This document shows, in pieces, positions 1-64,000 of a stretch of 64,000 nt of DNA. The notes below the pieces were generated by a model, which was not told where the DNA came from, ran no database searches, and saw only the letters and a program-made list of their open reading frames with translations. The DNA is from Synechococcus lacustris. Lineage in GTDB: Bacteria; Cyanobacteriota; Cyanobacteriia; PCC-6307; Cyanobiaceae. The stretch lies in NCBI GenBank assembly GCA_903943975.1, contig CAJAQB010000004.1:1-64000 (forward strand). The letters are read 5' to 3'. How positions within the stretch are numbered: the stretch's first letter is position 1; every line of letters starts with the position of its first letter. The position numbers and the translations under genes are program-made.

Positions 1-302
1 TCGCCGGTGAATACGGCGTAGGTCACGTAGCGGAGGATGATTTCCATGTCGCGCAGGCAAGCAGCCATGCGGCGATGGGTGTAGGCATTGCCGCCGGGGG
101 CGATCAGAGCAGACTGCTGAGCGAAGAGTTCGCGGGCAGCGTTGGTGACGATTTTGGAGGCGTTGGAGGTGATGCGGTTGACGGCATCCATCCGCTTGTT
201 GCTGTTGGCAACAACCGACGACAGGGCGTCGATTTGACCAGCGTTGATGAATTCGCCGCGGGCATCAGCCTGGGCAACGACCTTGGTGAAGGCGTCGAAC
301 AT
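1..302 (-). CDS. cpcB: Phycocyanin beta subunit (CpcB), 3' part cut by window edge
   Basis: This is the N-terminal 100 residues of the phycocyanin beta chain, the bilin-carrying subunit of phycobilisome rods. The start MFDAFTKVV, the segment [15 protein letters not shown] and the block ending in the chromophore-site context [18 protein letters not shown] are classic CpcB; the cysteine of MAACLRD matches the conserved Cys-82 bilin site. The reading frame runs off the left edge, so the second bilin site and the expected downstream cpcA are not visible. A CpcL-type linker and a CpcT lyase lie about 0.7 and 1.6 kb away on the same strand, consistent with a phycobilisome locus. Identification is secure; the absence of phycoerythrin genes here says nothing about the rest of the genome. 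Confidence 0.96.
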
Positions 303-578
303 GGGGGCTCTAGGGCTCGGCTTGTTGGGTAGGGGTGCCGATGGCCGCGAAGGCCGTTTCAGCCCACTGATTCTTGTGCAGGAGTGCCTTAGTCGTCCCC
401 CCCCTTAACAAACGGTCATTCGCTTACCCCAGCGGGTGCCCACGGATACCCCAGGCTCGGCCTGCTGCTGCTAGTGGATTCCTTTCGCCAAGGCCGTTGG
501 CGGCGGGGCTGGGCAGCTCGGATTTGACCGCTGGTCTGATTTCGATACCATCCGGCACAACCCCCCTTGGTCGGTGCC
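303..578 (-). promoter_or_regulatory. Leader and promoter region of cpcB
   Basis: About 275 bases without a convincing gene separate cpcB (leftward) from a rightward hypothetical gene. The minus strand must hold the cpcB promoter and leader. A GGCC-GCGAA-GGCC hairpin lies close to the start codon and a run of eight C precedes TTAACAAACGG, but I cannot fix a -10 or -35 box with confidence. Confidence 0.35.
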
Positions 579-1001
579 ATGAGCAACCCCAACCCGCTGC
601 AACGGCTTCTGGGCCAATTGCATGCCCTCTCTGAGGTGAATGAAACCCTCACGGTGCGCTTGCTCGATCTGGAGGAAAGAATGCAGCGGATGGATGCTCA
701 ACTGCGCGGCCAGCAGGCGGCGTTGGCAGAGGGGGACAAGGTGCTGCTGGCGGCGGCGGACGCCCGCATCGATCGCATTCAGGAGTTGCTTGAGCCGGAA
801 TCGGCAGCCGCCTCCCCCCTGGCAACCCCTTTTCTGGCCAGGTCTCAACCCCAGCACCAGCCCCAGGTCCAGGCGGTTCAAAAAGAAATCGAGCCCGCCA
901 GCCTGTTTGCCGACGAGCCCGAACAGCTCTTTATGGATGACCAACTGGAGGAGCCCCTAGAGGAGCAGTTGGCAGAGGAAGACGAATTACTGGCCGCCTG
1001 A
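579..1001 (+). CDS. Hypothetical acidic coiled-coil protein
   Basis: A 140-residue protein that I do not recognise. Residues about 5-65 are rich in Leu, Glu, Arg and Gln in a heptad-like pattern (VNETLTVRLLDLEERMQRMD), suggesting a helical coiled coil. The middle is Pro/Gln-rich and the C-terminus is strongly acidic with repeated EEPLEEQLAEED. There is no signal peptide or membrane segment. I chose the ATG at 579; a TTG four codons upstream is possible. It lies alone on the plus strand between cpcB and the CpcL-like gene, so a phycobilisome-related role is possible but unsupported beyond position. Confidence 0.6.
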   Translation: MSNPNPLQRLLGQLHALSEVNETLTVRLLDLEERMQRMDAQLRGQQAALAEGDKVLLAAADARIDRIQELLEPESAAASPLATPFLARSQPQHQPQVQAVQKEIEPASLFADEPEQLFMDDQLEEPLEEQLAEEDELLAA

Positions 1002-1033
1002 GACTTGGCCTAGGGCCAGCTCAGCGGCCTACC

Positions 1034-1807
1034 TCACTGGCCGCCGGTGCTCAAGATGGCGGTCACGATGGCGCTGGTGGTGCGCAGCAGCTCCAGGCTC
1101 CCCACCACAATCAGGCCCAGCCAGATCTTGCGGATGTTTTCCGGGGGTAGGCCATTGGGCCAATTGATAAAGCTGGGCCGGGCCCCCCAATGCTGGCCGC
1201 CGCCCTGGAAGCCACCGCCCCTGGACGGCGGGAAACTGGCTAGCACCTGGCGGTAATAGTGCTCGTAACGGGGCAGGGTGATGTTGGTGGGCAGGGTGCC
1301 CACACTGCGGCCGGGCAATACCCGTTGGCGTTGCTGGGGTACTGAATCTTCCCCGAAATTGGTCTGATACTCCTCGGAACTAAGCAGTTCGTCGACCATG
1401 GCGCCCACGCCGCGTTCACCAATCACGATCGACCAGGCAATCGCCTCGGCCTCCCCATGGATCTGCCTGCCCAGCAGGCGTTCCACCAGGTGGCGGGCCA
1501 CCTGTTTATTGCCGTTGTAGCTGTAAACCCCATCCAGGAACCTGGGGGAGAGGGCCAGGCCGCGCACGAATTCGCGCACGCTGATCTGGCTACTGCGCAG
1601 CTGGGATTCCAGGATCCTGTTGCGGTCAACCTTGAGGGTGTGGAAGAAGAGCTGGCGGTAGGCGCCCTCAATCAGGGCGTCCTTTTCGGAGTCATCGAGG
1701 GCGGTGGCTCCGCTGGGTAGGTGCGATGTTTCATCGCCGCCGGGGAAGAAGCCCTCCACGCGGGCGTTCTGGGAGACCAGGGAATGGTTGTGCAGACCGA
1801 GGGCCAA
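1034..1807 (-). CDS. cpcL: CpcL-type (membrane-anchored) phycobilisome rod linker
   Basis: A 257-residue phycobilisome linker. The N-terminus MALGLHNHSLVSQNARVEGF aligns with the usual CpcG start although the codon is TTG. Residues about 35-170 form the PBS linker domain (EGAYRQLFFHTLKVDRN, QISVREFVRGLALSP, ERLLGRQIHGEAEAIAW). Unlike ordinary CpcG, it ends in a hydrophobic segment at about 229-257 (IWLGLIVVGSLELL, then TTSAIVTAIL). In known CpcL (CpcG2) proteins such a tail anchors rod-only phycobilisomes in the thylakoid membrane, where they feed photosystem I. I infer the same role here. The residues between the linker domain and the tail are Gly/Pro-rich and flexible. CpcT is the next gene upstream on the same strand. 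Confidence 0.85.
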   Translation of the reverse strand: MALGLHNHSLVSQNARVEGFFPGGDETSHLPSGATALDDSEKDALIEGAYRQLFFHTLKVDRNRILESQLRSSQISVREFVRGLALSPRFLDGVYSYNGNKQVARHLVERLLGRQIHGEAEAIAWSIVIGERGVGAMVDELLSSEEYQTNFGEDSVPQQRQRVLPGRSVGTLPTNITLPRYEHYYRQVLASFPPSRGGGFQGGGQHWGARPSFINWPNGLPPENIRKIWLGLIVVGSLELLRTTSAIVTAILSTGGQ

Positions 1808-1866
1808 GGCTGTGCGGCAACTTAACGATCAAGGTATTCCTACCCATCGGCCTTGCTACGCACTCC

Positions 1867-2475
1867 TCACAATGCTTCATTACTCCAATACTCATGCCAG
1901 CTGGCCGGGATGGCGTCAGCGAAGCTGGCTTTGCGCTGAAATTCAAAGGGGCCGGCTAGGGATCCCCACACCAGCTCATGGCTTTCCGGGTCGTGGCCCC
2001 GGTCAAGGGAGCGCATGCCGTTGCCATTGATCTCGAAACTGCTCACCAGATAGGTGCGCTGGCCGTTGCGTTCCACGATGCAGCGGCAGCCGGGTTCGAT
2101 TGTGCCGGTGTAGCCGTCTCCCGCGGGGGTAACCACATAGGTGCAGCCCTCCAGGGGCTGGAGCTCGTTGGCGCTGAGGGCTGTTAGCCGGCTTGGATCC
2201 GCCGTAACACCCCAGTAATTCTGTTCGTTGGCCACGGCCTTGTTGCGGATGCGCAGTTCGCCTTCCTCCAGCAGCACCTGCAGCACCCGCAGTCGGTAGG
2301 GCTGATCGGGGGCGATCGTGTAGGCCTGCTCCAGCAGCAGTGAGCCCGGCACCAGCTGGGGCAGGGGCCGCACCCGCACTTGGATGTGGGCGTAAATCGG
2401 TGGGTTGTCGAAGGCTTGCTGCTGGTTGCAAAACTCACCGCAGAGCTGGCGGCAGAGGTCGAGGGGGTTGGCCAT
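1867..2475 (-). CDS. cpcT: CpcT/CpeT-family phycobiliprotein lyase
   Basis: This 202-residue protein matches the CpcT/CpeT lyase family, which attaches phycocyanobilin to the second cysteine of phycocyanin or phycoerythrocyanin beta chains. Supporting segments are the N-terminal LDLCRQLCGEFCNQQQAF, the core VRPLPQL...LLLEQAY, the ELQPLEGCTYVV stretch and the C-terminal GSLAGPFEF. It has no signal peptide and should be cytoplasmic. I start it at the ATG giving MANPLDLC; a TTG two codons upstream is less likely. It sits 59 bp upstream of the CpcL-like gene on the same strand, so co-transcription is possible. The binding lipoprotein on the opposite strand starts 25 bp away, so the two share a short divergent promoter region. 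Confidence 0.88.
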   Translation of the reverse strand: MANPLDLCRQLCGEFCNQQQAFDNPPIYAHIQVRVRPLPQLVPGSLLLEQAYTIAPDQPYRLRVLQVLLEEGELRIRNKAVANEQNYWGVTADPSRLTALSANELQPLEGCTYVVTPAGDGYTGTIEPGCRCIVERNGQRTYLVSSFEINGNGMRSLDRGHDPESHELVWGSLAGPFEFQRKASFADAIPASWHEYWSNEAL

Positions 2476-2500
2476 TGGCAAAGGCTACAAAATATGGCGA

Positions 2501-3751
2501 ATGGTCTTGGCGATTTTGACCCGGGTTATGTGGTTTCTGCGTGGCGGGATCGCCCTGCTCCTGCCTGGCCTGCTGAGCGCCTGCGGCGCTTCAGTGCCCA
2601 GTGGCATGGACGGCTTTGGCCAAACCATCAGCCTCTTGGTGGAGGAGGAGAACTTGGCAGCGCCCCTGAATCGGATCGCCAGCCGGAAAATGATGAAGGA
2701 GCAAATTAACGAATTTGGGCGCTATCACCCTGGGACGCAGGTGCAGCTGGAGGTGGTGCGCAGTGATGGCCTCGGGCAAGCGCTGCAATATCGGGCCTCC
2801 CGGGGGCTGGGGCCCGACCTGTTGCTACTGGTGGGCAATGATCTGTTGCCCCTGAAGAGCAAGGGCTATATCAAACCCGTGCGCCTCTCTGAGCAGGAAC
2901 GGCTGAATTTTCGACCTGAGGGTCTGCTGCAATTACAGAACCACGGCGAACAATTGGGGCTGCCACTTTTTCTATATCCGCGGTTGGCCTGTTACAACAA
3001 GCAGCTCATGCCAGAGCCCCCAAAAAACCAGGCGGACTTGATCCGCCTGGGCCAGCAGGGCCATGCCATTGGTTTGGAATCTTCATTGCCGGGGCTGCAA
3101 TGGCTGTACAGCGGTTTCGGTGGCAACTTATTTCCTCCGCAAGGGGAGAGTCTCAATAGTGGCGCCTTGCTTGATTTCTTGAGTTGGTTGCGCTTGGCGA
3201 ATTTGCAGCCAGACATTACTTTTGTGACCAATGGCGCTGAGCTAAGCCAGGGCTTGGGTGATGGTAATTTTCAATGGGTGAGTTGTTCTACGCGCTGGTT
3301 ACCTAGCCTGAGGAAAGCGCTGGGCAGTCGCCTGGGACTATCCCTGCTGCCGGGCGGTCCAAAGGAAGCTGCCCAACCCATACTGCACCTGCGCACCTGG
3401 GCCTTTGGGGCCCAGTCCAGCAGCCACCAACACCAATTGGCTCGCCAGCTGGTGTTGTTCAACTCCAATGTGGTGCAGCAGCGCAACATGGCGCTGAAGT
3501 TGGGCACGGTGTTGCCTGTGAACCCAGCCATTGCCTTGCCATTGAAGGCCTATCCCACCCTGGGTTTGATAGATGAGGCGGTGCGCTCCAGCCGGCGGTT
3601 AAATCTGGCCCAGGAGCGTCAGTTCCAGGCCCTGGAGGCCCCAGCCCAAACCTTGATAGATCAGGTTATTAGCGGGGGCAGACCGCCTGAGTGGGCTGCC
3701 CCCAAACTGGAGGCTTTGATTAAGGCGGCACAACCCGGGGTGCAGCGATGA
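2501..3751 (+). CDS. Extracellular solute-binding lipoprotein (family 1, sugar-type)
   Basis: A 416-residue periplasmic binding protein. The start holds a signal peptide with a lipobox (GLLSAC) for lipid attachment. The mature part has the layout of family 1 ABC solute-binding proteins, including TQVQLEVVRSDGLGQALQ near the start and GPDLLLLVGNDLLPLKSKGYI. The ligand is not evident; oligosaccharides or osmolytes are typical of the family. The next gene is an MscS channel whose ATG overlaps this stop (ATGA), so the two are translationally coupled, hinting at osmotic homeostasis. No permease or ATPase is adjacent. An ATG at 2528 would give a more compact 19-residue signal peptide and is equally possible. 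Confidence 0.8.
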   Translation: MVLAILTRVMWFLRGGIALLLPGLLSACGASVPSGMDGFGQTISLLVEEENLAAPLNRIASRKMMKEQINEFGRYHPGTQVQLEVVRSDGLGQALQYRASRGLGPDLLLLVGNDLLPLKSKGYIKPVRLSEQERLNFRPEGLLQLQNHGEQLGLPLFLYPRLACYNKQLMPEPPKNQADLIRLGQQGHAIGLESSLPGLQWLYSGFGGNLFPPQGESLNSGALLDFLSWLRLANLQPDITFVTNGAELSQGLGDGNFQWVSCSTRWLPSLRKALGSRLGLSLLPGGPKEAAQPILHLRTWAFGAQSSSHQHQLARQLVLFNSNVVQQRNMALKLGTVLPVNPAIALPLKAYPTLGLIDEAVRSSRRLNLAQERQFQALEAPAQTLIDQVISGGRPPEWAAPKLEALIKAAQPGVQR

Positions 3752-5046
3752 ATTCGATGGTCCTGGCTTTTAACGATCTGTTTTCCGATTTTTCTAGGCC
3801 GGCGGTGCTCTGGCAGCTATTGGTGTTGCTGCTGGTCATTGGGCTTTGGTTCCCTCTTAAGGGTGTCTTGCGACTGGAGGTCAAGTTTTGGCCCCTGGAA
3901 CGGCAATTCCCCTGGTTGGGCCTTGTTAAACCCCTGGCCAATGAAACGTTGTTGTGGTTGTTGCTAATTCTCGCCAGCCGGGGGCTGGATGCGCTCACTG
4001 GCGTGGCGGGGCTAGCTCTATTCCTAGCTCGTTTCTATGGAATTTGCCTGCTCAGTCGAGTGCTGATCGTGGTGCTGTATCAGCATCTGCCATTGGAGCT
4101 GGTACGCCGTGCCGACCTGCGGGTGCTGCGTCCCCTGCTCACCATAGGGGGGCTATTGAGCATCTTTGCTCAGCTTAGTGATTTATCTCTGCTTATGCAG
4201 GCGCCGTTGTTCTCCTTGGGGGGGCAGGTAATCAGTTTTGGCGATTTGACGCTGTTGTTGTTTGGCACTTATTTTCTGGCGGCAGGCACAGCGCTGCCGG
4301 CCTTGGCCCTGGCCTGGATCACCCGCAAAATTTTTAATCTTGAAGGGCCGGCCTATCGGGCTACGGCCCTATTGATTCGTTACATGATCGTGGGCCTTGG
4401 CCTGGTATATATCCTTGCCCAGGTGGGGGTGAATCCCACCCTGGTGGCAGCGGTGGGGGGTGGCCTATCGGTGGGTCTTGGCTTCGGCTTGAAGGAGGTG
4501 TTTAGCAACTTCATCAGTGGCCTGTGGTTGTTGCTGGAGGGGGCGGTGCGGCCGGGGGATGTGTTGTTGCTGGAATCAGGTAACGGCGAAGATCCCTGTG
4601 AGGTGCTGGAGTTGGGCATGCGCGCCACCACCCTCTGGCGCGACCGCGACAACGTGGAGCTGGTGGTGCCGAATCAAACTTTCTTCACCCAGTCGATGTC
4701 TACCTACAGCGGTATCCGTGATCGGCGCCGGCGGGGCCAGGTGCTAATAGGGGCGGCCTATCGCCATCCCCCCGAGCAGGTGATTGCCCTGCTGGAAGCC
4801 ACAGCCCAAACAATCCCCAGGGTGTTGGCTGATCCGAAACCAAAGGGATTATTGCTGCGTTACGACGATTCGGCGATTACCTATGCGATCCGCTATTGGA
4901 TTGAAAATCCGATGGATGGGGTGGGCGTTGCCAGTGAAGTGGGGATTGCCGTGTGGAATGCCTTTGAGCAGGCCGCCATTGAAATTCCTTTCCCCCAACG
5001 GGTGGTTCACCTGGACTCAGAACATCAGGGCCTGGGGTCAGATTGA
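3748..5046 (+). CDS. MscS-family mechanosensitive ion channel
   Basis: A 432-residue membrane protein with about five N-terminal hydrophobic helices, then the MscS pore helix and beta domain. The diagnostic stretch VAAVGGGLSVGLGFGLKEV at about 233-252 has the Gly/Ala/Ser spacing of the TM3 pore helix, followed by FISGLWLLLEGAVRPGD and VELVVPNQTFF of the beta domain, and a C-terminal alpha/beta cage. The family releases solutes when membrane tension rises. The start overlaps the binding-lipoprotein stop by four bases, so the pair is an operon. A tRNA-Phe gene lies eight bases downstream in the opposite orientation. Confidence 0.9.
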   Translation: MNSMVLAFNDLFSDFSRPAVLWQLLVLLLVIGLWFPLKGVLRLEVKFWPLERQFPWLGLVKPLANETLLWLLLILASRGLDALTGVAGLALFLARFYGICLLSRVLIVVLYQHLPLELVRRADLRVLRPLLTIGGLLSIFAQLSDLSLLMQAPLFSLGGQVISFGDLTLLLFGTYFLAAGTALPALALAWITRKIFNLEGPAYRATALLIRYMIVGLGLVYILAQVGVNPTLVAAVGGGLSVGLGFGLKEVFSNFISGLWLLLEGAVRPGDVLLLESGNGEDPCEVLELGMRATTLWRDRDNVELVVPNQTFFTQSMSTYSGIRDRRRRGQVLIGAAYRHPPEQVIALLEATAQTIPRVLADPKPKGLLLRYDDSAITYAIRYWIENPMDGVGVASEVGIAVWNAFEQAAIEIPFPQRVVHLDSEHQGLGSD

Positions 5047-5054
5047 TTTTGAAA

Positions 5055-5127
5055 TGCCAGGACCCAGATTTGAACTGGGGACACGGCGATTTTCAGTCGC
5101 CTGCTCTACCAACTGAGCTATCCCGGC
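5055..5127 (-). tRNA. tRNA-Phe (GAA)
   Basis: The minus strand folds into a full 73-base cloverleaf. The acceptor arm pairs GCCGGGA with TCCTGGC (one G-U), the D arm carries AGCTCAGTTGGTAGAGC, and the anticodon loop CTGAAAA reads GAA for phenylalanine. The T arm is CCCCAGTTCAAATCTGGG. The CCA end is not encoded (the genome has TTTC after the discriminator A), as is common in cyanobacteria. Confidence 0.97.
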
Positions 5128-5171
5128 TTGCCCGTGGGCAAGGAAAGATCTTAGTGCACCGCAGGGCCCCC

Positions 5172-5810
5172 TCAGGCAGATTCACGCCTTTTGGCTGGGG
5201 TGCGGGCGAAGCAAGCGAGCCCGAGCAGGCCATGGCCACCGGCCTCTAGGGCAGCCATGGCCGCCAGGGCCGTGGCGCCGCTGGTGAGGATGTCGTCCAC
5301 CAGCAGCAGGGGTTGCAGGCGCGGGCCGGCGGGCCGAGTGCAATAAAACACCCCCTGCAGATTTGCCTGGCGTTGGGCACGGTTGAGGTGGTGTTGGCCC
5401 AGGCAGGCCCGTTGGCGGCCCAGGGCCGGCACTAGTTGATGGCCCCCCACGCGGCTGATCACCCGGGCCAGCTGCAGGGGCAGGGGGTTGCCCCCCGGCC
5501 GGCGGGCGGGGATGGCGGTTACCAGCAGGGGCACCCCCAGATCGGGCAGTTGCTGTAGCAATTGGCGGCCCAGGGCTTCCACCAGCCAGGGGTTGGGCTG
5601 CCGGCGCAGCTGCAGTAGTTGGGAGCGCCAGGCTTCGGCGTAGCTGCCCACCGCCCACCAAGGCATAGGGCATTGGCCCCGCAGGCCATCGGGTTCCAGG
5701 GCCAGGCTGCGGCGGCAGGAAATACAAAGTGAGCGGCGCGGGGATGGGCGCTGGCAGCGGGGACAGCGGGGCTGCAATAGCAACCGATCCAGCCAGGGGG
5801 GCAGGGGCAT
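5172..5810 (-). CDS. comF: ComF-family phosphoribosyltransferase-like protein
   Basis: A 212-residue ComF/GntX protein. The N-terminus has a zinc-ribbon pair (CPRC at 15-18, CISC at 29-32). The C-terminal half is a type I phosphoribosyltransferase fold with the PRPP-loop motif LLLVDDILTSGAT and the upstream QRQANLQGVFYC typical of ComF. In transformable bacteria ComF is needed for DNA uptake. dprA is also in this window, about 10 kb away, so natural competence is plausible for this organism. The gene is monocistronic, with tRNA-Phe downstream and a terminator hairpin upstream. Confidence 0.88.
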   Translation of the reverse strand: MPLPPWLDRLLLQPRCPRCQRPSPRRSLCISCRRSLALEPDGLRGQCPMPWWAVGSYAEAWRSQLLQLRRQPNPWLVEALGRQLLQQLPDLGVPLLVTAIPARRPGGNPLPLQLARVISRVGGHQLVPALGRQRACLGQHHLNRAQRQANLQGVFYCTRPAGPRLQPLLLVDDILTSGATALAAMAALEAGGHGLLGLACFARTPAKRRESA

Positions 5811-5835
5811 GGGAAAAGCATTCCCCCCTAGGCCT

Positions 5836-5878
5836 AAAAAATGGCAAGCCCAGGCACCAATTAAGGCGCCTGGGCTTG
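5836..5878 (-). terminator. Terminator hairpin after cyAbrB gene
   Basis: On the minus strand CAAGCCCAGGC pairs perfectly with GCCTGGGCTTG (11 bp) around a 12-base loop, followed by CCATTTTTT. It lies 55 bases past the stop of the AbrB-like gene and just before comF, so it should end the abrB transcript. Confidence 0.75.
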
Positions 5879-5933
5879 TTTAAGACGTTTCGAAATCTCT
5901 ACGGCCTAAGCCAGGCAGAGTTTCGCAGGCGAA

Positions 5934-6299
5934 TCACTCTTCGCCTTCGTCTTCACCGCCCACAGGTACCAGACGGATCTGCTTGCGACCCAGCTTGATC
6001 TCAAACTCGTCACCGGGCTTGAGGTTTAGCATTACGGTGTAGGCCTTACCGATCAGCAGGTTGCCATTGCCTTGAACGGTGGCCACATAGCTCAGCTTGC
6101 GGCCGCCTTTACCCACATTGCTGCCTTCACCCAGGCTAACTCCCTTGGCTTCCAGCAGGGCCTCATAGAAGGCGGTGAAGTTTAGCCGCTCACCACCATC
6201 CTTTTTGGTGGACACATAGCCACAGGCCTTGACGAGGTCTGACTTGGAGCCGTCGCCAGCTTCTTTGACCTTGGCGAGCAATTCTTGACCAGTGAGCAT
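5934..6299 (-). CDS. Cyanobacterial AbrB-like transcription regulator
   Basis: A 121-residue cyAbrB protein, a regulator family found in nearly all cyanobacteria that acts on carbon and nitrogen balance. The N-terminus MLTGQELLAKVKEAGDGSKSD is characteristic, and the C-terminal AbrB DNA-binding beta fold spans about 70-113 (GNGNLLIGKAYTVML, GDEFEIKLGRKQIRL). The end is acidic. Compared with bacterial AbrB the DNA-binding domain is at the C-terminus, as usual in cyanobacteria. The 175-base upstream gap is AT-richer than its surroundings and should hold its promoter; a strong terminator follows the gene. Confidence 0.9.
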   Translation of the reverse strand: MLTGQELLAKVKEAGDGSKSDLVKACGYVSTKKDGGERLNFTAFYEALLEAKGVSLGEGSNVGKGGRKLSYVATVQGNGNLLIGKAYTVMLNLKPGDEFEIKLGRKQIRLVPVGGEDEGEE

Positions 6300-6474
6300 T
6301 GGGAAAATTTGAGGGTCGCTTTAAACATATCAAACCGACCGCATTTTGCCAACAGCGTATGTACGTTAGTTTTGCGGTACTATTTATTCCGAACTGGATG
6401 GCTTCGACAAAGCCCTTGATCCTTTGAGGCTCTTGGCTGGCCCCGGCAGCAGCGCCTGGGGTTATTGGGTTGTG

Positions 6475-6750
6475 CTATTCAGCTGCAGGGGCAATCGCCC
6501 GCAACATTGCCACCAAGGTGCGATGGGCATCTTCGCTGTCGCAGAGCTGGTGGTCAAAGCGAATGATCAGGATCTCCCCATCTACTTCCAGTTCCATCGC
6601 TTCGCTTTCCACCTTCAGCAGTCGCGCCGTTAGTGGTGCCTCCACGCCGCCGTAGTGGCGGGCATAGGCCAGCACGGAGTCGGCGTGATCTTTATTCATG
6701 TGCAAACAAATGCGGTCACTCACCGCAGCGGTGAGGGGATCAGCGGCCAT
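6475..6750 (-). CDS. DUF2470-domain protein (haem-utilisation-like domain)
   Basis: A 91-residue single-domain DUF2470 protein: ADPLTAAVSDRICLHMNKDH followed by ADSVLAYARHYGG and a beta-strand region ending FDHQLCDSEDAHRTLVAML. This fold is found at the C-terminus of haem-binding split-barrel proteins, where it often supplies the haem-site histidine; here it stands alone. The HMNKDHADSV motif is the family hallmark. The exact function is unknown. It lies 79 bp downstream of a small membrane-protein gene on the same strand and may be the last gene of the metK-kinase group. Confidence 0.8.
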   Translation of the reverse strand: MAADPLTAAVSDRICLHMNKDHADSVLAYARHYGGVEAPLTARLLKVESEAMELEVDGEILIIRFDHQLCDSEDAHRTLVAMLRAIAPAAE

Positions 6751-6829
6751 GGCAGTTAGGAAGTGGGTAAAGCCCGAGGGGCTTGATCGATTGTGGCCTG
6801 GGGCGCCCCTTGCTGGCGACTATTGCTGC

Positions 6830-6949
6830 TCAGCCGGCGCTGAATCTTTGCCAAAGCAACAGCCCCAGCCGCAGGCCGCTGTAGGTCACATAGCCGGCTA
6901 ATACCAGAAACAAGCCCATCGAGAGGATGGTACGTAGGCGGTCATTCAT
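6830..6949 (-). CDS. Small single-helix membrane protein (39 aa)
   Basis: A 39-residue open reading frame, MNDRLRTILSMG onward, with one strong hydrophobic helix (GLFLVLAGYVTYSGL, then GLLLWQRF). Its ATG lies inside the end of the kinase gene: the kinase stop at 6942-6944 falls within its first codons, giving an 8-base overlap typical of translational coupling. The basic N-terminus and short C-terminus suggest an in-out membrane anchor. I do not recognise the family. The clean helix, the coupling and the normal codon use favour a real gene. Confidence 0.6.
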   Translation of the reverse strand: MNDRLRTILSMGLFLVLAGYVTYSGLRLGLLLWQRFSAG

Positions 6950-8234
6950 GGCGAATTTCAGGGGGTGCTGGTTGTTCCCAGCCTATGGATGCCAGCGCCC
7001 ATCGACCCATGGCAGCTGCGGCCGAGGCCTTGGCTCGATTCAGCACCGGGATTTGCAGGGACCGTTGGCGCAATAGGCGCCATTGGGGATTGTTGGCTCC
7101 ACCCCCAACGCTGAGCACCCGTTGCACGGCCGGGGCCCCGAGTTCCTGCAGTTTTTGCCAGCCCAGCCTCTCCAACTCCGTTAGCCCCTCCAGCAGGGCC
7201 TGTAGGTAGAGGGCATCGCTCACCGGGCGGGGACCAAGCACCGGTGCCAGCTCGGGATCATCGATCGGAAAGCGTTCGCCGCGGCCGGGCAGGGGGCGCA
7301 GGGCCAAGCCGCTGGGGCGGTTTGGATCAATTTGACGGCTGAGTTGTTCCAGTTGTTCGTTTGAGAAGAACTGACGCAGCACGCCGGCGCCCCCATTGGA
7401 GGCCCCCCCCACCAGCCACTGGCCCCCCAGCCGGTGGTTGCTCACCCCAGCCCCTGCCAGCGGCTGGGGGCTGAATTGTTTGAGCACCAGGGTGGTGCCC
7501 AGCACCGCCACCCCATCGCCGGGGCCCGGGGCTGCCGCCAGGACGATGGCATTGCCATCGGTGCTGCCTGCCACCACCTGACAGCTGGGGGGAAGCCCGA
7601 GGCTGGCGGCCACAGCCGCTGCCAGGGGGCCCAGGCCAGTGCCGCCGGCCACCAGCTCCGGCAGGGCCTGGGCCCAGGGTTGGGCGGCGATGCTGCCAGC
7701 CCAGCGCTGTTGCTGTTGATCCCAGCCCAGCCGCAGGTTGTTGGCTTCCTCCCCCCACCGCCAATCCGCCAGCAGCCAGCCCATCAACCAGTCGGCCTGG
7801 TGACGCAGTAGGTCTTGGCTGGGGTTCAGGGCCTGGGGGAAGGAGCCCCAGAGGCGCAGGGCCCGGGCGAGGCTGCCGCTGGCACTGGCGGCGGGTCCCC
7901 CTTCCGGCACCAGGGCCGCCAGGGTGGGGATTTGCTCAGGGCAGGCGGTGGCATAGCTAAGGGCCAGCCCCCTTGGGGCGCCATCGGCGCTGCAACGCAG
8001 CAGGGTGCCGGAGGTGCCAGCAATGGCAATGGCGCCGATTCGTTGCCGTAGGTGCTGGGGCAGGGCTGTTACCAGGGTTGCCAGGCCCTGGCGCCAGCCC
8101 TCCGGATCTTCAAAGGGCCGGGGGTAGGCGCTGGAGCGTTCGGCCAGGCTGTGGCCATCGGCCCCCACCAGGGCCAGCCGCAGGCCGCTGCTGCCCAGGT
8201 CTACCCCCAGGCCCAGCAGATCCCCGGCCCCCAT
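6942..8234 (-). CDS. FGGY-family sugar kinase, probable D-ribulose kinase
   Basis: A 430-residue FGGY carbohydrate kinase. The N-terminal GLGVDLGSSGLRLALV is the phosphate-1 motif of the actin-like ATPase fold; AGTSGTLL, VAGSTDGNAIVLAA (with the catalytic-type Asp) and VLSVGGGANNPQWR (adenosine motif) follow in order. It resembles the cyanobacterial and plant (XK-1) enzymes shown to phosphorylate D-ribulose, which would return ribulose to the Calvin cycle. The substrate is inferred from family only. I use the ATG at 8234; a TTG one codon upstream is the longer choice. The gene starts five bases after metK and overlaps a small membrane protein at its end. Confidence 0.82.
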   Translation of the reverse strand: MGAGDLLGLGVDLGSSGLRLALVGADGHSLAERSSAYPRPFEDPEGWRQGLATLVTALPQHLRQRIGAIAIAGTSGTLLRCSADGAPRGLALSYATACPEQIPTLAALVPEGGPAASASGSLARALRLWGSFPQALNPSQDLLRHQADWLMGWLLADWRWGEEANNLRLGWDQQQQRWAGSIAAQPWAQALPELVAGGTGLGPLAAAVAASLGLPPSCQVVAGSTDGNAIVLAAAPGPGDGVAVLGTTLVLKQFSPQPLAGAGVSNHRLGGQWLVGGASNGGAGVLRQFFSNEQLEQLSRQIDPNRPSGLALRPLPGRGERFPIDDPELAPVLGPRPVSDALYLQALLEGLTELERLGWQKLQELGAPAVQRVLSVGGGANNPQWRLLRQRSLQIPVLNRAKASAAAAMGRWALASIGWEQPAPPEIRHE

Positions 8235-8239
8235 CAAAC

Positions 8240-9463
8240 TCAGCCCCTGAGCTGGGCGGCAATGGCGTCTACGTTCTCCCAGGGCAGGTTGAGGTCGGTA
8301 CGGCCGAAGTGGCCGTAGGCCGCCACATCTTGGTAGAAGCGACCACCGCGTTCCTGGGGTAAACCCCGCAGGTTGAAGATCTCGATGATGGCGCCGGGCC
8401 GGAGGTCGAAGTTTTCCTGCACCAGTTCGGTGAGGGCATCGTTGCTCAGCTTGCTGCTGCCGAAGCTCTCCACAAGGATGCTCACGGGCTTGGCTACGCC
8501 AATGGCATAGCTGAGCTGCACTTCCACTTTTTTGGCCAGGCCGGCGGCCACCAGGGCCTTGGCCACATAGCGGGCGGCGTAGGCGGCGGAGCGGTCCACC
8601 TTGGTGGGGTCTTTGCCGGAGAAGGCGCCACCGCCATGGCGGGCATAGCCGCCATAGGTATCAACAATGATCTTGCGGCCGGTGAGGCCCGCATCCCCCT
8701 GGGGACCACCAACGACGAACTTGCCGGTGGGGTTCACCAGGAAACGGGTGCTGGCTTTGGCTGGTTTGAGCGGCAGGTCGGCGGTGGCGGGTTCCACCAC
8801 ATGGGTCCAGAGGTCGGCGGAGATCCGTTCGCGTAGGCCCTTGTCGTCGGAAATGCCGTCGATTTCGGCGATGTGTTGGGTGGAGATCAGGATCGTGTCG
8901 ATCGCCACTGGCTGGTCGTTTTCATAAACAACACTCACCTGGGTTTTGCCGTCAGGCAACAGGTATTCGAGGCTGCCGTCATGGCGCACCGCCGCCAGCT
9001 GCCGGGCCAACCGGTGGGCCAGGCTGATCGGCAGGGGCATCAACTCTGGGGTTTCATCACAGGCGTAGCCAAACATGATCCCCTGGTCGCCGGCGCCCAC
9101 CTTGTCGAGGGGATCGCCGTCGTGGTCATCGGCTTCGTTTACCCCCTGGGCGATGTCTGGGGATTGCTGGTCTAGGGCCACCAGCACGGCGCAGCTGTGG
9201 GCATCAAAGCCGCCGGCCCGGGCGCCGTTGTAGCCAATTTCTGCGATTACGCCGCGCACCAGGGTGTTGAAGTCCACCCGGGCGCTGGTGGTTACCTCAC
9301 CGGTGATCAAGCAAAGGCCCGTGTTCACTACGGTTTCACAGGCCACCCGACTGGCGGGGTCCTGGGCCAGCAGGGCATCGAGCACTGCGTCACTCACCTG
9401 GTCGCAGATCTTGTCGGGATGGCCTTCAGTAACCGACTCCGAGGTAAAGACGTGACGACCCAT
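8240..9463 (-). CDS. metK: S-adenosylmethionine synthetase
   Basis: A 407-residue MetK, making S-adenosylmethionine from methionine and ATP. Hallmarks are [17 protein letters not shown] at the N-terminus, [15 protein letters not shown] (family signature 1) and [19 protein letters not shown] (the phosphate-binding signature 2), ending in the usual [11 protein letters not shown]. Length is normal. It heads a compact minus-strand series with the sugar kinase. It also complements the methionine genes metX and metY further right in the window, although there is no direct linkage. Confidence 0.97.
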
Positions 9464-9491
9464 AAATCTGTAGTGAACAGCGGGCTGAAGA

Positions 9492-10241
9492 TTACAGCGG
9501 GGTTAGTTGATCCCAGTGCTGGATGTGCCCATGGCTACCCGTGAGCGCCGGGGCCGGATCCCAACCGCCTGTGTAGGCCAGGCTCCAGCCGAGGCCGGCG
9601 GCGGCGGCCATTGTTAAGTCGTCACTGGCATCACCGATCATTCCGCATTGGGCTGGGGCAAGCCCCAGCTCCTGGCAGAGGGCAAGGGCCGCCGCTGGGT
9701 TGGGTTTAGCCAGGGGACGATCGGCCCCATGCACCGCTTGGAAATAGCAGCACAGTTGGTGTTCGGCCAGGAAGGCCTCCAGGCTGGGCCCCAGGTCACT
9801 GCTGATGATCGCCAGTTGCAGGCCGGCCGCTTGCAGACGCTCCAGCAGGCTGTAGAGCCCGGGGGTGGGGGGCGTGAGTTGCGGCTTGCGATCGGCCCAT
9901 TGGCGGTCGGCCTGCTGGAGCGCCTCGCTGGCCCATTGGCGGGCCTGGCCCCAGCTGTGGCCGGCGGCAGCCAGCAGCGTGGCGGTGGAGATCAGGTTGT
10001 CGTGGCGGCTGGCCACGGCGGTGGCGCCATCGCAGCGCAGGCCAGTGGCCGTGACCCCATAGGCCCGCAGCAGCAACGCTTCCAGGCTGGCATCGGCGGC
10101 CAACTGGGCACAGTAAGAAGCCCTGGCCTGGGCCAGGGCAAGTAGGTAACTGTCACTGCGGCAAAGGGTGCCGTCCTTGTCGAACAGCACCGCCGCGGTG
10201 GCAGTTTTGCTGGCCCCCAGGGGAAGCCCGTTGAGCCGCAT
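9492..10241 (-). CDS. HAD-superfamily hydrolase (phosphatase-like)
   Basis: A 249-residue HAD phosphatase. Motif I is [13 protein letters not shown] (nucleophile Asp at about 20), motif II is LAIISSDLG, motif III is the Lys in PLAKPNP, and motif IV is [12 protein letters not shown]. The helical cap between motifs I and II places it with phosphoglycolate phosphatase-like enzymes. It could act in 2-phosphoglycolate salvage, but the substrate cannot be fixed from sequence. Its start lies two bases after the rpsA stop, so it is in the rpsA transcript. Confidence 0.85.
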
Positions 10242-10243
10242 GC

Positions 10244-11323
10244 TCAGTCGACGCTGATGGCCACGGGTTCGGCTTCGTCTTCCGATTGCTCCATGAGCAT
10301 CTGCTTGTAGCGGGCGGCCATTTCCTCGGCGTTGTCGAAGACCTTCTGGGGATCGGTGAGCATGTCGCCGGGTTCGGGTTCGAGTGCCTTGGTGGAGAGC
10401 GAGATCCGGCCGCGCTCGGCATCGAGGTCGATGATCATCACCTTCATCTGATCGTTCACATTCAGCACCGTGTGCGGTGTTTCGATGTGTTCGTGGCTGA
10501 TTTCGGAGATGTGCAGCAGGCCGCTGACCCCACCGATGTCGATGAAGGCGCCGTAGGGCTTGATGCCGCGAACGGTACCAATCACCACTTCGCCCACCTC
10601 GAGGCGATTCATCTTGCGCTCCACCAGGGCGCGGCGATGGCTGAGCACCAACCGGTTGCGTTCCTCGTCCACCTCAAGGAATTTGAGGGGCAGGAAATCT
10701 GCCACCAGGTCTTCCTTGGGCTTGCGGGTGCTGATGTGGCTGCCGGGGATGAAGCCCCGCAGGCCTTCCACCCGCACCAGGGCGCCGCCCCGGTTGGTGG
10801 CAAACACTTCGCTGTAAATGGTGGCGTCTTCCTTCTGCAGCTGGCGCACCCGTTCCCAGGCCCGTTGGTATTCGATCCGGCGGATCGAAAGCGAGAGCTG
10901 ACCGTCTTCGTTTTCTTCGGTGAGGATGAAGAACTCGCGGACTTCGCCGGGTTCGAGCACCTCTTCCAGGGTTTCCACCCGGTTGATCGACACCTCCTGG
11001 AGGGGCATGAAGGCGGCGGTCTTGGCGCCGATGTCGATCAGGGCGCCCTTCGGCTCCAGGTTGAACACGGTGCCGTTAACGACGTCACCGGGCTTGAAGT
11101 GATAGTCGTACTTGCTCAGCAGTGCGGCGAAGTCGTCGATCGTGAAGCCGACGTCTTCATTGCTACGGCTCGGGGCCCGGTTGCCGTCGTCGGCGGTGGG
11201 CACCTCCTCGGGAATTTCATCGGCCAGCAGGTCGAGGGCCATCGCATCGAGGCTCTGCTCGAGGTCAAGGATCGGCTCAGCCAGCTGTTCGCCGGATTCG
11301 GGAGACGAGGAGGTCACGGTCAT
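10244..11323 (-). CDS. rpsA: 30S ribosomal protein S1
   Basis: A 359-residue S1 of the short cyanobacterial type with three S1 (OB-fold) repeats. They begin near KPGDVVNGTVFNLEPKGALI, at ATIYSEVFATNRGGALVRVE and at EVGEVVIGTVRGIKPYGAFI. The acidic N-terminal about 70 residues precede the first repeat, and GGVSGLLHISEISHEHI is the best conserved block. S1 binds mRNA on the small ribosomal subunit. I start at MTVTSSSPES (11323); the upstream in-frame extension is Pro/Gly-rich leader with no homology. It is followed without a gap by the HAD gene. Confidence 0.96.
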   Translation of the reverse strand: MTVTSSSPESGEQLAEPILDLEQSLDAMALDLLADEIPEEVPTADDGNRAPSRSNEDVGFTIDDFAALLSKYDYHFKPGDVVNGTVFNLEPKGALIDIGAKTAAFMPLQEVSINRVETLEEVLEPGEVREFFILTEENEDGQLSLSIRRIEYQRAWERVRQLQKEDATIYSEVFATNRGGALVRVEGLRGFIPGSHISTRKPKEDLVADFLPLKFLEVDEERNRLVLSHRRALVERKMNRLEVGEVVIGTVRGIKPYGAFIDIGGVSGLLHISEISHEHIETPHTVLNVNDQMKVMIIDLDAERGRISLSTKALEPEPGDMLTDPQKVFDNAEEMAARYKQMLMEQSEDEAEPVAISVD

Positions 11324-11407
11324 GGGGGTGGTGGCGGCCTGCCTGGGGCAGGGATAGGGGAGGCCGTTCGGGGCTCCGCCGAAGCAGAACGGCAATCTGT
11401 AACCCTA

Positions 11408-11893
11408 TCAGCCGATGCCTGCCAACTGGCGCTTGAGGCTGCTGCGCTGGCGCAGTTTGTCGAGGGTGCTGATGAAATCACTCACGCCTCGGAATTTCCC
11501 ATAAACCGAGGCAAAACGCACATAGGCCACCTCGCTGAGATCGCCCAACTGTTCCAGCACCAGGTCTCCAATTTCTTGGCTGCTTACTTCCCGTTGGTTG
11601 CGCTGTTGGAGCAGCACCTCCAGGTCGTCGATCAGCAGCTCCAGCCGCTGGGTTTCCAGCCCTGTTTTCTCACAGGCGCGCATCAGGCCGTGCAGCAGCT
11701 TGGAACGGCTAAAAATTTCGCGGTTGCCATTGCGCTTCAGCACCGTGATCGGCACGCTTTCCACCCGTTCATAGGTGGTGAAGCGATGTTCGCAATGCAA
11801 ACACTCCCGGCGGCGGCGCACACTCCTGCCGGAGTCGGCCGCCCGTGATTCGAGCACCCGGCTATCGCTGTGTTGGCAGGAGGGACACTGCAA
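11408..11893 (-). CDS. nrdR: Transcriptional repressor NrdR (TTG start)
   Basis: A 161-residue NrdR, the ATP-cone repressor of ribonucleotide reductase genes. The zinc ribbon is CPSC and CLHC; the arginine-rich linker [19 protein letters not shown] and the ATP-cone ([19 protein letters not shown]) follow. NrdR proteins nearly always begin MQCPxC. Here that position is TTG followed by CAG TGT CCC, with an AGGA-like ribosome site just upstream, so I start at this TTG rather than at the longer in-frame ATG, whose extra 29 residues have no family match. Confidence 0.92.
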
Positions 11894-11992
11894 AAGCTGT
11901 CCTGAATCAAGCCGGCTAAGTGTAGACAGATTGAATCCATTTGAGAAGGGCCTTGCCGCAATAGGTCTCATCGAGACCATTCGCTAAGACAT

Positions 11993-12018
11993 AAAAAACC
12001 CCCCACTGGCGTGGGGGG
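11993..12018 (-). terminator. Terminator after psbB-psbT
   Basis: On the minus strand CCCCCCAC pairs perfectly with GTGGGGGG around the loop GCCA and is followed by six T. It lies 20 bases past the psbT stop and just before nrdR. Confidence 0.9.
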
Positions 12019-12038
12019 TGAGCGGAATCAAGGGCTGA

Positions 12039-12134
12039 TCACTTACCGATCTTGGGGGGCTCCCGGAGGGCCACCGCGAAGAACAGGGTGCCCAAAACGA
12101 GGGCGAGGATCAGGATGTAGGCAAAGCTTTCCAT
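12039..12134 (-). CDS. psbT: Photosystem II reaction centre protein PsbT
   Basis: A 31-residue protein, [18 protein letters not shown] and then [13 protein letters not shown], the standard PsbT sequence: one transmembrane helix at the photosystem II dimer interface. It starts 21 bases after the psbB stop, the usual psbB-psbT order, and is followed by a strong terminator. Confidence 0.96.
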
Positions 12135-12155
12135 CGATGCGGGGCTCCGGAGGGG

Positions 12156-13715
12156 TCAGCTGAGCGGGGTGCCTGCCGGGGGCACGAAGCCCTCGGGGAG
12201 GCGGCGGGTGGACTTGTCGCCAAGTTTGGCGAAGAGTCCGAATTCCACCTGGTCGCCTAGGTCGGGGTCGATGCCGGCGAAGACGTCGCGGTAGAGGGTG
12301 CGGGAACCGTGCCAGATGTGCCCGAAGAAGAAGAGCAGGGCAAATACGACGTGGCCGAAGGTGAACCAGCCGCGGGGGGAACTGCGGAAGGTGCCGTCTG
12401 AGTGATAGGTCTCGCGATCAAACTCGAAGCCTTCTCCCAGCTGGGCCTTGCGGGCCAAGCGCTTCACTTCAGCAGGATCCGTGAAGGTCTTGCCGTTGAG
12501 TTCACCGCCATAGATAGTGGCGGTGACGCCGGTTTGCTCGAAGGAATACTTCGCTTCTGCCCGGCGGAAGGGGATGTCGGCGCGCACGATGCCGTCACTG
12601 TCTTGGAGAACCACAGGGAAGTTCTCGAAGAAGTTGGGCAGGCGACGCACCTCAAGGTTGCGGCCTTCCTTGTCTGTGAAGTTGATGTGACCAAGCCAGT
12701 TGGTGGGTAGGCCATCACCATTGACCATCGGACCGACGCGGAACAGACCGCCCTTGGCAGGGCTGTTGCCCACGTAGTCATAGAAAGCAAGCTTCTCAGG
12801 AATGGCGCCATAGGCCTGGGAAGGACTGGCCCCCTCGGCAATGGCCCCCTGGGCCCGACGGGCGATTTCCTGTTTGAAGTAGCCCTGATCCCACTGGAAG
12901 CGGGTGGGGCCAAACAGTTCGACCGGGGTGGTGGCACTGCCGTACCACATGGTGCCAGCCACGATGAAGGCAGCGAAGAAAACCGCTGCGATGGCACTGG
13001 CCAACACGGTTTCGATGTTGCCCATGCGCAAGGCCTTGTAGAGGCGCTCGGGCGGACGGGTGGTGATGTGGAAGATGCCGGCAATGATCCCAACGATGCC
13101 AGCGGCGATGTGGTGGGCCACCACGCCGCCGGGGTTGAAGGGGTTGAAGCCCTCAGGGCCCCAGGCGGGCTGCACCTTTTCCAGGTGACCGGTGAGGCCA
13201 TAGGGGTCTGAGACCCACATGCCCGGACCGAACACACCGGTTAGATGGAAGGCGCCAAAGCCGAAGCAAGCGAGGCCTGCCAGCAGCAGGTGGATGCCGA
13301 AGATCTTGGGCAGGTCAAGGGCAGGCTCCCCGGTGCGGGGGTCTTGCCAGATCTCTAGATCCCAGTAGGTCCAGTGCCAGATGGCAGCCAGGAAAAGGAG
13401 ACCACTGAGAATGATGTGGGCGGCGGCAACGCCCTCGAAGCTCCAGAAGCCGGGGTCCACCCCGGTTTGGCCGGTGATGCTCCAGCCGCTCCAGCTGCCG
13501 GTGACCCCCAGGCGAGCCATGAAGGGCATTACGAACATGCCCTGACGCCACATGGGGTTCAGGACAGCGTCAGAAGGGTCAAAGATGGCGAGCTCATAGA
13601 GCGCCATCGAACCGGCCCAGCCGGCAACCAGGGCGGTGTGCATGAGGTGCACCGCCAAAAGGCGGCCCGGGTCGTTGATGACGACCGTATGCACCCTGTA
13701 CCAGGGCAATCCCAT
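12156..13715 (-). CDS. psbB: Photosystem II CP47 chlorophyll protein
   Basis: A 519-residue CP47, the inner antenna of photosystem II. It begins [20 protein letters not shown] and has six transmembrane helices rich in the paired histidines that bind chlorophyll ([50 protein letters not shown]). The large lumenal loop E lies between helices 5 and 6. The length is normal and nothing is missing. psbT follows in the same transcript. A ferredoxin gene diverges from it 209 bp upstream. Confidence 0.98.
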
Positions 13716-13924
13716 TGGATTCGGTGCGGGGAAACGAGACAGGAGCTCCGCAGAAGCTGCGAAGTTCGGTGATCGTAAGGGTTTCAGGCCGTTGACTGAC
13801 CGCTGGTTTCAAAGGGAAACAGTTGGTCACCCTCTCCAGGCCCCCCCAGGGCTGGGGTCTCCCTGAGAGTCGGTCACAAATCGCAATCTTGGCCCTGCAG
13901 AATGGGGGTTGCCGCCGATCTGCC

Positions 13925-14332
13925 ATGCCCGTTGTTCGTTTTGTGCGGGAGGGCCGTGAGCTGGATTGCCCTGCCGGAACGAATCTGCGCGAGTTGGCCC
14001 TGGCCGAGGGGCTCGAGCTCTATGGGCTGAAGGGACGCCTTGGTAATTGCGGCGGTTGCGGGCAGTGCATCACCTGCTTCGTGGAGGTGGTGGCGGAACG
14101 CCAGCCCGGGGCGCTCAGTGCCCCCACGGCTGTGGAGATCAAAAAATTGAGGCGCCGGCCTGAGACCTGGCGTTTGGCCTGCCAAGTGCTGGTGCTGGAT
14201 TCCGTGGCGGTGCTCACCCGGCCCCAGGCGGGGCGGGGGGAGCTGGAGGCCCAGCTGGAGACGGCCCGCTTAGAGCCCCTGCCGGAGGGGGTAATTGCCG
14301 CAGAGCCGGAGGAGATCAGCGACGAGCTGTAA
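13925..14332 (+). CDS. 2Fe-2S ferredoxin-like protein
   Basis: A 135-residue [2Fe-2S] ferredoxin. The fold starts MPVVRFVREGRELDCPAGTN and the cluster ligands are likely C42, C48, C51 (CX5CX2C) and C86 (RLACQV); C45 is an extra cysteine in the loop. This spacing is nearer the adrenodoxin type than the plant photosynthetic type. The C-terminal about 35 residues are acidic and extend past the fold. This gene is commonly placed between psbB and psbM in picocyanobacteria. I start at 13925 rather than at the longer in-frame start 102 bases upstream, because homology begins at MPVVRF. Confidence 0.87.
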   Translation: MPVVRFVREGRELDCPAGTNLRELALAEGLELYGLKGRLGNCGGCGQCITCFVEVVAERQPGALSAPTAVEIKKLRRRPETWRLACQVLVLDSVAVLTRPQAGRGELEAQLETARLEPLPEGVIAAEPEEISDEL

Positions 14333-14391
14333 ACAGGGGCGGATAGGCCCCGTCTGGCGCTGATACCCTCCTGGGAATTCCGCCTGCGGTC

Positions 14392-14496
14392 ATGGAAACC
14401 AACGATCTTGGCTTTGTGGCCAGCCTTTTGTTTGTGCTGGTGCCGGCCGTGTTCCTGATCGTTCTCTACAACCAGAGCAGCAGCCGCAAGGGCTGA
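14392..14496 (+). CDS. psbM: Photosystem II protein PsbM
   Basis: A 34-residue protein, [18 protein letters not shown] followed by [16 protein letters not shown], the expected PsbM: a single membrane helix at the photosystem II dimer interface. It follows the ferredoxin gene by 59 bases on the same strand. Confidence 0.95.
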
Positions 14497-14517
14497 GCGC
14501 TCTGGCAGTAAGCGGTT

Positions 14518-15354
14518 TCAGGGTTCCCGCACCAGCAAAACCGGTGCGGGGGCGTGGACGCGCACGTAGTCGCTAACGGAACCACCCAACAGTTTGTCGA
14601 GGTCCACTAGGCCCCTGGCCACCAGGGGGCGCCGGTCTTGGGAGGCGATCACCAGCAGATCGGCATTCACCTCCTTGGCGGTTTCGCAGAGAACCCGGCC
14701 GATTTCGCCTGTTTTGTGCAGGGTGTTTAGCTCCACCCCATAGCCACGGGCCCGCTGGCTGGCCTGTTGCAGCAGGCTGTCTACGGGGTTGTGACCCTGG
14801 CGGGTGGGGGTCAGGTCGTGGTGGGTTACATGCACGCCGGTGAGGGTGCAGCCGGGGATGTCCCGGGCCAATTCACAGGCCAGCTTGAGGGCGTCATCGC
14901 CCACGCCGGTGCCGTCGATGCCCACCAGCAGGCGGTTTACATGGCGCACGTAAAGATCGTCACGCACCAGCAGCATCGGCCTGGTGGAGAGCTGAAACAC
15001 ATACTGGCTGGCGCTATTGGCCAGGATTGATTGCAGGCGGCCCAGGCCCCGGGAGCCCATCACGATCAGGTCGGCATCCAGTTCATCGGCCACCTTCAGC
15101 ACGGTTTGCTTGGTGTCGCCCTGGCGCAGGATTGTGTTCACATCGGCAGGGTTTAGGCCGAGCTTGTCCACCGCTGCCGCCAGCAGTGCCGCCCCCCGCT
15201 GCCAGTGTTCTTGCAGGTCTTCACCGGCTTGTTCAGGCACCACGTGCAGCAGATTCAAGCGGGCTTGGGCAAAGCCGGGGATGTCGCGCAGCATGCGCAC
15301 CATCTCCTCCACGTGACCTTTGCCCGAATCGGCGATCAGGAGGTTGCGGAACAT
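14518..15354 (-). CDS. Tandem universal stress protein (UspA family)
   Basis: A 278-residue protein with two Usp domains (about 1-140 and 141-278). Each shows the ATP-binding signature: LIVMGSRGLGRLQSILANSAS in the first (GX2GX9GS/T), and a weaker form in the second around LLVIASQDRRPLVARG with DKLLGGSVSDYVRV. The second copy has partly lost the glycine spacing, so it may not bind ATP. Usp proteins act in stress survival. It is a single gene, convergent with psbM and divergent from the thioesterase. Confidence 0.85.
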   Translation of the reverse strand: MFRNLLIADSGKGHVEEMVRMLRDIPGFAQARLNLLHVVPEQAGEDLQEHWQRGAALLAAAVDKLGLNPADVNTILRQGDTKQTVLKVADELDADLIVMGSRGLGRLQSILANSASQYVFQLSTRPMLLVRDDLYVRHVNRLLVGIDGTGVGDDALKLACELARDIPGCTLTGVHVTHHDLTPTRQGHNPVDSLLQQASQRARGYGVELNTLHKTGEIGRVLCETAKEVNADLLVIASQDRRPLVARGLVDLDKLLGGSVSDYVRVHAPAPVLLVREP

Positions 15355-15412
15355 GGTCTTTGGGGATGGTCTGTCGGCAGCCTATGGCGGTGCTCCCTGG
15401 GCGGCGACAGCT

Positions 15413-15847
15413 GTGGAAAAGGATGTAACGGAGTGGCCCTGGCGTTGTTGCAAGCAGGTGCTTCCCCAGCACGCCGACCATGCCGGTGTGCTGGGGCATG
15501 GGGCCTATGTGGCCTGGCTGGAGGAGGCCCGGGTGGAGGCCCTGGCGGCGGCGGGCTTGGCCTATGCCGAGCTTTCCGCCACTGGCTTGGAATTGATGGT
15601 GGTGGAGTTGCAGTTGCGCTATCGCCGCCCCCTGCGCCATGGGGAAAGCGTGGAGCTGCGCAGTCGAATCAGTGGGGCGAAGGGGCTGCGTTTGCCTTTT
15701 CACACCCGTTTCATTACCCCGGCAGGGGAGCTGGCGGCGGAGGCCCTGGTGACCCTGGCCCTGGTGGACCGCGAGCGGGGGAAACCGCTGCGGCGGCCCC
15801 CGGAGCGCCTGGCCCGGGCCCTGGAGATCCTGGCCAAAGGCTGCTAA
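15413..15847 (+). CDS. Hotdog-fold acyl-CoA thioesterase
   Basis: A 4-hydroxybenzoyl-CoA/YbgC-type thioesterase of about 144 residues. The active-site region QHADHAGVLGHGAYVAWLEEA has the Asp and the long helix expected, followed by the beta sheet (LELMVVELQLRYRRPLRHG, AEALVTLALVD). In cyanobacteria one such enzyme hydrolyses dihydroxynaphthoyl-CoA in phylloquinone synthesis; this protein may be that or a general thioesterase. The start is uncertain: I use the GTG at 15413 because homology begins there; the ATG at 15353 would overlap the stress-protein start. Confidence 0.72.
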   Translation: MEKDVTEWPWRCCKQVLPQHADHAGVLGHGAYVAWLEEARVEALAAAGLAYAELSATGLELMVVELQLRYRRPLRHGESVELRSRISGAKGLRLPFHTRFITPAGELAAEALVTLALVDRERGKPLRRPPERLARALEILAKGC

Positions 15848-15880
15848 CTGTGCTAGTACAGATGTATTGGCGGGCGGGTT

Positions 15881-17020
15881 ATGGGTAGCGGGTTGGGGCT
15901 TGGCTGGCTGCAGCGGCGCCGTTGGTGGTGGACTTGGGCCCAGTGTGAGGGGATTGGAATTCAGCGGCTGCGCCAGTTGGAGCGGGAATTCGGCGACCTC
16001 GAGGCCGCCTGGTGGGCCGAACCGGGGGCCCTGGCTGCCCTGCCGGGGATTGGCCCTGAATTGCTGGCCAGTAAGGCGCGCTTGGCCCTGCGCCTGGGGG
16101 CATCCGGGCTGCCGCTTACCTGTCCGCCCCGCACTTTCTTGCCGGGGGATCCTGGTTTTCCGCCCGGGATGGCGGCCCTGGAACGCCCCCCCCTGCAGTT
16201 GCACTGGGAGGGTCGCGGCAGTCTTTGGCCCACCCTGCGCAGCCGGTTTGGGGTGGCGGTGATCGGCACTAGGCGCCCGTCCCTGCATGGCTTGAGTTGG
16301 GCCCGTCGGCTGGGGGTGGCCCTGGCCGGGGCGGGCTGGCCGGTGGTTAGTGGCCTGGCGGAGGGCATTGATGGGGAAGCCCACCAGGGCTGTTTGGAGC
16401 AGGGGGGAGCCCCGGTGGCGGTGCTGGCTACCCCGCTCGGGCGGGTTTATCCCCGCCATCACCGCAGCCTGCAGCGGCAGGTGGCCCAGCGGGGGCTGTT
16501 GGTTACGGAGCAGCGGGCCGGGGCGGAGGTGAAGCGGGGGAATTTCGCCGCCCGAAATCGCCTATTGGTGGCCTTGGCCAAGGCGGTGGTGGTGGTGGAG
16601 TGCCCCTTGGCTAGTGGGGCGCTGCATGGGGCCCGGCTGGCCTGGGATGCGGAAATCCCCCTCTGGGCGGTGCCCGCCGACACCGACCGCGACTCGGCCC
16701 GGGGTAGTAACTCCCTGTTGCAGCAGGGGGCCACCCCGCTGCTGGACCCCGCCGATTTGTTGGCCAGCCTCGGCGAAGCGCCCCTGGCCGCCAGCGTTGG
16801 GGCGCCCGTGCCGCTGGCCCCCGGCGACAGCCATCCCCTCTTGGCCGCCCTCGGCCAGGGGGCCAGCCTGGAGGAGCTGGGCCAGCGGCTGCAACAACCG
16901 TTGCCGCAGTTGGCCCAGCAATTGCTGGAGTTGGAGCTGGCCGGTCTGGTGCAGCCGGCGGCAGGGCTTTGCTGGCGCCCCCGCCACAATGGCTTTAGCC
17001 CGGGGGCCCTGGCCGGATGA
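15881..17020 (+). CDS. dprA: DNA processing protein DprA (Smf)
   Basis: A 379-residue DprA, which loads RecA on incoming single-stranded DNA during transformation. The N-terminal helix-hairpin-helix region (LPGIGPELLASKARLAL) precedes the Rossmann-like core with GTRRPSLHGLSWARRLGVAL and VVSGLAEGIDGEAHQGCLE, the conserved GxAxGID motif, then GNFAARNRLLVALA. A C-terminal winged-helix-like domain ends the protein. It overlaps prmC by four bases (ATGA). With comF in the same window, this supports natural competence. Confidence 0.94.
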   Translation: MGSGLGLGWLQRRRWWWTWAQCEGIGIQRLRQLEREFGDLEAAWWAEPGALAALPGIGPELLASKARLALRLGASGLPLTCPPRTFLPGDPGFPPGMAALERPPLQLHWEGRGSLWPTLRSRFGVAVIGTRRPSLHGLSWARRLGVALAGAGWPVVSGLAEGIDGEAHQGCLEQGGAPVAVLATPLGRVYPRHHRSLQRQVAQRGLLVTEQRAGAEVKRGNFAARNRLLVALAKAVVVVECPLASGALHGARLAWDAEIPLWAVPADTDRDSARGSNSLLQQGATPLLDPADLLASLGEAPLAASVGAPVPLAPGDSHPLLAALGQGASLEELGQRLQQPLPQLAQQLLELELAGLVQPAAGLCWRPRHNGFSPGALAG

Positions 17021-17928
17021 CTGAAGCGCCGCCGCCAGCCATGGCTGAAAACATCAGCGCTGCGGCCTTGCTGGCCTGGCGGCGGCGGCTGTTGCTTGAT
17101 TATCCCGATCGGGGCCCAGCCCTGGATTGGCTTTTGGAGCTGGAGGGGGGGCTGGGCTGGCCTCAATTGCAGGCCTGTCGCCTCTATCCCGAGCGGCCCC
17201 TGCTACTGGAGCGCCCCCTGGGGCAACTGGAGGCCCTCTGGTGGCGCCATTGCCACGGGGATGAGCCGCTGCAATACCTGGTGGGTCGCTGCCCCTGGCG
17301 GGATTTGGAATTGCAGGTGGCGCCGGCGGTGCTGATTCCCCGCCAGGAAACTGAGTTACTGGTGGAGCTGGCCCTGGGGCTTGGGCTGGAGCAGGGGTCA
17401 GCCCCCCCCCGCTGGGCCGACCTGGGCACCGGTTCCGGCTGTTTGGCCCTGGCCCTGGCCCTGGCCTGGCCCGAGAGCTGTGGTTGGGCGGTGGATTGCA
17501 GTGGCGCAGCCCTGGCCCTGGCGGCGGCCAATGGGGGTCGGCTGGGCCTGGATGGGCGGATCCAGTGGCGGCAGGGGGCCTGGTGGCAGCCCCTGGAAGA
17601 TCAGTGGGGACGTTTGCCATTGGTGTTGAGTAACCCCCCCTATATCCCCTCGGCGCTGCTGGCGGGCCTCGATCCAGTGGTGCGCGACCACGAACCCTGG
17701 CTGGCCCTAGATGGCGGTGGCGATGGCCTCGATTGCCTGCGTGAGATCGTCGCCGGCGCCCGGCGGGCCCTGGCCCCGGGGGGTTGGCTGCTGCTCGAAC
17801 ATCACCACGACCAGTCGCTGGCGGTGGCCCAGTTGCTGGCGGCGGCGGGGTTGGAGGAGCTGCGGGTGGCCAGAGACCTGGAGGGCAAGGCCCGTTTTGC
17901 CCTGGCCCGGGCGCCCGGGGGAGCCTGA
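17017..17928 (+). CDS. prmC: Peptide chain release factor glutamine methyltransferase
   Basis: A 303-residue PrmC (HemK), which methylates the GGQ glutamine of release factors using S-adenosylmethionine. The N-terminal helical domain recognises the factor. The catalytic domain shows PRQETE, the SAM motif DLGTGSGCLALALA at 135-148 and the signature NPPY at 206-209. Start and stop are coupled to dprA (4-base overlap) and the tsaC-like gene (2-base gap). A second ATG at 17041 could be the true start. Confidence 0.95.
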   Translation: MTEAPPPAMAENISAAALLAWRRRLLLDYPDRGPALDWLLELEGGLGWPQLQACRLYPERPLLLERPLGQLEALWWRHCHGDEPLQYLVGRCPWRDLELQVAPAVLIPRQETELLVELALGLGLEQGSAPPRWADLGTGSGCLALALALAWPESCGWAVDCSGAALALAAANGGRLGLDGRIQWRQGAWWQPLEDQWGRLPLVLSNPPYIPSALLAGLDPVVRDHEPWLALDGGGDGLDCLREIVAGARRALAPGGWLLLEHHHDQSLAVAQLLAAAGLEELRVARDLEGKARFALARAPGGA

Positions 17929-17930
17929 CC

Positions 17931-18545
17931 TTGGCGTTCGACTCGCCCTTAAACCTGCTGGCTGCCGCTGCCCTCGCTGAGCGGCTGCGGGCGGGGGAAG
18001 TAGGGGCATTCCCCACCGACACCCTGCCGGCCCTGGCGGTTTCAACGGCGGCGGCGGCGGCCCTTTGGCAGCTCAAGCAACGGCCAGCCAGGAAGCCCCT
18101 AATCCTGTTGGGGGCCGATGGGGCCAGCCTGCTGGCCCTGCTCGGCATGGAAGCACCGCCCGCCTGGGGCGCCATGGCTGCCCGGGGCTGGCCCGGCGCC
18201 CTCACCCTGGTGCTGCCCGCCCGGGGGCCGCTGGCGGAGGCGCTCAACCCTGGCGGCGGCAGTTTGGGTTTACGGGTGCCCGCCTGTGGCCGCACCCGGG
18301 CGCTGTTGCGGCTCAGTGGTCCATTGGCCAGCAGCAGCGCCAACCTTTCTGGCCAGCCCCCCTGCACCAGCCCGGAGGCCCTGGCCGCCGCCTTCCCGGG
18401 GTTGGCTTTGTTGGGGCCCCTGCCCTGGCCCCGGGGTTCGGGGCTGGCCAGCACGGTGTTGGCTTGGCAGGCTGGGAATCCCACCGATCCTTGGCGTTTG
18501 TTGCGCCAGGGGGCGGTGGAATTTCCTGGGGAGCTGCTGGGCTGA
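17931..18545 (+). CDS. Sua5/YciO/YrdC-family threonylcarbamoyl-AMP synthase
   Basis: A 204-residue protein of the TsaC/Sua5 family, which makes threonylcarbamoyl-AMP for the t6A modification of tRNA. Typical segments are GEVGAFPTDTLPALAV, LKQRPARKPLILL, GWPGALTLVLPA, GGSLGLRVPA and LASSSANLSGQPP. The best start is a TTG two bases after the prmC stop; no ATG is suitably placed, and codons upstream of it belong to prmC in another frame. The usual first motif (PTETVYGL) reads PTDTLPALA, a mild divergence seen in picocyanobacteria. Confidence 0.86.
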   Translation: MAFDSPLNLLAAAALAERLRAGEVGAFPTDTLPALAVSTAAAAALWQLKQRPARKPLILLGADGASLLALLGMEAPPAWGAMAARGWPGALTLVLPARGPLAEALNPGGGSLGLRVPACGRTRALLRLSGPLASSSANLSGQPPCTSPEALAAAFPGLALLGPLPWPRGSGLASTVLAWQAGNPTDPWRLLRQGAVEFPGELLG

Positions 18546-18703
18546 TGGCTTGGTTGGTGTTGGTGGTGGGTTTCCTGCTGGTCTTAGTGGAGTGGCTGGT
18601 GCGGCCGCTGCTGCAAACCGGTCAGGCCCTATTCAGCATGCATAACTTGATCTGGCTGCCGCCCCTGCTGCTGGTTTGGGCCCTAACGGCTAAGCGGCCC
18701 TAG
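18545..18703 (+). CDS. Small two-helix membrane protein (52 aa)
   Basis: A 52-residue open reading frame whose ATG overlaps the stop of the tsaC-like gene by one base (TGATG), a typical coupled start. It is MAWLVLVVGFLLVLVEWLV followed by a short hydrophilic turn and a second helix NLIWLPPLLLVWALTAKRP. It has two likely transmembrane helices and a basic tail. I do not recognise the family. It is the last gene of the dprA-prmC-tsaC transcript and overlaps the arsJ end by 14 bases on the other strand. Confidence 0.6.
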   Translation: MAWLVLVVGFLLVLVEWLVRPLLQTGQALFSMHNLIWLPPLLLVWALTAKRP

Positions 18704-19928
18704 GGGAGGGCAACCAGCGGCTGCTGAGCAACGAAAGCAGCACCAGCCCACTGGAACAGATCAGGCAGGCGGTCATGCCGCCGCTCAGGTACATCCAGCC
18801 GGAGAGGAGCGTGCCCAATAGCCGGCCCGCCGCATTGGCCATGTAATAGAAACCCACATTGAGACTCACATTTTCGGCGTCGGTGTAGGCCAGCACCAGG
18901 TAGCTGTGGATCGAGGAATTCATCGCAAACACCACGCCAAAGGCTGCTAACCCCCCAACGATCACCAGGCCGGGATCAGCCTGGCGCCAGAGGGCGATAG
19001 CCATCAGGGCTGGAATCGCCGCGAGCAGTGCACTCCAGAACTGCACGGCCCCAGGCCCCGGCGCACTTGTCTTGCCCCAGCTGCGTCTCAGGGCCGGGGC
19101 CGCCCCCTGCACGATCCCGTAGCCAATCACCCAGAGGCCCATGAAGCCCCCCACCTCCCAAAAGCGCCAGCCGAGCACCGCCTCTAGGAACACCGGCAGC
19201 GCTACCACAAACCACACATCCCGGGCGCCGAACAAAAAGAAGCGACCCAGCGACAACACATTGATGCCCCTGGATTTAGAAAACAGTGAGGAGAAGGCCA
19301 ATTTTTCTTTGACCTTGCCGATGTCTGCGGGCAACCCCAGGGTGCCCAGGAAAGCCAGAAACAAACCGGCCGCCATCGCCGCCACGGAGCCGGCAAACCC
19401 CAGGCTGGTGAGCAGCACCCCGCCCAGGAAAAAGCCCACCCCCTTGAGGGCATTCTTGGAACCGGTGAGCAGCGCCACCCACTTGAACAACTGCTGTTCT
19501 CCCTTGTCTTGGTCCCCGGGGGTTTCCGGCACCACTGTTTTAATGGCGCCCTTGGCACTCATCTTGTTTAGGTCTTTGGCGATGCCACTGATCGCCTGGG
19601 CCGCCATCACATAGATCACCGAAAACAGCTTGGGCCAACTGGCTGAAACAGGGATTAAAAGCAACAGGGCCAGGATCTGCAATAACAATCCAGCCCAGAG
19701 CGTGAGCCGCAGGCCAAAGCGGGCCCCCAACCAGCCGCCGTAAAGGTTGGTGAGGATGCCGAAGAATTCGTAGAAGATAAACAGAAAGGCGATCTCCAGG
19801 CTGGAGTAGCCGAGCTGATGAAAGTGAAACAGCACCAGCATCCGTAGGGCGCCGTCGGTGAGCGTGAAAGCCCAGTAGGCCCCAGTCACCACGACGTACT
19901 GCTGCAGGGCGGATAGGGGCTTAGTCAT
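18690..19928 (-). CDS. arsJ: ArsJ organoarsenical efflux transporter
   Basis: A 412-residue major facilitator with about 12 hydrophobic helices. The N-terminus LQQYVVVTGAYWAFTLTDGALRMLV and the segments SGIAKDLNKMSAKGAIKTV and FLFGARDVWFVVALPVFLE match ArsJ, which exports 1-arseno-3-phosphoglycerate. That unstable product is made by a partner GAPDH acting on arsenate. The partner gene lies 14 bases upstream on the same strand, and arsR-acr3 diverge from it, which makes the assignment firm. I start at MTKPLSALQQ; the longer in-frame start would overlap the GAPDH gene. Confidence 0.9.
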   Translation of the reverse strand: MTKPLSALQQYVVVTGAYWAFTLTDGALRMLVLFHFHQLGYSSLEIAFLFIFYEFFGILTNLYGGWLGARFGLRLTLWAGLLLQILALLLLIPVSASWPKLFSVIYVMAAQAISGIAKDLNKMSAKGAIKTVVPETPGDQDKGEQQLFKWVALLTGSKNALKGVGFFLGGVLLTSLGFAGSVAAMAAGLFLAFLGTLGLPADIGKVKEKLAFSSLFSKSRGINVLSLGRFFLFGARDVWFVVALPVFLEAVLGWRFWEVGGFMGLWVIGYGIVQGAAPALRRSWGKTSAPGPGAVQFWSALLAAIPALMAIALWRQADPGLVIVGGLAAFGVVFAMNSSIHSYLVLAYTDAENVSLNVGFYYMANAAGRLLGTLLSGWMYLSGGMTACLICSSGLVLLSLLSSRWLPSPRAA

Positions 19929-19942
19929 GCTGATTGCTCCGC

Positions 19943-20977
19943 TCAGCGCTGCTCTAGCTGGGCCACATGGCAAGCCAGATCAGCCATGCGACAGCTGTAA
20001 CCCCATTCGTTGTCGTACCAGGCATAGATCTTGAGCTGGGTGCCATTTATCACCATCGTGGAGAGGCCATCAACGATCGAACTGCGACTGTCGTTGAGAT
20101 AATCTACTGATACCAAGGGTCGTTCTTCATAGCCAAGGATTCCCGCGAGGGGGCCGGCGGCGGCGGCGGCAAAGGCGCCATTCACCTCCTCCACGCTTAC
20201 CGCACGGTTTAGTTCAAACACCGCGTCGGTGAGGGAGCCATTCAACAGCGGTACTCGCACCGCATGGCCATTCAGTTTTCCCTGCAGTTCAGGGAAGATC
20301 AGGCCGATCGCCTTGGCGGAGCCGGTGCTGGTGGGGATCAGGCTCTGGATGCAGGAGCGGGCCCGGCGCAGGTCAGATTTGAAGCCATCTACCACCACCT
20401 GGGTGTTGGTGACGTCGTGCAGGGTGGTGATCGAACCGTGTTTGATCCCGAAGTTTTCCTGGATCACCTTCACTATCGGGGCCAGGCAGTTTGTGGTGCA
20501 GGAGGCCGCTGTAATCAGGCGGTGGCGGGCTGGTTCGTAGAGCTGGTGGTTGATGCCATAAACGATGTTGAGGGCCTCTTCGCCAGCGATCACCCCCTTC
20601 ACGGGACAGGCCACGATTACGCGCTTGATGCCGATTTGTTCGAAGTAGGGCCCAAGGGTTTCAGCTGTTTTGAACTTGCCGCTGCACTCGAGCACCAGTT
20701 CCACCCCGGCCCCCTGCCAAGGCACAGCGCTGGGCTCTTTTTCTTGGCTGTAGCCGATGCGTTGATCGGCAACGCTGAAGCCGCTGGGGTCGTTAACGCT
20801 GGCGCTCAATTGTTGCTGCCAGCGCCCATGAACGGAGTCAAACTCCAGCAGATGGGCGGCCGTGGCTGCGGTGCCAGCCATGTCGTTGACGTGCACCAGC
20901 TGGATGCCGGGACGGCCCCAAAGGGCCCGGAACACCAGCCGACCGATGCGGCCAAAACCGTTGATGCCAATTTTCAT
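19943..20977 (-). CDS. ArsJ-associated glyceraldehyde-3-phosphate dehydrogenase
   Basis: A 344-residue [25 protein letters not shown] is the NAD-binding start, with the catalytic [13 protein letters not shown] (Cys160). In arsenic operons this enzyme uses arsenate in place of phosphate to form 1-arseno-3-phosphoglycerate, which ArsJ pumps out. It differs from the usual Calvin-cycle GAPDH of cyanobacteria, for example in its [12 protein letters not shown] stretch. The genome should carry separate housekeeping gap genes. It is the first gene of the minus-strand arsenic operon and shares a 53-base divergent promoter region with arsR. Confidence 0.93.
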
Positions 20978-21008
20978 GGCTTTCGCCCGCTGATCCGCCT
21001 AGGCTCGC

Positions 21009-21024
21009 ATCAAGTTGAGTTGAT
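21009..21024. promoter_or_regulatory. ArsR-type operator ATCAA-N6-TTGAT
   Basis: ATCAAGTTGAGTTGAT is a perfect 5+5 inverted repeat with a 6-base spacer, the form described for the cyanobacterial ArsR operator. It lies in the 53 bases between gap (leftward) and arsR (rightward), ending six bases before the arsR start, where bound repressor could silence both directions. Confidence 0.85.
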
Positions 21025-21030
21025 TCGTTT

Positions 21031-21366
21031 ATGGTTCGATTAACGGCCATGGCCCCGCTGGCCTCGATTGATGCTGAGCGGGCAAGGCTTTTGTTGAAGG
21101 CCCTAGCCGACCCCCTGCGGCTCCAGGTGATCGAGTCTTTAGCCCTGGGGGAGCGTTGCGTTTGCGAACTCACCACGGAACTGGGCCTTGGCCAGTCGCG
21201 GCTCTCTTTTCATCTCAAGGTGCTTAAGGACGCTGGTTTACTGCTAGATCGCCAGGCCGGGCGCTGGATCTATTACCGGCTGCAGCCGCAGGCAATTAAA
21301 GGCCTAGCGGCCTGGTTGAACCAACTCAGTGATGCCTGTGGCGCCCAAGCCAACCCCTGTAACTAA
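21031..21366 (+). CDS. arsR: ArsR-family arsenite-responsive repressor
   Basis: A 111-residue winged-helix ArsR. The DNA-binding region is CELTTELGLGQSRLSFHLKV, preceded by the metalloid site ERCVCEL (Cys43 and Cys45, the CxC of classic ArsR). Two more cysteines lie at the C-terminus (DACGAQANPC). It should repress the divergent arsJ and acr3 operons and release them on binding arsenite. The operator is immediately upstream. An alternative start is the ATG six codons downstream. acr3 follows after 11 bases, in the same transcript. Confidence 0.92.
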   Translation: MVRLTAMAPLASIDAERARLLLKALADPLRLQVIESLALGERCVCELTTELGLGQSRLSFHLKVLKDAGLLLDRQAGRWIYYRLQPQAIKGLAAWLNQLSDACGAQANPCN

Positions 21367-21377
21367 GGAGCAGAACA

Positions 21378-22439
21378 ATGGATCGAACGCTTGCCAGGTT
21401 GTCGAGGCTGGATCGTTATCTGCCGATTTGGATTCTGTTGGCCATGGCCGTTGGCCTATTGCTTGGTCGATTGGTTCCTTCCCTACAGGCGCTGCTTGAT
21501 GCGGTGAAGATCGGCAATACCTCTTTGCCGATTGCCTTGGGGTTATTGATGATGATGTATCCGGTGCTGGCCAAGGTTCGTTTTGAGCAATTGGGGAATG
21601 TGGCCAGTGATCGACGCCTGTTGGCTTTGTCGCTAGGTCTGGTTTGGCTGGTGGGGCCAGCTTTGATGTTTTGCCTGGCCTGGTTATTGCTGCCCGATCA
21701 ACCGGCTTTTCGCACCGGTTTGATTGTGATTGGCATTGCCCCCTGCATCGCCATGGTGCTGATCTGGATTGATCTGGCCCAGGGGGACAGGGAGGCGGCT
21801 GCCTTGTTGGTGGCAATTAATTCGATTTTACAGGTGTTGGGTTATGCCCTACTTAGTACTTTTTATCTGAAAATTCTCCCGGGTTGGCTGGGCCTTGAAA
21901 CCCTTGATCTACAGTTTTCAACTTGGGAAATTGCTAAGGCAGTGCTCTTTTTCCTGGGCCTGCCCCTAGGGGCAGGTTATTTATCGCGCAGGCTCGGGCT
22001 GAGGTTGAAGGGCCGCCAATGGTATGAAAGCAAGTTTATTCCATTGATTAGCCCCTGGGCTCTCTATGGCCTGCTATTTACGATTGTGGTGCTATTTGCA
22101 CTGCAGGGCAGTGCGATTACATCCCAGCCCCTCGAGGTGCTGAAGGTGGCGATTCCCCTGCTGCTTTATTTTCTGATCATGTGGAGTTTGGCCTTTTTTC
22201 TTGGGGTTCGTGGAGGGCTTAACTACGCTAAAACAAGCACCCTAGCTTTTACGGCGGCTGGTAATAATTTTGAGCTGGCTATTGCTGTTTCCGTTGGTGT
22301 ATGGGGTGTTAGCTCGGGCCAGGCCCTGGCGGGGGTGATTGGCCCTTTGATTGAGGTGCCGGTTTTGGTGTCGCTTGTTTACCTATCCCTATGGTTGAGG
22401 CGCCTGGTTCAGTTCCGGAATTCAGGCCGCTTGTCTTGA
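21378..22439 (+). CDS. acr3: ACR3-family arsenite efflux transporter
   Basis: A 353-residue membrane protein with ten hydrophobic helices. The conserved ACR3 block IGIAPCIAMVLIWIDLAQGD contains the essential cysteine (C123), and the second conserved block FTAAGNNFELAIAVSV has the family glutamate. It exports arsenite using the proton-motive force. It is co-transcribed with arsR. No arsenate reductase (arsC) is seen in this window, although the GAPDH-ArsJ branch handles arsenate directly. Its last 31 bases overlap the end of the phosphate-binding-protein gene on the other strand. Confidence 0.94.
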   Translation: MDRTLARLSRLDRYLPIWILLAMAVGLLLGRLVPSLQALLDAVKIGNTSLPIALGLLMMMYPVLAKVRFEQLGNVASDRRLLALSLGLVWLVGPALMFCLAWLLLPDQPAFRTGLIVIGIAPCIAMVLIWIDLAQGDREAAALLVAINSILQVLGYALLSTFYLKILPGWLGLETLDLQFSTWEIAKAVLFFLGLPLGAGYLSRRLGLRLKGRQWYESKFIPLISPWALYGLLFTIVVLFALQGSAITSQPLEVLKVAIPLLLYFLIMWSLAFFLGVRGGLNYAKTSTLAFTAAGNNFELAIAVSVGVWGVSSGQALAGVIGPLIEVPVLVSLVYLSLWLRRLVQFRNSGRLS

Positions 22440-23434
22440 TCGAGGCTGCGATTGAGAATGTCTTTAAGGGTTAAGCCCACGGGCAAACTGCCCGCATAGG
22501 CACTGCCTAACACGCGGCGGTAAATCTTGGATTCAGTTAGCCGGTAGGTGGAGGCAATTAGGGGAATGGCACCGGCTTCATCGGCAAGTTTGTAGCCGTT
22601 GCTTAGCGAGTAGCCCACAAAGGCCCGCAGGCTGGCGGAACTTTGCAGCTGTTTGTCGTTCACATAGATAAAGAGGGGGCGCGAAAGGGGGCGATAGGAC
22701 TCGTCTTGCACCGCTTTGATGGTCGGTAATACCTTGGTGCCGTCGGGCTGCTCAAGGGCTACGGCCCGCAATTTGGCTTTGTTGGCTTGGTAATACTCAA
22801 AGCCGAAGTAGCCAAGGGCGAGCGGATCTGTGGCCACCCCTTTGACTAGAACATCGTCATCTTCGCTGGCGGTATAATCCGTGCGGGAGTTTTCGGAATC
22901 TCCATTAATGGCTTTGTTGAAATAGTCAAACGTGCCGGAGTCTTTGCCGGGCCCGTAGAGTTTGATTGCCTTGTCAGGCCAGCTGGGGTTTACCTGGCTC
23001 CAGCGCTCAACTTTGCCTTGGGCGTCTTTATTCCAGAGCCGTTTTAGCTCTGATTCGGAGATGTCTTTGGCCCAGTTATTGGCGGGATTTACCACCACTG
23101 TGATCGCATCAAAGGCTATCGGTAGTTCAATAAAGCGCACACCATTTTTTTCGCAGAGCTTGAGTTCCTTGGCATTGATCGGCCGCGAGGCATTGCTGAT
23201 GGCGATCTTCTCAGTGCAGAAGAGCCGGAAGCCACCACTGGTGCCAGATTCTTTCAGTTCAATGGTTACGTTTTTACCTTCAGCCGTTTGCTTGAAGCCT
23301 TTGATGGCTTCCTCCGTGATAGGCCGCACGGTGCTGGAACCGTTGATGCTTAACTTATCCGCCCCGAACGCAGCAGCTGTAGTAGTGCTGATGCCGATGG
23401 CGGCTAGGAGGGCAAGCGGAAAACGGGCAAGCAC
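22409..23434 (-). CDS. PstS/SphX-type phosphate-binding protein
   Basis: A 341-residue periplasmic binding protein with a cleaved signal peptide (LALLAAIGISTTTAAAFGA). The mature start KLSINGSSTVRPITEEAI is the phosphate-binding-protein motif (GSSTV), with ESGTSGGFRLFCTEKIAISNASRPI and GKDSGTFDYFNKAI following. It resembles cyanobacterial SphX. No pstCAB genes are adjacent. Its position between the arsenic and sulfate genes is notable, because phosphate-binding proteins differ in how well they exclude arsenate. The start codon is GTG. Confidence 0.86.
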   Translation of the reverse strand: MLARFPLALLAAIGISTTTAAAFGADKLSINGSSTVRPITEEAIKGFKQTAEGKNVTIELKESGTSGGFRLFCTEKIAISNASRPINAKELKLCEKNGVRFIELPIAFDAITVVVNPANNWAKDISESELKRLWNKDAQGKVERWSQVNPSWPDKAIKLYGPGKDSGTFDYFNKAINGDSENSRTDYTASEDDDVLVKGVATDPLALGYFGFEYYQANKAKLRAVALEQPDGTKVLPTIKAVQDESYRPLSRPLFIYVNDKQLQSSASLRAFVGYSLSNGYKLADEAGAIPLIASTYRLTESKIYRRVLGSAYAGSLPVGLTLKDILNRSLDQDKRPEFRN

Positions 23435-23519
23435 AGCAAGGCTTATTCAACTGAGCTGAGCCTACAGATCAATAATGATTGATTGGTTAAGGCTTGATGA
23501 ACTTGGCGGTGGGCGGGCT

Positions 23520-23606
23520 TCAGCGGTCTCTGCGGCGGCTGCAGATCAGCCAGCCCCAAAGGGCCAGCAGCATCACGCAGGCGCAGAACTGGAACAGGTT
23601 GTCTAT
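23520..23606 (-). CDS. Possible small membrane peptide without a normal start codon
   Basis: Between cysW and the phosphate-binding gene, one minus-strand frame reads DNLFQFCACVMLLALWGWLI followed by CSRRRDR and a stop. It looks like a single-helix membrane peptide with a positively charged tail. No ATG starts it before the helix: the frame has ATA immediately before DNLF, and a GTG-ATG pair only inside the helix. It could be a genuine tiny gene with an unusual start, a remnant, or chance. Confidence 0.25.
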   Translation of the reverse strand: MDNLFQFCACVMLLALWGWLICSRRRDR

Positions 23607-23649
23607 GGAGTCCCCTGGGACTTTCGGGAAACAGCGTTTCAGGCAAGAC

Positions 23650-24450
23650 TCAGGGGGAGTTTCTGCTTGTTAGAAAACGTTCGAGCAATAACCTACTAAA
23701 CAGAGAGAAGATCGCTACGCCGCCCAGCACCATGGCTGCCCCGTAGGCCAGCTCGGTGTTGTACTGCTTGTAGGCATCTTCAATGAACAGCGGCAGAGTT
23801 TGGGTTTCGCCGGAGATGTTGCCACTCACCACGGCTACGGCCCCGAATTCACCGAGGGCTCTGCCCGTGGTGAGAATCAACCCGTAGAGCGCCGCCCAAC
23901 GCACGGAGGGCAGCGTTACTTTCCAGAAAACTTGCCAGGAGGTGGCCCCCAGGGTGCGGGCGGCCTCCTCCTGTTCCCAGCCCTCTTCCTCCAGCAGTGG
24001 GATCACCTCCCGGGCCATGAAGGGGAAAGTAACAATGATCGTGGCCAGGGCCATGCCTGGCCACGAGAAGATGATTTTCCAATGGAGATCGCTCACCACC
24101 GAGCCGAAGAGGCCGTGGTTTGGGCTGTAGAGCAGCACCAGCATCAGGCCCACCACCACAGGTGAGATCGAAAAAGGTAGGTCGATGATGCTGAGCAGTA
24201 GGGCCTTGCCGGGGAACTGTTTACGGGCGATGGCGACGGCGGCCGCCAGGCCAAAGATCGTGTTGGCAGGCACGGCAATCGCTGTCATCAACAGGGTGAG
24301 CAGCACCGCGTGCCGCAGGTCCTCCGAGCCGAAGTTTTCGATAAATGGCCCCAGCCCCTTGGCAAAGGCACCGGCCACCACGTTTAGGGCGGGCACCACA
24401 ATCACCAGGCCCACATAAAGGCAGGCAACAATCGGAATTAGTTTTTTCAT
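23650..24450 (-). CDS. cysW: Sulfate ABC transporter permease CysW
   Basis: A 266-residue inner-membrane permease with six helices and the ABC-coupling EAA loop (EEEGWEQEEAARTLGATSWQ, then FWKVTLP). It pairs with CysT and the ATPase CysA to import sulfate or thiosulfate. It overlaps cysT by four bases (ATGA). GRALGEFGAVAVVSGNI is a sulfate-permease family motif. There is no terminator directly after it. Confidence 0.93.
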   Translation of the reverse strand: MKKLIPIVACLYVGLVIVVPALNVVAGAFAKGLGPFIENFGSEDLRHAVLLTLLMTAIAVPANTIFGLAAAVAIARKQFPGKALLLSIIDLPFSISPVVVGLMLVLLYSPNHGLFGSVVSDLHWKIIFSWPGMALATIIVTFPFMAREVIPLLEEEGWEQEEAARTLGATSWQVFWKVTLPSVRWAALYGLILTTGRALGEFGAVAVVSGNISGETQTLPLFIEDAYKQYNTELAYGAAMVLGGVAIFSLFSRLLLERFLTSRNSP

Positions 24451-25307
24451 GATTTTGAAGGATTGGCTTCCCAGTTACGACCCCAAACCTGAATGCCGTT
24501 GATCACCACAAGGCTGAGCAGGGAGAAGATCAGCATCACCATGCCGATAACCGTGGCACCGTCGAAATCAAATTCCTCAAGTTTTTGAATGATCAGCGTT
24601 GGGGTGATCAGATCTCTGAAGGGCACGTTGCTGGAGATCATCACCACGGAGCCGTATTCGCCCACGGCCCGGCTGTAGCCCTGGGCGATGCCCGAGAGGA
24701 TCGCCGGGGAGAGCTGGGGCAGCACCACCCGGAAGAGGGTCTGGGAACGGTTGGCCCCGAGGCACCAGGCGGCTTCCTCCTGGTCTACCTCCAGGGCTTC
24801 CAGCACCGGTTCAACGCTACGCACCACAAAGGGCAGTGAGATGAAGATCATCGCCACTGCCACCCCCAGCCAGGTGAAGGACACCTTGATGCCAAACATG
24901 GCCAAGAGTGGGGCCCCGATCCAGCCGTTGCTGCTGTAGACGGCGCTCAGGGCCAGGCCGGCCACGGCGGTGGGCAGGGCGAAGGGCAGGTCGATCAGGG
25001 CACTGAGGATGCGTTTGCCAGGAAATTGAGTACGCACCAGGGCCCAGGCGATGATCAGGCCAAAGAAGCCATTGATCAAGGCGGCCACGAAGGCCAGCCC
25101 GAAGCTGATCTTGTAGGTGGCAAGCGCCTCTGGGGTGGTGGCCAGGGCCCAGAATTGCGAAGGCCCCACGTGGGCGGCCTTGAGGGCCATGCCACCGATG
25201 GGAAGAAACAGAACCAGGCCGAGATAGGCCCAGGTGATGCGCCAGGGCCAGCTGGGCAGAGGTGGCAACGCCAGGCCCCGCGGCAGGGGGACTCCAATCG
25301 GGACCAA
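24447..25307 (-). CDS. cysT: Sulfate ABC transporter permease CysT
   Basis: A 286-residue partner of CysW with six helices, DLPFALPTAVAGLALSAVYS, the EAA loop EVDQEEAAWCLGANRSQTLF and GYSRAVGEYGSVVMISSN. The start codon appears to be TTG at 25307. It is divergent from cysA across 115 bases that include a GGTACTGCTACC inverted repeat, so cysTW and cysA are probably controlled together. Confidence 0.93.
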   Translation of the reverse strand: MVPIGVPLPRGLALPPLPSWPWRITWAYLGLVLFLPIGGMALKAAHVGPSQFWALATTPEALATYKISFGLAFVAALINGFFGLIIAWALVRTQFPGKRILSALIDLPFALPTAVAGLALSAVYSSNGWIGAPLLAMFGIKVSFTWLGVAVAMIFISLPFVVRSVEPVLEALEVDQEEAAWCLGANRSQTLFRVVLPQLSPAILSGIAQGYSRAVGEYGSVVMISSNVPFRDLITPTLIIQKLEEFDFDGATVIGMVMLIFSLLSLVVINGIQVWGRNWEANPSKS

Positions 25308-25341
25308 GGGGTAAATCGCTGGGGAAGCGGCCCTAATCTAC

Positions 25342-25353
25342 GGTACTGCTACC
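25342..25353. promoter_or_regulatory. Inverted repeat in the cysT-cysA divergent promoter
   Basis: GGTA-CTGC-TACC is a 4+4 inverted repeat in the 115 bases between cysT and cysA. The core TACTGCTACCG (25344-25354) recurs identically upstream of the encapsulin gene at 50895-50905, which makes it a candidate site for a shared sulfur regulator. Confidence 0.4.
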
Positions 25354-25422
25354 GGGATTGAGAAGTATCCTCGCTTGCTCTCGGCAGGCTTGAATTCAGC
25401 TATTCGTTTGAGCCTCTGGGCC

Positions 25423-26436
25423 ATGGGCATCCGCGTCGCCAACGTCACCAAGTCGTTTGGAGACTTCCAGGCCGTTAAAGACGTGAGTCTTGATGTGGAT
25501 AGTGGCTCCCTGGTGGCCCTGCTGGGGCCCTCTGGATCGGGCAAGAGCACTTTGCTGCGGCTGATTGCCGGCCTAGAGGAGGCCGATGCCGGCAGGGTTT
25601 GGATCACCGGCGAGGAGGCCACCAACCGCTCGGTTCAAGACCGGCAGGTGGGTTTTGTTTTCCAGCACTTTGCCCTGTTTAAGCACCGTAATGTGCGCCA
25701 AAACGTCGCCTTCGGCCTGGAGCTGCGCGGCTGGAAGCCGGCGGCGATCCGGCGCCGGGTGGATGAATTATTGGAGCTGGTGCAGCTGCAGGGCTACGGC
25801 CAGCGCTATCCCTCCCAGCTTTCCGGCGGCCAGCGCCAGCGGGTGGCCTTGGCCAGGGCCCTAGCGGTGCAGCCCCGGGTATTACTGCTGGATGAACCCT
25901 TCAGTGCCCTCGATGCAAAAGTGCGCAAGGAACTGCGGGCCTGGTTACGCAATCTTCACGACGAGATGCATGTAACCACCGTAATTGTTACCCACGACCA
26001 GGAGGAGGCCATGGAGGTGGCCGATAAGATTGTGGTTATGAATGATGGGCGGATCGAGCAGATTGGTTCCCCTGCGGAAATTTACGATCAGCCCGCCACC
26101 CCCTTTGTGATGGGATTTGTGGGGAGCGTTAATGTGTTGCCCTATGGGGCTGTGGGCCAGCAGCTCGGTTCGGATCCCTTGGCCAGTAATCTCTTTATTC
26201 GCCCCCACGATCTCGATCTACATCTGAGTCCCCAGCCGGATAGTGTGCCGGGTCAGTTGCGTCGCTTAACCCATATGGGGCGTGATCTGCAGGCGGAGTT
26301 GGTTCTGGAGGGGGGCGATGTGGTGATGGTGGTGTTACCCCGGGAACGGCTGGACTACGCCAGCCTTAACCCCGGCGATCGCTTGTACATCACTTCAAGG
26401 CAGGCACGCACCTTTGAGCCTGACTACGCCATTTGA
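25423..26436 (+). CDS. cysA: Sulfate/thiosulfate ABC transporter ATPase CysA (copy 1)
   Basis: A 337-residue ABC ATPase. Walker A is GPSGSGKST at 35-43, the signature LSGGQRQR at 133-140, Walker B VLLLDEP at 153-159 and the switch His in [19 protein letters not shown]-terminal TOBE-like regulatory domain (from about 240) is typical of CysA. I start at [12 protein letters not shown], where the family begins. It diverges from cysTW. A close paralogue lies at 34346-35356. Confidence 0.95.
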
Positions 26437-26453
26437 TCAGTGTCACTGATCAA
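26433..26453. repeat. Perfect palindrome shared by two convergent stop codons
   Basis: Arms TTGATCAGTG and CACTGATCAA surround a single T, a perfect 10-bp inverted repeat. It contains the cysA stop (TGA, 26434-26436) and, on the other strand, the stop of a 53-residue protein (26450-26452). With almost no loop it is a poor RNA hairpin but a good cruciform or dimeric protein-binding site. It has no T tract, so a simple terminator is not proven. Confidence 0.6.
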
Positions 26454-26611
26454 TCCCGTTCGACTTCGAAGCCAGCCAGGCGGGCATCGGAACGAAATTG
26501 AGCTAGGGAGAGGGTGGTCTGATTCTTTAAAAGGCAGCCATTTTTGAAAATCAGCGTGAAACGTTGAATTTCTGTTGAGTTGCGCTTTGCGGTGATTACT
26601 TCAGCGGCCAT
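26450..26611 (-). CDS. Small hypothetical protein (53 aa)
   Basis: A 53-residue frame, MAAEVITAKRNSTEIQRFTL and on to a C-terminal LAGFEVERD. It is hydrophilic, mixed alpha/beta by eye, with no membrane segment. I do not recognise it. It lies 51 bases downstream of the CysR-like regulator on the same strand and ends inside the palindrome at the cysA stop. Codon use is normal and it has a clean ATG. A role with the sulfur regulator is possible from position only. Confidence 0.5.
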   Translation of the reverse strand: MAAEVITAKRNSTEIQRFTLIFKNGCLLKNQTTLSLAQFRSDARLAGFEVERD

Positions 26612-26662
26612 GGGAATTCTCTCGATGGGGTTTGGGTGTGGAACGATAATTGTTGTTTTGGG

Positions 26663-27229
26663 CTAGATCGCTGGAATTAGTTTATTGGGTATGAACAGAT
26701 CGTCATTGCTGATCTGTTGAAGTGTGCCTTTGGTGCGAATTAGGCTGAGATTTTTGGTTACTGTAACCCTGGTCAAACCGCAAATATCGCCAAGGGCCTT
26801 ATGGGTGAGGTTTAGTTCCTTAAGGGAGAGTCGGTAGCCTTTGCTGCTCACCATGCCGAAACGGCTGCCAATCCAGGTGAGTAGTTGGAGCAGACGTTCC
26901 TCCGCAGACTTGATGCGATTAATACGAAAGATCTCTTCCACTGTGCGGATGTGATCCGCCAGAAATTGCGAGACCTGATCTGCCGTGGGCTTGGTTTGCT
27001 CCACCACCACCGTGGTGAGGCATTGAATTTCAATGGGCCGTAGGGCTGAGTAGGCAGTGGTGACCCATTCGCCGGGTCCCCAGAGGCCCAGGGTGATGGA
27101 ATCACCTTCCTGGTCCCAGGCGACGGTACGGATGTAACCCTCCTGGATTTTCCAGCTCAGGCCCTCGGGAAGGACGTCATTGGGAAGGAGGGTGAGTTGG
27201 AGGGGGCGAGTGCCGATGCTGATGGTCAT
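26663..27229 (-). CDS. Crp/Fnr-family regulator, CysR-like
   Basis: A 188-residue Crp-type regulator: a cyclic-nucleotide-like beta domain (about 1-75: GYIRTVAWDQEGDSITLGLW), a long dimer helix and a C-terminal helix-turn-helix (LNLTHKALGDICGLTRVTVT). It lacks the Fe-S cysteines of Fnr and the cAMP-site Arg/Ser pair of Crp, so its signal is unknown. In Synechococcus elongatus a Crp-family protein, CysR, sits in the sulfate transport cluster and is needed for use of some sulfur sources; the location here, between cysA and sbpA, strongly suggests the equivalent protein. Candidate targets are the dyads reported in the findings. Confidence 0.8.
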   Translation of the reverse strand: MTISIGTRPLQLTLLPNDVLPEGLSWKIQEGYIRTVAWDQEGDSITLGLWGPGEWVTTAYSALRPIEIQCLTTVVVEQTKPTADQVSQFLADHIRTVEEIFRINRIKSAEERLLQLLTWIGSRFGMVSSKGYRLSLKELNLTHKALGDICGLTRVTVTKNLSLIRTKGTLQQISNDDLFIPNKLIPAI

Positions 27230-27403
27230 GGCTTTGAACGGTTAGGTAATTGGTGGTCATGGATAGGGGTGTTGGGGCCAGCGGGGTGCTGGCCGATGAC
27301 ATTCGGAGACAACAGCTCATGGCGCCTGGCGACGTTGTGGAAACACCATAGCACCGTTTGCCCATCGGTCAACTGTGGAATTAGCCCGTTGGCCTGGGGG
27401 CGG

Positions 27404-27835
27404 TCAAATGAAATACATGCCCTGGGCTTGGGCCAGCTGATCGCGCTGCTCCAGCAGGTCTTGCAGGCTGGTGGATTCCAGCAGTTTGTTGCGGGCTTTT
27501 TCCAGCTGGCCCACCAGGTTTTCCAGCACCTGGAATTCCGGTGACTGCCGCTTAGTTGCATCGCTATTGCTGCTGTCCCCCTCCAGGCAGGCCACCACCT
27601 CTGAAACCTTGACGTCGCTGGGGGCGCGACTCAACTGGTAGCCACCGCGGGGGCCGCGGATGCTGCGTAAAATGCCTGCCCGGCGCAGGCTGGTGAGCAT
27701 CTGTTCCAGGTAGCGGTCTGGGATTTGTTGGCGCTGGGCGATCTCCGCCACCTGAAGCACCTGGCCACTGGCGTAGGTGGAGGCCAGTTCCAGCAGGGCC
27801 ACGAGGCCGTAATCGGTTTTTGCGCTGAAGCTCAC
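27404..27835 (-). CDS. Rrf2-family transcription regulator
   Basis: A 143-residue Rrf2 protein. FSAKTDYGLVALLELAS, LQVAEIAQRQQIPDRYLEQML and SIRGPRGGYQLSRAP are the winged-helix hallmarks. The three-cysteine iron-sulfur site of IscR is absent; only one cysteine (VVACLEGD) is present. This resembles CymR, the cysteine-metabolism repressor of Firmicutes, which works with cysteine synthase. cysK lies 3 kb away and sbpA diverges from this gene. I use the GTG at 27835, where homology begins; upstream codons have no family match. Confidence 0.82.
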   Translation of the reverse strand: MSFSAKTDYGLVALLELASTYASGQVLQVAEIAQRQQIPDRYLEQMLTSLRRAGILRSIRGPRGGYQLSRAPSDVKVSEVVACLEGDSSNSDATKRQSPEFQVLENLVGQLEKARNKLLESTSLQDLLEQRDQLAQAQGMYFI

Positions 27836-27986
27836 AGCCTTGGCCGTCACGGGGATTGTTAGATGATTGTGCCTAAGCCCGCCGCTCTTTTGAGGGATTG
27901 CAGCGCAAATCCCTATCGAAGTAGCGGGGATTACCCTGGCAAGCCAGTCTGCGGTGTAAATTCCCAAGGCACCCTATCGGACTACC

Positions 27987-29033
27987 GTGGTTTTTGATTC
28001 CGCGAAGCTGGGCCGTCGTACGGCCACCCGTTTAGCCCTTGGTGGCCTTGTTGGTCTACCCCTGGCCGTGGCCCTGGCCAGCAGCTCGGCGCTGGCGGCC
28101 CCCGCTAACCAAGAAATTCTTCTGGTGAGCTACGCGGTAACCAAGGCCGCCTACGACGAAATTATTCCCAAATTTATCGCTGACTGGAAGAAGAAAACCG
28201 GCCAAACAGTCGTCGTCAAAACCAGCTTTGGCGGTTCCGGCTCCCAGACCCGGGCCGTGATCGATGGCCTAGAGGCCGACGTGGTGGGCCTGGCCCTAGA
28301 AGGTGATGTGATCAAGGTGGAAGATGCTGGGCTGATTGAGTCTGGCTGGCAGAAAAAACTGCCGAATAATTCGATTATCACCAACTCGGTGGTAGTAATT
28401 TTCCTGCGGCCTGGCAATCCCAAGAAGATCAGCACCTGGGCTGATCTGGATAACAAAGACGTTGACGTAGTCACGGCTAATCCCAAGACCTCCGGGGGCG
28501 CCAAATGGAATTTCCTCGGCCTCTGGGGCTCAGTTACCGAGACCGGTGGCAGTGCGGACAAGGCTAAATCATTTATTACAGCCGTTTACAAGAATGTTGA
28601 CGTGCTTCCCAAGGATGCCCGGGAAGCGACTGACACTTTTGTGAAAAAGGGTCAGGGCGATGTGTTGCTAAACTATGAGAATGAAGCAATTCTCGCCAAG
28701 AAAACCGGTGAGTGGACTGCCCCCTACAAGGTACCCAGCCCTAATATCGTGATTGAGGGCCCGGTGGCTGTGGTAGATAAAAATGTGGAGAAACATGGCA
28801 CCCGCAAGGTGGCCGAAGCTTTTACGCAGTATCTTTATACGCCGCTTGCCCAGAAGATTTTTGCCACTAACGGTTTCCGTCCGGTGACTCCCCAGGCTAA
28901 GGCTGCTGCCAAGGGTCAGTTCCCTGCAGTTAAAACTTTTACCGTTGCTGATTTTGGTGGCTGGAAAACCGTAAACAAGAAGTTCTTTGGCAGCGGTGGC
29001 CTTTGGGATGAAATCTTCAACAAGAGCCGTTGA
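27987..29033 (+). CDS. sbpA: Sulfate-binding periplasmic protein (copy 1)
   Basis: A 348-residue sulfate-binding protein with a signal peptide (GGLVGLPLAVALASSSALAA). The mature part starts with the family hallmark EILLVSYAVTKAAYDEIIP and has SFGGSGSQTRAVIDGLEADVV, TANPKTSGGAKWNFLGLWGS and LLNYENEAILA, which line the sulfate site. It delivers sulfate to CysTWA. The start codon is GTG at 27987. A terminator follows. A second copy lies at 53.7-54.7 kb. Confidence 0.95.
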   Translation: MVFDSAKLGRRTATRLALGGLVGLPLAVALASSSALAAPANQEILLVSYAVTKAAYDEIIPKFIADWKKKTGQTVVVKTSFGGSGSQTRAVIDGLEADVVGLALEGDVIKVEDAGLIESGWQKKLPNNSIITNSVVVIFLRPGNPKKISTWADLDNKDVDVVTANPKTSGGAKWNFLGLWGSVTETGGSADKAKSFITAVYKNVDVLPKDAREATDTFVKKGQGDVLLNYENEAILAKKTGEWTAPYKVPSPNIVIEGPVAVVDKNVEKHGTRKVAEAFTQYLYTPLAQKIFATNGFRPVTPQAKAAAKGQFPAVKTFTVADFGGWKTVNKKFFGSGGLWDEIFNKSR

Positions 29034-29060
29034 GGCTCCTCTCTTAACTTGAGGAATATT

Positions 29061-29088
29061 GCCCGGCCTACCAAGGTCGGGCTTTTTT
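29061..29088 (+). terminator. Terminator after sbpA copy 1
   Basis: GCCCGGCCT pairs with AGGTCGGGC (9 bp, one G-U) around ACCA, followed by six T. It starts 28 bases past the sbpA stop. Confidence 0.9.
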
Positions 29089-29268
29089 CTGCTTTAGGCG
29101 AATCCGATAGGTGATGTGTGCCCCGCCAAGCTGTTTGATGAGCAGTTCCCGGGCTTCAAGGCGCAGTTCTTCCACCGTGGGGGCTGACACGGTCCATTCG
29201 GATTGGCTAGCCACTGCTTCGTAGTGGCTAGGACTTGTTTCCGCCACTGTAAAAATGATTTCTCGCAT
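29068..29268 (-). CDS. Small HicB-like domain protein
   Basis: A 66-residue frame, MREIIFTVAETSPSHYEAVA, then TVEELRLEARELLIKQL. The pattern (a beta-strand start, a middle strand and the xTxxELxxxAREAL helix) resembles small HicB-type or stand-alone 'MRxIxFxV' domain proteins. I see no HicA toxin partner next to it, so a toxin-antitoxin role is unsupported. Its last codons read through the sbpA terminator in the opposite direction. An upstream in-frame ATG at 29292 gives eight more residues. Confidence 0.55.
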   Translation of the reverse strand: MREIIFTVAETSPSHYEAVASQSEWTVSAPTVEELRLEARELLIKQLGGAHITYRIRLKQKKARPW

Positions 29269-29486
29269 GGAAATTGGGATTCGCTTTTTCATTCGTCAAT
29301 TCCACCAGTCTCGTTGATTATTCTTTGCCATTGGGTCTTTATTGCTACCAGCATGGGTTCCACAAAGCACAAGACCTTGGCCCGGCCCAAGCGATCAGTT
29401 TGCTGCATACTGCCGCGTCAGGGGTGTGATTGATTACTGCATAAACTGATTATCCCGGCGATAATTTGGCTAATCGTGGACTTGTT

Positions 29487-30635
29487 GTGAGCCAAGTTCC
29501 CTTGCGCATTGGCATCGTTGGCGCTGGCACCGCTGGGCTTTATCTGGCCCTGCTGCTGCAGAGGGCTGGTCACTCAGTGCGACTTTTTGACAGGGCAGCC
29601 TCGCCTCGAACCCAGGGCTGCGGCATTCTGCTCGTTAGTGCAGGGCTTGAGGCGATTGCCCAGGGAGCCGTGCCTGGGTTGCTAGATCAATTACTGAGGG
29701 CTGGTCAGCCAGTCCGTCGCTTTGTAATTCGAAACCTGAAGGGTGGTGAGATCAGCCGTTCAGAAGTTGATATTTCCGACGGGGAGTTGCCCTCCCAGTT
29801 GATCCAGCGCAGTGCAATTCTATCGGCCCTTTGGAACTGCTTTGATGCCAGTGATTTCAGGGGTAATTCTGAATTGATAGGTCTGCGGCAGCAGGAAAAT
29901 GAAGTGTCTGCTTTTTTTGCAAATGGTGATTACTGGAATGGAGATATTCTGATTGGAGCTGATGGTATTTTCTCCAGGGTGGCCCGTTCGGTGGCGCCGG
30001 AACGGCGATTGTGTTATCTCGGTGATAGGGTTTGGCGGGGGGTGGTTGCGGATCCAGATTTCTGTCTTGATGGTGATTTCTTTGTGTATGCCCGTGGCCG
30101 TGGTATTTACGCAAACTTCTTTGACCTTGGGCCAAATAAGAAGGCTGAGAATATTACCCACTGGGGATTTTTCCATGAGCAGCCCCTGCCTGAGCAGCGA
30201 TCTGAGCAACTGCGGCTGTTGACTGAGCCAGTGCCGACGGAGGCCTTAGCTCGTTTACCTGCCGATGCGGCAGCGGTGATCAGCGGGACCCCTGCAGCCA
30301 GCACGGTGTGCAATTGGAACTTTGATATTGAGCCATTGGCTCGGCTTAGCCAGGGCCGAGTTGCCTTGATCGGGGATGCGGCCCATGCCATGAGCTCATC
30401 CCAGGCCCGGGGTATGACCGCGGGGCTAGAGGATGCCCTGGTGCTGGCCACTGAATTGAATCGTTGCCCAGCGGAGGGGGCTGAGGGGCTTGCGGCCCTG
30501 GCTGCCTATGGCGAGCAGCGTTTACCTGTGGTGCATCGTTATCAGGCCCGCAGTCGCGATGTGAGCGTGAGGATCGGGCGGCGGCGGCGCTCCCCCCTGC
30601 GAGATCCGCAGGCAGATTTTTCTTCCGTGGCTTGA
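29487..30635 (+). CDS. FAD-dependent monooxygenase
   Basis: A roughly 382-residue flavin monooxygenase of the p-hydroxybenzoate hydroxylase fold. It shows the N-terminal dinucleotide motif RIGIVGAGTAGLYLALLLQRAG, the DG motif ILIGADGIFSRVARSV and the second FAD motif GRVALIGDAAHAMSSSQARG. The substrate is unknown; relatives hydroxylate aromatics or oxidise tetracycline-like compounds. The C-terminus RIGRRRRSPLRDP is basic. Starts are uncertain: GTG at 29487 or TTG at 29466. It lies 71 bases before cysK and could share its regulation, though the palindrome between them suggests cysK has its own promoter. Confidence 0.82.
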   Translation: MSQVPLRIGIVGAGTAGLYLALLLQRAGHSVRLFDRAASPRTQGCGILLVSAGLEAIAQGAVPGLLDQLLRAGQPVRRFVIRNLKGGEISRSEVDISDGELPSQLIQRSAILSALWNCFDASDFRGNSELIGLRQQENEVSAFFANGDYWNGDILIGADGIFSRVARSVAPERRLCYLGDRVWRGVVADPDFCLDGDFFVYARGRGIYANFFDLGPNKKAENITHWGFFHEQPLPEQRSEQLRLLTEPVPTEALARLPADAAAVISGTPAASTVCNWNFDIEPLARLSQGRVALIGDAAHAMSSSQARGMTAGLEDALVLATELNRCPAEGAEGLAALAAYGEQRLPVVHRYQARSRDVSVRIGRRRRSPLRDPQADFSSVA

Positions 30636-30652
30636 TGCTGGCGGGCTGTGTA

Positions 30653-30666
30653 GTAATTGCAATTAC
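30653..30666. promoter_or_regulatory. Perfect 14-bp palindrome, NtcA-type GTA-N8-TAC, upstream of cysK
   Basis: GTAATTGCAATTAC is a perfect palindrome and fits GTA-N8-TAC, the consensus of the Crp-family nitrogen regulator NtcA. It lies 40 bases before the cysK start, and TAGTTA, 22 bases after it, could be a -10 box. It may be an NtcA site or a site of the Crp-type regulator encoded in this cluster. Half of it (GTAATTGC) recurs upstream of the encapsulin gene near 50865. Confidence 0.5.
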
Positions 30667-30706
30667 CCCAGGTTGCTTTGAATCTGGCTAGTTAGGTATC
30701 ACCACC

Positions 30707-31738
30707 ATGGGGAAAGCCATGACCTTGGCGCCTGAACTAACCAGAGCATCCGACCAGCTGGCTCTGCCCATCTATGGGGACAACAGTCTGTCGATTGGTC
30801 ATACCCCCTTGGTTCGATTGAATCGTGTGGTGGGGGACGCCAAGGCCCAGGTTTTCGCCAAGATCGAAGGCCGCAATCCGGCCTACTCGGTGAAATGTCG
30901 CATTGGTGCGGCCTTAATTTGGCAGGCGGAAAAGGATGGATTGCTGGGACCTGGCAAGGAACTGATTGAACCCACCAGTGGCAACACCGGCATCGCCCTG
31001 GCCTTTGTGGCGGCCTCCCGGGGCATACCGCTAACGCTCACGATGCCGGAAACGATGAGCCTGGAACGGCGCAAGCTGCTCACCGCCTATGGGGCCAAGT
31101 TGGTGCTCACCGAAGGGAAGCGAGGCATGCCTGGTGCCATCGCGGCTGCCCAGGAAATTGCTGCCGCTGATCCCCAGCGCTATGTGTTGTTGCAACAGTT
31201 TTCCAACCCTGCCAATCCCCAAATTCACCACGACACCACGGGACCAGAAATCTGGAATGACAGCAACGGAGCTGTTGATGTGTTAGTTGCCGGTGTTGGC
31301 ACCGGTGGCACCATCACCGGAGTAAGTCGCTACATCAAACAAACCCTTGGCAAGCCGCTGGTATCTGTGGCCGTTGAACCGGTGGAGAGTCCTGTGATCA
31401 GCCAGACCAAGGCCGGCCAACCGGTGCAACCAGGCCCCCATCGGATCCAGGGCATTGGTGCAGGTTTTGTGCCAACAAATCTTCAATTAGATTTGGTTGA
31501 TCGTGTGGAGCAAGTATCTAGTGAAGAGGCTGTTGCCTTTGCCCGGCGACTTATCCGCGAGGAGGGAATTCTTGGCGGAATATCCAGTGGTGCAGCCGCT
31601 TCTGTCGCTGTGAGGCTTGCCCATGAGGATGCCTTTGCTGGTAAGAATATTGTAGTGGTATTACCTGATTCCGGTGAGCGTTATCTTAGCACCGTATTAT
31701 TTGAGGGGATTTTCAATGCTGATGGCTTGGCACCATGA
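30707..31738 (+). CDS. cysK: Cysteine synthase (O-acetylserine sulfhydrylase)
   Basis: A 343-residue PLP enzyme making cysteine from O-acetylserine and sulfide. [24 protein letters not shown] (Schiff-base Lys63), [13 protein letters not shown] at 88-100 (the substrate loop), [16 protein letters not shown] (phosphate loop) and [11 protein letters not shown] are all present. The usual NPxxSVKxR motif reads NPAYSVKCR. Its stop overlaps the serine acetyltransferase start (ATGA). This mirrors the SrpG-SrpH pair described on the Synechococcus elongatus large plasmid as sulfur-regulated, so regulation by sulfur supply is likely. Confidence 0.95.
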
Positions 31739-32709
31739 GTGAGATTCCCCAGGCCATTGCTCAGCTTAATGGCTTGCCTGTTGCAGATTATTCTGAAGGT
31801 GCTGAGGATTGGAATCTTCAGGTGATAGTCAGTTCGTTGCGTAGCATTCGTGAGCGTTCTGCCTTGGCCTCAAGGCATCAGCAGTGCGTGCTGCAGCTGC
31901 CCTCCCGGGAGTTGCTTGCAGATGTGGTGGATGGTCTTAATGACGCGTTGTTCCCCCATCGATTAGGTATTCCAGAGACCGACTATTTTGTGGGTCACAC
32001 CTTGGATGCCAGCTTGCGTTTGCTGGAGGATCAGATACACATAGAGTTAAATTTTTCGAGCCCATATCTTAATTCTGATCCTGATATAAGTAGTCTTCTT
32101 AAGCGGCAGGCCCAGGCCGTTGTGGGGGCATTTGCCGCTCAGTTGCCAGCGATCCGATCCTTGCTTGAGCTTGATATTGCCGCGGCTTTCCATGGGGATC
32201 CTGCGGCGGGAAGTTTAGACGAGGTGCTGGTTTGCTATCCGGGGGTGAAGGCAATTACTTATCATCGATTTGCCCATGCTCTCTATCGACTAGGCGTACC
32301 TGTAATTGCGCGTATTATTGCTGAGATTTCCCATTCGACTACTGGCGTGGATATTCATCCAGGCGCGGTAATTGGCGAAAGTTTCTTTATTGACCATGGT
32401 TCTGGTGTTGTGATTGGAGGTACGGCCGTTATCGGTAACGGGGTGCGTCTTTACCAGGCGGTAACCTTGGGGGCCAAACATTTCCCAGTGGATGACGATG
32501 GCCACCTGATTAAGGGAGAGGCCCGACATCCAATTATTGAAGACAATGTAGTGATTTATGCCGGTGCGACCGTGTTGGGCCGTATCACCATTGGTCGTGG
32601 CGCCACAATTGGCGGCAATGTGTGGATCACCCGTAGCATTCCAGCGGGAACTACAATCACCCAGGCTAAGGCCCGCCAGGAGGTTTTTGGTGAAGGGAGT
32701 GGTATCTAG
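31735..32709 (+). CDS. Serine O-acetyltransferase (SrpH/EpsC type)
   Basis: A 324-residue serine acetyltransferase, supplying O-acetylserine to the cysteine synthase encoded just before it. The left-handed beta-helix hexapeptide repeats start at about 205 ([20 protein letters not shown]) and run through [23 protein letters not shown]. The catalytic His is in FIDHGSG. The about 190-residue N-terminal helical part is longer than in E. coli CysE, as in the SrpH/EpsC type. It is translationally coupled to cysK by a four-base overlap. The C-terminus lacks the exact final Ile of CysE but ends GEGSGI, so binding of its tail to cysteine synthase is possible. Confidence 0.92.
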
Positions 32710-32830
32710 GGTCTTGGGATCCTCAGGGGGCGGTTGGCTGGTGATTGCCAGCTGTTTTGGGAATGTTAGTTTTCTGTGGCATACTTGCTTCAACTGACGG
32801 GCCTGGGAAGGTCGGGGGCCATTGGTTTGA

Positions 32831-33616
32831 ATGTGTGAGCTGCTTGCCCTCAACGCCAATCGTCCCACCGACTGTCGCTTTTCCTTTCAAGGCCTGATTC
32901 GTAGGGGCGGCGCCACCGGTGATCACTCTGACGGCTGGGGCTTGGCAAGTTATGAGCCAGATGGTAGCGGAGTAAGAATTTATCGAGAGGATGAGCCTGC
33001 TGCCTTTTCTCCTATAGCCGCCCATTTGGCAGGCCTTGATATTAGTTCTTGCTGCACTATTGCCCATATTCGTAAGGCGACTCAAGGGGAAGTTGCCTTG
33101 CCTAATTGTCATCCTTTTTACCGGCGTTGGCGGGGGCAGGATCTGATTTTTGCCCATAATGGTGATCTCAAAGGAGCTGTGCCGAGGGCCGATCATTATC
33201 AGCCCCTTGGTAATACAGATAGCGAAGCGGCTTTTTGTGCGTTGCTAGAGCGACTTGATTCCTTTGGGACTACTGGCTTTCCTTCGGCTGAGGATTTGTT
33301 TCCCCTCTTGACTGGGTTCTGCCTAGAGATGCATAAGTTGGGCACATTCAATTGTTTGCTCAGTAGCGGCGATTGGATTTTTGCCTTTGCCTCCACCCGC
33401 CTGCATCGCCTCACCCGCAGCTTTCCTTTCCCCGTGGCCCAGTTGGCTGACGCAGACCTCACCGTTGACTTTTCGCGGGAGACCCAGGCGGGCGATGTGG
33501 TGACGGTGATCAGCACTGAGCCCCTCACCTCCAATGAGCAATGGCAGCCTTTGCAGCCTGGGGAGGCTTTATTGCTACAGCAGGGCAGAGTGCTTCATCG
33601 CCTCCTGCCGGTGTAG
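32831..33616 (+). CDS. Class II glutamine amidotransferase-like protein (YafJ/EgtC type)
   Basis: A 261-residue N-terminal-nucleophile hydrolase. After the initiator Met comes the catalytic Cys2 (MCELLALNANRPTD), with HSDGWGLASYEPDG, IAHIRKATQGEVALPNCHPF and FAHNGDLKG forming the glutaminase pocket. No synthetase domain is fused. Relatives include YafJ and EgtC, which cleaves a gamma-glutamyl bond in ergothioneine synthesis; a sulfur-linked gamma-glutamyl substrate would fit the neighbourhood, but no other ergothioneine genes are seen here. It is followed by a peroxiredoxin gene after 85 bases. Confidence 0.83.
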   Translation: MCELLALNANRPTDCRFSFQGLIRRGGATGDHSDGWGLASYEPDGSGVRIYREDEPAAFSPIAAHLAGLDISSCCTIAHIRKATQGEVALPNCHPFYRRWRGQDLIFAHNGDLKGAVPRADHYQPLGNTDSEAAFCALLERLDSFGTTGFPSAEDLFPLLTGFCLEMHKLGTFNCLLSSGDWIFAFASTRLHRLTRSFPFPVAQLADADLTVDFSRETQAGDVVTVISTEPLTSNEQWQPLQPGEALLLQQGRVLHRLLPV

Positions 33617-33701
33617 TTGAAGGCACATGGGTCGGTGCGTCGGGGTACCAGTCTGAGGTGAGGGGGCCGGTCAGCATGGGGTTTCTGAATTTCACTGCCC
33701 C

Positions 33702-34337
33702 ATGGCTCTGCAGCTCGGCGACACAGTTCCGAATTTCAGCCAGGACTCCCAGCTCGGGCCCATCAATCTCTACGACTTTGCTGGCGACAGCTGGGTGGTG
33801 CTTTTCTCCCACCCTGCTGACTACACGCCGGTTTGCACCACGGAGCTGGGGGAAGTGGCACGGCTGCGGCCTGAATGGGAGAAGCGCAATGTGAAAACCC
33901 TGGCCCTGAGCGTGGATTCGGCTGAAAGCCATAGGGGCTGGATCAACGACATCAACGAAACCCAGCAGACAACGGTGGACTATCCCATCTTGGCCGATGC
34001 TGATAAGAGCGTTAGTGATTTGTATGGGATGATCCATCCAAATGCCCTTAACAACCTTACGGTGCGTTCGGTTTTCATCATCGATCCGAACAAGAAATTG
34101 CGTTTACAGATCACCTACCCCGCCAGCACAGGCCGTAATTTCCAGGAAATCCTGAGGGTTATTGATTCATTACAGCTCACTGAATACCACCAGGTAGCCA
34201 CCCCTGTGAATTGGAAGGATGGTGAGGATGTGGTGGTTGTGCCCTCCATTCCCACTGAAGAAGCCCGCAGTAAGTTCCCAAAGGGTGTTACTGAAATACG
34301 CCCCTACCTGCGCTTCACCCCCCAACCCAATCGCTGA
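33702..34337 (+). CDS. 1-Cys peroxiredoxin (Prx6 type)
   Basis: A 211-residue peroxiredoxin reducing peroxides. The peroxidatic Cys45 is in the motif [16 protein letters not shown], and the extended C-terminal domain ([27 protein letters not shown]) identifies the Prx6/1-Cys group. It lies eight bases before the second cysA on the same strand, an unusual pairing that suggests it is expressed with sulfate import, perhaps because sulfur stress brings oxidative stress. Confidence 0.94.
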
Positions 34338-34345
34338 GCTTACCC

Positions 34346-35356
34346 ATGGGTATTCGAGTATCGCAAGTAACTAAATCATTCAGTGGCCTTCGGGCTGTGG
34401 ATGACCTTAGTTTGGATGTGGATTCTGGTTCTTTGGTGGCTTTGCTGGGGCCTTCGGGTTGTGGTAAGAGCACGCTATTGCGCATGATTGCTGGTTTGGA
34501 TGTGCCTGATCATGGGCAGATTTGGATTGATGGTGCAGAGGTTACCGGCCGATCGGTGCAGGAACGTCATGTGGGCTTCGTGTTTCAGCACTTTGCTCTC
34601 TTTAAGCACCGTACTGTGCGCCAAAACATCGCCTTTGGCCTTGAGTTGCAAAAATGGCCCAAGGAAAAGATCCGCTGGCGGGTGGAGGAACTACTTAATC
34701 TCGTCCAGCTGCAGGGTTACGGAAGCCGCTATCCATCGCAATTATCTGGGGGCCAGCGCCAGCGGGTTTCCCTGGCCAGGGCCTTGGCAGTGAAGCCCAA
34801 GGTGTTGCTGCTTGATGAACCTTTTAGTGCCCTAGATGCAAAGGTTAGAAAGGAACTCCGCACCTGGTTGCGGGGCCTCCATGAAGAGATGCAGGTGACC
34901 ACAGTAATTGTGACCCATGACCAGGAGGAGGCCATGGAGGTTGCCGACAAAATTGTGGTGATGAACAAAGGACATGTGGAGCAAATTGGCTCCCCGGTTG
35001 ATATCTATGATCACCCCGCAACTCCCTTTGTTATAAATTTCGTTGGCGAGGTCAATCTTCTCACTGGTGGTTTGGCTGCCCAGGGCCAACAGGATGGGCA
35101 GCATGATGGGGACCAGGAGATTTTTGTGAGGCCCCATGAGTTGGAATTGTATGCGGCTCCCCAGGCAAAAAGTGTGCCAGTAATTATTAGGCGAGTTGTG
35201 CATATGGGCAAGGATGTGCACTTGGAGTTGGTTTTGGATGACGGGCAGGTTTTGCATGCGGAATTGACCCGAGCAAAGGTGGAACGCACAGGCACTCCCC
35301 TTTCAATTGGCACCCGTTTGCATGTATTGCCCCAGGCTACATATAGTTTTAATTGA
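34346..35356 (+). CDS. cysA: Sulfate ABC transporter ATPase CysA (copy 2)
   Basis: A 336-residue paralogue of the 25.4-kb CysA, with the same start ([12 protein letters not shown]), Walker [10 protein letters not shown] at 35-43, [23 protein letters not shown] and the His switch. The C-terminal regulatory domain differs more, for example [20 protein letters not shown], so the two copies may be regulated differently or serve different permeases. No second cysT or cysW is present in the window, so it probably plugs into the same permease. It is in an operon with the 1-Cys peroxiredoxin. Confidence 0.94.
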
Positions 35357-35372
35357 TTATTGGGCCTGGTTC

Positions 35373-36290
35373 TCAGGCCCCTTCGCGTATCACCTGTTCA
35401 AAGGTGCGCAGTAGTTCTGATTGATAGCGCTGTTTATTTTTTAGCATCCAGATAGGTTGCTTTGTGAGGGGGGCTTCGGCTATTTCGATTGGCCATAGTA
35501 GGCCCAGGGCTACTTCCTGTTGGATCATGGTTTCTGGTAGGGCGGCGCTTACTCCGCCTTGGAGTGCGATGGTTTTGACCATTTCGCTGCTGTTTAGCAC
35601 TAGTACAACGTTCAGTTCGTTGATATTTGTACCGGCTTGCTTTAGGGCGCTTTCTAGCATTTGTTGGGCTCCGGAGCCCTGCTCACGCATTACCCAAGGC
35701 GTGTTTGCTAATTGCTCTTTATTTACCTGCTTTACGCCGAACCAGGGGTGTCCTTTGCCTACGACTAGTTGAAGGTGCTCATGGCCTACTTCCTCTTTGT
35801 ATAGATGTAGCTCGGTGTTTTGTTGAGGCAGTTGCATCCCCCAGTCTCCACTCACAAAGCAAAGGTCAAATTTGCCTTGGAGTGTTCCATCGATTACTTG
35901 TTCTGCATTGGCCAGTGTGCAGCGAAGTTCAATCTGATTATGTTGATCACAGAAGTTTTTTAGCCGAGAAGGTAGCCAGTAATTGCCTACAGTAAGGCTG
36001 GCGGCTAGGTGGAGCTCCCCTTTTTTAAGAGCATTGAAATCCTGAAGCCCCCGTTCCACTAGATCTACGCCGTCCAGCAGGCGGCTGCCCTCCTGTTGCA
36101 GATATTCACCGGCATCGGTTAGTTCAACCCGACGGCCAATCCGGTGAAACAGCTTTACTCCATATTGTCCCTCTAGCTTGGATACGGAGGCACTTACTGC
36201 CGGTTGGGTGATGTAAAGGTCTTCGGCGGCGCGGCTGAAATGCAGATGCTTGGCCACTGCCATGAAAACCTGAAGTTGATCCAGATTCAT
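35373..36290 (-). CDS. LysR-type transcription regulator
   Basis: A 305-residue LysR regulator. The helix-turn-helix is FSRAAEDLYITQPAVSASVS and the effector domain begins near LHLAASLTVGNYWLP. It is closest in style to the CbbR/CysB/YeiE-type regulators. The neighbours (cysA on one side, an SLC13-type anion transporter on the other) suggest a sulfur- or carbon-related effector such as O-acetylserine, but the sequence alone cannot decide. It converges on cysA copy 2 with a 16-base gap. Confidence 0.87.
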   Translation of the reverse strand: MNLDQLQVFMAVAKHLHFSRAAEDLYITQPAVSASVSKLEGQYGVKLFHRIGRRVELTDAGEYLQQEGSRLLDGVDLVERGLQDFNALKKGELHLAASLTVGNYWLPSRLKNFCDQHNQIELRCTLANAEQVIDGTLQGKFDLCFVSGDWGMQLPQQNTELHLYKEEVGHEHLQLVVGKGHPWFGVKQVNKEQLANTPWVMREQGSGAQQMLESALKQAGTNINELNVVLVLNSSEMVKTIALQGGVSAALPETMIQQEVALGLLWPIEIAEAPLTKQPIWMLKNKQRYQSELLRTFEQVIREGA

Positions 36291-36458
36291 CGGTTTTTAT
36301 GGTCACAACTTTTCAGCTCAAGCGATACAGCCCTCTGGCTAATCCCCCTAGGGATCCCGGTCTCTACTGGCCTGCCGCCCTGGGCCGTTGTCAGCTTTTT
36401 TGCCATGGGCCACCAGCACTTGACCCATTATCACCTATAACCCGATCGACGCACCGTA

Positions 36459-38252
36459 TTAAAGCCTTAGTTGCAGGGCAAAGGCGGGGGTAAGCAGGCC
36501 TAGGGCCAGGGTGAGCGGTAGGCCCAGCCGCAGAAAATCGCCGAAGCTGTAGCACCCCAGGGAATAGACCATCGCGTTGGTTTGATAGCCGATTGGCGTG
36601 AGGAAGCTGTGGGAGGCCGCAAAGGTCATTACCGCCATGGCGGCAATGGCGCTTACTTCCAGGCCCTGGCAGAGCCCTAACCCCAGGGGCAGCATCAAGG
36701 TGATTGCCGCTTGATTCGAGAGCACCTCTGTGACCAGGGCCGTTAGGAGGTAAAGGCAAACCAGCAGGGCGTAGGGACTTAATAGTTGTGGATTTAACTG
36801 TTGCAGTTGCCTCACCAGGGCCAGGTCTAGGCCGGTGTGAGTGATCACCTTGGCGAGGGGCAGCAGGCTTGCCAGCAGGATCACCACATCCCAGCGCACG
36901 GCGGCATAGATCTCCTCGGCGGTGAGCACTTGGCTGGCCGCCAGCCCCACCACCGCCAGGAGCCCCCAGATCGGTAAGCCATCGCTGCGCCAGAGGGTGA
37001 GTAGTGCCACCATGGCAATCAGCCCCAGGGCCCAGGGCCTGCGATCGGCCCGGTCGAGGGGCATCGCAGTGCTATCGACCAGAAGCAGTTCGCGGCTGAT
37101 TTGCAGGGCTTTGATCGTTGCAGTGGGGCTTTGCAGTAACAGGGCGTCCCCCAGGCGCAGTTGCACCTGGCCGAGGCGATCCCGCAGCAATTCCCCCCCC
37201 CGGCGGATCGCCAACACCGAGGCGTTGAAGCGCTGGGCAAAGCGGCTATCCCTCAGGCTTTGGCCAATCAATTGGGAGCCCGCCGGCACCAGGGCTTCCA
37301 TGATCGACAGCTCGCTCTGTTGGGGGTCTTCCCCCACCGCCAGGCGCACCTGCAGTTCGGGGAGCAGCTCCAGGCCCTGTTGGGCTTGTAGGGCCAGCAG
37401 CCGTTGCTGTTCACCTTTCACCACCAGCACATCGTTGTCGCGCAACTGTTGGTTGCCGAGGGGAAGACTGATGTGTTCCCCTTCACGGATCAGGGCCAAC
37501 ACGCGCACATCAAAGCTGTGTTGCAAGAGGGAGGCGTCGATGCTTTTGCCGATCAGGGGTGAGGCGGCGGTCACCAGCAGTTCGCTGAGGTAGTTGCCCA
37601 GGCCGTAGTCCTGTTCCAGTTCCTGGGGGCGGGGTTGGCTGGGGCCAGAGTGCAGGGCCAGGGGGGCCACCAGCAGCAAAATTGCCAGGCCACAGATGTA
37701 GGTGGCGAGCGCCAGGGGGGTGAACTGCAACAGCCCGAAGCTGCCATAGCCCAATTGCAGCGAAAGACTGCTGGCCACCAGGTTGGTGGAGCTGCCTAAC
37801 AGGGTGCCCACCCCCGCCAGGATCGTGAGGAAGGAGAGGGGCATCAGCAGGCGGGCGGGGGAGAGGCCCAGCCGGTGGCTCCAGCGTTCCACCACTGGAA
37901 TAAACATCGCCACCACGGCGGTGTTACTGAGCACGGCACTGAGGGGACCCACCACCAGCCCTAGGGCCAGTAACTGTTGGCGCAGGGAGCTGCCCCCCGC
38001 CTGGATTAACCAGCGCTCCAGGGGTTCAAGGGCGCCGGTGCGCACCACCGCGGCACTCAACACAAACATCACGGCCACGGTCACAGTGGCGGGATTGGCA
38101 AAGCCCAGCAGGGCCTCCTCGGGGCTGAGCCAGCCCTGCAGCACGGCGGCCACGCAGCCGCCCATCGCTAGCAGTTCTAAAGGCAGTCGTTTCGTTAGGA
38201 AGCCCCCTAGGGCGCCAAGGGCCAGGGGCAGTGCCAGCCAAGAAAGGGTCAT
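36459..38252 (-). CDS. SLC13-family anion transporter with TrkA-C domains (SAC1-like)
   Basis: A 597-residue transporter: an N-terminal group of hydrophobic helices (LSNTAVVAMFIPVVERWSHR, the SLC13 motif), two soluble TrkA-C domains in the middle (about 200-370: ISLPLGNQQLRDNDVLVVKG and LVPAGSQLIGQSLRDSRFA), then further helices (VTEVLSNQAAITLMLPLGLG). This is the layout of the SAC1/SLT sulfate transporters or sensors of algae and of many cyanobacterial sulfate-responsive permeases. Sodium-sulfate import or sulfur sensing is likely. I start at MTLSWLALPL (38252); the longer in-frame start has 110 extra non-hydrophobic residues that overlap the divergent gene. Confidence 0.86.
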   Translation of the reverse strand: MTLSWLALPLALGALGGFLTKRLPLELLAMGGCVAAVLQGWLSPEEALLGFANPATVTVAVMFVLSAAVVRTGALEPLERWLIQAGGSSLRQQLLALGLVVGPLSAVLSNTAVVAMFIPVVERWSHRLGLSPARLLMPLSFLTILAGVGTLLGSSTNLVASSLSLQLGYGSFGLLQFTPLALATYICGLAILLLVAPLALHSGPSQPRPQELEQDYGLGNYLSELLVTAASPLIGKSIDASLLQHSFDVRVLALIREGEHISLPLGNQQLRDNDVLVVKGEQQRLLALQAQQGLELLPELQVRLAVGEDPQQSELSIMEALVPAGSQLIGQSLRDSRFAQRFNASVLAIRRGGELLRDRLGQVQLRLGDALLLQSPTATIKALQISRELLLVDSTAMPLDRADRRPWALGLIAMVALLTLWRSDGLPIWGLLAVVGLAASQVLTAEEIYAAVRWDVVILLASLLPLAKVITHTGLDLALVRQLQQLNPQLLSPYALLVCLYLLTALVTEVLSNQAAITLMLPLGLGLCQGLEVSAIAAMAVMTFAASHSFLTPIGYQTNAMVYSLGCYSFGDFLRLGLPLTLALGLLTPAFALQLRL

Positions 38253-38268
38253 CAATGGCGGAAAAATA

Positions 38269-38790
38269 ATGGCGCTAGAAGGGGGAGAAGCCAGCGGGGC
38301 AGTGGATATGGGTACAAAAGCCGATCGGGATTCAGGGGATGAGGTTAGATTGCCGGACTCTCGAGCTTCCCGGTGGCCGCTTATGCAAATGCTGGCGGCG
38401 GTTTCCCGGTTGAGGCGGTTTCTGCAGGAAGGTAATCCTTTCGCCCGGTTGGGGGCTTTGCTGCTGTTGGCCCTGGGCTGGTTGCTATCTCCCTTCTGCT
38501 GGTGGAACGATTTGGTTTTCAATCTGCCCCTGGCCTGGGGGCTGGGGAAATTATTGGCGCTCGCAAATCCCCTCTGGTTCACCCCTGGCTTGGTGCTGGG
38601 TTACTGGGGCAGCAATGTGGCGGGAATTCTGCTGATGCAATCCAGTGCCATGGAGATCTTTCATGACAGTGATAAGCCCCGGCGGCGGGCCCGTGAACTG
38701 CTCATCGGTTTGGCAAGTTCAACACTTTATTCCCTAGTGATTGTATTTCTTGTGAAGCTGGAGATTCTCCATTTTCCGCAGATTGGCTGA
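38269..38790 (+). CDS. Conserved small membrane protein
   Basis: A 173-residue protein that I do not recognise. The N-terminal about 45 residues are hydrophilic; then come three hydrophobic helices (LGALLLLALGWLLSPF, LWFTPGLVLGYWGSNVAGIL, LIGLASSTLYSLVIVFLV). The region EIFHDSDKPRRRARE between helices is charged. It diverges from the SLC13 gene with only 16 bases between starts, so they must share a promoter region. Its last 89 bases overlap the end of the TerC gene on the other strand. The start could also be the ATG at 38308. Confidence 0.6.
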   Translation: MALEGGEASGAVDMGTKADRDSGDEVRLPDSRASRWPLMQMLAAVSRLRRFLQEGNPFARLGALLLLALGWLLSPFCWWNDLVFNLPLAWGLGKLLALANPLWFTPGLVLGYWGSNVAGILLMQSSAMEIFHDSDKPRRRARELLIGLASSTLYSLVIVFLVKLEILHFPQIG

Positions 38791-39481
38791 ATCCCCAGAG
38801 AAAGAATAAAGCGATCATTCCCATCATTAAGCCTTCGTCGGGGACCAGGGCTGGGGCTAAAGCTTTGGCGACAAGTTTTAGTCCAACACTGAAAACTGTG
38901 AGATAAGCTGCGTTCTTAAGGTTGCTGAATCTATCCATCCAGCCGATCACCCAGCCCGCCAGAAATCGCAGCATCAGCACCCCTATGCCAGCCCCTGTAA
39001 GCACCAGCCAGCGCTCCTGGGTTACGGCAATGGCAGCGCTGACGCTGTCAAGGGAGAAGGCTAGGTCGGTGAGCGCCACCAAGCCAATCAGCCGCAGGGA
39101 AAGGCCTGGGCCCCCAGCCTGGGCTCGAGCATTGCTGGCATCGGCTGCTTGGCCGCTGAGTTCCCCTTGAAAATGTTGGCTGGCCAACCAGATCAAATAG
39201 GCCCCCCCGATCAAGCCAATTACGTTGTAACGCATGATCCAGATGGCCAGCAGGATCATCAAAATCCTAAATAGGAAGGCAAGCACCAAGCCCCAGTTCA
39301 AGACCCGTTGTTGTAGGGCTGGCTCCTGATCCTTTACCAGGCCCGCCAGGGCCAGGGCATTGTCGGCAGACAACACGGCTTCCAGCAGACCCAGGGAGGC
39401 AATTGTTCCCAGCTTGCCCAGGATTAATTGGGGATCTAGCTCAGTCCACCAGGATGCTATTTGTAAAATCAAAGGGAACAT
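38702..39481 (-). CDS. TerC-family membrane protein
   Basis: A 259-residue TerC protein with seven to nine hydrophobic helices and the family signature LLEAVLSADNALALAGLVKD at the N-terminus and ALTDLAFSLDSVSAAIAVT later, whose acidic residues in membrane helices are thought to bind metal. Relatives export manganese. I start at MFPLILQIASWW; this overlaps the DUF202 gene end by 41 bases. It and the next three genes are contiguous on the minus strand. Confidence 0.88.
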   Translation of the reverse strand: MFPLILQIASWWTELDPQLILGKLGTIASLGLLEAVLSADNALALAGLVKDQEPALQQRVLNWGLVLAFLFRILMILLAIWIMRYNVIGLIGGAYLIWLASQHFQGELSGQAADASNARAQAGGPGLSLRLIGLVALTDLAFSLDSVSAAIAVTQERWLVLTGAGIGVLMLRFLAGWVIGWMDRFSNLKNAAYLTVFSVGLKLVAKALAPALVPDEGLMMGMIALFFLWGFSQSAENGESPASQEIQSLGNKVLNLPNR

Positions 39482-39845
39482 TGAACACATACAAAACAAC
39501 AAAGAAGCCCAGGCCCACCAGCACAAGGCTGGAGAAAAATACCCAAATATCTGGGGGGTTGTAGGTGTCGGCTTCGATGTCGTTGCGCACATTGAAGTAG
39601 TGCACAGAGGACAGTCCCACCATCACCAGCCCCACCAGGGAGAAGGCCAGGCCCAGTTTCCAGCCGTTGCCTGGCCCCTGGGGGGCCAGGGGTGGCTTCA
39701 GCAGCCGGATCCGCACAATCAGCACGCCGAAGCCGAGCAGAGAGATGCCGCTGCGCATCCAGGCGAGGTAAGTGCGTTCGTTTGCCAGGTGGTCGCGCAC
39801 CCGGTTGGGATTGCGACGCTCTGGCAGCAGTGATCCTTCAGTCAA
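39441..39845 (-). CDS. DUF202 (YidH-like) membrane protein
   Basis: A 134-residue protein with the DUF202 signature RDHLANERTYLAWMRSGISL near the N-terminus followed by three hydrophobic helices. YidH-type proteins are often found in stress or metal clusters, but their role is unknown. It overlaps the upstream secreted-protein gene by eight bases and the TerC gene by 41, so the group forms one tight operon. Confidence 0.85.
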   Translation of the reverse strand: MTEGSLLPERRNPNRVRDHLANERTYLAWMRSGISLLGFGVLIVRIRLLKPPLAPQGPGNGWKLGLAFSLVGLVMVGLSSVHYFNVRNDIEADTYNPPDIWVFFSSLVLVGLGFFVVLYVFNVPFDFTNSILVD

Positions 39846-40494
39846 CGGGGGCGGTCTCCCTTTCGAGGTCGAGCTTGCTTTGGTCGAGGTTGGGCAGGCT
39901 TGCCAGCCCCTTGACCTGGGCCGCCACGGAGAAGGCCGGCAGGCTGAGGCTGTAGGTATCGGCCTGTTCGGGGTTGTCGGTCACGCTCAGCACCTCCCCA
40001 TCAAGCACCCTTGCCACCCGGGGGGCTTGGGCCGCAGCGGCCTTGCCGTTTTCACCCCAGCTCAGGTTTACATTGGCGGGTACATAGAGACCCACCACGT
40101 TGTAGTCATCGTCTGTGCTGTTGCCTGGGGCAAGCACATAGAAGTTGGCAGCTTGGCTGGGAAGTTCTTTTTTATAGCGGGCAAATATACCAACGCTATG
40201 GCTGCTTTCATTGCTGATCTGGGCGCGGTCGTCGGAGTTGGCGATCGTTTGCTCTAGTAGTTGAAGATCGGCAAGGCGCTGTTGTTGATCGGGGCTGAGG
40301 GGACGGCTGGAGCTGCCGGGCAACGGTTGCAGACTTTTCAATTCGGCGGCCACCTCCCCATAGGATTCACTGCTTAGATAGTGACCGGCATCAGCAAAGG
40401 CGGGAGCGCTAGGCAGCAGCCAGGTCAACAGGGAGAGGAGCAGGGCTCCGATGGTGGCGAAAACAGTGGTCAGCATGGTTCGTAGGGGGTTCAT
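39838..40494 (-). CDS. Secreted hypothetical protein
   Basis: A 218-residue protein with an N-terminal signal peptide (LLLSLLTWLLPSAPAFA, cleavage at AFADA). The mature part begins with a helical hydrophilic region and then a beta-rich part (ANFYVLAPGNSTDDDYNVVG, LYVPANVNLSW). I do not recognise the family. It is in a tight group with DUF202 and TerC proteins, with a CadD-like transporter 32 bases upstream; a periplasmic partner of a metal or thiol transport group is a guess from position only. Confidence 0.6.
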   Translation of the reverse strand: MNPLRTMLTTVFATIGALLLSLLTWLLPSAPAFADAGHYLSSESYGEVAAELKSLQPLPGSSSRPLSPDQQQRLADLQLLEQTIANSDDRAQISNESSHSVGIFARYKKELPSQAANFYVLAPGNSTDDDYNVVGLYVPANVNLSWGENGKAAAAQAPRVARVLDGEVLSVTDNPEQADTYSLSLPAFSVAAQVKGLASLPNLDQSKLDLERETAPVD

Positions 40495-40525
40495 TGGAAA
40501 AGGGGGGAAGGGGTTGGTGGCTGGA

Positions 40526-41281
40526 TTAACGGCTGCGGAGCAAAGCCATGCCTGGCTGTAGCAATTCCCCCAGTTGTCGTGTGAGGGAGAGCAGCATTAG
40601 GCCTACGCAGCTGATGGCAAATACCGCAAGACCACGCTGTTCAAGCGTGTGGCTATCTACTAGAATCAGTACCCCGAGGCCGATCAGCACCACGGGAATC
40701 AATTGGCTACCATTTTGCTTGAGTAGCTGGGCTAGTATGGGGGCCTGGGTGAGCTTCCAGGCGACCAAACACCAGATCCCCATCAACAGGCCAAAGATAA
40801 TCAAAGTGATTAGTAATTGACCACTATTTTCATGGGCCATCAGCGGCATATAAACGCTGATGTTGTCACTGCCGTTAGCCATGGTTACCGAGGCAACTCC
40901 GATGACTTCCGCCAAGGGCCAGCCCTCCAACTTTCCCCAGGGGGAGTTGCTAGAAAGCTCTTCGCTTTCAGTGGGTGCCGCTTCCAGCCGTTCGATGAGT
41001 TGGCTGATGCCCAGGCTGATGGGCAGCAAGCCCAGCAGGCCAATCCAAGGGCCCGGCAGCATTGTGCCGCCCCAGAAACCCACCAGGCTCACGGCCACCA
41101 GCACGGAAAATCCGAGAAACTGACCGGCCACCACATGACCCACCTTCAGGCGTTGATCCACCCGGGAGAAAAACAACAACAACAGAAAGATGTCGTCGAG
41201 ATTGGTGGCAAAAAAAGCGGTAATGGCAGAAACAACAGTGTTGAGAAGGTTGTCGATGCCGGGCAGAATCAGGTGATTCAC
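40526..41281 (-). CDS. CadD-family transporter (copy 1)
   Basis: A 251-residue LysE-superfamily protein of the cadmium-resistance (CadD) type, with about six helices and the signature ITAFFATNLDDIFLLLLFFS at the N-terminus and VTMANGSDNISVYMPLMA in the middle, both with the conserved Asn-Asp pairs. CadD proteins export cadmium or small cations. The cytoplasmic loop between helices 3 and 4 is acidic. The start codon is GTG. A second, more diverged copy lies at 51.1-51.8 kb, also next to sulfur genes. Confidence 0.84.
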   Translation of the reverse strand: MNHLILPGIDNLLNTVVSAITAFFATNLDDIFLLLLFFSRVDQRLKVGHVVAGQFLGFSVLVAVSLVGFWGGTMLPGPWIGLLGLLPISLGISQLIERLEAAPTESEELSSNSPWGKLEGWPLAEVIGVASVTMANGSDNISVYMPLMAHENSGQLLITLIIFGLLMGIWCLVAWKLTQAPILAQLLKQNGSQLIPVVLIGLGVLILVDSHTLEQRGLAVFAISCVGLMLLSLTRQLGELLQPGMALLRSR

Positions 41282-41441
41282 AAATGTTGATGGCCTGGGT
41301 TTCTGTTGAGAATCTATGAATCACCCCCTGAAAGAGCAACTGCGATCGCTTCTGTTATGGATCACTGCCGCTTATCGTGGAGTTGTCTCAACTACCCTGC
41401 CCCCCAGGGGGGGTGTGCGTATCGTCGCTCCTGAGTGAGCG

Positions 41442-42329
41442 GTGCTCGCCTTGGATGCCCTAGCCCCAGCGTTGTTGCCTTCTACCCAGCCCAAGGCTGG
41501 CCTCGGGGCTGGCAAGGTGGAGCGGATTCGCAATGCCCTGTCTGCCCTGCGGTTGTTTGTGATCCTGTTGGGGCTGGTGTTGCTCAGTCGCTTTTTTGTG
41601 GTGGTGCCCGCAGGGGAGCGGGGGGTGCTGCTGCGTTTCGGTGCCGTGCAGCAGCAGGTGTTAGCTGAGGGGCTTCATCCGCTTCTGCCGGTGGTTTATA
41701 GCGTTCGCCCCCTGAGTGTGCGGGTGCAATCCCTGCCCTTGGCGGTGACGGCAGCCTCCCGGGATCTCCAGGATGTGGCCGCCCAGGTGGCGGTGCGTTG
41801 GCATATAGATGCCGACCAGGTAAATCGGGTGTTTTCTCGCCTGGGCGATGGCAGCCAGGTGGCGGCGGTGGTGATCCAGCCGGCGATTGAAGATGGGGTG
41901 AAGGCGGTGTTTGCCCGCTTCAGCGCTGAGCAGTTGGTCACCGAGCGGGATCAGCTGAGGGAGCTGCTTTCAGGCCTGTTGCAGGAAAGGCTCAGCTCCT
42001 ATGACCTGGTGCTGGATGGGGTGGATTTGCTTCAGTTTGATTTTTCTGATCATTTTCGCCAGGCGGTGGAGGAGAAACAGGTGGCGGAGCAGAACGCCAA
42101 ACGGGCGCAATTTGAAGCGTTGCGGGCCCAACGGCTGGCTGAGGCCCGGGTCTTTCAGGCCCAGGGGGAAGCCCAGGCCCAGGAACTGCTTCAAACCGGT
42201 CTCACCCCCGCTGTGCTGCAGCGTCAGACCATTGAAAAGTGGAATGGCCATCTGCCACTGGTGGTGGGTGCCGACTCCGTGCGGGGCTTGGATATGAAAT
42301 CCCTGCTGAAATTAGACCGCAAGGCGTAG
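41442..42329 (+). CDS. Prohibitin-like SPFH-domain membrane protein
   Basis: A 295-residue band-7/SPFH protein. One N-terminal helix (LFVILLGLVLLSRFFVV) is followed by the SPFH domain (PAGERGVLLRFGAV, GLHPLLPVVYSVRPLSVRVQ) and a long charged coiled coil (VEEKQVAEQNAKRAQFEALR, GEAQAQELLQ). Such proteins form ring scaffolds that guard membrane proteases or organise lipid domains. The start is GTG at 41442. A membrane rhodanese-like gene follows after 101 bases. Confidence 0.9.
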   Translation: MLALDALAPALLPSTQPKAGLGAGKVERIRNALSALRLFVILLGLVLLSRFFVVVPAGERGVLLRFGAVQQQVLAEGLHPLLPVVYSVRPLSVRVQSLPLAVTAASRDLQDVAAQVAVRWHIDADQVNRVFSRLGDGSQVAAVVIQPAIEDGVKAVFARFSAEQLVTERDQLRELLSGLLQERLSSYDLVLDGVDLLQFDFSDHFRQAVEEKQVAEQNAKRAQFEALRAQRLAEARVFQAQGEAQAQELLQTGLTPAVLQRQTIEKWNGHLPLVVGADSVRGLDMKSLLKLDRKA

Positions 42330-42430
42330 CCGAAGCCAGCTGGTTCCAGGATACAGCGGTTTGTCACCCGGAATACCGGTGAATCGTTGGATCTGCTGCA
42401 GCATGGGTTTAATTCAGCTGAGGTGGTGAC

Positions 42431-45362
<2,932 letters not shown>

Positions 45363-45377
45363 GTAGCAGTGCTTAAG

Positions 45378-45725
45378 TTATTGGCGAGTTAGGGCCCAGG
45401 GCCAATCCCTGAGGCCCCCCTGCAGTGAGAACACAGCGCTGTAGCCAATCTGCTGGAGGGCAAGGGCGGCGAGGGCGCTGCGGTTGCCGCGGGCGCAGTA
45501 GATAACGATTGCTTGTTGACGGTTGGGGGCAATGCCAGCAGCTTGCAGGGGCAGGCTGGCGCCATTCACCCGCAGGGCTCCTGGCAGTCGCCCCAGGGCA
45601 AATTCATCAGCTTCGCGCACATCCAGCACCAGGGCCCCCGCTTCGATTAATTTCCTGGCTTGGGACGCAGTTACTTCACTAATGTGGGCTTTGGCAGCGT
45701 TGATGGCAGCGGCAGTTGTTACCAT
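45378..45725 (-). CDS. Single-domain rhodanese
   Basis: A 115-residue rhodanese with the active-site loop YCARGNRSA (Cys77) and the N-terminal LVLDVREADEFALGRLPGA. It moves sulfane sulfur between carriers such as persulfides. It has no signal peptide and should be cytoplasmic, in contrast to the two-domain secreted rhodanese encoded just to the right. It overlaps a small membrane-protein frame by seven bases. Confidence 0.92.
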   Translation of the reverse strand: MVTTAAAINAAKAHISEVTASQARKLIEAGALVLDVREADEFALGRLPGALRVNGASLPLQAAGIAPNRQQAIVIYCARGNRSALAALALQQIGYSAVFSLQGGLRDWPWALTRQ

Positions 45726-45937
45726 TTTATAAGTTTAATAGTGTGAATAGAAAAGCTTGATTTGAGCCCAAGCCAGCCGTTGGCTAGTTTTGGGAAGGCA
45801 TGGCTGCTGTCGCTGTTGCGCAGCAGTGCCAGGGCTAACAGAATTAGTGGTAGCCCGATGCCAACAGGGGCTGTTGGTAGCCCGATCATTAGTAGAAATG
45901 TGGGCCCAATGTTGTTGGGGATTGGCGTTATGGCCAT
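45719..45937 (-). CDS. Possible small membrane protein (72 aa)
   Basis: A 72-residue frame between two rhodanese genes on the same strand. It has two hydrophobic stretches (IGPTFLLMIGLPTAP and GIGLPLILLALALLRNSD) and a hydrophilic tail. I do not recognise it. The seven-base overlap with the next gene and 17-base gap to the previous one suit an operon member, but the codon choice is weaker than that of its neighbours, so it may be chance. Confidence 0.4.
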   Translation of the reverse strand: MAITPIPNNIGPTFLLMIGLPTAPVGIGLPLILLALALLRNSDSSHAFPKLANGWLGLKSSFSIHTIKLIKW

Positions 45938-45954
45938 GGCAGCTGTTTATTGCT

Positions 45955-46947
45955 TCAGTGGGCTTGGCTCGGATCAGGGCCGGTTTCTAGGGGCAACTTG
46001 GTGGCGCTGTATTCAGTCCAGGAGCCCTCGTAAATCTTCACATTCGGGTATTTGAGCAGATGCTTCAACACTAGGAATTGCAGGCTGGCTTCCCGGCCAG
46101 TGCTGCAGGAAATGATCACGGTTTTGTCTGGAGTTACCCCGCGGCTTACAAATACTTTGCGGAGATCATCTAGGGATTTGAGTTGACTGGCATTCTGCTG
46201 GGTTGCGTCGGGATTATTGGCTTCTGTAAGTTGTTGCCAGGGGAGATTGATGGCGCCTGGGATGTGGCCATTGCGCTGGAAGCTTTGATCAATTCCTTCG
46301 TATTGGGCCTTCGGCCGGGGATCAACAATGATGACGTCTTTTTTGCCAATTAGGGGGCTGAGTTCAGGCAGCTTAATTGCTAGGCCCTGAACTGCTGTGG
46401 GCTTGAAGCTTACTTGTTGATAGCTGGGGTAGATTTTTGTGGTGGGTGAACCACTATTCTTGTATCCGGTATAACCGCCATTTACTAAGGCGATTTTGGG
46501 GATACCGCTCTTTTCAAGGGTGTAGGCGGCGAGGGTGGCGCCAAGGATGTTGCTGCCATCTGAGTAAACAAGGACGGAATCTTTGTTGCCGATGCCGGCC
46601 CGGCCAAATAGGGAGGCAAGCTCAGGGGCAGCCCAGATCTGGAAGGGCAGCTTTCCGTTGGGTCCCCGCAGGGTTTGTTCGGCTAGATGCACCGCCTGGG
46701 GCAGGTGGCCATTGATGTAGTCGAGGGGGGGCACAGTGCGTACGTCGAGCACTTTCCAGCGGCCAGAGTTTGCGGCGGCGGCGGCTTCAGTGGGGCTCAG
46801 CCATTCCAGGTTCGTGCTGCTGCTGGGCACGATGCTTTCGCCGCTGGGCCCGGGTGCTGCCTTCAGACCTGGGGCTGCCAGGCTGGTAATAACAGCAGTG
46901 GCCAGGGTGGCCAAGGCGGCCCGAGGAGACACAGAGAGGAAAGCCAT
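45955..46947 (-). CDS. Secreted two-domain rhodanese (thiosulfate sulfurtransferase)
   Basis: A 330-residue protein with a signal peptide (TLATAVITSLAAPGLKAAPG) and two rhodanese domains. The first (about 45-175) has DVRTVPPLDYINGHLPQAVH but reads VYSDGSNILGA at the active-site position, so it is the usual inactive half. The second has DPRPKAQYEGI and the active CSTGREASL (Cys281). It should act in the periplasm on thiosulfate or persulfide. It is the first gene of a small minus-strand group of sulfur-transfer genes. Confidence 0.9.
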   Translation of the reverse strand: MAFLSVSPRAALATLATAVITSLAAPGLKAAPGPSGESIVPSSSTNLEWLSPTEAAAAANSGRWKVLDVRTVPPLDYINGHLPQAVHLAEQTLRGPNGKLPFQIWAAPELASLFGRAGIGNKDSVLVYSDGSNILGATLAAYTLEKSGIPKIALVNGGYTGYKNSGSPTTKIYPSYQQVSFKPTAVQGLAIKLPELSPLIGKKDVIIVDPRPKAQYEGIDQSFQRNGHIPGAINLPWQQLTEANNPDATQQNASQLKSLDDLRKVFVSRGVTPDKTVIISCSTGREASLQFLVLKHLLKYPNVKIYEGSWTEYSATKLPLETGPDPSQAH

Positions 46948-47054
46948 TGGTAAAGACCCTTAACCCGAGCGGGAAATCGTGGTTAGCTTAGGGCTTGCTT
47001 GGGCCGGGGTATGTGCTTCGGATTACTTTTCCCGAGCCTAGGCAAAGTTGTAGC

Positions 47055-47082
47055 AAAAAAAGAGCGGGCACCTTGGCCCGCT
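47055..47082 (-). terminator. Terminator after glycosyltransferase gene
   Basis: On the minus strand AGCGGGC pairs perfectly with GCCCGCT around a six-base loop and is followed by seven T. It lies 48 bases past the stop of the glycosyltransferase gene and before the secreted rhodanese promoter. Confidence 0.88.
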
Positions 47083-47129
47083 GCTATCTATTGCCAGTGT
47101 TTGAGGACCTAGGCTCAATCACCGTAGGC

Positions 47130-48311
47130 TCAGGCTGGCATCACTGGTGTGTTGTGAATTACCGCCTTGCCATGCACAGTAAGGCTGATCAATTCCCGCT
47201 CAAATCTTTCCACTACGGTGCTCCATTTCAAGGGCAGCGTGCTGTGGCGGGCGGCGAGGCCATGGGAGGGTAGCTGAGCCCGTTGGGTGGCAAGTTTCAC
47301 CGCTGCCTCAACAAAAGCTCCGTTATTGCCGAAGTCCACCAACATTCCGTTGATGCCATTGCGTACCAGCAGGGAGGCTGAGCCATTGGCAAAGGCCACC
47401 ACTGGCAGGCCGCTGGCCATCGCCTCAGTGGTCACATTGCCAAAGGTTTCTGTGAGGCTTGGGAATAGAAAAAGGTCTGCGCTGGCGTAGTGGGCTGACA
47501 GCTCTTTGCCGCTGCGGCGCCCGGCCAGCACCGCCTGGGGACAACGGGCCCGCAATTGTTTCTCCAGGGGGCCCTTGCCCACCAGCACTAGCAGGCTGTC
47601 TGGGTGTTGGCGGCGGATCGCTTCGAAAGCCTGGATCAAAGTCTCCAGGTTTTTCTCGGCGGCGAGGCGACCCACGCAGAGCACCACAAGCGTCTGGTCG
47701 CTGGCCCCCCAGCGGCTGCGCAGGGCATTGTCTCGGTGGTGGGGCGCGAACCGCTCCGTATCAACACCCCTGGCCACCACCCGCAGGTTGCGGAAGCCAC
47801 TCCGCCTTAGCTCCTTGCGCAGGGCCTCAGTGGGCACCATCGTGCGTTGGGACCTGTTGTGAAAATGACGTAGATAATTGAGAATTGGTTGCTTCAACCA
47901 ACCGAGGCCATAGTGGTTGCTGTAGCTGTGGAAGTTTGTGCGGAAATCGGTGGATACGGGAATCGAAAGAGAGCAACTCACCTGTAGTGCTGCCCAACCC
48001 AATGGGCCCTGGGTGGTGATATGCACCACGTCTGGGCGTTCTTGGGACCACAATTGATGGAGCACCCCCAGGGAGGGCCAGCCCATCCGTTGGCCTGGGT
48101 AGCTGGGCATGGGAATTCCCGGCACCAGTACTTCTTCAAAACCTTGGTGGCTTTGACCTTGATCGGCCTCATGCTGACGGGGCCGAATCAACTGCAGCTG
48201 GTGTTCTCGGGCCAGAAGACCCGCCACTATTTCAGCCACAGTGATTGCCACACCATTCATGTCAGGTGGGTAAGTCTCAGTGACCACCGAAACCTTCAAC
48301 GAACGTGCCAT
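47130..48311 (-). CDS. GT4-family glycosyltransferase
   Basis: A 393-residue GT-B glycosyltransferase of family 4. The acceptor domain starts VSVVTETYPPDMNGVAITVA. The donor domain has VVARGVDTERFAPHHRD, LVVLCVGRLAAEKNLETLIQA and the nucleotide-sugar block LFLFPSLTETFGNVTTEAMA, with the EX7E pair. Relatives are lipid or mannosyl transferases such as MgtA and the sulfolipid enzyme SqdX. Swapping sulfolipid for other glycolipids under sulfur stress would explain its position here, but donor and acceptor are not evident. A terminator follows. Confidence 0.86.
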   Translation of the reverse strand: MARSLKVSVVTETYPPDMNGVAITVAEIVAGLLAREHQLQLIRPRQHEADQGQSHQGFEEVLVPGIPMPSYPGQRMGWPSLGVLHQLWSQERPDVVHITTQGPLGWAALQVSCSLSIPVSTDFRTNFHSYSNHYGLGWLKQPILNYLRHFHNRSQRTMVPTEALRKELRRSGFRNLRVVARGVDTERFAPHHRDNALRSRWGASDQTLVVLCVGRLAAEKNLETLIQAFEAIRRQHPDSLLVLVGKGPLEKQLRARCPQAVLAGRRSGKELSAHYASADLFLFPSLTETFGNVTTEAMASGLPVVAFANGSASLLVRNGINGMLVDFGNNGAFVEAAVKLATQRAQLPSHGLAARHSTLPLKWSTVVERFERELISLTVHGKAVIHNTPVMPA

Positions 48312-48320
48312 AGCCGTTCA

Positions 48321-48332
48321 CCGTTTAAACGG
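48321..48332. repeat. 12-bp perfect palindrome CCGTTTAAACGG
   Basis: CCGTTTAAACGG lies nine bases upstream of the glycosyltransferase start codon, inside its likely leader. It could be an operator or a small RNA structure near the ribosome site. Confidence 0.4.
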
Positions 48333-48352
48333 ACCGTACCCAGCCCCCTGGC

Positions 48353-48379
48353 GCTAGGTGGTGCTTTCAGGCACCTAGC
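48353..48379 (-). terminator. Hairpin after cysteine desulfurase gene
   Basis: GCTAGGTG pairs with CACCTAGC (8 bp) around an 11-base loop, starting three bases past the cysteine desulfurase stop. It lacks a T tract, so it may be an RNA-stabilising hairpin or a weak terminator for srpI-cyd. Confidence 0.5.
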
Positions 48380-48382
48380 CCC

Positions 48383-49888
48383 CTATGGCCTCTTCCTAGG
48401 GGAGCCATGGGTTAGCCGCAGCAGCCCAGCCACTAGGGCATCCACATCCTCTTTGGTGTTGTAGATCGCCAGGGTGGCGCGCACGCTGGTTTCAACTCCA
48501 AAGCGGCGCAGAATCGGTTGGGCACAGTGGTGGCCAGCCCGCACCGCTATCCCTAGTTGATTCAGGGCTGAGCCCACATCCTCGGAACGGAAGCCCTCAA
48601 GTACAAAGGAGAGCACCCCAGCTTTTTCCTTCGGCTGACCAAGCAAGCGCAGGCCAGGGATACAACACAAGCCCTCAGTGGCATAGCTGAGCAGTTCCTG
48701 TTCGGCGGCGGCGATGTTGCGCAGGCCCAGGTTGCTTACGTATTCCAGCGCTGTGCCAAGACCGATGGCATCGGCAATGTTGCCGGTGCCGGCCTCAAAG
48801 CGGTTGGGGGGCTCCTGGTAGATGGTGCGCTCAAAGGTCACATCACTGATCATGTTGCCGCCCCCCTGCCAGGGGCCCATGGCCTGGAGCAGCTCCCGCT
48901 TGCCATAGAGCACCCCGATGCCGGTGGGGCCATAGATCTTGTGGCCGGAAAACACATACCAGTCGGCATCCAGGCTTTGCATGTTGACCTGTTCATGGGC
49001 CACGCCCTGGGCCCCATCCACCAGCACCCGACTGCCATGGCGGTGGGCAATTTGCACCATTTCCTGGGCGGGGGTAATCGTGCCCAGGGCATTTGACACC
49101 TGGGTGAATGCAGTCAATTTGGTGCGGGCGGTGAAAAGCCGTTCATAGGACTCCAGCAACACCTGGCCATAGTCATCCACCGGTGCCACCTTCAGCACAG
49201 CCCCGGTTTGCTGACAAAGGATTTGCCAAGGAACGATGTTGGCGTGGTGTTCCAGGTGGGTGATCACAATTTCGTCACCCGTTTGTAATTCCCGTCTTCC
49301 CCAGGCCTGGGCCACCAGGTTGATGGCCTCGGTGGTGCCACGCACAAAAACTATTTCTTCGGAGCTGCTGGCCCCAAGAAACTTGGCCACCGTGGCCCTA
49401 GCCCCCTCATAGGCATCCGTGGCCCGGGCTGCCAGTTCGTGGGCGCCCCGGTGAATGTTGGAATTTTCGCTGCGATAGAAGTGATTGAGCCGCTCAATCA
49501 CAGCCTCTGGCTTTTGGGTGGTGGCGCCGTTGTCAAGCCAGATCAGCGGTCTGCCGTGAATTTGTTGGTCAAGGATTGGAAAGTCCTTGCGGATTTGGTA
49601 GGCGTCTAGGGGCTGTATTGGCCCTAGCTGGGGGGCGGTTAGCTGGGAAGCGGAGAAACTCGGCTGCCAGCCGCCGGGGGGCTGAAGTTGAAATGGCAGG
49701 CTTTCAGCCGCAGTCAGCGTTGGCTCGCTGCTCGCTGGGAAGGCCATCGGATGCTGGTCAACTGGCTTTGGTTCTTGTGAAATTTCTCCAAAGAGTTGAT
49801 TGGCGAGGCGACTTAGTTCCGCCTCGCTGGGCATGCCCCCGCTGCTGGTAAGCGAATCCAAGTTAGCGGTAGTCATTCTTGTAGTCAT
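48383..49888 (-). CDS. cyd: Encapsulin-associated cysteine desulfurase (SufS type, CyD cargo)
   Basis: A 501-residue cysteine desulfurase, releasing sulfane sulfur from cysteine onto its own cysteine. The catalytic part starts near residue 97 (YQIRKDFPILDQQIHGRPLI) and shows VITHLEHHANIVPWQ, DGAQGVAHE, SGHKIYGPTGIGVLYG (PLP Lys317) and RAGHHCAQP (active Cys455). The first about 95 residues are an unstructured Ser/Pro/Gln-rich extension, absent in ordinary SufS; in family 2A encapsulin systems this extension loads the enzyme into the shell. The shell gene srpI precedes it, overlapping by up to 26 bases. The extension is much shorter than the one reported for Synechococcus elongatus. Confidence 0.93.
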   Translation of the reverse strand: MTTRMTTANLDSLTSSGGMPSEAELSRLANQLFGEISQEPKPVDQHPMAFPASSEPTLTAAESLPFQLQPPGGWQPSFSASQLTAPQLGPIQPLDAYQIRKDFPILDQQIHGRPLIWLDNGATTQKPEAVIERLNHFYRSENSNIHRGAHELAARATDAYEGARATVAKFLGASSSEEIVFVRGTTEAINLVAQAWGRRELQTGDEIVITHLEHHANIVPWQILCQQTGAVLKVAPVDDYGQVLLESYERLFTARTKLTAFTQVSNALGTITPAQEMVQIAHRHGSRVLVDGAQGVAHEQVNMQSLDADWYVFSGHKIYGPTGIGVLYGKRELLQAMGPWQGGGNMISDVTFERTIYQEPPNRFEAGTGNIADAIGLGTALEYVSNLGLRNIAAAEQELLSYATEGLCCIPGLRLLGQPKEKAGVLSFVLEGFRSEDVGSALNQLGIAVRAGHHCAQPILRRFGVETSVRATLAIYNTKEDVDALVAGLLRLTHGSPRKRP

Positions 49889-50792
49889 GATATTTTTCTA
49901 CTTCTACGTTTTCAAGTACAGCAATGGCATCTTCGGTGAGGACTGCCAGGGAGCAGTAAAGAGAGATCAGATATGAGGCAATTGCCTTACGGCTGATCCC
50001 CATGAACTTCACCGACAACCCCATCCCCTGCTCGCCTGGCAGCGATGGTTGATAGAGGCCAACCACACCTTGGTTGCTTTCGCCGGTGCGCAGCAGCAAA
50101 ATGCTGCTTTTCCCATTCTTGATTTCCACCTTGTTACTGGGCACAAGGGGCAGGCCCCGCCAGGTGAGGAATGGGGATCCCTGAATGGTGATGGTTGCTG
50201 GAGGTACGCCGCGCCTAGTGGCCTCTCGGCCGAAGGCTGCGATGGTGCGGGGGTGGGCTAGAAAGAAGCTGGGCTTTTTCCATACCTTGGTGATCAGCTC
50301 GTCTAGATCATCTGGGGTGGGTGCCCCTGTGAGTGGTTGAACCCGCTGGCTCGGAATAATATTATTTATCAAGCCATACTCAGGATTATTGATTAGTTCA
50401 TTCTCCTGGCGTTCCTTGATCGTTTCTATCGCCAGTCTTAGCTGTTGTTCAATTTGATTATGGGGACTGCTGTAGAGGTCAGATACCCGCGTGTGCACGT
50501 CCACTGTGGTGGTAACAGCACTGAGCAGGTATTCCCTGGGATGTTCATCATAATCAACAAATGTTTCGGGCAGGTCGCTTTCGTCCCTCTGGGAGCAGGC
50601 GGTGAGCACCCGGGATTCATCTTTGACTCTATTGACCCGATAGATGCCTGCTTCTACCCCCACCCAGGGCAGCAAGTGCACAAGCCAGCGGGGCGAGATG
50701 CCCAGGAGCTGCGGGATTGTTTTAGTGGCATTGGCCAGCTGGCGGGCTGCCGCATCACCTAGGGCCAGGTGGGGACTAATTGAATTAGGCAT
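49863..50792 (-). CDS. srpI: Family 2A encapsulin shell protein (SrpI)
   Basis: A 309-residue HK97-fold shell protein matching SrpI of Synechococcus elongatus, a major protein made under sulfur starvation that assembles into a nanocompartment. Matches include the N-terminal arm (LALGDAAARQLANATKTIPQ), GVEAGIYRVNRVKDE, WKKPSFFLAHPRTIAAFGRE, TWRGLPLVPSNKVEI and LLRTGESNQGVVGLYQPSLP. Related shells hold a cysteine desulfurase and can store elemental sulfur. Its cargo gene follows directly. The 320-base AT-rich region upstream carries candidate regulatory sites shared with the sulfate genes. Confidence 0.95.
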   Translation of the reverse strand: MPNSISPHLALGDAAARQLANATKTIPQLLGISPRWLVHLLPWVGVEAGIYRVNRVKDESRVLTACSQRDESDLPETFVDYDEHPREYLLSAVTTTVDVHTRVSDLYSSPHNQIEQQLRLAIETIKERQENELINNPEYGLINNIIPSQRVQPLTGAPTPDDLDELITKVWKKPSFFLAHPRTIAAFGREATRRGVPPATITIQGSPFLTWRGLPLVPSNKVEIKNGKSSILLLRTGESNQGVVGLYQPSLPGEQGMGLSVKFMGISRKAIASYLISLYCSLAVLTEDAIAVLENVEVEKYHDYKNDYR

Positions 50793-51115
50793 TTGGCGTT
50801 TTGCTTTTGCGGCATCTTTCTTCCTAACAGAAATGCGAGATATTATCCATCACTATGGACGGGGGTAATTGCTTGCTTTGATCAATATTAGTGATACTGC
50901 TACCGCTGCTGTCGGTTTGGTGTGATTTACGGGTGGACGCCATGTCACTTTTTTTGATGCTAGTAAGGGGCTGGGAATAAGGGGGTATTTTGTTGATAAA
51001 ATGTTTAATATAATGTATAATTTAATGTTTAGTTGATTGCACGGTTGAGCACTTGGTTAAGAGTTTCCGCTTTGAGCTGCTGGGCCAGGCTTCCTTGCTT
51101 TTGTATTTGTAGTTG
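50793..51115 (-). promoter_or_regulatory. srpI upstream region, AT-rich
   Basis: This 323-base stretch has no gene. Towards srpI it holds TACTGCTACCG (50895-50905, identical to the cysT-cysA promoter), the palindrome TTGATCAA (50878-50885) and GGTAATTGC near 50865, a half-match to the cysK palindrome. From about 50985 to 51035 the sequence is strikingly AT-rich (TTTAATATAATGTATAATTT), unlike the rest of the window. It probably contains the srpI promoter and control sites. Confidence 0.5.
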
Positions 51116-51793
51116 CTAATGGGAGAGGGGGGCAAGAAGTGATAATGCCTGGGTGTCGGATAGAATTCTGAATCCCAGCCACATCAGCACAAAGGGGAAG
51201 AAAAGGCCTGCGTAGCGGTTTAGTACAAGCGCGATTCCGGGCATACGGGTAAGGTGGAATGCTAGAAATAGCCAGGTGCCAATGAATGCATACATGACTG
51301 CAATTACAATGCCTACCCTGGGAAAGCCCAGGCTGGCAAATAGTGGTATATAGATGCTTAAGTTGTTGCCGCCATTTGAAATTGTTACTAATGAGACATT
51401 GTAAGTTTGTCCATCCCGAAGCACCTCGGCCAGGCTAAGTTGGCGCGATTCAAAGCCTTTGAGTTCTGCGAATTTTCTGCGACTGCGTTTTTTATCTTGG
51501 TCGCTTTCTTTAGGGCTGTTAATGTGTTCCTGGAGGTTCTTGATGCCAATCAGAATAGGCAGCACTCCCAGTAGTCCGATGTATTTGGACGGTATTACTA
51601 GGCCAAGGGCGCAGCCAATTAGGCTGATTAAGATGAGAACGCTGAAGCCAAGAATCTCGCCGACGATAATATGCTTGGGACGAAATGTTCTATTGACCTC
51701 TCCAAAGAAGCCTGTTAGATAGATGTTGTCGTCAAAGGTGGAAGCTAATCCCGCCCCAAAAGCGATTTGGAAAGTTGCGGGAAGCCAATCCAT
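51116..51793 (-). CDS. CadD-like transporter (copy 2)
   Basis: A 225-residue LysE-superfamily protein like CadD, with FGAGLASTFDDNIYLTGFFG at the N-terminus (the TNLDD motif changed to TFDDN), GEILGFSVLILISLIGCALG and VTISNGGNNLSIYIPLFASL. A basic loop lies in the middle (DQDKKRSRRKFAELKGF). Both conserved acidic motifs are altered compared with copy 1, so its substrate may differ. It lies next to srpI and near the sulfonate-type binding protein. ATG at 51793 is used; GTG at 51805 is possible. Confidence 0.75.
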   Translation of the reverse strand: MDWLPATFQIAFGAGLASTFDDNIYLTGFFGEVNRTFRPKHIIVGEILGFSVLILISLIGCALGLVIPSKYIGLLGVLPILIGIKNLQEHINSPKESDQDKKRSRRKFAELKGFESRQLSLAEVLRDGQTYNVSLVTISNGGNNLSIYIPLFASLGFPRVGIVIAVMYAFIGTWLFLAFHLTRMPGIALVLNRYAGLFFPFVLMWLGFRILSDTQALSLLAPLSH

Positions 51794-51820
51794 TCTTTTT
51801 GACACTTCTGAAGCTACAAC

Positions 51821-51839
51821 ATCTCTATTCCCTAGAGAT
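51821..51839. promoter_or_regulatory. Perfect inverted repeat in divergent promoter
   Basis: ATCTCTA-TTCCC-TAGAGAT is a perfect 7+7 inverted repeat with a five-base spacer, 28 bases before the start of the CadD-like gene and in the gap shared with the binding-protein gene that begins at 51998. The form suits a dimeric regulator. Confidence 0.45.
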
Positions 51840-51997
51840 CAGCTTCGTTCATTTGTGGCCATGCGACCCTATCGGGGCGAGTGCCGGGGGCGATGTAGTT
51901 TCAACCACATCACTTTGATTGCCAGTTGAGGCTAGGCTTGGTTGGCAGCTGGTGGATGTATTTTCAATCCCGTGATTCTCCCTAGGCTTCTCTACTG

Positions 51998-53212
51998 ATG
52001 GGTCAGCAAGATTTTATGGTCGGCTACTGGTTGAGGCGGGCGATGGCTCCCTGGCCTCGCCGGATATCTCTTTTTTTTCTGGCCGGTATTTTCCCCATTG
52101 CTTGGGTATTTAGCACCACAGGGCGCGAGCAGCCCGTGGGTAATTGGTTCAATCAGGTGGCCTATCCCCCTGGTACAACCCTGCAGCTGATTTACAATAT
52201 TCTTCTGCTTCTTGGCGGAATTCTTTTTCTGTTGCTGCTCGATCGGCTGCTGTCTAGGTGGTCTGATCGTTTCGGAGAAGCTTCACTGGCCAAGGAATGC
52301 AGATCAATACGTCATTTAGCGATTGGCTATCCAGCAGGGATGACAAATTTTGAAGTCTTGCGTGAGCAGAAATTTTTAGAAGCGCGTTTGCAACCCTTGG
52401 GTGTTGGCATTGAATGGATCCCATTCCCTTCGGCTTCAACGCTCCTGGCTGCCTTAAGTAATGGGGTGATTGATTTCTGTGGGGGTGGTGGAACAGCCAG
52501 TATTTTCTCCCAGGCTGCACAACATGTATTTGTGAGAGTAGCGAAGGAAAAATACCCTGATCTAGAGGGCCAGACAATTGTTGTGCCAGATGGATCAGCC
52601 ATTACTTCAGTGGCTGACTTAAGGGGGAAACGTGTTGCTTTTGACGAGGGATCAAGTGCCCACTATGTTTTAATTAGGGCCTTGAAGTTGGCTGGGCTTT
52701 CCTATGGCGACATCGATCCCATTTACCTGCCCCAGGACGAAGCTTTGCCCCAATTTATTGATGGGAAGTTGGATGCCTGGGTAATTTGGATGCCCTATGC
52801 CCCCACCGATGAAAGGCGTCGCTATCCAGGTCGTTCGCTTGGTAGTCTTAAGGATTTGCTTGGTGCCAAGGCCAGCGCCGAATTACATACCTTGTATTAT
52901 TCAACTCCTGAATTGTTACGGGATTATCCGAGGTTGCTTAAGGCGATTTTGGAAGAGGTCAATGAGGCGGGTTGCTGGGTTAGCCAAAGGTTGCTAGAGG
53001 AGCAAAGTGTTACTTCCAGCGCTATTTCTTCCAGTGTTGAGGAGCTGCAGCGAAGAAGCTTGGAGCGCGCTATCCTTCCGCTGGATGTCCCCACCCTTGA
53101 GAGCTTGCAGGGGCAAGTAAATATTCTTCATTCCCTCCATTTAATACCACAACGAGTGAATGTGAGAGATGGCGCTTATAGTATTGAGCTAAGGCAGAAT
53201 TGGACTTGCTGA
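51998..53212 (+). CDS. Membrane-anchored sulfonate/nitrate-type substrate-binding protein
   Basis: A 404-residue protein with two N-terminal hydrophobic segments (ISLFFLAGIFPIAWVF, LIYNILLLLGGILFLLLLDR) followed by an NMT1/SsuA-type binding domain (about 105-400): IRHLAIGYPAGMTNFEVLRE, LAALSNGVIDFCGGGGTASI, LRGKRVAFDEGSSAHYVLIR and DAWVIWMPYAP. SsuA proteins bind aliphatic sulfonates. No cognate permease or ATPase is adjacent, and the double helix anchor is unusual: it looks more like a sensor or a tethered receptor than a free periplasmic protein. Confidence 0.82.
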   Translation: MGQQDFMVGYWLRRAMAPWPRRISLFFLAGIFPIAWVFSTTGREQPVGNWFNQVAYPPGTTLQLIYNILLLLGGILFLLLLDRLLSRWSDRFGEASLAKECRSIRHLAIGYPAGMTNFEVLREQKFLEARLQPLGVGIEWIPFPSASTLLAALSNGVIDFCGGGGTASIFSQAAQHVFVRVAKEKYPDLEGQTIVVPDGSAITSVADLRGKRVAFDEGSSAHYVLIRALKLAGLSYGDIDPIYLPQDEALPQFIDGKLDAWVIWMPYAPTDERRRYPGRSLGSLKDLLGAKASAELHTLYYSTPELLRDYPRLLKAILEEVNEAGCWVSQRLLEEQSVTSSAISSSVEELQRRSLERAILPLDVPTLESLQGQVNILHSLHLIPQRVNVRDGAYSIELRQNWTC

Positions 53213-53227
53213 TTCAATTCTTGTTAC

Positions 53228-53560
53228 TTAATTGCCATAGCTTTTTACCAGGTAAACATAGCTGAAACCCAGTTCGCAGAGACGATCGGCAATGTAGTCT
53301 GCGCGACTGCGGCTGCTTGCTAGGCACAGAATCGGTTGCCTGTGGTCTACCAGTATGCGTTTTAGCTGTTTATTGGTGATCGATTCATTAATAATAACCT
53401 TGTTACAGTTCAGGTCTGGCACCTCGTCTGAGCGACCCTGATCCATTGCCAGGGTTGCCCCTTCCCAGGTGAGCCGTCTTGCCTCTAGGGGGCCAATGTT
53501 TCTAGGGGCAGAGCTGCGCTGCCGGGTCTGATCCCCACTGTTCCTGGGTAGCGGTTGCAT
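53228..53560 (-). CDS. Truncated rhodanese-like protein
   Basis: A 110-residue protein. The C-terminal third, PILCLASSRSRADYIADRLC then ELGFSYVYLVKSYG, matches the second half of a rhodanese domain with an active-site-like CLASSRS (CX4RS). The N-terminal part lacks the first rhodanese half (no DVR motif) and is polar, so it is either a remodelled small sulfurtransferase or a degenerate copy. It diverges from the second sbpA, with a TGAC-N4-GTCA dyad between them. ATG at 53560 is used; TTG at 53599 is an alternative. Confidence 0.55.
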   Translation of the reverse strand: MQPLPRNSGDQTRQRSSAPRNIGPLEARRLTWEGATLAMDQGRSDEVPDLNCNKVIINESITNKQLKRILVDHRQPILCLASSRSRADYIADRLCELGFSYVYLVKSYGN

Positions 53561-53626
53561 TTTTTTGGGGCTGTCTACGGGGGAGCTGAACTGTTGCAAG
53601 CTTGGCTTGGCTGGCGGCTCTGCAGT

Positions 53627-53640
53627 GTGACTTCAGTCAC
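53627..53640. promoter_or_regulatory. TGAC-N4-GTCA dyad upstream of sbpA copy 2
   Basis: GTGAC-TTCA-GTCAC is a perfect 5+5 inverted repeat with a four-base spacer, between the divergent rhodanese-like gene and the second sbpA. The same TGAC-N4-GTCA form occurs twice in each of the two long elements at 54822 and 59745. Confidence 0.6.
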
Positions 53641-53688
53641 CTGGGTGGGTGCGTGGTCCTACTGTTGAGCCTTGAGGCGCCGCTGTCG

Positions 53689-54699
53689 TTGAATCCGTTT
53701 TCGGCTGGGATCGTAGTTTTGCTGGCATTGCCGTCTATGGCGGCGCCCCAGAAGCCTTTAGCGCCCAAGAACCAGGAGTTGCTGCTGGTGAGTTATGCCG
53801 TGACCCGCGGCGCCTATGACCAGATCATTCCGGCCTTTGTGGCCGATTGGAAGCAGAAGACCGGCCAAACGCTGCGCTTCAAGACAAGTTTTGGTGGCTC
53901 TGGCTCCCAGACCCGGGCGGTGATCGATGGCTTAGATGCCGATGTGGTGAATTTGGCCCTTGGCGCTGATCTGCTTAAGCTTGAACAGGCGGGACTGGTG
54001 AAAGCTGGCTGGGAAGCAAAACTGCCCTATCAAGCCATTGTTACTAATTCAGTGGTGAGTTTCTTTGTGCGCCCAGGTAATCCTAAGAAGCTGAAGGGTT
54101 GGGCTGATCTTGATAATAAAAATGTTCAGGTGATTACGGCAAATCCTAAAACTTCTGGTGGGGCCCGCTGGAATTTTCTTGGCCTCTGGGGGTCGGTAGT
54201 TAAAAGCGGTGGAACTGAGCAGCAGGCTAAAACTTATGTGATCAATGTATATCGGAATGTGGATGCCTTGCCCCGTGACGCTCGCGAGGCCACCGATATG
54301 TTTGTGAAGCGAGGCCAGGGTGATGTGCTGTTGAATTATGAGAACGAGGCGATCCTGGCTAAGAAATCAGGAATCTGGTCTGCCCCGATTATTGTGCCCA
54401 GCCCAAATATTCTGATCGAGGCCCCTGTGGCGGTGGTAGATAAGAATGTGGATCGCAAGGGTAACCGTAGGGTGGCGGAGGCCTTTGCTCGATATCTCAG
54501 TGGCGCTCAGGCCCAACGCATTTTTGCAAAGCAGGGTTTCCGTCCTGTGGCGCCCCAGGTGAAGGCTGAAACCAAAGGACAGTTTCAAGCAGTTGCTAAG
54601 TTATTTACGGCAAAAGATTTTGGTGGCTGGAGTAAAATAAATAAAATCTTTTTCGCCAATGGAGCCCTTTGGGATCAGATTTTTGCAAAATCCAAATAG
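53689..54699 (+). CDS. sbpA: Sulfate-binding periplasmic protein (copy 2)
   Basis: A sulfate-binding protein of about 336 residues, paralogous to the 28-kb copy. LLLVSYAVTRGAYDQIIPAF, SFGGSGSQTRAVIDGLDADV, TANPKTSGGARWNFLGLWGS and LLNYENEAILA are conserved. The start is unclear because there is no ATG: TTG at 53689 gives MNPFSAGIVVLLALPSMAAP, a compact signal peptide, and leaves the dyad at 53627 upstream; GTG at 53653 or TTG at 53602 give longer forms. It stands alone, bracketed by TGAC-N4-GTCA elements on both sides. Confidence 0.88.
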   Translation: MNPFSAGIVVLLALPSMAAPQKPLAPKNQELLLVSYAVTRGAYDQIIPAFVADWKQKTGQTLRFKTSFGGSGSQTRAVIDGLDADVVNLALGADLLKLEQAGLVKAGWEAKLPYQAIVTNSVVSFFVRPGNPKKLKGWADLDNKNVQVITANPKTSGGARWNFLGLWGSVVKSGGTEQQAKTYVINVYRNVDALPRDAREATDMFVKRGQGDVLLNYENEAILAKKSGIWSAPIIVPSPNILIEAPVAVVDKNVDRKGNRRVAEAFARYLSGAQAQRIFAKQGFRPVAPQVKAETKGQFQAVAKLFTAKDFGGWSKINKIFFANGALWDQIFAKSK

Positions 54700-54791
54700 C
54701 TTCTTGCTTGAATGGTCTTTGCTTAAGTGGCCGTTACTTACACAGTCTTTAGGGCACCTTGAAAAATCGCCCCCTAATGCTGCTCGACACT

Positions 54792-54809
54792 GCTCGATAA
54801 TGATCGAGC
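54792..54809. repeat. Hairpin downstream of sbpA copy 2
   Basis: GCTCGAT-AATG-ATCGAGC is a perfect 7-bp stem 93 bases after the sbpA stop. It has no T tract, so its role as terminator is uncertain; it lies 13 bases before the long TGAC element. Confidence 0.5.
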
Positions 54810-54821
54810 TGCTCTCTTGAA

Positions 54822-54855
54822 TATGACCCTAGTCATTTGACCCTAGTCATTTTCA
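54822..54855 (+). repeat. Left copy of the 34-bp tandem-dyad element
   Basis: Two dyads TGACCCTAGTCA (54824-54835 and 54838-54849) stand 14 bp apart, inside a larger imperfect palindrome whose outer arms are CTCTCTTGAA and TTCAAGAGAG. The 34 bases match the right copy (59745-59778, opposite strand) at 31 positions. It lies beyond the last gene of the sulfide operon. Confidence 0.85.
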
Positions 54856-54941
54856 AGAGAGTCGAGGAAGGCTTTTTCTTGCTAGATAAGCCCGGGCCTG
54901 CTCGGTATTTTTCGAGGTGTCCTTTACTTAAATAGCTTTTT

Positions 54942-55175
54942 CTAAATAGCCTGATTGTGGTTATTGCTGCTGGTAATGGTTTTTGGCTGCTTTTCGGCCT
55001 TTCGCCCCTGGGGGGGTTGGCTGAGGCTGATGCAAAGGGTAAGCAGTAACAGTGCGGTGTAGAGGGCAGGACCCCCTGCCTTGAGGCTGGCAAAGGCGCC
55101 GAGGGCTAGGAGTGGAAACCAGGGCCAGCATTGGGGCCAGCGCAGTATTAATTGTGGTGGCTGGGCCCTTCCCAT
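54942..55175 (-). CDS. Small two-helix membrane protein (77 aa)
   Basis: A 77-residue frame starting MGRAQPPQLILRWPQCWPWF, with two hydrophobic helices (PWFPLLALGAFASLKAGG, LYTALLLLTLCISL) and a basic, polar tail. I do not recognise it. It lies on the same strand downstream of osmC, past a GGGCTGTG hairpin, and would be the last gene of the sulfide operon. Codon use is like that of its neighbours. Confidence 0.5.
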   Translation of the reverse strand: MGRAQPPQLILRWPQCWPWFPLLALGAFASLKAGGPALYTALLLLTLCISLSQPPQGRKAEKQPKTITSSNNHNQAI

Positions 55176-55222
55176 CTGCCTCAAGCCTAATTACAGCTCT
55201 TGAGCTTGCCTTGAATGCTGAG

Positions 55223-55251
55223 GGGCTGTGGTGATTCAGATGACACAGCCC
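55223..55251 (-). terminator. Hairpin between osmC and the small membrane protein gene
   Basis: GGGCTGTG pairs with CACAGCCC around a 13-base loop, starting 13 bases past the osmC stop on the minus strand. There is no T tract, so it may be a partial terminator or a processing site. Confidence 0.45.
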
Positions 55252-55264
55252 TGTTTGGCGCGGT

Positions 55265-55771
55265 TCAGTGCTGTACAGCTGCTGGGGAGAGCTTTAGTTT
55301 TATTGTTTTAAGTACCGTGGGAGCCAGGTTTTTCGATACAGGGCAGAGTTTCATGCGCTCTTCAATGTATTTCAGCTCGTTGCTGTAGCCACTGCTGATG
55401 GCTGTTTCGGTGATGTTTAGATCCAACTCCAGCTCCAGCTCGAATTCTCCAGCTACAGTATCAATGATCCAGTCGTTGCTTGTGGTTACTTTGAAACTGC
55501 CATGCACTTGCCGCAGTGGCAGCATGCGTTCCTCGGCATTGGCCACTAGGTAGAAGTGTTGGCAGAGCAGCAGCGACAGCAAGTAGAGACGAAAGCCGGG
55601 GGTGCTGAGGCTCGGCTGTTGCGCTTGCCATTCTCCGGAATCGCTAAGAAATTCCACTAGCAAGGCTGGATTTTTGGCTTCATTACTGCTTTCGCTAGTG
55701 CTTGGATTTTTAGTGGAGTTGCAGTGGTGTGTGCTCTTTAGGCGAAACTGAAATTGGCGTTTGTTGTTCAT
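55265..55771 (-). CDS. OsmC-family protein
   Basis: A 168-residue OsmC-type protein. The family core appears in ALLVEFLSDSGEWQAQQPS, FRLYLLSLLLCQHFYLVANA (first cysteine in the central helix) and the C-terminal MKLCPVSKNLAPTVLKTIKL with the second conserved cysteine. OsmC/Ohr proteins reduce organic peroxides or react with persulfides using such a pair. Relatives are common in sulfide-oxidation clusters. It overlaps the TauE gene by 62 bases. I start at MNNKRQFQFRL. Confidence 0.8.
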   Translation of the reverse strand: MNNKRQFQFRLKSTHHCNSTKNPSTSESSNEAKNPALLVEFLSDSGEWQAQQPSLSTPGFRLYLLSLLLCQHFYLVANAEERMLPLRQVHGSFKVTTSNDWIIDTVAGEFELELELDLNITETAISSGYSNELKYIEERMKLCPVSKNLAPTVLKTIKLKLSPAAVQH

Positions 55772-56561
55772 TACTTGGCGTGGGGGAGTGTTGGGATTGG
55801 CGATGCCAGGCTTCGTAGCCAGTGAGCAGTGCGGAACCAAGCACAAGGGCAGCAAAGCCCCGACGCAGTAGCCGTTCGGGGGTGCGGGGGGCCAGCCACT
55901 GGCCAACGATCGCGCCGATTAAGCCACCGCCGCCCAGGGGCAGCAGGGCGGCTACACCCTCGGCGGGCCAGTGGCCGATGGCCACCAGGGCCACGAGGCT
56001 GTTGATTGAAAGCAGTAGCAGGCTGGTGCCGCTGGCCAGTTGCATTGGCAGGCCGGCTAATAACACCAGGGCGGGCACAATCGCAAAGCCACCACCAACA
56101 CCGGCAACGCCAGTGAGCAGACCAAGCACCAGCCCTTCCATTGCCAGGGCCTGGGCCGGCGCTGGTTTGCGGGGGCTTGCCCCCTGGTCTTTGGGGTGTT
56201 GCTCCTGCAGATCGCGGCGAATCATGAACCAGGCGGCGGTGAGGGCTGCCGCCGCAAAAATGGCCAGTTGAGTGGTTTCCCCCACCCAGCCGGCCTTAAC
56301 CAGGCTGCCGCCGATCCAGGCGCCAGCAAGGGCAGGCACCCCCAGCACCAGGGCCGCCCGTGGGGCCACCAAGTGGCGCTTGAGGTAGGGGCCAAGGTTG
56401 CCGATCGACATAAGTGCCACCACCAGCAAGGAGAGCGGCACCGCCTCCTGGGTGGCCATACCAGCCCCACTAACGAGCAGAGGCATCAAGAGGATTGATC
56501 CCCCTGCCCCCAGGGTTGCCAGCAGAAAGCCAATTAGGCAGCCGCCGATCAATAGGAGCAT
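55710..56561 (-). CDS. TauE/SafE-family anion exporter
   Basis: A 283-residue permease with eight hydrophobic helices and the TauE/SafE repeats (IGGCLIGFLLATLGAGGSIL, GLVLGLLTGVAGVGGGFAIV). The family exports sulfite, sulfoacetate or other sulfur anions. Next to persulfide-oxidising genes it most likely removes the sulfite or thiosulfate formed. Its start overlaps the rhodanese stop by one base (TGATG). Confidence 0.9.
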   Translation of the reverse strand: MLLLIGGCLIGFLLATLGAGGSILLMPLLVSGAGMATQEAVPLSLLVVALMSIGNLGPYLKRHLVAPRAALVLGVPALAGAWIGGSLVKAGWVGETTQLAIFAAAALTAAWFMIRRDLQEQHPKDQGASPRKPAPAQALAMEGLVLGLLTGVAGVGGGFAIVPALVLLAGLPMQLASGTSLLLLSINSLVALVAIGHWPAEGVAALLPLGGGGLIGAIVGQWLAPRTPERLLRRGFAALVLGSALLTGYEAWHRQSQHSPTPSNEQQTPISVSPKEHTPLQLH

Positions 56562-57088
56562 CAACGCTGCACCTGATTCCAGGGCATCACCACTAGCAGC
56601 CGGGCCATGCCGCAGAAACCACTGATACCGGCAAACACCAGCCCAGCCCCCACAAAGCCCGCCAGGAAGATCCAGCCAGGGGCCACGGTTTGGCTGAGGA
56701 TCACGCCGAGCAAAACAAGGCTACCGGCGGCGATCTGCACCTGTCGCATCAACGGCAGGGGGGCGTGTTTTTGACTGTTAACTGGCAGTTCCGCCTGCTG
56801 CCAGGCATTCATCCCGCCGGCCAGTTCAGCCAAGGGTTGGGAATGGCCTTGGGAGATCAGGGCCCTTAAGCCTTGATTGCTGCGATTGCCGGTTTGGCAT
56901 ACGAGCACTAGGGGGCCAGCCGGCAGTTTGGTTTTGTGTAGTTTTGCCAGGGGGATGTTGTGGCTGCCAGGGATGTGGCCGCCCACATACTCCATTGGTT
57001 CACGCACATCAACAACGCTGATCTGACCGCTCTTTTGTTGGGCGGCAAGGCTGTGGGGATGGAGGATTTGCTGGTTATTTGAGCTCAT
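56561..57088 (-). CDS. YgaP-like rhodanese with membrane domain
   Basis: A 175-residue protein: a rhodanese domain (VVDVREPMEYVGGHIPGSHN; active loop CQTGNRS, Cys64) and a C-terminal DUF2892 two-helix membrane part (IAAGSLVLLGVILSQTVAPG, AGFVGAGLVFAGISGFCGMA). It resembles E. coli YgaP, a membrane-bound sulfurtransferase. The DUF2892 tail is complete, unlike that of the similar protein at 42.4 kb, which has lost its catalytic cysteine. It would carry persulfide sulfur near the membrane where the sulfide:quinone reductase works. It is coupled to the TauE gene. Confidence 0.92.
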   Translation of the reverse strand: MSSNNQQILHPHSLAAQQKSGQISVVDVREPMEYVGGHIPGSHNIPLAKLHKTKLPAGPLVLVCQTGNRSNQGLRALISQGHSQPLAELAGGMNAWQQAELPVNSQKHAPLPLMRQVQIAAGSLVLLGVILSQTVAPGWIFLAGFVGAGLVFAGISGFCGMARLLVVMPWNQVQR

Positions 57089-57137
57089 GGTTTTGAAGCA
57101 GGGGGCAGTGGTGGGAGCAACGGCGTGGGGCCCGTAA

Positions 57138-58259
57138 TCAGTTGTTGTTGCTGTATTCCAGTGGTAGCCCTTCTAGGGCCCATTCGCGCAGGCCGCCCCG
57201 CAGGTTTGCCACCTGGTGGAGGCCTGCCTGCAGCAGTTGCTGGGTGGCCAGGGCCGAACGGCTGCCGGAATGACAGAGCACCACAATTGGACGATCCCTG
57301 GGGATTTCCGCCAGGCGAGCCGGCAGTTCCGCCAGGGGGATCAGCAGGCTGTCGGGCCCATGGCCATCGGGACCGTGATATTCCTCGCTGCTGCGCACAT
57401 CGAGCAGCAATAACTCTTCCCTATGGGTGTTTACCCAGTGGGGGCGTAGTTCCGGGAGGCCGGCATAGCTTTGTTCCACCGGGGCCCAGCCCGCCAGCAC
57501 TTGTTCCTGGGCCGGCTTGCCACTGCGCATGTTGGCGGGCACCGCAGCGGCGATCCGGTGTGGGTGAGGCAAGTGCAGGTTGTCCATGTAGCCCACGAAA
57601 TCGCGTTCGTTGGCGCTGCCGCCGAGGCGAGCATTGAAGGCTTTTTCCTCTGCCACTGAACTAACGCTGCGGCCGTTGTAGTCGTGGCCTGGATATAGCA
57701 GACAGCTGTCGGGTAACGAGAGGATCTGCTCGGTGATCGAGCGATAGAGGGTATGGGCATTGCCCTGTTGGAAATCGCAGCGGCCACAGCCGCGGATCAG
57801 CAGGGCATCGCCGCTGAAGGCCAGGCTCCGGTCGTCTAAAACAAAGCTGAGGCAGCCATTGGTGTGGCCTGGGGTGGCGCGAACTTCCAGATAACGAGTG
57901 CCGAAATTAACGCGGTCCCCATGCTGCAGGGGCCTGGTCACATTTTCGGCTTTGGCCGCTGCCGCCAGGCCAATGGCGCAACCGCTGGCTTGGTGCATCA
58001 GCCAGCTGCCGGTTATGTGGTCGGCGTGGGCGTGGGTATCGAGGCTGGCCACCAGGTCGATGGCCAGCTCTCGGATTAGGGAGAGGTCGCGGTTGTGTTG
58101 TTCATAGACCGAATCAATCAGTACCCCTTCGCCGGAGGCCACATCGGCCAGCAGGTAGCTGAAGGTGCCGGTTTCGGCGTCAAACAACTGGCGGAAGAGC
58201 AGCTCCCCACCCCCGGCGGCGGCACGCAGGGAAAGCAACGGGGCAGGGGCAAGGGTCAT
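57138..58259 (-). CDS. Persulfide dioxygenase-rhodanese fusion (ETHE1-like)
   Basis: A 373-residue fusion. The N-terminal metallo-beta-lactamase domain has the ETHE1 iron site: DTHAHADH (His76, His78, Asp80, His81), ATPGHTNGC (His132), FSGDALLIRGCGRCDF (Asp151) and LLYPGHDYNG (His192). The C-terminal rhodanese domain has VLCHSGSRSA (Cys329). Such fusions oxidise glutathione persulfide to sulfite and pass sulfur to form thiosulfate. It acts downstream of sulfide:quinone reductase, encoded 83 bases upstream. Confidence 0.94.
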   Translation of the reverse strand: MTLAPAPLLSLRAAAGGGELLFRQLFDAETGTFSYLLADVASGEGVLIDSVYEQHNRDLSLIRELAIDLVASLDTHAHADHITGSWLMHQASGCAIGLAAAAKAENVTRPLQHGDRVNFGTRYLEVRATPGHTNGCLSFVLDDRSLAFSGDALLIRGCGRCDFQQGNAHTLYRSITEQILSLPDSCLLYPGHDYNGRSVSSVAEEKAFNARLGGSANERDFVGYMDNLHLPHPHRIAAAVPANMRSGKPAQEQVLAGWAPVEQSYAGLPELRPHWVNTHREELLLLDVRSSEEYHGPDGHGPDSLLIPLAELPARLAEIPRDRPIVVLCHSGSRSALATQQLLQAGLHQVANLRGGLREWALEGLPLEYSNNN

Positions 58260-58342
58260 GGGCCATGGGCGTTGGCTGCTATGACCATAGGCGCATAAAG
58301 CCGCTTTGGCAATGGGGCTCGGGGCTTGCCGTTAGCGATTTT

Positions 58343-59674
58343 TTAGCTGCAGCCTTCGCTGGTTTCGGCTTGGGGTTCCAGGTCTTGGGGGTTTGCCCGA
58401 TAGTCGAGGCGCAACCAGTGCACCAGCGGTGCCAGGGGTTTGAGGTAACGGCCCTCATGGGGCAGCCCCTTGAGCATTCGCTGCCAATAGAGCCAGGGGA
58501 GCAGCCTGGTTTTGAGCAGCCACATGCTCCAGCGTTCCTTGGTGGGATCCACCAGAAAGGAGCTCACCGGCTGCTTGCTGTAGTCAAATTCCGCCATCAC
58601 CACCCTGCCGTAGCCGCTGATAATCGGGCAAACGCTGTAGCCGTCGTACTGGGCCAGCAGCGGCTGGCCCCCTAGGAAGGCGAGCACATTGGCCGCTGTT
58701 ACTGGCGCCGCCGCCCGGGCAGAGCCGGCGGTTTTGGCGGTGGGCAGCGACGCCACATCCCCCAGGGCGAAAACATTGGCGTAGCGCCGATGTTGGGTGC
58801 TGAATTTGTCTACATCTACCCAGCCCCCCGCTTCGGCGCTGGCCAGGGGGCTGTTGGCAACCACATCCGGTGCCGTCATTGGCGGCACCACGTGCAACAT
58901 ATCGAAGCCGAATTCTTTGCGGGAGACGTTACCCGCCTGATCACTCACTTCAAATACGGCCAGCTGTTGCTCTGCCAACACCTCGATCAGTTTGTGGCGC
59001 AACAGCAGCTTGATGCCGCGCCGGAGCGCTAGCTGCGCCATCACCCGGCCATAGGCCGGCACCGCAAACATCGTTGAACCAGCGGTGCAAAACAGCACTT
59101 CGGTGTTTACGCCCACGCCGCTTTTGGCCTTGAAGTAATCGTCGGCCATGTACATCACCTTCTGGGGGGCACCACCGCATTTGATTGCTGTTTCTGGCAC
59201 CGTGAAGATCGCGGTACCCCCTTGGAAATTACGAATCGTTTCCCAGCTGTAGCTGGCGTATTGGGGGGAGTAGTTGCTGCAAATGCCATGGCTACCAAGG
59301 GCCTGGGGCAGGCCCTTGATCTGTTCCCAGCGGCAGCGCAGGCCAGTGGCGATTATCAGTACGTCGTAGCTCAGGGTTTCGCCTGTGCTGATCAGCAGCT
59401 GATTTTGAGCGGGCTTGAACTCGGTGGCGGCGGCCTGGATCCATAGGCAGCCCTTGGGGATCAGGCTGGCTTGATCGCGGCGGGTTTGCTCGAGCGAACA
59501 GAGGCCGCCGCCCACCAGGGTCCAGCCCGGCTGGTAGTAGTGATCGGCGCTGGGCTCCAGCAGGGCTAGATCCAGTTGCGGTTGCAGGCGCAGCAACAGG
59601 TGCGCCACCGTTAGGCCTGCTGCACCACCGCCCACGATCAACACCCGGTGGTGCCTGCTGCCGGGTTTGGCCAT
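58343..59674 (-). CDS. sqr: Sulfide:quinone oxidoreductase (type II-like)
   Basis: A 443-residue flavoprotein that oxidises sulfide and reduces the membrane quinone pool. The FAD motif is VLIVGGGAAGLTVAHLL at 11-27, with SYDVLIIATGLRC, NVFALGDVASLPTAKT near the C-terminus, and the two cysteines of type II enzymes: C166 (TAIKCGGAPQK) and C349 (YSVCPIISGYG). The third cysteine of type I enzymes is not obvious. It heads the sulfide operon; the tandem dyads lie 71-104 bases upstream, with psbA beyond. Confidence 0.93.
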   Translation of the reverse strand: MAKPGSRHHRVLIVGGGAAGLTVAHLLLRLQPQLDLALLEPSADHYYQPGWTLVGGGLCSLEQTRRDQASLIPKGCLWIQAAATEFKPAQNQLLISTGETLSYDVLIIATGLRCRWEQIKGLPQALGSHGICSNYSPQYASYSWETIRNFQGGTAIFTVPETAIKCGGAPQKVMYMADDYFKAKSGVGVNTEVLFCTAGSTMFAVPAYGRVMAQLALRRGIKLLLRHKLIEVLAEQQLAVFEVSDQAGNVSRKEFGFDMLHVVPPMTAPDVVANSPLASAEAGGWVDVDKFSTQHRRYANVFALGDVASLPTAKTAGSARAAAPVTAANVLAFLGGQPLLAQYDGYSVCPIISGYGRVVMAEFDYSKQPVSSFLVDPTKERWSMWLLKTRLLPWLYWQRMLKGLPHEGRYLKPLAPLVHWLRLDYRANPQDLEPQAETSEGCS

Positions 59675-59744
59675 GCTCAGCGGTGGTGGCTGTTGGGTTG
59701 AAAAGCCAATCGGCTTCGGCGTCGTGCTGTTCCGCCCACTCTAA

Positions 59745-59778
59745 TGAAAATGACTAGGGTCACGTGACTATGGTCATA
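59745..59778 (-). promoter_or_regulatory. Right copy of the 34-bp tandem-dyad element, sqr promoter region
   Basis: The dyads TGACTAGGGTCA (59751-59762) and TGACTATGGTCA (59765-59776) stand 14 bp apart, as in the left copy. In sqr orientation the 34 bases match the element at 54822-54855 at 31 positions. It lies 71 bases upstream of the sqr start, where an activator or repressor would bind. Confidence 0.8.
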
Positions 59779-59834
59779 CTCAGGAGAGGCCGGGCGGAAT
59801 GGCAGCCAGGGGTGGCTATGCCGTGATTGGCTGG

Positions 59835-59853
59835 GGAAGATTCAAAGTCTTCC
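59835..59853 (-). terminator. Hairpin at the psbA 3' end
   Basis: GGAAGA pairs with TCTTCC around seven bases, touching the psbA stop codon. It has no T tract; it may protect the psbA message end or terminate weakly, so read-through to sqr is possible. Confidence 0.45.
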
Positions 59854-60932
59854 TAACCAATCGCCGGTGCACTTAGGGCCACGGGCAGTTGTTGCACGAC
59901 AGCAAGATCCAGGGGGAAGTTGTGGACGTTGCGTTCATGCATGGCTTCGATGCCGAGGCCGCCGCGGTTGAGTATGTCGGCCCAGGTGTTGATCACCCGA
60001 CCCTGGTGGTCTAGCACTGAGTGGTTGAAGTTGAGACCATTGAGGTTGAAGGAGAAACTCACCACCGCCAGGGCGGCAAACCAGATACCTATCACTGGCC
60101 AGGCAGCCAGAAAGAAGTGGAGGCTGCGGCTGTTGTTGAAGCTGGCGTATTGGAAGATCAAGCGGCCAAAGTAGCCATGGGCGGCCACGATGTTGTAGGT
60201 TTCTTCTTCCTGGCCAAACTTATAACCACGGTTTTGAGATTCAGTTTCTGTGGTTTCCCGCACCAGGGAGCTGGTAACAAGGGAACCATGCATTGCTGAG
60301 AATAATGAGCCTCCAAATACACCGGCAACCCCCAGCATGTGGAAGGGGTGCATTAACACGTTGTGTTCTGCTTGTAGCACCAGCATGAAATTAAAGGTGC
60401 CGGAGATGCCCAGGGGCATGGCATCGGAGAAGGAACCTTGGCCGATGGCATAAACAAACAAAACAGCAGTGGCTGCGGCAACAGGGGCGCTGTAGGCCAC
60501 GGCGATCCAGGGGCGCATGCCCAGCCGGTAGCTCAGTTCCCACTCGCGGCCCATCCAGCAGAAGATGCCAATCAGGAAGTGGAAAACGATCAGCTGATAG
60601 GGGCCGCCGTTGTAGAGCCACTCATCAAGGCTGTTGGCTGCCCAAATGGGATAGAAGTGCAGACCGATGGCATTGGAGCTGGGCACCACTGCGGCGGAAA
60701 TGATGTTGTTGCCGTAGAGCAGGCTGCCGGCCACGGGCTCCCGGATGCCGTCGATGTCGACGGGGGGAGCAGCGATGAAGGCGATTATGAAGGCGGTGGT
60801 GGCCACCAGTAAGCAGGGAATCATCAGCACGCCAAACCAGCCCACGTAGAGGCGGTTTTCGGTGCTGGTAATCCAGTCCTTAAAGGCGGTCCAGGGGTTG
60901 CCCCTTGGACGCAGAAGGGAGGTTGCCGTCAT
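59853..60932 (-). CDS. psbA: Photosystem II D1 protein, D1' (microaerobic) form
   Basis: A 359-residue D1 whose numbering matches the standard protein exactly. Function-critical residues are kept: Tyr161, Asp170, Glu189, His190, His198, His215, Ser264, His272, His332, Glu333, His337, Asp342 and Ala344, so it should oxidise water. It differs from standard D1 at the three positions that mark the microaerobic D1' group: Ala80 (usual Gly), Leu158 (usual Phe) and Ala286 (usual Thr). It also has Trp126, Ala144 (usual Cys), Ala162 (usual Pro) and Glu130, the high-light-like residue. The C-terminal extension after Ala344 ([15 protein letters not shown]) is present. It lies directly upstream of sqr. 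I start at MTATSLLRP. Confidence 0.95.
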
Positions 60933-61018
60933 GGCGATCAGAACAGGGGATAACGGAATCAGCAAGCTGACCCTTTTATAACGTTATCGTTGAAAAGGCC
61001 TTATGCGCAATTAGGGTG
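60933..61018 (-). promoter_or_regulatory. psbA (D1') upstream region
   Basis: This 86-base gap between psbA and the DUF3122 gene contains the palindrome ATAACGTTAT, a nearby GATAACG, and AAAAGG/CCTTTT arms around the palindrome. On the minus strand GTTATAAAAG could be a -10 region. It is probably a regulated promoter, but the TGAC dyads of the sqr region are not present here. Confidence 0.45.
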
Positions 61019-61516
61019 ATGAGTAAATCTACTCAAAGTTTCCGCCGCCGCCGGTCGCTGCCGGGGGTGCTGGCTGTTTGGCTGTTGCTAGTGCTCTTGG
61101 TTTTGCCTGGCCCGCTCCAGGCAGCCGTTGGGATCCAGCGTTGGTCGCTCACTGATGAACTGGGCGACCGTTGGCAGATCAGCCTGTTTGAGCAGCCCGA
61201 CCCGGACTTCCAGGCCGGTTGGCGGCTGCGGCTCAATGCTCTGGGGGCAGCTCAGCATCCTGATCAGCAGCGCCCGCTGCTGCTGCAGGAGGCCATGGGA
61301 GGCCAGTGGCAACTCGCTAACCGCAGCGAAGAGCTGGTGCCCTCCGGCAGCGTTGAGATTCCCCTTGGTTCGGCCCAGTTTGAGCTCACTGGCCTAACGC
61401 CCATTCCCAGCGCTGAGATCCCCCTACGGTTGGCCGTCCCTATGGCCACTGGGGCTGACCATGGGGTGATGCTCACTCCGGAACTGGTGGCTGCCCTCCA
61501 CTCAGTGCTGCAGTAG
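61019..61516 (+). CDS. DUF3122 secreted protein
   Basis: A 165-residue protein with a signal peptide (GVLAVWLLLVLLVLPGPLQA). The mature part, AVGIQRWSLTDELGDRWQIS then LFEQPDPDFQAGWRLRL, matches the cyanobacterial DUF3122 family, whose function is unknown. It diverges from psbA. Its end overlaps the ABC ATPase gene by 15 bases. ATG at 61019 is used rather than the GTG one codon before. Confidence 0.78.
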   Translation: MSKSTQSFRRRRSLPGVLAVWLLLVLLVLPGPLQAAVGIQRWSLTDELGDRWQISLFEQPDPDFQAGWRLRLNALGAAQHPDQQRPLLLQEAMGGQWQLANRSEELVPSGSVEIPLGSAQFELTGLTPIPSAEIPLRLAVPMATGADHGVMLTPELVAALHSVLQ

Positions 61517-62191
61517 GCGGCCGTCTTCCATTGCCACGATTCGATCGGCCACATCAAAGATGCGGTTGTCGTGGGTGACCAGCAGGATCGTGCAGCCCTG
61601 CTCCCGGGCAAGGCGCTGCATCAGGCTCACCACATCACGGCCGGAGCGGCTGTCGAGGGAGGCGGTGGGTTCATCGGCCAGCAATAGCGGTGGGTTGCCC
61701 ACCAGGGCCCGAGCCACGGCCACGCGCTGTTTCTGGCCCCCGGAAAGTTGATCCGGAAATGCTTCCAGCTGATCATCCAGGCCCACGCTGTGCAGCATGG
61801 CCCGGGCCCGTTCGTCCATTTCGTCTGCTTCCAGGTCACCGCGCATTTCCAGGGCCATGCGTACGTTTTGCTGGGCCGTGAGACTGCGGTGCAGGTTGTG
61901 GGCCTGGAAGATGTAGCCATGCTCCCGCCGCGCCAAGGTGAGTTGATTGGCTGGGGCGCCGATCAATTCGCGGCCAAGGATTATCAAGCTGCCGCTTTGA
62001 CCCTGGCGCAGACCCCCGATCAAAGTGAGCAGGGTGGTTTTACCGGAGCCAGAGGGTCCGGTGAGCAGCACAATCTCTCCAGCCTGGATCTCTAAATCGA
62101 TGTCGCTCAGCACCTGCTTGCGTAGGGCGCCATCGCCATAGTGGTGCTGTAAGCGTTTGATAAGCACCGCACTAGTGCTGCCGTTGGCCAT
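61502..62191 (-). CDS. devA: DevA-like ABC exporter ATPase
   Basis: A 229-residue ABC ATPase of the MacB/LolD group: Walker A GPSGSGKTT, signature LSGGQKQRVAVARALV, Walker B LLLADEPTASLD and switch VTHDNRIFDVADRI. It starts at MANGSTSAVLI, overlapping the DevC stop by one base. With DevB and DevC it would form a tripartite exporter; in filamentous relatives this exports heterocyst glycolipids, but in a unicellular cyanobacterium the cargo is unknown, perhaps a lipid or protective compound. Confidence 0.9.
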   Translation of the reverse strand: MANGSTSAVLIKRLQHHYGDGALRKQVLSDIDLEIQAGEIVLLTGPSGSGKTTLLTLIGGLRQGQSGSLIILGRELIGAPANQLTLARREHGYIFQAHNLHRSLTAQQNVRMALEMRGDLEADEMDERARAMLHSVGLDDQLEAFPDQLSGGQKQRVAVARALVGNPPLLLADEPTASLDSRSGRDVVSLMQRLAREQGCTILLVTHDNRIFDVADRIVAMEDGRLLQH

Positions 62192-63348
62192 CAGAACAAT
62201 TCCGCCGGATCGGCGGCCTGCAGCCGGCGGGTGGCGATTGCCCCAGAGGCCAGGCACATCACCACGGTGAGCATGAACACAAACAGGGCCCGGGAGCTGG
62301 TCATGAAGATCGGTAGGGCGGTGGCCCTTGAGGCCATTACATATATGCCCAGCGGCAGGATTAGCCCAGGCAGAAAACCAAGACTTGCCAGCACTAGGGC
62401 CTGCTCAAATATCACCAGCAACAGATAGCGATTGCGAAAACCCATCGCCTTAAAGGTGGCGTATTCGGCCAAGTGGGCATTCACATCCGTGGATAGAACC
62501 TGATAAACAATCACCATCCCCACCACAAATGCCATCGCCGTGCCTAAGCCAAAGATCACGCCAATCGGACTGGCCGTACGCCAGTAACCCTCCTCGAAGG
62601 CCACGTAGCCGGCGGCGGTAAGCACCTTTACGTCCTCGGGCAGGTGACGACGTAGGCGTTCGGCCACCAGGTTGTCATCACTGCCAGGCGCCAGACGAAG
62701 CAGCCCAAGGCTGATGCTGCCCGGGTCGCGGCGGGGGAAGAGGCGCAGGAAGCTTTGATCGCTGGCCAACAGGGTGGCATCGGCGCCGAAGGAGGCCCCG
62801 AGTCGAAAGAGGCCGCCGATCGTGAGGGTGCGGCGTTCGGCCTCTGTGGTTACCAGGTCGCCTTTATCTACACGGGCGATTGTTTTGGCGTATTTACCCC
62901 GGGCTCCGCGATCAAATAAAATAGTGTCTGGCAGTTTGAGTTTGTTTGTTTGCGCTACCACCTCCGGCAGGCTCAACACCTGGCCATCGGGATCAAAGCC
63001 AAGCACCTGCACCGTGGCATTAAGCCTGGTTTGGGGATTTTTCCAGGTGAGTGTATTTAGATAGATGCCTTGGGCATCGATTACCCCAGGTACATCGCGG
63101 GCCTGGAGTAAGCGACGGCGGGGAAAGCTGGCCAGATTTTGGAGGTTTAGGGCCCGTGGACTGATCAGCACGATGTCGCCCTTGAGGGCCCGGCTTAGGC
63201 GGGTGTTGCTGTCGTAGAGGGCCCGCTGGAAGCCCAGCTGGGTAAACATCAAAACATCGGCAAAGGCGATGCCAGCCAGGGCCACCAGCAGCCGACCGCG
63301 GTCGTGCTTGAGCTGCAGCCAGCCCAGGGGCGTTCGCCGTTTGCTCAT
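62191..63348 (-). CDS. devC: DevC-like ABC exporter permease
   Basis: A 385-residue permease of the FtsX/MacB fold. An N-terminal helix (VALAGIAFADVLMFTQLGFQ) is followed by a large periplasmic domain and three C-terminal helices (GVIFGLGTAMAFVVGMVIVY, EQALVLASLGFLPGLILPLG, ALFVFMLTVVMCLASGAIAT). KRRTPLGWLQLKHDRGRLLV at the start is typical DevC. It overlaps devB by four bases and devA by one base. Confidence 0.92.
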   Translation of the reverse strand: MSKRRTPLGWLQLKHDRGRLLVALAGIAFADVLMFTQLGFQRALYDSNTRLSRALKGDIVLISPRALNLQNLASFPRRRLLQARDVPGVIDAQGIYLNTLTWKNPQTRLNATVQVLGFDPDGQVLSLPEVVAQTNKLKLPDTILFDRGARGKYAKTIARVDKGDLVTTEAERRTLTIGGLFRLGASFGADATLLASDQSFLRLFPRRDPGSISLGLLRLAPGSDDNLVAERLRRHLPEDVKVLTAAGYVAFEEGYWRTASPIGVIFGLGTAMAFVVGMVIVYQVLSTDVNAHLAEYATFKAMGFRNRYLLLVIFEQALVLASLGFLPGLILPLGIYVMASRATALPIFMTSSRALFVFMLTVVMCLASGAIATRRLQAADPAELF

Positions 63349-64000
63349 GGCCCGATTACCACCGTGACCTGCAGGTTTGAGAGCGCCGCGGCCCGGGCGC
63401 TGCTGGCGGGATTTAGCGGTGCCCGCACCTCCACCACCCGGGTGTCGATATTGGCGCTGGGATCGGTATTAACAATTGCCTGGCGTTTAACAATTGCGCC
63501 GATGCGCAGCACCCGGCCCTCGAGGGGCTCGGCTAAGGCTGGACTGGTGATCCGCACCGGTTGGCCGAGCTGCACCCGGCCGATATCGCTCTGGTAAACC
63601 TCGGCCACCACCTGCATCCGCTTGGTTTCGCCCAGCTCAAATAGACCGCTGCCGCTGGCCGCCTCCCCTGGCCGGCCGAGCACGCTCAGCACCTGGCCGT
63701 CAATGGGGGAGCGCACCAGGCTGTCGTCCCGTTCGGCCTGGGCCCGCTGCAGGCTGGCGTTGGCCCGCTGTAATTCCCGTTGGGCCGCAGTTACATCGAG
63801 GCTGTTTCCCCCCTGGGCGGCGGGGCTGCGGCTCAGCTTGCGGGCCAGCTGGGCTTGCTGATCGCGTAATTCAGCGGCCAGGGCATCGCGTTTGAGCCGT
63901 TTGGCATCGAAATCGGAGGCTGAAACAACGCCTTTGCCATAAAGGGCGTGATAACGAACTTCTTCGGCGCTGGCGACGCGCAGTTCGGCCCTTAGGCGTT
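63345..64000 (-). CDS. devB: DevB-like membrane fusion protein (5' part cut by window edge)
   Basis: The C-terminal 218 residues of an HlyD-type adaptor linking DevAC to the outer membrane. The window edge cuts the coiled coil (visible as ALAAELRDQQAQLARKLS and RELQRANASLQRAQAERD); then come the lipoyl half-motif SLVRSPIDGQVLSVLGRPGE and the beta-barrel (MQVVAEVYQSDIGRVQLGQP, EGRVLRIGAIV). The N-terminal membrane anchor is beyond the edge. It overlaps devC by four bases. Confidence 0.9.
   Translation of the reverse strand, partial: RLRAELRVASAEEVRYHALYGKGVVSASDFDAKRLKRDALAAELRDQQAQLARKLSRSPAAQGGNSLDVTAAQRELQRANASLQRAQAERDDSLVRSPIDGQVLSVLGRPGEAASGSGLFELGETKRMQVVAEVYQSDIGRVQLGQPVRITSPALAEPLEGRVLRIGAIVKRQAIVNTDPSANIDTRVVEVRAPLNPASSARAAALSNLQVTVVIGP

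Follow-up and report, generated by a model that had tools for sequence, protein, structure and literature searches.

Genes at the locus

The window, as we call the whole stretch of DNA analysed here, comprises 64,000 nucleotides from Synechococcus lacustris and forms the beginning of contig C4 in a genome of 2.47 Mb (23 contigs, 95% complete). A phycobilisome linker gene with a hydrophobic C-terminus lies close to its start, and the features relevant to it are as follows.

3..302, minus strand: cpcB (phycocyanin beta), 5' part, cut by the end of contig C4
579..1001, plus strand: conserved hypothetical gene between cpcB and the linker gene, with a similar gene in the flanks of several relatives
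1034..1807, minus strand: putative cpcL-type (cpcGII) phycobilisome rod-membrane linker gene, 257 aa, TTG start
1043..1141, minus strand: C-terminal hydrophobic helix of the linker, predicted membrane anchor, residues 223-255, with E239 and R242 inside it
1328..1696, minus strand: linker domain PF00427 (PBS_linker_poly, E 1.7e-33), residues 38-160, CpcG-like in sequence, with a 13-residue YRQ-LES spacer as in CpcG
1867..2481, minus strand: CpcT/CpeT-family bilin lyase gene (PF06206, E 2.2e-54), adjoining the linker gene on the same strand
58343-59674, minus strand: SQR-like gene (type III SQR model at 209 bits, cut-off 525)

The linker reading frame is open down to a stop codon at 1034-1036, and its TTG start aligns with Met1 of the relatives. 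Within NCBIfam the protein was recognised by CpcG subfamily models only, with scores of 119 to 137 bits where the cut-offs are 420 to 440, so that by this library it would be a relative of CpcG and CpcL outside every named subfamily. A frameshifted or mis-started CpcG was considered and rejected, given the open frame, the aligned start and a tail that is common to members of the family.

Six PF00427 domains are encoded in the genome, distributed over four proteins: ApcE (three domains), a CpcC-like rod linker, a CpcG with a soluble tail, and the tailed linker. The sequence-only reading of this DNA had described a protein that ends in a hydrophobic helix and not in the tail usual for CpcG, and had proposed a search for a separate CpcG. 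Such a gene is indeed present (G000:C8:33271-33846, 252 aa); its product ends in a soluble tail, and it adjoins a CpeS-family lyase gene (PF09367; cpcS-like). Nine phycobilisome-family matches, named by eye, include allophycocyanin-type subunits, phycocyanin and the ApcE domain, and no phycoerythrin was recognised among the nine. The genome further encodes a ferredoxin-NADP reductase with a CpcD domain, an enzyme reported to belong to known CpcL rods (PMC10322944). ApcE, CpcC, this reductase and the separate CpcG were counted in support of the interpretation given below, as parts of the known CpcL rod.

Flanking DNA was fetched for 51 family loci with a tailed linker, one place being counted twice (L013 and L016) and the flank at many loci spanning only ~500 bases; a CpcT-like gene fell within these flanks at 21 of the 51. 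The hypothetical gene at 579..1001 gave no match in Pfam or NCBIfam, and sequences like it occur near the tailed linker at L021, L022, L045, L046, L050, L052, L112 and L117. A second cpcBA pair is located on contig C3, the two cpcB starts being 78% identical in DNA. Diverged cpcB copies are found at 3-302 of the window and at 1495-2139 of L010. Because the contig breaks inside the window's cpcB copy, the accompanying cpcA is unassembled. Genes of a DevA/DevC-type ABC exporter occupy 61502-63348 of the window on the minus strand.

A predicted membrane helix with a charged pair

Relatives of the linker were chosen by hand from long listings (the best loci, 40 family places with long or short matches, and 60 places outside the family), and the set excludes proteins shorter than 210 or longer than 330 aa as well as partial matches and frames that do not close. 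The ratio of 50 tailed to 26 soluble family linkers obtained in this way is a product of the hand-chosen sample and not a frequency.

The best 17-residue Kyte-Doolittle mean of the tail is 1.60 in the linker, compared to 0.61 in the genome's own CpcG. Predicted insertion energy is 0.12 for the linker tail, -3.08 to 0.77 for the 50 family CpcL-type tails, -4.17 to -1.02 for 28 Synechocystis-type CpcLs and 2.53 to 5.51 for the 26 family CpcG tails; the tailed and soluble family sets do not overlap, a separation that is partly by construction as the classes were set by hydrophobicity, and the energies serve comparison only. AlphaFold2 (37 aligned sequences, mean pLDDT 75) predicts the linker fold followed by one C-terminal helix at residues 223-255, with block means of 89-94 over residues 221-250 and 81 over 251-257. 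The top PDB matches by E-value, multi-domain ApcE/CpcN chains with scores summed over repeats, were set aside. Foldseek relates the model to chains of CpcG and CpcL from phycobilisome structures, among which Synechocystis CpcL (8hfq) ranks 11th in the list of matches. The architecture is thus that of CpcL, namely an N-terminal PF00427 domain, a hydrophobic C-terminal helix in place of a soluble core-binding tail, and a coexisting CpcG; the sequence-only reading, which had named a CpcL-type linker with a membrane-type tail, is borne out on this point by the domain, the predicted helix and the tail energy. A chance hydrophobic stretch was rejected, as the tail pattern is retained in relatives merely 39-70% identical overall.

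The linker is among the less hydrophobic members of the tailed set, because a glutamate and an arginine (E239 and R242) sit in the middle of its helix. By pattern count, E-x-x-R lies inside the helix in 35/50 family tails (further along the helix in L062), including 6/6 tails of the linker's own subgroup, and on the tree the trait shows 3 changes over 27 rows. By comparison, a charge within the most hydrophobic 17 residues is found in 1 of the 28 Synechocystis-type CpcL tails. A Glu and an Arg at mid-helix are unusual for a membrane anchor and, together with an insertion energy near zero, constitute a point against reading the tail as an anchor. Taken as a whole, the linker is genuine and looks functional; it is of the CpcL type and nothing out of the ordinary in its family, and its charged helix is odd.

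Descent of the linker domain

After thinning by identity (from 220 rows to 88), a tree of 190 columns with the tail excluded united 27 tailed family linkers (99/96), grouped these with 11 family CpcGs (100/98), and put 24 Synechocystis-type CpcLs in a separate clade (100/95). Tailed linkers appear at three further places in this tree, giving 5 tail-state changes in all. An AU test, with groups named after the tree was seen, rejected a joint clade of family tailed linkers and Synechocystis-type CpcL (p-AU 0.00115, 75 log units worse). The Synechocystis-type clade is anchored by L160, which scores 287.5 bits to Synechocystis CpcL over residues 1-240 and 227.7 to CpcG; for the present linker the scores are 139.9 bits against Synechocystis CpcL and 191.7 against Synechocystis CpcG.

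The spacer between YRQ and LES points the same way. It measures 13 residues in the linker, in 26/26 family CpcGs and in all 34 tailed family linkers that the pattern could measure (among the other 16 of the 50, the F-F-H stretch recurs in those printed), and 15 residues in 25/28 Synechocystis-type CpcLs, the remaining 3 of which print N/H-E-Q-Q. The linker, which falls outside the Synechocystis-type clade, is missing this 15-residue N/H-E-Q-Q spacer. As the spacer in outgroup domains is 14-16 residues where measurable, the 13-residue form is suggested to be derived. Of 11 columns diagnostic for CpcG versus the Synechocystis-type CpcL clade, 7 are CpcG-like in the family tailed linkers, 1 is CpcL-like and 3 agree with neither.

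These results bear on the reading that the linker is related to Synechocystis-type CpcL by straight orthology and that its domain looks CpcG-like through an artefact of slow change or composition. Similarity of the tails (see below) would favour such orthology, and sub-region trees disagree, residues 116-192 taken alone also allowing a grouping with Synechocystis-type CpcL. Set against the AU test, the spacer shared with CpcG and the balance of diagnostic columns, we judge it improbable. For the sequence-only reading, a tree that placed the protein among ordinary CpcGs with a soluble tail would have spoken against a CpcL; the linker region does fall among picocyanobacterial CpcG, while the tail is hydrophobic and CpcL-like, with no soluble tail.

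Also considered was one clean origin for the tailed linkers of the family as a whole. It is backed by the 190-column tree (99/96) and contradicted by an outgroup-rooted domain tree of 126 columns, in which the linker's subgroup (5 of the 27 tailed rows) joins family CpcG (98/90), apart from the other 22. Over residues 97-108, identity of this subgroup is 0.59 to CpcG versus 0.39 to the other tailed linkers, and local CpcG-like stretches of this kind suggest later gene conversion.

Elsewhere in the sample, a soluble and a tailed linker adjoin one another on contig C211 of G264 (L153 and L174, neighbouring places), and their linker regions group at 100/100. Lying outside the main CpcL clade, this pair looks like another cpcG-cpcL domain exchange. 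L173 and L174 both carry a CpcL-type tail of the form W-x-W-Q-x-P-P-Y-P, with linker regions outside the main CpcL clade of the 190-column tree.

Descent of the tail

Aligned by hhalign, the family tails match 16 CpcL tails of the W-x-W-Q-K-P-P kind with E 7e-6 and a score of 29.4, in a comparison that was refined after the tails were seen and in which the better-matching 16 of 28 were picked by motif. In 200 half-wise column shuffles the mean score was 12.7 and the best 26.7, so 0/200 reached 29.4; the reversed control gave 12.1. With the other 12 of the 28 CpcL tails there was no match (E 0.041), with six Nostocales tails hhalign detected no similarity (E 0.29), and with all 28 canonical CpcL tails together E was 0.00057 (probability 29%). 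Against CpcG tails E was 0.31. We regard this as a fair, though not final, case that the family tail derives from a CpcL tail. Combined with the affinities of the domain, it indicates that the linker is most likely a chimera and no straight descendant of Synechocystis-type CpcL.

Distribution in the family and the proposed link to sulfide

Among the matches listed, CpcG/CpcL-like sequences at E <= 1e-30 occur in 117 of 201 family genomes, 107 of which have two or more. These listed matches are of two kinds, one ending near linker residue 194 (CpcG) and the other running to the end (tailed), and the 84 genomes with no match among them include ones with few or no PF00427 domains (G013, G020, G058). 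With matches so common across the family, most of the sampled members that bear phycobilisomes appear to have the tailed linker as a regular component.

The sequence-only reading had connected the linker to sulfide, proposing that extra antenna for photosystem I would help if sulfide donated electrons to the quinone pool. The contig does carry an SQR-like gene, 57 kb from the linker gene; it is flanked by psbA (59853-60965) on one side and by a metallo-beta-lactamase/rhodanese gene (57138-58259) on the other, all on the minus strand. A second SQR-like match occurs in the genome at G000:C19:200323-201534. A special sulfide adaptation, in which the linker would feed photosystem I while SQR supplied the quinone pool with electrons, could also draw on a shared distribution: a gene closely related to the window's SQR-like gene occurs in 61 of the 201 family genomes, and in 60 of these 61 there are one or more CpcG/CpcL-like matches. 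Co-occurrence and distance nevertheless led us to reject the link, and we hold the adaptation to be highly improbable. Of the 107 multi-linker genomes, 56 have an SQR relative and 51 do not; the congeners G001 and G003 possess a tailed linker with no SQR match; and in all 8 genomes for which places on one contig were compared the two genes are far apart (67 kb in one and at least 580 kb in the other 7, counted linearly). The best SQR model also scores well under its cut-off. Given its spread across the family, the tailed linker needs neither sulfide nor low oxygen as an explanation.

Identity with cpcGII

By synteny, the linker gene corresponds to cpcGII of Six et al. 2007 (PMC2246261). Every marine Synechococcus studied in that work is reported to carry cpcGI next to cpcS, with cpcGII located in the rod region, and the present genome likewise has a second cpcG in its rod gene region (cpcB and cpcT nearby) and a CpcG gene beside a CpeS-family gene. 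We found no equation of cpcGII with CpcL in the titles and abstract openings of the literature searched on Synechococcus, Cyanobium and picocyanobacteria, with subscription journals thinly covered.

Mass spectrometry in that paper found CpcGI in the phycobilisomes analysed and did not detect CpcGII, which thus escaped notice in most soluble phycobilisome preparations (PMC2246261). Synechocystis CpcL is reported to go preferentially to the Triton detergent layer in standard preparations (PMC12461855), and by analogy CpcGII may have escaped detection by being membrane-anchored. The same paper refers to an earlier observation of CpcGII in a phycobilisome fraction of WH8102 (PMC2246261), on account of which CpcGII may not be solely membrane-bound. 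That fraction would also suit a second rod-core linker, with a hydrophobic tail that packs on the allophycocyanin core or another phycobilisome part and not in the membrane, as would the grouping of the domain with picocyanobacterial CpcG and the charged pair in most of the related tails. We think this unlikely, seeing that the tails resemble those of CpcL over those of CpcG, that AlphaFold2 shows a free 33-residue helix, and that CpcGII went undetected in the mass spectrometry just cited.

Proposed function and origin

In our assessment the linker is probably a CpcL-like rod-membrane linker with a predicted helix anchor, most likely positioned by photosystem I and chimeric in origin. By homology to Synechocystis CpcL (8hfq), its PF00427 domain would occupy the interior of the phycocyanin hexamer that lies closest to the membrane in a rod. 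The hydrophobic helix, which takes the place of the tail by which CpcG binds the allophycocyanin core, is predicted to insert in the thylakoid membrane, and a core-less phycocyanin rod would thereby be held there; core-bound rods would be made by the genome's ordinary CpcG. That the linker fixes a pigment rod directly to the photosynthetic membrane is, on this model, the most likely function. As to origin, a picocyanobacterial CpcG-type domain and a CpcL-type tail would have been joined once or more by gene conversion or recombination.

Photosystem I is probably the partner, by analogy with CpcL of Synechocystis and Anabaena, both of which are reported to go to it (PMC10322944, PMC11165356). 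The CpcL-type phycocyanin rods of Acaryochloris marina are reported to associate with photosystems I and II alike (PMC9415938). That the anchored rods would chiefly serve photosystem II, NDH-1 or a mixed pool seems to us unlikely in light of the Synechocystis and Anabaena precedents. A bolder proposal would have the picocyanobacterial CpcL rebuilt, with a CpcG-type domain on a CpcL tail and a fixed intramembrane Glu-x-x-Arg gained that could bind chlorophyll or a photosystem I subunit and give the helix a share in the energy path beyond that of an anchor, CpcGII being an overlooked, nearly universal photosystem I antenna of phycobilisome-bearing picocyanobacteria. We put this forward as an unlikely idea.

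If the rod-membrane interpretation is true, most phycobilisome-bearing picocyanobacteria, including by synteny marine Synechococcus, would be equipped with a dedicated phycocyanin antenna, bound to the membrane and missed by the standard preparations of soluble phycobilisomes. There would be a simple reason for CpcGII going undetected in 2007, and direct energy flow from phycocyanin to photosystem I would become testable in important primary producers.

Comparison with known systems

CpcL genes have been reported in 42 of 65 cyanobacteria (PMC9415938), and gain or loss of the CpcL helix by domain reorganisation has been described as possibly frequent (PMC10053587). Conflicting phylogenies are also on record for two cpcGII copies of a Baltic contig (PMC4139726). 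If the interpretation given here is right, the present linker adds to the case that the "CpcL" design arose in several separate lineages.

Like CpcL (CpcG2) of Synechocystis sp. PCC 6803 (8hfq chain n), it combines PF00427 with a single hydrophobic C-terminal helix and occurs with a separate CpcG, and its tail resembles the W-x-W-Q-K-P-P kind. It differs in a linker region that groups with CpcG, in a spacer two residues shorter and in the E-x-x-R of its helix. The genomic settings differ as well, with cpcB and cpcT beside the linker gene and CcaS/CcaR reported beside Synechocystis cpcL (PMC12461855). With CpcL (CpcG3) of Anabaena sp. PCC 7120 and other Nostocales (L074, L188) it shares a linker domain and a hydrophobic tail; the Anabaena protein is reported to be bound to photosystem I in heterocysts (PMC11165356). 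In contrast to these proteins, the linker lies on another branch of the tree and its tail has no detectable similarity to theirs by hhalign.

A parallel in gene order is cpcGII of marine Synechococcus, the second cpcG in the rod region of genomes whose other cpcG stands beside cpcS (PMC2246261). Some relatives (e.g. G007, among the matches listed) have a phycobiliprotein-family gene just upstream, comparable to aplA in that paper. There the cpcGII product is called a rod-core linker, and the word "hydrophobic" was found at 0 places in its text. A picocyanobacterial cpcL is already in print: the gene was reported from homology in Cyanobium sp. NIVA-CYA 375, a phycoerythrin-rich strain unlike the present genome, for which two phycobilisome forms were proposed (PMC13342260, 2026).
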